This document shows positions 1 through 20,493 of a DNA stretch of 20,493 nt, piece after piece. Under the pieces are notes generated by a model. The model was given only the letters and a program-made list of their open reading frames with translations, was not told the DNA's origin and made no database searches. This stretch comes from a virus. The position numbers and the translations under genes were made by a program. Position 1 is the first letter of the stretch, and each line of letters opens with the position of its first letter. The DNA lies in IMG/VR virus record IMGVR_UViG_3300017971_000866, positions 1 to 20,493 of that record. One strand, written 5' to 3'.

Positions 1-353
1 GATGTTCCTGATGTTCCGGAAGTACCTGAATTACCAGAAGTACCTGATGTACCTGATGCTCCAGATGATCCACTTGTACCTGCTGCTCCTGTAGCACCAG
101 AACTACCTGATGTTCCACTTGCACCAGATGATCCGGATGTACCTGAATTACCAGATGTTCCTGATGTTCCACTTGCCCCTGAGCTACCTGATGTTCCAGC
201 TGCTCCTGTAGCTCCTGAAGAACCAGATGTACCACTTGCTCCACTTGATCCAGAAGTACCATCTGAACCTGATGTACCAGAAGTTCCTGAGGTACCATCT
301 GAACCAGAAGTTCCTGATGTACCTGATGTTCCGTGAGGAGGTCCTGGAGGTCC
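1..353 (-). repeat. Collagen-like GTS/GSS block 5, runs off the window
   Basis: At least 39 triplets from residue 1240. It opens with GPP GPP H, the only classical proline collagen triplets in the protein, then continues as GTS, GSD, GSS, GAS, GAT and GNS to the first base of the window. The true length is unknown. Confidence 0.93.
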
Positions 354-3300
354 AACCACTCCATCCATACGAGTAATTTTAAGAGTAGAATTAGTAAAAT
401 TACCAGATGCTGCACCAGCTTTTAATTCAAGTTGGATATAGTCATTTGCAGATAATTCTATAACCGATGTATCGCCAAATGTTGCTGTTCCTGTGCCACC
501 AGCAGCACGGTAAAATTCAGCATAACAAGAATCTATTTGTGCATCTACTCCATTTTTACTAATTCTTGATTCATTTGAACTAGCACCTGAATATGCTGAC
601 CAAGTAACCATATATATTCCATCTTCATAGACATATATCCTATCACCTGTAGTTGAATCAAAATTCAAAACTGTATCATCGTTTTCAACTAACAGCGTAT
701 CAAATGTAACTGCTTTCCAAGATGCCGTTGCTGCTTGACTTGTATCATAAACAGAAACAGATGCTAATGTTTCAAGCACACCTGTGCCAGAAGTTCCTGA
801 GGTTCCATCTGAACCTGATGTACCTGATGTTCCACTTGTACCTGCTGTTGGAACAGGAACACTAAAATAAACAAAACAAGATGTTCCATCTTGTGTTACT
901 CCGTCAAAATCTATTACAGATATATCAAATTCAGTATATGATGTTTGATCTGTAACGCCTTCTATTTCATAGTAACCCCAGATATCAGTATCATCTTTAT
1001 CAGTAAAATAAATTGTATTACCTTCTTCAAGAGATCCTAATAACCCTTCTCTATCAACTGAGTCTTCATCTGTATTGTGAATATAAATTTTAGATGCTAA
1101 TTCGTGGAATACAGAATTAAATTTAAACTCACCTGTTCCTGGAGGAGGAGTTGTATTTGCATTAAATACCCAAGAGCCAACGCCACCTGCTCCACCAGCT
1201 CCAGATGTACCTGATGTTCCACTTGTACCTGTAGCACCAGATGAACCTGATGTACCTGAATTACCACTTGTACCTGATGTACCGCTTGTTCCACTTACAC
1301 CTGATGAGCCAGAAGTGCCTGAATTACCTGAAGTTCCGGATGTTCCACTTGTACCTGAACCACTTCCAGACATACTAATTGTATCATCAAATCTCCAATC
1401 AACATAATCATTTCCATCATCTGTTGATCTTACTCTACCTTTGACTTCGTTTGAATAACCATCAGATGTTTGATAAATAACTGTAGCAATTGCTTTAATT
1501 TCAGGAAACAGAACTTCATCCAGCAGTAATTCGTGAATTTCTGTTCTTGCTCCTTGTCTTGCTTCCCCAATATTTCCATAATCTGATTGCCCCATTATAG
1601 CAATCATTGGTTCATCTTTTTCTGTTGTTGCAAATATATGACACAATACAAAGTCATTATTTGAAACTTGAGTTAATTGCCACGTTCCAGCTACATCTTG
1701 ATTATATGCTAACCTTGTTGCATCTGTTCCATCAAATGTTCTGACAGGGAATCCTGGATTATAGTAACGTTGCCATTCTTGACTATTCAACATATAGTAA
1801 ATTGGAAGATTACCTGTTGTATCAACAGCATCAATTGAATGATAAATATCTTCATCATACACTCCGCCAGAAGCAATGTTGAATTGTGCTGCTGAATCAT
1901 CATTACCCGAACCATCCACATCCATATTTTCAAGTCTTAAACCACTACTATATTGACATCCTTGTGTGAAGTGTAGATAATTATGTGTTACTGGAGACAT
2001 TACCTTACCGTGTCTTTCTTCCCCAACGTATATTGCCTCTTGTTCGGATACATCCCAATAGACAGCTGCCGCAATACATTTCAACCTTATGATCTCACTA
2101 ACTTGTGAAGTTGATGGATTAGCAACAGATTTCAATACTTGATCATCGTCATAGTAGATGATATGGATGCCTTCTGTATTGTCGATTTGGACAGAATCGC
2201 CTGATGTTTGATATCTTTCACCAAGAATATAGTAGTAAAAATCATCTACTGAAGCATCAATATGCATAGTTCTTGTTGAATCTTCCCAACGAAGAACAGA
2301 ATCAGTTCTGTTTTCAAAACCATTTTGACCCCAATCTTCTCGAGTAACAGCTATTTCTTCAATAGCATCATATATTGCTGTTCCTGTTAGCAATTCATTA
2401 CTGCCTGATGCTCCATATTCATCTCTGATTGTATCAACAGTTGGACCTGATGATAGTTTGATTCCCGATCCATTTGTTTCAAATACTTTAGATCCATCAT
2501 AATATAATTCAACACCACCACTTGGAGTAGCTTGTAACACTTTTTGAGTTCCATCTGTTGAATCAGTAACATTTAGAACTAATTTTCCATCGTCATATTT
2601 ATTGATGAAATTGATATCACCATCTGTGAAGTCAAGCAATAATCTACGATCATTGTTTTCTCCATAAATGGTTGCACTTGCTCCATTGGATACAAATGCT
2701 CTTTTACTATCTTCCTTATATAAATATAATCCCCAGGTTTTATCTTGCCATAAAGTATATCTAAGGGTATCGCCAGAATCTGTTCTACCAATAGATATAG
2801 GAGCATCTTCTGTTCTTCCAACAAGTGCTGTTTCAGACCCATTTCTATAAACCTTGAATAAATCATCTGTATCGTCTGATATTGAAAGTCCATCTTCTAA
2901 TGCTAATGCTCTTACAGCAGTAGAATCCCATAACAATCTATCTGTTTGTGCTTCTGTTGGGGTTGTTCCTGATGTACCGCTTGTACCTGATGTACCAGAA
3001 TCTCCAGCATCACCTGCTTGTGAGAATTGAAATGTTACACGAGTTTGATTATCAAATTGATCACCTTCAACGTGCTCAACTGGCAATACATAATATGCTC
3101 CACCACCTTCTGATGTAGAATCACCAACAATGTTATATACAGATACATCTCCTTCTGAACTATCAGCTTCTTGAAGGATTAATTGTCCTTTAACATCATT
3201 TGTAGAATTATCCCAAATTAAGATAAAATCTCTTTGATTTCCATTGTAAGCATCATCTTTATCAATATATAACAATGTGTTATTTGCAGGAATTAAAGTA

Positions 3301-4070
3301 TCAAAATGGAATCTTGAATTACTTGGTTGTGCTGAACCTGAAACTGCTTCATAAATCCATTGAACACCACCTCTATACCCATCATCACCTGATGTGCCAG
3401 ATGTTCCTGATGTGCCAGAATTACCTGAGCTACCTGATGTACCGTTTACACCAGATGAACCAGATGTACCAGCAGCACCAGATGAACCTGATGTACCTGA
3501 TGTTCCAGCAGGACCAACAGAACCAGATGAACCAGAAGTACCTGATGTTCCAGCATTACCACTTGAACCTGATGTTCCGCTTGTACCTGTATCTCCAGAG
3601 CTACCAGATGTACCACCTGTTCCGGAACTTCCACTTGAACCTGATGTACCGCTTACCCCAGATGATCCTGACGTACCAGATGTACCACTATCTCCAGAGC
3701 TACCAGATGTTCCACTTGTACCTGCAACACCTGAGCTACCTGACGTACCAGATGACCCAGATGTACCTGAATATGTGATTAAACCTCCATCTCCCTCTTG
3801 TGATGTATGGAAGTGTTCTCCAATATTTCCAAAACGTTCCCCTTTTACAACACCGTAATCAACACCTATAAGGTTAGACGTCAAATCATCGCTTGTACCT
3901 GTTAATTCTACAGTTGTTAAAGAAGTATATGTTGAAGATGTTATCGTACCATATTTAAGACCATCAACTCCACAGTCTGCTCTCACTCTTCTTCCATCAT
4001 TAAATATAAAAGTTTGATCACCTGCTACTGTGAAAGATGTAGAGTCTATAAATGTTGCTAAAATTGCCAT
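1..4070 (-). CDS. Giant collagen-like tail fibre protein, C-terminus beyond the window
   Basis: The frame opens at ATG 4070 (GGAGA eight bases upstream) and stays open to position 1: 1356 codons plus two bases, with the end outside the window. Residues 1-101 contain a GRRVR motif followed by SS-Y and TTV stretches, as in the N-terminal module of many phage fibres, which may anchor it to the tail. Five G-X-Y blocks follow (about 102-231, 353-370, 902-965, 1077-1097 and 1240 onward), made mostly of GTS and GSS triplets. Between them lie related modules (232-350 and 966-1076), a long fibre region (371-901) with a YYDGSKVFE motif common in phage fibres, and a C1q-like jelly roll (about 1098-1236). 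It is probably trimeric and binds the host surface, though the receptor is unknown. D-S-T occurs six times. The function is inferred from architecture and position. Confidence 0.85.
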   Translation of the reverse strand, partial: MAILATFIDSTSFTVAGDQTFIFNDGRRVRADCGVDGLKYGTITSSTYTSLTTVELTGTSDDLTSNLIGVDYGVVKGERFGNIGEHFHTSQEGDGGLITYSGTSGSSGTSGSSGVAGTSGTSGSSGDSGTSGTSGSSGVSGTSGSSGSSGTGGTSGSSGDTGTSGTSGSSGNAGTSGTSGSSGSVGPAGTSGTSGSSGAAGTSGSSGVNGTSGSSGNSGTSGTSGTSGDDGYRGGVQWIYEAVSGSAQPSNSRFHFDTLIPANNTLLYIDKDDAYNGNQRDFILIWDNSTNDVKGQLILQEADSSEGDVSVYNIVGDSTSEGGGAYYVLPVEHVEGDQFDNQTRVTFQFSQAGDAGDSGTSGTSGTSGTTPTEAQTDRLLWDSTAVRALALEDGLSISDDTDDLFKVYRNGSETALVGRTEDAPISIGRTDSGDTLRYTLWQDKTWGLYLYKEDSKRAFVSNGASATIYGENNDRRLLLDFTDGDINFINKYDDGKLVLNVTDSTDGTQKVLQATPSGGVELYYDGSKVFETNGSGIKLSSGPTVDTIRDEYGASGSNELLTGTAIYDAIEEIAVTREDWGQNGFENRTDSVLRWEDSTRTMHIDASVDDFYYYILGERYQTSGDSVQIDNTEGIHIIYYDDDQVLKSVANPSTSQVSEIIRLKCIAAAVYWDVSEQEAIYVGEERHGKVMSPVTHNYLHFTQGCQYSSGLRLENMDVDGSGNDDSAAQFNIASGGVYDEDIYHSIDAVDTTGNLPIYYMLNSQEWQRYYNPGFPVRTFDGTDATRLAYNQDVAGTWQLTQVSNNDFVLCHIFATTEKDEPMIAIMGQSDYGNIGEARQGARTEIHELLLDEVLFPEIKAIATVIYQTSDGYSNEVKGRVRSTDDGNDYVDWRFDDTISMSGSGSGTSGTSGTSGNSGTSGSSGVSGTSGTSGTSGNSGTSGSSGATGTSGTSGTSGAGGAGGVGSWVFNANTTPPPGTGEFKFNSVFHELASKIYIHNTDEDSVDREGLLGSLEEGNTIYFTDKDDTDIWGYYEIEGVTDQTSYTEFDISVIDFDGVTQDGTSCFVYFSVPVPTAGTSGTSGTSGSDGTSGTSGTGVLETLASVSVYDTSQAATASWKAVTFDTLLVENDDTVLNFDSTTGDRIYVYEDGIYMVTWSAYSGASSNESRISKNGVDAQIDSCYAEFYRAAGGTGTATFGDTSVIELSANDYIQLELKAGAASGNFTNSTLKITRMDGVVGPPGPPHGTSGTSGTSGSDGTSGTSGTSGSDGTSGSSGASGTSGSSGATGAAGTSGSSGASGTSGTSGNSGTSGSSGASGTSGSSGATGAAGTSGSSGASGTSGTSGNSGTSGTSGT
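363..779 (-). other. C1q/TNF-like jelly-roll domain in the fibre
   Basis: Residues about 1098-1236 have C1q-family landmarks: an early F/V strand, EDGIYMVTWSAY (compare G-x-Y-x-F-S), SSNESRISKNG (compare I-x-x-NG), a glycine-rich stretch, VIELSANDYIQLEL (compare L-x-x-GD-x-I) and a closing STLKITRM strand. In eukaryotes and some phage or bacterial proteins, C1q domains trimerise next to collagen stems; here collagen-like blocks lie on both sides. The assignment is by pattern only. Confidence 0.6.
780..842 (-). repeat. Collagen-like GTS block 4 (short)
   Basis: Seven triplets at residues 1077-1097 (GTS, GSD, GTS and GTG), joining module B to the C1q-like domain. Confidence 0.85.
843..1175 (-). 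repeat. Fibre module B (diverged copy of module A)
   Basis: Residues 966-1076: SWVF start, EFKF, KIYIHNTDED, NTIYF, YYEIEG, TEFDISVI and CFVYF. These landmarks follow the same order and roughly the same spacing as module A, about 1.9 kb upstream in the gene. The relationship was judged by eye. Confidence 0.55.
1176..1367 (-). repeat. Collagen-like GTS/GSS block 3
   Basis: About 21 triplets at residues 902-965, including GTS, GNS, GSS, GVS and GAT and ending in GAG GAG GVG before module B. It begins just after a serine/glycine linker (SGSGSG). Confidence 0.93.
2961..3014 (-). repeat. Collagen-like GTS block 2 (short)
   Basis: Six triplets (GDA GDS GTS GTS GTS GTT) at residues 353-370, linking module A to the long central region of the fibre. 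Confidence 0.85.
3021..3377 (-). repeat. Fibre module A (diverged copy of module B)
   Basis: Residues 232-350 of the fibre. The order is an aromatic start (VQWIYE), RFHF, LLYIDKDD, GQLIL, VYNIVG, then an aromatic-rich strand and F-x-F near the end. The same order recurs in module B at 843-1175. Each copy follows a collagen-like block and precedes a shorter one, so block and module look like one repeating unit. No family recognised. Confidence 0.55.
3378..3767 (-). repeat. Collagen-like GTS/GSS block 1
   Basis: About 43 consecutive G-X-Y triplets (residues 102-231 of the fibre), mostly GTS, GSS, GNS and GDS with very little proline. Synonymous codons vary (GGT/GGA, ACA/ACG/ACT, TCA/TCT/AGT/AGC), so the DNA repeat is imperfect while the protein repeat is strict. 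The reverse strand of this block creates a false Pro-Asp-Val reading frame. Confidence 0.95.
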
Positions 4071-4134
4071 TTTAATTGTCTCCGATATGTACGGTATTTA
4101 ATAGTTTGTTCGGGAGCCAGAAGTATTTCTAACT

Positions 4135-4827
4135 CTAAATTCCTGGTGGAGGTTTCAATTCTATGTATCTCTGAGGTACAGATGATTTAGCATATCCTCC
4201 TGAAAAAAGACCACCTCCAGTCGCATCAGGAGTAACTTTAATTTCTGTGCTATATACAAATAAATCAAAGTCTAACGTATTTGAATCGACTTTCTTCATC
4301 CCTGTAATTTTTCTTATATATGTTTCAGTTCTATTGATCCCATCAAACGCTATTACATAATTCATATTCAATCCAGCACCAATAATTGCAAAATAATTAT
4401 TGTCAGCATCCCTAACCGTTTCTTCTGTTTGAGAGTATAATCCATCTTCAACTACATTTAAATATCCTGATTCATTTGATGAAAATACAACATTTCCCGT
4501 TGAATCATATACATTTAGACCATATTCACCAGAAGGAACTATGTCTATTTCTTTATAAACAATCCAGTCTACATATCCAGTTGAATCTGATGCTATAAGA
4601 ATTTTATCATATACATCTCCTGATTTTACAAATCCATATGCAAGTGCTAAGAATGATTCTGCTTTTATAAATGCAATTCCGGAAGTTGCTATATCAGGAA
4701 TATCAACCTCAGTTAATTCTTCTTGTACGAATGATGTTCCGTGTGCGTGATATATATGATTTTTATATTTAGAATCAATCTGTACGATGTTATTTTGATT
4801 GACAACTCTTAATCCATAATCTACCAT
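4135..4827 (-). CDS. Tail-tip/fibre-associated protein, YGL-type
   Basis: A 230-residue protein with no signal peptide or membrane segment. It starts MVDYGLRV and repeats the pattern inside as EYGLNVYDSTGNVVF (about residue 115). The same YGL/FGL-x-DxxGN pattern occurs in the neighbouring 335-residue protein. It resembles a family of uncharacterised phage tail-tip proteins found next to J-like hubs (DUF6453-like, by memory only). The C-terminus is rich in Gly and Pro (ending PPPGI). It starts one base after the upstream gene's stop (TAA T ATG), so the two are probably translated together. A 64-base gap separates it from the giant fibre gene. It is probably a virion component of the tail tip; its exact role is unknown. 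Confidence 0.7.
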   Translation of the reverse strand: MVDYGLRVVNQNNIVQIDSKYKNHIYHAHGTSFVQEELTEVDIPDIATSGIAFIKAESFLALAYGFVKSGDVYDKILIASDSTGYVDWIVYKEIDIVPSGEYGLNVYDSTGNVVFSSNESGYLNVVEDGLYSQTEETVRDADNNYFAIIGAGLNMNYVIAFDGINRTETYIRKITGMKKVDSNTLDFDLFVYSTEIKVTPDATGGGLFSGGYAKSSVPQRYIELKPPPGI

Positions 4828-4828
4828 A

Positions 4829-5836
4829 TTACCACCCCACTATCGTTATCAAGGAATCTGCTGACCCTACAACTTCATAATCAGTTCCAAGAACATTCAC
4901 ACTTGAACTGTTTGCTGTCCAAGTAATTGTATTTCCAGATGTTTCAATGTTATGAGCTAATTCACCATTTGTGGCATCTAAAGGAATCGCAAAAGCAAAA
5001 TATCTATCTTCACCCATTGAAGAATCAAATGTATCAGATCCATCAACACCTGATTCTACTTCTCTTTGATATATAACTCTTGTAATTCTATCTGTTATAT
5101 CTAAGGTAATGTTTCCGGTGGAATCATAACAACGCAAACCAAACTTACCTGGATCAATTCCTGTTGTTACTCTTATGTAGAATGTGTCTATATAAACTGT
5201 AGCTTCACCAATAACTCGTTCTGGTGGATTGTTATCAAACCATTCTTCTAGAAATTCTAATGCTTCATGTGATGGATTTTCAGGATCATAGTATATAAAA
5301 CTTGTCCCATCTATAAAATACATATCTCCTGATGTAGAATCATATATAAATGGAGGACCTTGAATAAATCCAGTTGGATTCATTAATGCTGTACAATCTA
5401 AATGTATATTATTTATGTCAGTCCATTCCCAGTTGCCTGCACCAGGTAAATTCCCTTTATCAGTTATATCATACCACAATGTCTCTGGAGATGTATTTGT
5501 AACTTCTGTTGAAGTATAACCAGCATGCCCAACACCATCTCCAGCATTTAGATATAAATATAAACTAAAATCTGTTGAATCTGCTGTTTGTTTATATGTT
5601 ACACCAACTTCTACTTTTTCAATATAATCACCAGCAGTTGAATCTAATGTATGATTTGAAGCATAGATTTCTTCTGAAACAAAATACTCTTCTTCTGAGG
5701 TTGAATCAGACACTAAAGTACAAGAAGCATATGTTTCAGCAGTACCATCTACACAATTTGAAAGATTATCCCAATCAAATTGATCAGGATTACTTCCTTG
5801 TGATGCTGATCTATACTCTCCGGTATAAACTGTCAT
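4829..5836 (-). CDS. Putative tail fibre/tip protein
   Basis: A 335-residue acidic, beta-rich protein. Residues 1-150 look like a jelly-roll module (VEVGVTYKQ, FSLYLYLNAGDG, then W-Y-D and NIHLDC stretches). Residues about 231-335 hold FGLRCYDSTGNITLDITDR, a motif seen in phage tail-tip proteins near J-like hubs, followed by IP-LDATNGELAHNI. It shares the YGL/FGL motif with the 230-residue protein downstream. D-S-T occurs five times, the densest of any gene here. Its ATG shares one base with the upstream stop (TAATG), showing coupling. It probably sits in the distal tail; host binding is possible but unproven. Confidence 0.7.
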   Translation of the reverse strand: MTVYTGEYRSASQGSNPDQFDWDNLSNCVDGTAETYASCTLVSDSTSEEEYFVSEEIYASNHTLDSTAGDYIEKVEVGVTYKQTADSTDFSLYLYLNAGDGVGHAGYTSTEVTNTSPETLWYDITDKGNLPGAGNWEWTDINNIHLDCTALMNPTGFIQGPPFIYDSTSGDMYFIDGTSFIYYDPENPSHEALEFLEEWFDNNPPERVIGEATVYIDTFYIRVTTGIDPGKFGLRCYDSTGNITLDITDRITRVIYQREVESGVDGSDTFDSSMGEDRYFAFAIPLDATNGELAHNIETSGNTITWTANSSSVNVLGTDYEVVGSADSLITIVGW

Positions 5837-6930
5837 TATGATAGTTTCCCCAATTCAACTCTTAATGTTCCAGCAGCATCATATACCTTCAATACATCAT
5901 TATCAAGATCAAGTCTCACTCCGCCATCATCAAAGTTTGAAGATTGTACGACACCTGCTGTAACTAATCCAACATCAGCAGAAAAGGCAGATAATGTCTC
6001 TACTTCGATATCTTGTGCTTTTACAATTTCATTAAAACGTAACTCGCTTAACTCGAAATTGTGGTCATTTATGTCCGTTTCTGGCTCTAAAAAGAAAATT
6101 CTGAAGTATTTTGCTGCTGTTCCCTTTAAAACACTCAGACCAATTCCACCATCAATATCCATACGTTCATCTGTATATCCATAGTAGTTTGCTTGAGCAT
6201 TTTCATATGACATTTGAACAAGTGACTCTGACGTAGAATCATATCCAAGATAAGTCCAGTCTGTACCATTTAATGATTGTCCAAAGAAAGCAGCTATAAC
6301 ATTAGATCCAGTTGTATCAAAATCTCCATATACAAATACTTTCTTGATCATCCTTTCAACAGGAAATCTATATTGAATCCAATAATTAAGTTCTGAGGTT
6401 GAATCTGTTATAACTAAATCAGATGTTGTATCTATTGTTATATAATCATCATTATCCCCATTATACAAAACTTTTAGATTATCTGGATTCCTTAATGATT
6501 TATCGGTAATGACAATATCTGTTGGTAACTTTCTATCGTACCTTATTTGTTGCTCAATGACATTTTCTGCTTGAACAATACCAGAGTCAAACTCTAAGTT
6601 ATCTGCCTCGTACTGCAACTCTGCTGGCGTTTTAACTCGTATAGTTCCGTTGTCGTTTGTTAAGATATATCTATCATCCCAAGTACATTGAACAAGCTGC
6701 GTTACATAAGCAGTTGAATCAAGTAAATGAAGAATGAATCCTTCTTCTGCTGATTGTTCAACATAAAATTCTGTATATGCTGTTGTATCAGATACATTGA
6801 CCATTGATGTTCCATCATATCGTAAAACGTCAATACTTGCTCCAGCAGGTAAAGGTCCAACATCAATACCAAGTGATGCATCACCCGTAATGCTTAGGAT
6901 TCTATCTCCATTTAAAGTTACGATTGCCAT
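5836..6930 (-). CDS. Tail protein with discoidin-like and J-type C-terminal modules
   Basis: A 364-residue protein. Residues about 145-300 resemble an F5/8 type C (discoidin) fold, often carbohydrate-binding: WIQYRFP, KKVFVYGDF, GTDWTYLGYDST, KYFRIFFL and a closing ELRFNEI strand. Residues 305-364 (ETLSAFSADVGLVTAGVVQS, then LDLDNDVLKVYDAAG) match the small repeat found at the C-terminus of lambda J-like proteins, whose consensus is roughly SADLG-I-aG-S followed by a D-L-D strand. This suggests a former J C-terminal part now encoded separately, docking at the tail tip. The ATG overlaps the previous stop by one base, with a GAGGAAG ribosome site. The sugar-binding role is inference. Confidence 0.7.
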   Translation of the reverse strand: MAIVTLNGDRILSITGDASLGIDVGPLPAGASIDVLRYDGTSMVNVSDTTAYTEFYVEQSAEEGFILHLLDSTAYVTQLVQCTWDDRYILTNDNGTIRVKTPAELQYEADNLEFDSGIVQAENVIEQQIRYDRKLPTDIVITDKSLRNPDNLKVLYNGDNDDYITIDTTSDLVITDSTSELNYWIQYRFPVERMIKKVFVYGDFDTTGSNVIAAFFGQSLNGTDWTYLGYDSTSESLVQMSYENAQANYYGYTDERMDIDGGIGLSVLKGTAAKYFRIFFLEPETDINDHNFELSELRFNEIVKAQDIEVETLSAFSADVGLVTAGVVQSSNFDDGGVRLDLDNDVLKVYDAAGTLRVELGKLS

Positions 6931-7313
6931 TATTCTTCCTCTTTATGCTCAAGTAATTTTTCATCAATGTATGGTTCTATTTGTTTCATTTTATCTGAAA
7001 TAGCAGCTACACATTTGAGACTATTTTCAAAGTTTATCAATAAGTTAGTTATTGATCCTAATCTTTCTGCTTGTGATGCTGTTTCAAGTGTAACTTGCTC
7101 TTGAAGTCCTCTTAATGCTCCTTCAAAGTAACCTAGATGTTTTGCCCAATAAACAGGAATATATTCATTTGTTTTTGTAATCTCTGGAACAGCAAGAGGT
7201 TGTCCTGTTTTTTCATCTCGCCTTTTTTCCATTGTGATTTCTACAGTTAGACAATCCTCCACAACTGTTCTGATTGTTTCTTCGATCCATTTTTTATCAT
7301 TTTTGCTTAACAT
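6930..7313 (-). CDS. Small helical protein of unknown function
   Basis: 127 residues from ATG 7313. It is mostly helical and charged: an N-terminal helix (KKWIEETIRTVVEDCL), a middle segment with YIPVYWAKHLGYFEGALRGL, and a C-terminal amphipathic helix ending in EHKEEE. I do not recognise a family. The start is uncertain: an in-frame TTG at 7337 would add eight residues, but neither start has a strong ribosome site (a weak GGGG precedes 7313). It overlaps the acetyltransferase end by 17 bases and is coupled to the next gene by TAATG. It could be a chaperone or minor tail component. Confidence 0.7.
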   Translation of the reverse strand: MLSKNDKKWIEETIRTVVEDCLTVEITMEKRRDEKTGQPLAVPEITKTNEYIPVYWAKHLGYFEGALRGLQEQVTLETASQAERLGSITNLLINFENSLKCVAAISDKMKQIEPYIDEKLLEHKEEE

Positions 7314-7791
7314 CAATATTGCCCCATATTCTTTCAAGTTTTTTAAAGTCTGCTTCTTGACGACTTAGACCATATGTATATAAATATCCAGTTGAAGCAT
7401 TAGGTTTATGATTTATCAATTTAAATCCCATATCTGTAAATATTTGATGTTTAATGACATTTTCACGTTTATGATTAACTATTTTTGTTGCTCCAAGTTC
7501 AAATAGATATTTAACTGCCAGTTGAATTATTGCATATGCTATTCCTTTTCTACGATGGTGTTTAGATGTAACAATAGACATAAAATTATAAACACCTTTA
7601 CCTGCACTATTTATACCCATACAACCAACAATTTTATCTTTATATAAACAGACACAAGCGTGTGTCATATATTTGTTATCTATTGATTCAGCCATTACAG
7701 TTGCTTTTTCAGGATTGAAATAATGATAGTAAAGATTATGAATTTCATCTATCATTCCTCTATTAACTTCAATCAATTTAATTGAATACAT
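7297..7791 (-). CDS. GNAT-family N-acetyltransferase
   Basis: 164 residues. GNAT enzymes move an acetyl group from acetyl-CoA to an amine. Motif A is visible at about residues 71-95 (MSIVTSKHHRRKGIAYAII), with R80-R81-K82-G83-I84-A85 matching the Q/R-x-x-G-x-G/A pyrophosphate loop. Strands before it (ACVCLYKDKIVGCMGI) and the closing ENVIKHQIFTDMGFKLI segment fit motifs D and B (the N-x-x-A/H-x-x-x-Y/F-x-x-x-GF pattern). I chose ATG 7791 because AAAGGAG lies five bases upstream; ATG 7809 would add six residues and overlap the fibre gene. It lies between tail genes in the same transcript. The substrate is unknown; a fibre protein, a host protein or a small molecule are all possible. Confidence 0.85.
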   Translation of the reverse strand: MYSIKLIEVNRGMIDEIHNLYYHYFNPEKATVMAESIDNKYMTHACVCLYKDKIVGCMGINSAGKGVYNFMSIVTSKHHRRKGIAYAIIQLAVKYLFELGATKIVNHKRENVIKHQIFTDMGFKLINHKPNASTGYLYTYGLSRQEADFKKLERIWGNIDVKQK

Positions 7792-7796
7792 CTTTA

Positions 7797-7803
7797 CTCC
7801 TTT
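7797..7803 (-). promoter_or_regulatory. Ribosome binding site fixing the acetyltransferase start
   Basis: The minus strand reads AAAGGAG followed by TAAAG and ATG 7791. It overlaps the stop codon of the upstream fibre gene, so the two are probably translationally linked. Confidence 0.7.
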
Positions 7804-8509
7804 ACACATTCATATATTGGATGGTTCCGACAGCAGCAGCTGGTCTATATGTATTAGCTGTAGCATTAGAAGCAGCAGTACCTGTATGTGTATGTGCTCC
7901 TTTACTTTGTGAATACCAATCTTTATTATCATATTTTCTAGATACAGCTGGATCTTTTCCACTTCCTGATACATATCTATTTGACGCAACACCATAACCA
8001 GAATTCTTTGATGAATAATTAACATTTACCAATGATCCACTAGAATTATAAACCTGATCACTTGAATTACCTGATTCTCGTATCTTATGAACGTGAGCAC
8101 CAGCAGATGATGCAGAGATCGTATGTGTATGATTAGGTTGAGTCCAAGTACCAGCATTCGAGCCACCAGACACGTTGTAGGCATTACTACCACCCTTAAC
8201 AGCTAATACCCTATCAGTTGTAGATGAATCAACAACCCAGCCATCTTCAGCTACATTAGACCAGAACCAGACTTTACTCTGTGCTTTTGTTCCTGCCATA
8301 ACACCATCCCAAGCAGAATTAGCTTGATTTCGTACCTTTAACAATTTTTTATTTGTATCAAACCAAAGCATACCAGCCTCTGCATTGGATGGTGAAGACG
8401 TACCTGAAAATGTAGACTTCAAGGTAGCAAAATTTGTTTCCATATTTTGCAAGTCTGTTTGAGCTGTATGATCACCTTGATATGTATTTGATACCCACGT
8501 TTGTCCCAT
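7802..8509 (-). CDS. Short tail fibre/collar-type protein with HxH motifs
   Basis: 235 residues. Residues 1-70 contain AGMLWFDTNKKLLKVR, the marker of a widespread N-terminal module of phage tail proteins. From about residue 120 it is Gly/Ser/Asn-rich, with His pairs H127/H129 (NHTHT), H139/H141 (AHVHK) and H206/H208 (AHTHT). HxH pairs bind iron in trimeric fibre tips such as T4 gp37, so metal-bound trimers are plausible here. The C-terminus TYRPAAAVGTIQYMNV matches the usual end of collar or fibre-tip domains (RP-x-A-x-x-V-G-x-I). It starts 11 bases after J with an AGGAG site. It is probably a receptor-binding or tip protein; the receptor is unknown. Confidence 0.75.
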   Translation of the reverse strand: MGQTWVSNTYQGDHTAQTDLQNMETNFATLKSTFSGTSSPSNAEAGMLWFDTNKKLLKVRNQANSAWDGVMAGTKAQSKVWFWSNVAEDGWVVDSSTTDRVLAVKGGSNAYNVSGGSNAGTWTQPNHTHTISASSAGAHVHKIRESGNSSDQVYNSSGSLVNVNYSSKNSGYGVASNRYVSGSGKDPAVSRKYDNKDWYSQSKGAHTHTGTAASNATANTYRPAAAVGTIQYMNV

Positions 8510-8520
8510 TTTTAATTCTC

Positions 8521-11085
8521 CTATTTATATAGAACTATGCTAGGTTGTTTTACCAAAGCATTGACCTCATCGCTTGGGTCAGTTATGATTATTTTTGATC
8601 TTATATATCGTGTCGTTATTACAGCTGAGATAAATTCTGCTTTTTGGATAGCGCCCCAAGGATCAGAACTATACTCTTTATATTGTATTTCCATAGCTAC
8701 TCCAGGAGCAACATCAATATCGAATATTTTTACCCATTGATTTGTTGATGCTTGAAGTTCGTTCCACGTCATTGGTATAGGTACAATCTCATTCCAAGTT
8801 GTACCAAGACCTGTTACAACTATCTCAGTATCTATGTAGATGAAATATGAATTTATATTTGAAGCACCAATATCAACAGTTTTAGAATGAAATGTACCTG
8901 TTAGATTCCCACCGCTATGACTACATTTAACATATTTTTCACCGTTATATGTAACTGCTTGGGTATTGTTGAATGATCCAGTTGAAGGATCGTGTGTATA
9001 GGTATTGAAATATGTGTATCCTTTTGGAAGTGGAACTCTTGCTGATGCATATCTTGGAATTTGTCCATACAAACCATTTGTCCCAAGAGTGTTTGCTGTA
9101 AATTCAAAGAATCCAGGTTTGATCCCTTTAATTGTTAGATTAGGACTTCTATATGATCCCATATATACACCACCAATCCATTGAGGTCCAAATCTAAATT
9201 CATAAACTTCAATATCAGGATCATTTAATTTATCAGATATCAATATCAAGGAGTTATCACCCGGGACAGCAGATAAATATTCCAAACTTTCTGGTGGAAT
9301 AGCACTCTTCCCAAGTATTGTTTTATCAATTTTTGTAGCTTGATCAAAGTCTTGTGTAACTCTCCACATATTAACAGTCTGTAACACAATAAAATATCGT
9401 TGTCCTTCTTCAACAGGATCAATTGAAAAATCTACTGTATCACCAGAACGTGCTGGGACATTAAACTGTTTATTCCACGTTGCTTGTTCGTCAGTTGAGA
9501 CCCACACATTAACGTGATCTAACCATGCTTCATCATCTGGAACATTAAAAGATATATTCAATCTGATGAATGTTCTTCCTCTGTAATAGTAGACTTCTTC
9601 TTCAATTGATGGATTCTCAATTGAAGATACCTCACTTGGATCTGTCAGATCAACATTATATATATCTTCTATACTTTCATCATAATCATCATCGTAAAGA
9701 TCATATGATTCAAAACGTAAATTCAATGATACTGTTCCATTAGGATTTATAACAGTTTGATTAACTCTCATTAGTTGATCTGAAATAGCAAGTGCTGTAC
9801 TGTTTAATGTAACAATATCACCTGGTTCCACCAATAGGGCATCATCTCTAAATGAACCGATAATTGTTCTGTTTAGATTCAATCTTTCAAGATGTGTTAT
9901 ACCTAAAATTCTTGCTTGAGCATAGTTTGTAACTCCATTCAATCTATAGTCTTTTCCAAGACCACCAAACTCTCCAAGTGGAATGTAATTCTTTTCATAA
10001 TTTTTTGTTTTATCTTCAAATTCTACAGTTAAAGACGTAGGTTTATCAACACTTGAAGGTTTCATCAAACGTATCTGTGCTCTACCTGACTCATCTTGAA
10101 CAATCATATCATCTGTAATTGTAACGACAGGTGATTCTTCATTTAAATCTTTATAACGTAGATAGTATTTTCCATCAAAGTAGTTTAACATACCACGGAA
10201 ACAATGCAATATCTGCTCAACAAATCTCCACGAACCTTCATCCCTTGTTGGTTTCATTACCATATCAATGTAAAATTCTTTTGTATCACAATAGTTAGCT
10301 GCTGCTGTAAATGAGGTTATATCTAAATCATCAGAACTTATCCCTATTCCATAAATATCATCTGTAAGAAAATCATATAGTGCTACAACAGGATTGTCTG
10401 ACCAAGCAGTTGTTGATGTTCTAAAATCATACAGCTTCTTTCCTTGTAAGATAAGTTGTCTTTCAGGTAAACCTCTATAAATATCTTCATCCCAAGTAAA
10501 ATTCCACACTATATAGCAAGTATGACGCATATTTTCAGTATAATTAGGATCAACATCATTAACATCTGTATCGAATGTTTGAGAATCTGTACCTGAATAG
10601 AAGGTATAATCAAAAGTATTTCCAACTTTTGTATATATATCTTTGTCTATAAATATTTGAGGTACACCATCTTCTTCATAGATACCTTCACATTCACCTT
10701 CAGATAACGTAGAAACAATCTTCAACTTTTTACTATGATATCCACCAGTCCAAGCATAAACATCATTTGTACCTACTTTTCTTGTTCCATATACAACAGG
10801 TAAAGGTGCTTCAGTTGTTCTTGTGTTTGCTTTATGACCAGGACCTTCAATCTCTGGAGTATCATCTACATCATCCATTTGTTGATATGTAAGATATGCA
10901 GAAATTAATGATAGAATAATTGCAAAGATGAAACCTTCCCAACCACCTGCTTGTGCAATCTCCCCAACATATTCTTCAAAACTTTCCTCAGTAACTTCAC
11001 CTGTTTCAATATCTATACAAACTTTGTCATATATTTTAGTTACTTTAGGGATATTTTTATAGTATTGGTCGAAAAATTTATTCAT
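8521..11085 (-). CDS. J: Central tail hub / host-specificity protein, lambda J-like
   Basis: 854 residues. A hydrophobic segment at 50-68 (EGFIFAIILSLISAYLTYQQ) precedes the J-type start (KANTRTTEAPLPVVYGTRKVGTNDVYAW, then LSEGECEGI) at about 85-135. Other J-like landmarks are an early enzyme-like fold to about 330, LVEPGDIVTLN at 418-428 and fibronectin-III-like strands from about 490. In lambda, J is the central hub and tip that contacts the receptor. It is shorter than lambda J (1132 residues), and the J C-terminal repeat seems to lie on the separate 364-residue protein. The N-terminal membrane-like segment recalls lambda I, and no separate I gene is present. ATG overlaps the K-like stop as ATGA. 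Confidence 0.88.
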   Translation of the reverse strand: MNKFFDQYYKNIPKVTKIYDKVCIDIETGEVTEESFEEYVGEIAQAGGWEGFIFAIILSLISAYLTYQQMDDVDDTPEIEGPGHKANTRTTEAPLPVVYGTRKVGTNDVYAWTGGYHSKKLKIVSTLSEGECEGIYEEDGVPQIFIDKDIYTKVGNTFDYTFYSGTDSQTFDTDVNDVDPNYTENMRHTCYIVWNFTWDEDIYRGLPERQLILQGKKLYDFRTSTTAWSDNPVVALYDFLTDDIYGIGISSDDLDITSFTAAANYCDTKEFYIDMVMKPTRDEGSWRFVEQILHCFRGMLNYFDGKYYLRYKDLNEESPVVTITDDMIVQDESGRAQIRLMKPSSVDKPTSLTVEFEDKTKNYEKNYIPLGEFGGLGKDYRLNGVTNYAQARILGITHLERLNLNRTIIGSFRDDALLVEPGDIVTLNSTALAISDQLMRVNQTVINPNGTVSLNLRFESYDLYDDDYDESIEDIYNVDLTDPSEVSSIENPSIEEEVYYYRGRTFIRLNISFNVPDDEAWLDHVNVWVSTDEQATWNKQFNVPARSGDTVDFSIDPVEEGQRYFIVLQTVNMWRVTQDFDQATKIDKTILGKSAIPPESLEYLSAVPGDNSLILISDKLNDPDIEVYEFRFGPQWIGGVYMGSYRSPNLTIKGIKPGFFEFTANTLGTNGLYGQIPRYASARVPLPKGYTYFNTYTHDPSTGSFNNTQAVTYNGEKYVKCSHSGGNLTGTFHSKTVDIGASNINSYFIYIDTEIVVTGLGTTWNEIVPIPMTWNELQASTNQWVKIFDIDVAPGVAMEIQYKEYSSDPWGAIQKAEFISAVITTRYIRSKIIITDPSDEVNALVKQPSIVLYK

Positions 11086-11516
11086 TTAGAAACACCTCTA
11101 AATACTTTTAGTATTTTCATTCGTCTAAAATGCATAGGGCGAACACCATATTTGGGATCTACGTTAATTATTTTCTTATTACCTATATATATTACAAAGA
11201 ATCTTTTAATTGGTGGTATTGTAGATTTAACTAAAAGTATATCCCCATTAATTAATTCGTGTTCTTCTACTTCTTTTAAATAATCTTGAAAGAATTCTGT
11301 CCATAAATCAATTGCTTTTTCTTCATCATCCATATACAATTGATAGTAGTTTTCTAAATTGAAACCTCTCCATTCGGATGGTAACTTCACTCCATAATCA
11401 TCTTCAAGAATTTTATATAAAAACGAAAAACAATCACATCCCTCTTCTGGAGTAAATCCATATGTTGTATATTCAGTTCCTAACCATTTTGATGTAACGT
11501 CTGGTAGTCTTGTCAT
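11082..11516 (-). CDS. K: Tail assembly protein K-like, NlpC/P60-type
   Basis: 144 residues from ATG 11516. It has the NlpC/P60 Cys box EEGCDCFSFLYKIL (C29 as nucleophile, as in G-x-D-C-S-x-x-x), and later GDILLV and a VIYIGNKKIINVD strand. In family members a His usually opens that strand (H-V-G-I-Y); here the residues before it are KRFF, so the catalytic His is not obvious. The protein sits between L and J exactly as lambda K does. The 11516 start overlaps the L-like stop as TAATG and has AAGGAAGG upstream; the longer ATG at 11555 would overlap L by 40 bases. It is probably a tail-tip assembly factor; peptidase activity is doubtful. Confidence 0.75.
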   Translation of the reverse strand: MTRLPDVTSKWLGTEYTTYGFTPEEGCDCFSFLYKILEDDYGVKLPSEWRGFNLENYYQLYMDDEEKAIDLWTEFFQDYLKEVEEHELINGDILLVKSTIPPIKRFFVIYIGNKKIINVDPKYGVRPMHFRRMKILKVFRGVSK

Positions 11517-12190
11517 TATCCTTCCTTTTGCCTTTCTTCTGGAGTTGGTCCCCACCAGATATTCTTGTTCATAAAATCTGGCAAGAATCTAAAACCACCA
11601 AAATTAGCTGTATTTGCGTAACTCTCACAAGTCTCATAAAATCTATTACAATCAGTTTCATCGCCAGTATATTGACACCTCGGACCTTTAAATCGTCTAT
11701 ATCTACATAACGCTGGATGTCTTGCGAATGATTTATCTGACCATCTTACAAACTTTGATACAACATCAAATCTAATTTCTGATTCATCAAGTTCATATGG
11801 ATCAAGATAACCTTCAAATATCATAACAGCATCAATGACTTCAAATTGATTATTAAATACAACTCTATATAGTCTACAGAGTTGATCATCTTCCATATCT
11901 TCCCCGAATAATGCTGTCATTACTTGATTCTTGTTATCAATTTTTATTGACATATTATCAACAATGGTTCCGGTGCTGTATGTTATATTTTCTACAGTAA
12001 ATTGAGCAGAATCAAAACGTACAAGACTGGTCGAATCACCTGTTAGATATGTATCACTTATATATTGTACCGTATCAGCGTCAGTATATCTATACCAAGT
12101 ATAGTCATTACTTTGAAATTCAAGTAAGTTAAAGAACATAAACTCACTTGAGCCTACTTTGTCTATATAATCTTGTATTATATTTCTCAT
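11516..12190 (-). CDS. L: Minor tail protein L-like, Fe-S tail-tip protein
   Basis: 224 residues. The C-terminal third has four cysteines, C162, C172, C181 and C188, in the order CRYRRF-GPRCQYTG-TDCNR-ETCESY. This spacing matches the cluster-binding region of lambda gpL, which holds a [4Fe-4S] cluster. The N-terminal domain (to about 150) is beta-rich with FDSAQ, IKIDN and IFEGYLDP, as in the same family. Lambda L joins the tube end to the J hub. It sits between M- and K-like genes as in lambda. The start follows the M-like stop by one base (TAA T ATG). It contains one D-S-T. The extra Cys at about 105 is probably unrelated to the cluster. Confidence 0.88.
   Translation of the reverse strand: MRNIIQDYIDKVGSSEFMFFNLLEFQSNDYTWYRYTDADTVQYISDTYLTGDSTSLVRFDSAQFTVENITYSTGTIVDNMSIKIDNKNQVMTALFGEDMEDDQLCRLYRVVFNNQFEVIDAVMIFEGYLDPYELDESEIRFDVVSKFVRWSDKSFARHPALCRYRRFKGPRCQYTGDETDCNRFYETCESYANTANFGGFRFLPDFMNKNIWWGPTPEERQKEG
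11520..11527 (-). promoter_or_regulatory. Ribosome binding site fixing the K-like start
   Basis: AAGGAAGG on the minus strand lies just before the TAATG junction and supports ATG 11516 over the upstream ATG 11555. Confidence 0.6.
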
Positions 12191-12191
12191 A

Positions 12192-12797
12192 TTATTCGTC
12201 CAAATGTAATCCTTTTAATTGTACTCCTGCTGTTCTTACAATATCATAAAAACTTGACTTTGAGAAAACATCCATATCAAAACGACACAATATTTTTAAT
12301 TGTCCTGTGAAATCAGCTGTTAATTTGATGCCTTCACCTACAGGTACAAAGAATATTGCTTGATCTCCACCATCTACACCACTACCATCTGATATATAGT
12401 AATCACCCGCTGATGTAGCATCTGCTGCTTGATTGTATATAGCATAATCTCCATATACAGTCTGAGCACTTGTATTGGCTCCCGGAAGATCAAATGTTGT
12501 TTCTACACCATCACCTGTTGCGAAATAAAGACCTTCATAATCATCGTAATCAATATCAATCCAATGAAATGATCCGTATTGTCCTTGTCTTGCTATATAA
12601 AAATTATATAATTCAGCCATTTCTTCTCTTTCACATAGAGAATAATCCATAGCAACATCAATTTTTGGAAATTGTTGTTTTCTTTTTCTTTGTTCTGTTG
12701 CTTCAGAATCATAATTTGAAAACAATGTTTTAAATCTAAAATTCATCTCAACAGGTTTTCTATATGGAACATCTGCATATGATGGATATAGTGCCAT
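12192..12797 (-). CDS. M: Distal/minor tail protein M-like
   Basis: 201 residues. The start (YADVPYRKPVEMNFRFKTL), EQRKRKQQFPKIDVAMDYSL and ELYNFYIARQGQYGSFHWID fit the first half of DUF2460/lambda M-type tail tip proteins, where a stretch ending AR-x-G-x-x-x-x-F is usual. The second half (YFATGDGVETTFDLPG) is another common segment of tail tip proteins. It lies between tape measure and L, as M does in lambda. Its ATG shares one base with the tape measure stop (TAATG). It probably forms part of the ring at the tube end. Assignment rests on order plus weak motifs. Confidence 0.65.
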   Translation of the reverse strand: MALYPSYADVPYRKPVEMNFRFKTLFSNYDSEATEQRKRKQQFPKIDVAMDYSLCEREEMAELYNFYIARQGQYGSFHWIDIDYDDYEGLYFATGDGVETTFDLPGANTSAQTVYGDYAIYNQAADATSAGDYYISDGSGVDGGDQAIFFVPVGEGIKLTADFTGQLKILCRFDMDVFSKSSFYDIVRTAGVQLKGLHLDE

Positions 12798-15379
12798 TAT
12801 GATCTAACCCCCTTCGTTAATGTATTCCTTACGTTTGTATCTCCTCTATTAACGGCATCTGTAATTGGCCCGATTATAGCAGAAGGATTACGTTTCGTAA
12901 AATTAGCAAATGATTCTGAATCCATTGCTTGTATGTTTATATAATATTGTGCTGGTGGATCTGATTCAGTTTCTTTGTTCATACCATCTGTTTGTGCTGT
13001 AACACCCAATTTACCATTAGGACCTCTTGTTAATGGCATAATTGCTTCAGGACCTGCTTCACCCATTAATCCAACACCATTTGCCATTGGAAATGTAGTT
13101 GGTCCTGTTACAACACCACCTCTGGCATGAGGTATCACATTACCATTATCAATTACATTACCATCTTCATTCGGGAACCATCCCCAAGATTTAAGTGAAT
13201 TTAAGATGATTTGTTGTATGATCATTTTAGCAATTTCAGCTAAGAATGTAGCTGCGAATTTCTTAAATGCTTCTTCTGCATCCTCAACACCATTAACCCA
13301 ATCCTGAAACCAATTAACAGTAGCATCAGCTAATCCTGATGAGAATGATTCTGCTGCTCGTATTACAATAGCTTCAAATTGTTCATATTCAGTTTGAGCA
13401 CTATCCATCCATCTTTCAAGAGCTGATTTATTTGCCTCAAACTCAGCGTTTGTTATTTCAGCTGATTTTTGTGCATACCATTCTTTTAACGTACTGATAT
13501 CACCATATATTTTAGCATATTCATCATAAGTCTTTTCAAGCATCAATCTTTGATAGTCAAATTCACTCATTGATAATTGATTCATTTCATCAAGAATAGT
13601 ATCGTGTATTTCTTTTTCTCTAGCAATTCTTTCATTGTTAATTCTTGTTTCTTCAGCTAATTGTTGTTCAGCAGCTTCAATCGCATACGTCACACCTTTA
13701 GCAATAATTTCATCAAGCTCTCGTTGTTTTTCTAACTCTGCTTCTAATTCTTTATCACGATATTTCTTACTGATAGCTGCAATTTCTAATTGTAATGTTT
13801 CATTGATTTTCTTTCTTTGTTCAGCTGTCTTACCAGCTTCCTCAACGAATTTTTCATATCTAGCTTCCATTGATTTGATTTCAGCTTCTTCTTCATTTCC
13901 AATCAATTGAAGTTTACGAATAGCTATTCTTTCATTTAACTCTTCTACTTTCTTAATGTTATTTTCAAGTTTTTTAATTGTTTCATCACTAATGCCTTCT
14001 GATTGACTTTCTGGATCTAAGATAGCATTTATTTTTTCTTGTAGTTTTGCTATTTCGTCTTGATATTGTTTAACTAAATCAATAGTTTTAACCCATTTTA
14101 ATTGTGTTGCATCCTCTTCAGATGGGACCAACATAAATTCTTGGCCTCTTGATTCTAAATCATTAAGAGCAGATGTTAAATCATTAATTTGATTGTTGTA
14201 TGCTCTTATTTGTTCAACTTCTTCATCTGATAGGATAGACTTACCTGTTTTAAATCTATCTACTGCTTCATTTAATCCTTCAATTTGCTCTTTTGTTAAT
14301 TCTAATTCATCTGCTGTTCTTTTTGCATCCCTTGATAAAACTAAGAATGCTGCTCCAACAGCTAATAGTACAGCACCTATACCAAGAACCCAAGGATTTG
14401 AAGCAAACGCCAGAAAACCAGCAAGTGCAGGAGAAGTTGCTAACGCAGTAGTACCGACTATAGCAAGGGCACCAGATACAGTCCTTGCTGCCATTGCAAC
14501 GGTAATTAGATTCTTTGCCCATTTTAGAAATCCAACTCCAGCAAATGCAGCTTCCATAGCAATTAATGATTTAGTAACACCCCAGAACCACGCAGCTAAT
14601 TTTATACCTACCAATGATAATGCTGATCCTGCAATAAGTCCTATATTATCAGCAAACAATTTAAGAAGTTTATTTAAAAGAGGTAATGTTTCTAATGCAA
14701 GCTGTTGAAATTCTTCACGTAATTGTGTCATCTGATCATTGAACTGTTCAGCTGCCTTTGCTTTTTCAACAGACATATTTGATGTAATGTTTTCAAGACC
14801 ATCTGCTAGACCAGGTAACATTTGTAGAACTTTAACACCTTCTGAATCAAACAATTTAAAAGCAAGAGCGACTCTTTGACTACCATCATCAACTTTTGAT
14901 AATGCATCAGCAATCGCAAGGAATTTTTGATCTGGTGTTAAATTTGCTAAGTCTTTTACATTAATCCCCAATTCCTTTATGGCATCAGCTGCTGGGCCTC
15001 CACCTGCTTCAGCATCAACAAGCCTACGAGTCATTCTTTGAATTGCCATTGTTAATGTTTCAAATGTCACACCTGATAGATCAGCTACCTGTCGTAACTT
15101 ATCCATATTAACAACATTAACGCCAAGACGTGTATTTAATTTACCTAACTGATCTGCATAACCAATTGTATCTGTTATAAGATTCTTAAAGGCAAGACCA
15201 AGACCAGCAGCACCAATGATACTCACAAGTGATGTCCACGAAGTTTTCATTGACTTTGTAATATCACTAGACTTTTTATCAACAGTATCGAGACTATCAT
15301 TGATAGACTTAGTTGCTGTTCTTACTGTCGCACTACCTTTATCATCTACTTGATATGTTTGTTTAATTACTCTTGCCAT
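12797..15379 (-). CDS. H: Tape measure protein
   Basis: 860 residues, setting tail length and possibly released into the host envelope. Hydrophobic stretches lie at 48-70, 243-268 and 303-348, coiled coil at about 352-410 and 430-660, then a lambda tape-measure C-terminal type region (about 660-730) and the typical GGVVTGPTTFPMANGVG and EAGPEAIMPL signature at 754-783. At the usual 0.15 nm per residue the tail would be about 130 nm long, close to lambda (853 residues). AGAGG precedes ATG, three bases after the T stop. It is the longest complete gene in the window. No frameshift or break is visible. Confidence 0.95.
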   Translation of the reverse strand: MARVIKQTYQVDDKGSATVRTATKSINDSLDTVDKKSSDITKSMKTSWTSLVSIIGAAGLGLAFKNLITDTIGYADQLGKLNTRLGVNVVNMDKLRQVADLSGVTFETLTMAIQRMTRRLVDAEAGGGPAADAIKELGINVKDLANLTPDQKFLAIADALSKVDDGSQRVALAFKLFDSEGVKVLQMLPGLADGLENITSNMSVEKAKAAEQFNDQMTQLREEFQQLALETLPLLNKLLKLFADNIGLIAGSALSLVGIKLAAWFWGVTKSLIAMEAAFAGVGFLKWAKNLITVAMAARTVSGALAIVGTTALATSPALAGFLAFASNPWVLGIGAVLLAVGAAFLVLSRDAKRTADELELTKEQIEGLNEAVDRFKTGKSILSDEEVEQIRAYNNQINDLTSALNDLESRGQEFMLVPSEEDATQLKWVKTIDLVKQYQDEIAKLQEKINAILDPESQSEGISDETIKKLENNIKKVEELNERIAIRKLQLIGNEEEAEIKSMEARYEKFVEEAGKTAEQRKKINETLQLEIAAISKKYRDKELEAELEKQRELDEIIAKGVTYAIEAAEQQLAEETRINNERIAREKEIHDTILDEMNQLSMSEFDYQRLMLEKTYDEYAKIYGDISTLKEWYAQKSAEITNAEFEANKSALERWMDSAQTEYEQFEAIVIRAAESFSSGLADATVNWFQDWVNGVEDAEEAFKKFAATFLAEIAKMIIQQIILNSLKSWGWFPNEDGNVIDNGNVIPHARGGVVTGPTTFPMANGVGLMGEAGPEAIMPLTRGPNGKLGVTAQTDGMNKETESDPPAQYYINIQAMDSESFANFTKRNPSAIIGPITDAVNRGDTNVRNTLTKGVRS

Positions 15380-15381
15380 AA

Positions 15382-16028
15382 TTACCTCTGTTGTGCTTCT
15401 TTGTTTTTAGATAACATAAAAGAAACAAGGAAGGTTGTAATTTTTTTAAGATTAACATCATTTACAGGTAAACCTGCTATCTCAAGTGTCTTACACACAC
15501 CATTCAATGATAATGATTTCATTCCATCGACCATATAATTCATATAATCGAACAGAACAGTTACGATTTCATAATTTTCTGGGATTACTGTCACAAATCC
15601 ACAAGCAACACAATCTGGTGTTTTACCAGACATCATTGCTTTAGTTGCTTTGCATCCCTCGCAATCCAGTCCAGCTCCTAACCAGTCTGCGAGGGTTTCG
15701 AGTTTTTTAATTCTTTATTACTAATAACAGCATCTCTCATTTTACCCGCTTCATTGATAATGAATACAACAAACTCTTGATCATAGTTATAGACTAATTC
15801 TTTGTTTTCTTCATTACATTCCATCGGGCCATCCTCATCTTCAATTCCTTTCCAATCTATAAGAACATAATTAAAGACATTCCACATCTGATCCAAACCA
15901 ACTTCTTCAGCTGTTGGAATTTTGGTGAGAGATAAAAGTTTGAAGGGACGTATTTTTGCTTTTACATCTTTTTCATCTGGGTGTGTTTTCCAAGCTTCTT
16001 TTGTATTGTTTTTATTAAACTTTCTCAT
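15382..16028 (-). CDS. GT: G-T tail assembly chaperone fusion via -1 frameshift
   Basis: Two reading frames are joined by a -1 shift at A AAA AAC (15708 to 15702). Codons 1-109 come from the G-like frame; the shifted frame then reads C at 15702 again and continues LETLADW to the stop at 15382, giving 215 residues. As in lambda gpGT, the T part should contact tail tube subunits and G the tape measure. The T part carries C123-x2-C126-x13-C140-x2-C143-G, a zinc-finger-like pattern. The Met at 15636 inside the T frame is not a likely start: it lies within this motif and has no ribosome site. The frame upstream of it is open back to the slip site. It is placed just before the tape measure, as in lambda. 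Confidence 0.9.
15656..15708 (-). promoter_or_regulatory. Programmed -1 ribosomal frameshift signal
   Basis: The slippery heptamer A AAA AAC occupies 15708-15702 in the G frame (TTA AAA AAC). Six bases (TCGAAA) follow, then a perfect 8-bp stem CCCTCGCA/TGCGAGGG (15695-15688 with 15663-15656) with a 24-base loop that contains the G stop codon. X XXY YYZ heptamer, spacer length and GC-rich stem all match known -1 signals. A pseudoknot is possible but not evident. Confidence 0.92.
15678..16028 (-). CDS. G: Tail assembly chaperone, G-like
   Basis: 116 residues when no frameshift occurs, ending at TAG 15678. The middle (IDWKGIEDEDG, then ECNEENKELVYNYDQEFVVFII) matches the common chaperone pattern of tail genes between tube and tape measure. 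AAGGAGAGG is seven bases upstream within the 93-residue gene, which it overlaps by 14 bases. It should wrap the tape measure before tube assembly. The slip site lies only seven codons before its end. The ratio of G to GT cannot be read from sequence. Confidence 0.88.
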   Translation of the reverse strand: MRKFNKNNTKEAWKTHPDEKDVKAKIRPFKLLSLTKIPTAEEVGLDQMWNVFNYVLIDWKGIEDEDGPMECNEENKELVYNYDQEFVVFIINEAGKMRDAVISNKELKNSKPSQTG

Positions 16029-16296
16029 ATGGCCTCTCCTTTTTGAAGTATTTTTTCAGGAGTCTTGCAGTAGGTAGACCACATTTGAGGCAGTTGGGAG
16101 CCTTTCCACTCATCATTGATTTCGTTAATATACAATCCTTACACGTCTGACCGTTAGGACGACTTAAATACCAAGTAAGAAAGTAAAGAAAATCAACAGG
16201 ATCAAACTCCGAAAAACCAAGAGAGATTCTATTTTCGATACCATCTTCATCGACATATAGAATCTCTCTTTTGTTTTCTTTAATTTTCGTAGTCAT
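16015..16296 (-). CDS. Small Cys2-Cys2 zinc-finger-like tail assembly protein
   Basis: 93 residues. An N-terminal beta-like part (to about 30) is followed by helix DFLYFLTWYL and C52-x2-C55-x13-C69-x2-C72-G. The motif TKSMMSGKAPNCLKCG is nearly the same as TKAMMSGKTPDCVACG in the T part of the chaperone fusion, with identical cysteine spacing, so the two are probably paralogues. GGGAGGT is eight bases upstream of ATG 16296. It lies between the tail tube gene and G, and its end overlaps G by 14 bases. It is probably a third chaperone or regulator of tail assembly; metal binding and function are inference. Confidence 0.75.
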   Translation of the reverse strand: MTTKIKENKREILYVDEDGIENRISLGFSEFDPVDFLYFLTWYLSRPNGQTCKDCILTKSMMSGKAPNCLKCGLPTARLLKKYFKKERPYEKV

Positions 16297-16326
16297 ATAC
16301 TGACCTCCCGAAATGAATTTTTATAT

Positions 16327-16343
16327 GGAGTGTTCTACACTCC
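16327..16343 (-). promoter_or_regulatory. Hairpin after the tail tube gene
   Basis: A 7-bp perfect stem GGAGTGT/ACACTCC with an AGA loop starts four bases after the tube stop codon. There is no U-run after it on the minus strand, so it is better seen as an mRNA 3' end protector or attenuator than a full terminator. Confidence 0.55.
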
Positions 16344-16347
16344 GCTA

Positions 16348-16770
16348 TTAGGTCGGATAACGTCCAAGAGGACCACTAACTCTAATAGTCATTGTTCCTG
16401 CAATAGTTTGGTTTCTTCCTGGTGCAGATGGATTCCAACTTGTAACAAACATTGTTGCTTCTGAGTCTTCAACCAAATCACAAGCAAAATATGTAGTAGA
16501 ATCAAAGTAAACTCTCATATCATTGAAAGTTCCACCTTCTCTACCATAAGTATCAAGTTGTGATTGTGCAGTATCCTCAAGATCAAGATCAAAATCTGCT
16601 GTAATTGTGGAATTACCAGAACCTTGACAGTATTTATCATAACTGTCTGTTAGGGCACTGATATCAATTTCACCAAAACCAAAATTAATAGCACAAGATT
16701 TCAATCTAGCAACTGTGTTACCACTAAGAGTAATCCTTGCATCGTTTGATAGTTTTACTCCGCAAGCCAT
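16348..16770 (-). CDS. Major tail tube protein
   Basis: 140 residues, usual for a tail tube subunit. It has the strand pattern of the family: VKLSNDARITLSG, INFGFGEIDISAL, STITADFDLDLED, NDMRVYFDSTTYFACD, then FVTSWNPSAPGRNQTIAGTM and a closing IRVSGPLG. SWNPSAPGRNQ may be the loop that stacks ring on ring. It is followed by the G/GT chaperones and preceded by the terminator gene, as in many siphoviruses. GGAGG is seven bases upstream. A short hairpin follows the stop. It contains one D-S-T. Confidence 0.88.
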   Translation of the reverse strand: MACGVKLSNDARITLSGNTVARLKSCAINFGFGEIDISALTDSYDKYCQGSGNSTITADFDLDLEDTAQSQLDTYGREGGTFNDMRVYFDSTTYFACDLVEDSEATMFVTSWNPSAPGRNQTIAGTMTIRVSGPLGRYPT

Positions 16771-16784
16771 TTTATTACCTCCGT

Positions 16785-17228
16785 TTATTCTTTATTCAAA
16801 TCCTGAATAAAGTCAAAATAAAAAATAAAATCGAACATTGTAAGTCCGACAGATCCAGAGACACCATCTGATGCAAAAGTGACTCCTTCACTATCTAACG
16901 AAACATTACAATCCGAATAAACAAAATCATCTGAATAAAGAAACTTTTGAAATTCATCCGCCATAGTTTCCATATCATCTTCATTGTTTGTATAACCAAC
17001 GACATTGATAGTAGCGTTTCTATGAACCTCATTAGATCCAAGGAAGTCTTGTATCACTGGCGTCTGACTTATATACAGACACAATGTGGGGTATTGCTTG
17101 ACTTCTCCTGGATTAACAATACCATGCCTCACCTTTACAGGTTCAATAGCATAATCATTTGAGAGTGTAAACAGATCCTTTATGTTAGGTATGATTGCCT
17201 CTCTTATTAATTTTCTTGTTAATGCCAT
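16785..17228 (-). CDS. Tail terminator-like protein
   Basis: 147 residues. It starts with a helix (LTRKLIREAIIPNIKDLF), then PTLCLYISQTPVI, NATINVVGY, a helix with MADEFQKFLYSDDF and a closing strand FDFIFYFDFI. This alpha/beta order and the length fit lambda U/HK97 gp9-like terminators, which cap the tube and connect it to the head. It sits between the gp10-like gene and the tube. Its ATG overlaps the upstream stop as TAATG, with GGAGAGG before it. The assignment is by size, order and pattern. Confidence 0.7.
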   Translation of the reverse strand: MALTRKLIREAIIPNIKDLFTLSNDYAIEPVKVRHGIVNPGEVKQYPTLCLYISQTPVIQDFLGSNEVHRNATINVVGYTNNEDDMETMADEFQKFLYSDDFVYSDCNVSLDSEGVTFASDGVSGSVGLTMFDFIFYFDFIQDLNKE

Positions 17229-17674
17229 TAATCAAGTTCCTCTCCAATTGTGTTTGTTATAATATCATTAATTGCAGCAATATTATCTGCAATAGCTGGA
17301 TATAGAAATGGTCGTGCTGGCATTCTAACAGATTTAACCTGTACCCATCTTCCACCAACGGTAAATCGTAGATAAGGTTTTTTGATTGCTGTTATAGTCC
17401 CACCATACTCGTGTATTCCAGCATATATAACATTTGATGATAATTCACCAATTATATCATTGTATCTTTCTCTAACTCTCGATCTGATTGATCTTCTTAA
17501 TAGACCTGTACCAACTTTAAGGTTTCCGTGCTTACCAAATGATCCTTTTGCTTTTCCTTCTGCAAATAAAGTTGCGTTTCTAACACCCTTTACAAGAGCA
17601 TTACGCCAATCTTTTGGTAGTTCTACAAGCATCCTTTCTGTTTCAGCAGTTGTTCTAATTCTTATATCTAACAT
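17228..17674 (-). CDS. HK97 gp10-like tail completion protein
   Basis: 148 residues. Landmarks of the HK97 gp10 family: ALVKGVRNATLFAEGKAK near the N-terminus, GTGLLRRSI (compare T-G-x-L-x-x-S), NVIYAGIHEYGGTI (Y-A-x-x-x-E-x-G) and PARPFLYPAI near the C-terminus. Family members are found at the head-tail joint and are often needed for tail completion. The ATG shares one base with the connector stop; GGGAG precedes it. The adjoining genes agree with this role. Confidence 0.9.
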   Translation of the reverse strand: MLDIRIRTTAETERMLVELPKDWRNALVKGVRNATLFAEGKAKGSFGKHGNLKVGTGLLRRSIRSRVRERYNDIIGELSSNVIYAGIHEYGGTITAIKKPYLRFTVGGRWVQVKSVRMPARPFLYPAIADNIAAINDIITNTIGEELD

Positions 17675-18255
17675 TAAACAACTCCCAATAGTCTATATTG
17701 ATCAAGGACCTCCTTAGTAGACTTCAAAAGTCCTTTTTCAACAAAAGCAATTGTACCATCATCTAAATTTATATTTGATACATCCGGATGTCTTCTGTTT
17801 TGAAACTCTCTTACAACTTCTCGAACACAGGCAAGTTTAACATCTTCTGGAATGTTTGCGTAACCAGCAGTATAAACAATTTTGATGTTTTGAGTTGATT
17901 GCACAAATCTGGGTGCTGTTGGTTGTAACGCAACATATCTACCATCTACAGATCTATATAAGTCTGAGTCTATAAGAGTATCAGCAGTAAAATCCCACTC
18001 TGCGCTATCGTGAATTGAAGATATTGATATGATAGGTAAATTACGAGGGTACAAGAAACCACCCCCATTCCCATCGTAGTATTCTGTATATTGACGAGAT
18101 TTGAATTGAGTGATTTCACAATACTTATGAAACTCTTCCGTTTTTGCATTAATGATATTCTCAATTGCATCGTCATTTTCAGATACAGATATTTGATCGT
18201 CTGCGTACTGTTTAAAGTACGTTCTGTCAATTAATGCGTTAGATGCTAATGCCAT
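17674..18255 (-). CDS. Head-tail connector, HK97 gp6-like
   Basis: 193 residues from ATG 18255, helical at both ends. N-terminal helices carry IENIINAKTEEFHKYC, then a beta insert with PRNLPIISISSIHD and IKIVYTAGY (T-A-G-Y is common in this family), IPEDVKLACVREVVREFQNRR and a C-terminal helix ending YRLLGVV. HK97 gp6-like adaptors form a ring under the portal. A longer start at 18297 would add 14 residues, but that ATG is the edge of a 10-bp hairpin, while ATG 18255 has AGAGG seven bases upstream. No separate stopper (gp7-like) gene follows it. Confidence 0.85.
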   Translation of the reverse strand: MALASNALIDRTYFKQYADDQISVSENDDAIENIINAKTEEFHKYCEITQFKSRQYTEYYDGNGGGFLYPRNLPIISISSIHDSAEWDFTADTLIDSDLYRSVDGRYVALQPTAPRFVQSTQNIKIVYTAGYANIPEDVKLACVREVVREFQNRRHPDVSNINLDDGTIAFVEKGLLKSTKEVLDQYRLLGVV

Positions 18256-18262
18256 TTGTTTA

Positions 18263-18267
18263 CCTCT
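18263..18267 (-). promoter_or_regulatory. Ribosome binding site fixing the connector start
   Basis: AGAGG on the minus strand, then TAAACAA and ATG 18255. It starts four bases after the capsid 3' hairpin, so the hairpin lies outside the connector gene. Confidence 0.65.
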
Positions 18268-18271
18268 GAAA

Positions 18272-18295
18272 GGGGGTGATCCGAAGACCACCCCC
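18272..18295 (-). terminator. Strong hairpin with UUCG loop after the capsid gene
   Basis: The minus strand forms a perfect 10-bp stem GGGGGTGGTC/GATCACCCCC (one G-U pair) closed by a C(UUCG)G tetraloop, the extra-stable type. Only three U residues follow, so it is more likely a partial terminator or a block to 3' exonucleases than a full stop. The capsid stop codon is about 20 bases upstream. Confidence 0.7.
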
Positions 18296-18314
18296 ATAAT
18301 TAGGTATTAACCTA

Positions 18315-19526
18315 TTAAGCGTCCGCGTACTTCATTGTTGCCCATGCTTTAGAGCTGGCTGGAGTTGCGTGATCTGCAATATTTCCATCCATTCTTGCTT
18401 TACATACAAATTGGGTAACATCTTCTTTCATCTTGATGTATGGGTTTACCATTGATACGAACTGACTTCCACGAACAACGATGATGTACTGAGAAGGATC
18501 ACCAAATGCTAATGTAAGAGCTTCATCAGTAGCAGTAGCTTGAGTAGTAATCGAAGGAGTGATTACATACTCAGCTCCCATCAATATTTGAGAAGGACGT
18601 CCGTTGATTGGAACTTGTTGGAAAATAGGTCTACCTTGTGAGTCTACCAATCCAGCAATATCTTTCAACATAGAGCGAGGACCGAACCATTTAGGATCAG
18701 CGCCAGCACCTAGACGTTCCCATTCAATATGATAGAACATTGTGTTCAAGTTAGAGAAAGTAACAGTACCAGTACTATCAACAGCAGCAGTTACATCAGA
18801 AACGCTTGATGTGAATTCTGTTCCATTGAACATTTCATCATCTGCATTTTGACCAATTGCTTCTGCTTGGAATGGTACGATAATTTCATTAACAAGATCA
18901 ATAACAGCGTCATCTAATTGGTCGTTGCGAACTTCCATATAGTTACCGACACGTTTGTCGATAGTCCAAGTGATTTGACCAATAGTAGAAGTACCTTCAC
19001 GGTTAGCAGTACCTGATGCTTGTGAATCAACACTATCACGAGTACCCTTTGCAGGCAGCTTCAACACAGGAGCATCAATCTGAATTACTCTAGCATATTG
19101 TAGAGCAACAGATGATAGTTCTGCAAGACCCATTAGTGCGTTACCATATTGTACTGGTACAGCATTAGAGCCATCAAAAGCAGCTTGAAGATCTAATTCG
19201 CCAACTTGTCTTGCTTTTGCTTGGGCGATTAAAAGTTCAGCAACTTTGTTTGAATCTTCAGCACTTAGAGTCGCTTTGAAGTTTCTGCTTAGTTTAGGAT
19301 CATAACCACTAAATACATAGGTATTGATACCTGTATTTTGTTTTAGTGTGATAACTTTACCTTGCATTTTTTCCAAGGATGCCTTCAATTCTTTATTTTC
19401 TTCAAGAATCTTAGCGTTTGTTTCATCTTGAGCAGCCCATTTTGCTTCTAGAGCTTCTCTATCTTCAGAACTCATTTCAGCATTGATCTCTTTCATAAGT
19501 CCTTTTAATTCTGCACGTTTATCCAT
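18315..19526 (-). CDS. Major capsid protein, HK97 fold, with N-terminal delta domain
   Basis: 403 residues, of which about 1-62 are charged coiled coil (ending LEEN-KELKASLEKMQGKVI): the delta domain that acts as internal scaffold and is removed by the protease. The capsid core begins near 70-110. Landmarks of the fold are IDAPVLKLPAKGTRDSVD, the E-loop region to about 190, NYMEVRNDQLDDAVIDLVNEI (spine helix), then AGLVDSQGRPIFQQ and QILMGAEYVI in the later A-domain. It follows the protease and precedes the connector as in HK97. AAGAGG is upstream of ATG. It is flanked by two hairpins. It contains one D-S-T (codon AGT for Ser). Confidence 0.92.
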   Translation of the reverse strand: MDKRAELKGLMKEINAEMSSEDREALEAKWAAQDETNAKILEENKELKASLEKMQGKVITLKQNTGINTYVFSGYDPKLSRNFKATLSAEDSNKVAELLIAQAKARQVGELDLQAAFDGSNAVPVQYGNALMGLAELSSVALQYARVIQIDAPVLKLPAKGTRDSVDSQASGTANREGTSTIGQITWTIDKRVGNYMEVRNDQLDDAVIDLVNEIIVPFQAEAIGQNADDEMFNGTEFTSSVSDVTAAVDSTGTVTFSNLNTMFYHIEWERLGAGADPKWFGPRSMLKDIAGLVDSQGRPIFQQVPINGRPSQILMGAEYVITPSITTQATATDEALTLAFGDPSQYIIVVRGSQFVSMVNPYIKMKEDVTQFVCKARMDGNIADHATPASSKAWATMKYADA

Positions 19527-19580
19527 TGTTTTACACCTCTTATGGTTTATTGTGTTACTATTAGATTATCATAGTGTGCT

Positions 19581-19610
19581 GTTTGATATGGTCACTTCCG
19601 TGCCTCAAAC
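19581..19610 (-). promoter_or_regulatory. Bulged hairpin with GNRA loop upstream of the capsid gene
   Basis: Minus strand GTTTGA-GG-CAC pairs with GTG-A-CC-ATA-TCAAAC: 11 base pairs with bulges A and AUA around a GGAA (GNRA type) loop. It lies in the 97-base gap between protease and capsid genes, 54 bases before the capsid ATG. No U-run follows. It may be a processing or mRNA-stability element; this is inference. Confidence 0.45.
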
Positions 19611-19623
19611 GCCTATAATTCTC

Positions 19624-20427
19624 TTATTTTAAAAACTCGCTCATCCACGAGTCTTCATCCTGATTATCATCTGATTCTGTTGTATCTATAAATTCATCAT
19701 ACAGTTCTGCATAGACTGAATCTTGTGATTCTTCTTCAGCTTCTTGTTCTTTCAATTGAAGCTCCAATTCAGCGATACGTGCCTGTAGAGTTACGACGTC
19801 CTCATTTATAGTTTGTTCGGGATTTGGTCCGGCGACGTGTTCTTCTTCCGTATTATCATCAACCTTAGCATCCCTCAATATGATCTTGAATTCGTTTGCT
19901 TCAAGTTCGTCAATGACTCCTTCTTCAACTGCCTTATCTAATGAAGCGTTCAATGGGACTGCCCCATCATTAGCTGGATTAGGAGTAATGCTAAATTCGT
20001 GTAATTTGGATTTCTTAACAAGCATCTTGACTTGTTTCCCTTTATGTTTCATCTTTTCTGGGAACTCAACATCATCCATACTTGCTGTTATTCCGATGCT
20101 ACCACCATTGATGTATCCTGCACGAACGAGTTTATAAACTGTGTCTGCGAAGGAATTCTCCTCCATTTTGGCATATTCCACAGCAATTCGAACTTCATCT
20201 CCACTCTTTCGAACAGAATTCGCTTTTCCGATTGGTAGATCATTTTTATTATGATTGTAGTAAATAGATTTAAATTTCTTTAGATATGAAAGGTCCATAC
20301 CACTAACAAGAAACAATCTTCCCATTGAATCAACTATTTCTTTGGTAGCAATGTAATTGATAACCCTCTCATTCTTTTTAGATGCTTGTGCTTCTAAAAC
20401 CAGATTTGTGTTTATAGATTCTGACAT
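19624..20427 (-). CDS. Prohead protease (S78-like) with acidic coiled-coil tail
   Basis: 267 residues. The catalytic residues fit the HK97 prohead protease family: H59 in YYNHNKNDLPIGKA, S110 in GGSIGI and E144 in LHEFSITPNPAN. The protease domain ends near 165; residues 170-267 are acidic with coiled coil (LQARIAELELQLKEQEAEEE) and a C-terminal DEDSWMSEFLK. Families of about 200 residues lack such a tail, so it may be an extra scaffold-like part, cleaved off in assembly. The enzyme cuts the capsid delta domain. AGGAG sits seven bases upstream of ATG 20427. It follows the head protein by 18 bases. Confidence 0.9.
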   Translation of the reverse strand: MSESINTNLVLEAQASKKNERVINYIATKEIVDSMGRLFLVSGMDLSYLKKFKSIYYNHNKNDLPIGKANSVRKSGDEVRIAVEYAKMEENSFADTVYKLVRAGYINGGSIGITASMDDVEFPEKMKHKGKQVKMLVKKSKLHEFSITPNPANDGAVPLNASLDKAVEEGVIDELEANEFKIILRDAKVDDNTEEEHVAGPNPEQTINEDVVTLQARIAELELQLKEQEAEEESQDSVYAELYDEFIDTTESDDNQDEDSWMSEFLK

Positions 20428-20445
20428 TTTTTATACTCCTATTTT

Positions 20446-20493
20446 TTATCTAATGACGGGAACTAATGTACATCTACAATTGATAACTTGTGA
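20446..20493 (-). CDS. C-terminal end of a head morphogenesis protein (partial)
   Basis: Only the last 15 codons are present: SQVINCRCTLVPVIR then TAA at 20446. The other two minus frames stop within this stretch. The INCRCTLVPV pattern is the usual C-terminal signature of the Mu F/SPP1 gp7-type head morphogenesis domain, which can stand alone or be fused to the portal. The gene lies directly upstream of the protease, as expected. The remainder is outside the window. Confidence 0.6.
   Translation of the reverse strand, partial: SQVINCRCTLVPVIR

Follow-up and report, generated by a model that had tools for sequence, protein, structure and literature searches.

In phage lambda, the tape measure protein is bound by many copies of G and a few copies of GT, both attached through G, while the T part binds the tail tube subunit, whose polymerisation it initiates, and both proteins leave the finished tail (PMC5009743, PMC4493119). 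The G:GT ratio is critical in lambda as well as in TP901-1 (PMC5009743, PMC4493119). In Acinetobacter phage Loki the frameshift site is AAAAAAC (PMC5313236), which is also the heptamer of the locus described here, and in phage VarioGold a DUF1799 gene is found between the tail assembly chaperone and the tape measure (PMC9658991). The molecular role of the T domain is poorly known because T is small, rare and fused to G. Neither a tail chaperone having a T part with four cysteines arranged in two CxxC pairs (Cys4) nor a free-standing paralogue derived from T was found described in the literature searched, the scope of which falls short of most subscription papers, including the core lambda GT papers.

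Organisation of the G/T locus

The window (the whole stretch of 20,493 nt analysed here, from an IMG/VR virus record) carries on its minus strand a siphovirus head-tail module, in which the genes occur in the order tail tube, 93-aa gene, G, T and tape measure (Table 1). The match of G to the tail assembly chaperone family PHROG 313 covers residues 53-106, and the reading frame of T remains open from the slip site to position 15382, an arrangement that is conserved in relatives. Based on these sequence marks, namely the gene position, the G domain and a slip site followed by an open -1 extension, the G/T locus most likely encodes a chaperone of the lambda G/GT type. The tail tube candidate has no confident family match in PHROG or Pfam.

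Table 1. Features of the tail chaperone locus in the window
Feature	Position	Strand	Remarks
Probable major tail tube protein, 140 aa	16348..16770	minus	Position and likeness to the gene of relatives; directly upstream of the free gene
Free-standing Cys4 protein, 93 aa (P0004)	16015..16296	minus	Own ribosome site GGGAGG; with its homologues, 15 lineages in all
Cys4 motif of the free protein, CKDC-x13-CLKC-G	16078..16143	minus	C52, C55, C69, C72, W42, P67 and P75 invariant (13 rows)
Shine-Dalgarno AGGAGAGG of G	16033..16040	minus	Located inside the free gene; G probably coupled to it in translation
Gene G-like tail assembly chaperone, 116 aa	15678..16028	minus	PHROG 313, E 5.8e-6
Slippery heptamer A AAA AAC, in the G frame	15702..15708	minus	Same heptamer in the free-copy genomes examined that have the G/T junction
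Hairpin, likely frameshift stimulator	15656..15695	minus	6 nt past the slip site; z about -3.6
T extension, -1 frame (G + T = GT)	15382..15708	minus	Open reading frame after the slip site
Cys4 motif of T, CEGC-x13-CVAC-G	15598..15663	minus	C17, C20, C34, C37 and N46 invariant (21 rows)
Helical core of T, not in the free protein	15385..15582	minus	Model pLDDT 87; matches tail assembly / tape measure chaperones
Tape measure protein, 860 aa	12797..15379	minus	PHROG tape measure 9e-28; PF09718 above cut-off; directly downstream of T

The possibility that T starts internally was rejected, since its in-frame ATG codons (15636 and 15633) are located past the second cysteine and are not preceded by a ribosome site, and initiation there would remove two of the four cysteines. 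Because these codons fall within the motif, the first two cysteines of T can only be made via the frameshift.

Elsewhere in the window, a large open-ended ORF of tail fibre type, in which collagen-like GTSGTSGSSG repeats are numerous, occupies positions 3-4097 of the minus strand, and the long Pro/Val-rich ORFs found on the plus strand within the same region (e.g. 3394-3858) correspond to its antisense shadow. The tripeptide DST, often as DSTS, DSTG or DSTA and mostly encoded by GATTC(A/T)AC, occurs 17 times in five minus-strand ORFs of the tail module (3-6942 and 11519-12214) and once in the capsid ORF; the tail-module count exceeds what composition would predict, according to a rough estimate rather than a formal test.

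Homology of the two Cys4 modules

The sequence-only reading had reported that a C-x2-C-x13-C-x2-C-G motif with a conserved core is duplicated between the 93-aa protein and T. Both copies are indeed present where it had placed them, with identical spacing between the cysteines: W42...C52-KD-C55-x13-C69-LK-C72-G in the free protein and W10...C17-EG-C20-x13-C34-VA-C37-G in the T extension, the core common to both being TK(S/A)MMSGK(A/T)PxC. The distance from the Trp to the first Cys is unequal, with 10 residues in the free protein versus 7 in T. Identical residues account for 13 of the 22 aligned positions and only four of these share a codon, two of them being Met, for which there is no codon choice; the codons do differ, as had been remarked, and the duplication is therefore not a recent DNA copy.

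When compared with T alone, the free protein gave a BLASTP E value of 1e-9, and when searched against the 20-kb record it retrieved only itself and T, the latter at 3e-7. The profile (HMM) comparison that had been proposed was carried out with hhalign and aligned the free and T families over 41 columns with 98.4% probability (p 9e-15). The free-copy profile also retrieves T from the genomes in which free copies occur, at 1e-5 to 1e-12, and detected no third copy of the module in these genomes. The likeness is confined to ca. 40 residues, consisting of a Trp-bearing helix followed by the Cys4 part, and nothing in the free protein corresponds to the C-terminal core of T. Judged from these comparisons, the motifs of the two proteins are homologous. 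CxxC pairs are common and T and the free protein are unlike outside the 40 residues, as would be seen if the likeness had arisen by chance or by convergence among generic zinc knuckles; such an origin is nevertheless scarcely credible, since the significance lies far past chance in the BLASTP, record and profile-profile searches, residues other than cysteines (T, SG, P, CG) are also common to both proteins, and the match of T by the free-copy profile is reproducible across independent lineages. For practical purposes it is refuted by the profile results together with the trees (see below).

The AlphaFold model of T is all-helical (pLDDT 87, pTM 0.72) and, as modelled without metal, has two helices that each begin with a CxxC, followed by a three-helix core; that of the free protein is poor (pLDDT 58). 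Compared with predicted viral structures (BFVD, Foldseek), the T model matched mostly tail assembly or tape measure chaperones, such as those of Loki, F20 and Seurat, with probabilities of 0.97-0.99 but E values of only 0.1-0.5, the top match (E 0.007) being a protein without a name. This match is no more than suggestive of a T fold like that of the T parts of other phages. No CxxC pairs occur in T of Loki, Seurat or F20, which indicates that the Cys4 module was added to the beginning of T; what the free gene reproduces is this added module along with the helix ahead of it. Searches of the PDB returned background only, both by sequence and by fold, and neither the free protein nor T reached the threshold of a Pfam or PHROG family; an LRV_FeS (PF05484) assignment of T fails the gathering score, with 18.1 bits for a cut-off of 27.

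Distribution and history of the free copy

The family was gathered by scanning IMG/VR, and subsets were used in place of profiles of the full sets, which were too divergent to scan the collection with. Matching the window at 100% over 1201 bp, L003 proved to be the same phage and was excluded as an independent lineage. The free copy was found in 15 distinct lineages of uncultivated phages (the window, L004, L006, L007, L009, L011, L014, L015, L031, L033, L038, L040, L041, L060 and L061), and the Cys4 motif is present in T of all 14 in which T is readable, the contig of L015 ending before T. The gene order free copy, G, T thus recurs across these 15 lineages, T being beyond the contig end in one, which answers the proposal to look for the same gene pair in other phages. 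At least 10 other lineages have a Cys4 T, but their fetched DNA contains no free copy (L016, L017, L018, L019, L021, L024, L025, L054, L055 and L062), a few others display a degenerate Cys spacing in T (L020, L022, L057 and L058), and no free copy was found together with a cysteine-less T among the lineages with readable T. From these figures, the free copy appears confined to genomes whose T has the module. A cysteine-less T was seen with a single G match (L026), which spans only 23 residues and sits on a long branch. Relatives were found neither in species genomes nor in named phages, where a tblastn search of 50,697 phage records with the three proteins gave no match.

The four cysteines are invariant in the 13 free copies and 21 T parts aligned. 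Neither of the outcomes that the sequence-only reading had named as refuting, a lack of structural similarity between the two motifs or cysteines that vary in homologues, came about. In genomes with available flanks, the free copy is placed between the tail tube and the tape measure genes. HNH-like ORFs or fragments occur beside the tail tube gene in L011 (2944-3405), L006 (3305-3442) and L026 (3130-3771), which suggests homing endonuclease traffic at that spot. Free copies of L006, L014, L031, L033, L041 and L060 carry, ahead of the common start Met, an N-terminal extension that ends in (R/K)xDDRIMSP or a close variant and that may conceal an internal start; the N-terminal extension of the window's free copy is unrelated to this type.

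At all 13 junctions measured, the free gene and the start of G overlap by 1-29 nt (14 nt in the window, up to the stop of the free gene), with the ribosome site of G inside the free gene. An overlap is also found in L060, and the two genes are therefore probably translationally coupled. Free copies are under purifying selection, with a dN/dS of about 0.1-0.25 (dN 0.12-0.37 versus dS 0.9-2.2), a rough value as dS is near saturation. At the C-terminal end, the free protein has a basic stretch, LLKKYFKK, and in family searches it gave weak sub-threshold matches to assorted zinc ribbons; as Cys4 proteins are often nucleic-acid binders, these features would suit a protein that took another job, such as a translational or late regulator that binds DNA or the G leader RNA, or a minor virion part. 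The basic end, however, overlaps the G ribosome site, so that its conservation partly arises at the DNA level, no family match of the free protein passes the threshold, and the free copy always lies between the tail tube gene and G, and only where T has the same module. We consider such a change of function unlikely.

Trees of the module group the free copies in one clade (support 100/100 and 99/100), which a long stem branch separates from the T modules. This single clade points to one old duplication, and with both copies conserved in relatives it agrees with the earlier remark that the duplication is old or under selection. In the G tree, phages with and without the free copy fall on opposite sides of one branch, save for the long row L026. 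The free copies and the T parts of the phages that carry them mostly have 13 residues between the CxxC pairs and a TK/R...SG..P core, whereas T parts of no-copy phages mostly have 12 residues and lack this core. The spacing and core common to free copies and the T of their phages suggest that the duplication occurred within the free-copy lineage; an older duplication followed by loss, an alternative timing, is not rejected, a tree constrained to group the T modules of free-copy phages giving a p-AU of 0.27. Past the AAAAAAC site, free-copy genomes (the window, L004, L006, L007, L011, L033 and L041) tend to have a stable hairpin, with z down to -3.8, and no stable hairpin was seen past the slip site in the no-free-copy genomes examined (L016-L021). 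The frameshift level may differ between the two groups.

Possible role of the free copy and comparison with known systems

The two invariant CxxC pairs suggest that a single metal ion, probably zinc, would be bound by the four cysteines. By analogy with lambda, G would coat the tape measure and T would recruit tail tube subunits (PMC5009743, PMC4493119). The free module may be made in a larger amount than GT, and would probably be in excess over it because no frameshift is needed. It could bind the same kind of partner as the module of GT, either the tail tube subunit or the complex of G/GT with the tape measure, or alternatively pair with the module of GT itself, and it would keep its partner soluble and then hand it over. 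The free paralogue is most likely a co-chaperone that acts in trans and is made together with G. As far as sequences can tell, the homology of the modules, the single clade of free copies, purifying selection and the overlap with the start of G argue in this direction, as do the location between the tail tube and tape measure genes, the restriction to genomes with a Cys4 T and the predicted resemblance of the T fold to the T parts of tail chaperones. Some points argue against it: the model of the free protein is poor, the conservation of the C-terminal end of the free protein is partly due to the G ribosome site coded there, outgroup phages assemble tails without a free copy, which is thus not needed in general, and a common motif is no proof of a common partner. 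Taken as a whole, a lambda-type G/GT locus with a Cys4 module on T and a free copy of that module that assists tail tube assembly in trans as a co-chaperone has, in our opinion, an even chance of being correct.

The main rival, raised by the sequence-only reading, is that the free module competes with GT: in excess over it, the free module would occupy the site that the T module needs, limit the number of GT or tail tube subunits active at any one time and thereby tune the G:GT balance, a ratio known to be critical in lambda and TP901-1 (PMC5009743, PMC4493119). The free copy is devoid of the T core, as expected of a competitor, and is coupled to G translation; sequence cannot separate this behaviour from that of a co-chaperone. 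The free copies have nonetheless diverged as a group and possess invariant residues of their own (P75 and the GLPTARLLK stretch) that a mere decoy would not need, and we regard competition as quite unlikely.

The suggestion of a three-part chaperone system is a reasonable reading given the 15 lineages in which free copy, G and T follow one another, T being beyond the contig end in one. The motif of T is predicted to be made of helices and not of the ribbon of a classical zinc finger. In its most specific form, the third component would be a metal-binding adaptor, duplicated from T and made with G, that acts in trans to control how tail tube subunits are loaded onto the tape measure, thereby freeing some of the T function from the frameshift; this we hold to be possible, if doubtful. 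It would show that the two-part chaperone of long-tailed phages is extendable by duplication. A free-standing T submodule, in which the cysteines are invariant and whose presence or absence among phages is clear-cut, also offers a handle on T, as it can be expressed, deleted or mutated apart from GT.

Among known systems, predicted T structures like the T model are those of the Acinetobacter phage Loki tail assembly chaperone and of the tape measure chaperones of Escherichia phage Seurat and Enterobacter phage F20, three phages in which no free copy is seen by annotation and T has no CxxC pairs. DUF1799 (PF08809), a T-like gene that adjoins G in some phages, gave weak, below-threshold matches to 2 of 16 T members (best E 0.05), and T is not a DUF1799 according to the Pfam gathering score. 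With lambda gpG/gpGT, the locus has in common a G gene ahead of the tape measure, a -1 slip site at the 3' end of G, a T extension and a tail tube gene upstream. It differs in that a Cys4 module opens T, none being present in the T parts compared (Loki, Seurat and F20, lambda T itself being outside the comparison), and in that a free paralogue of this module precedes G.
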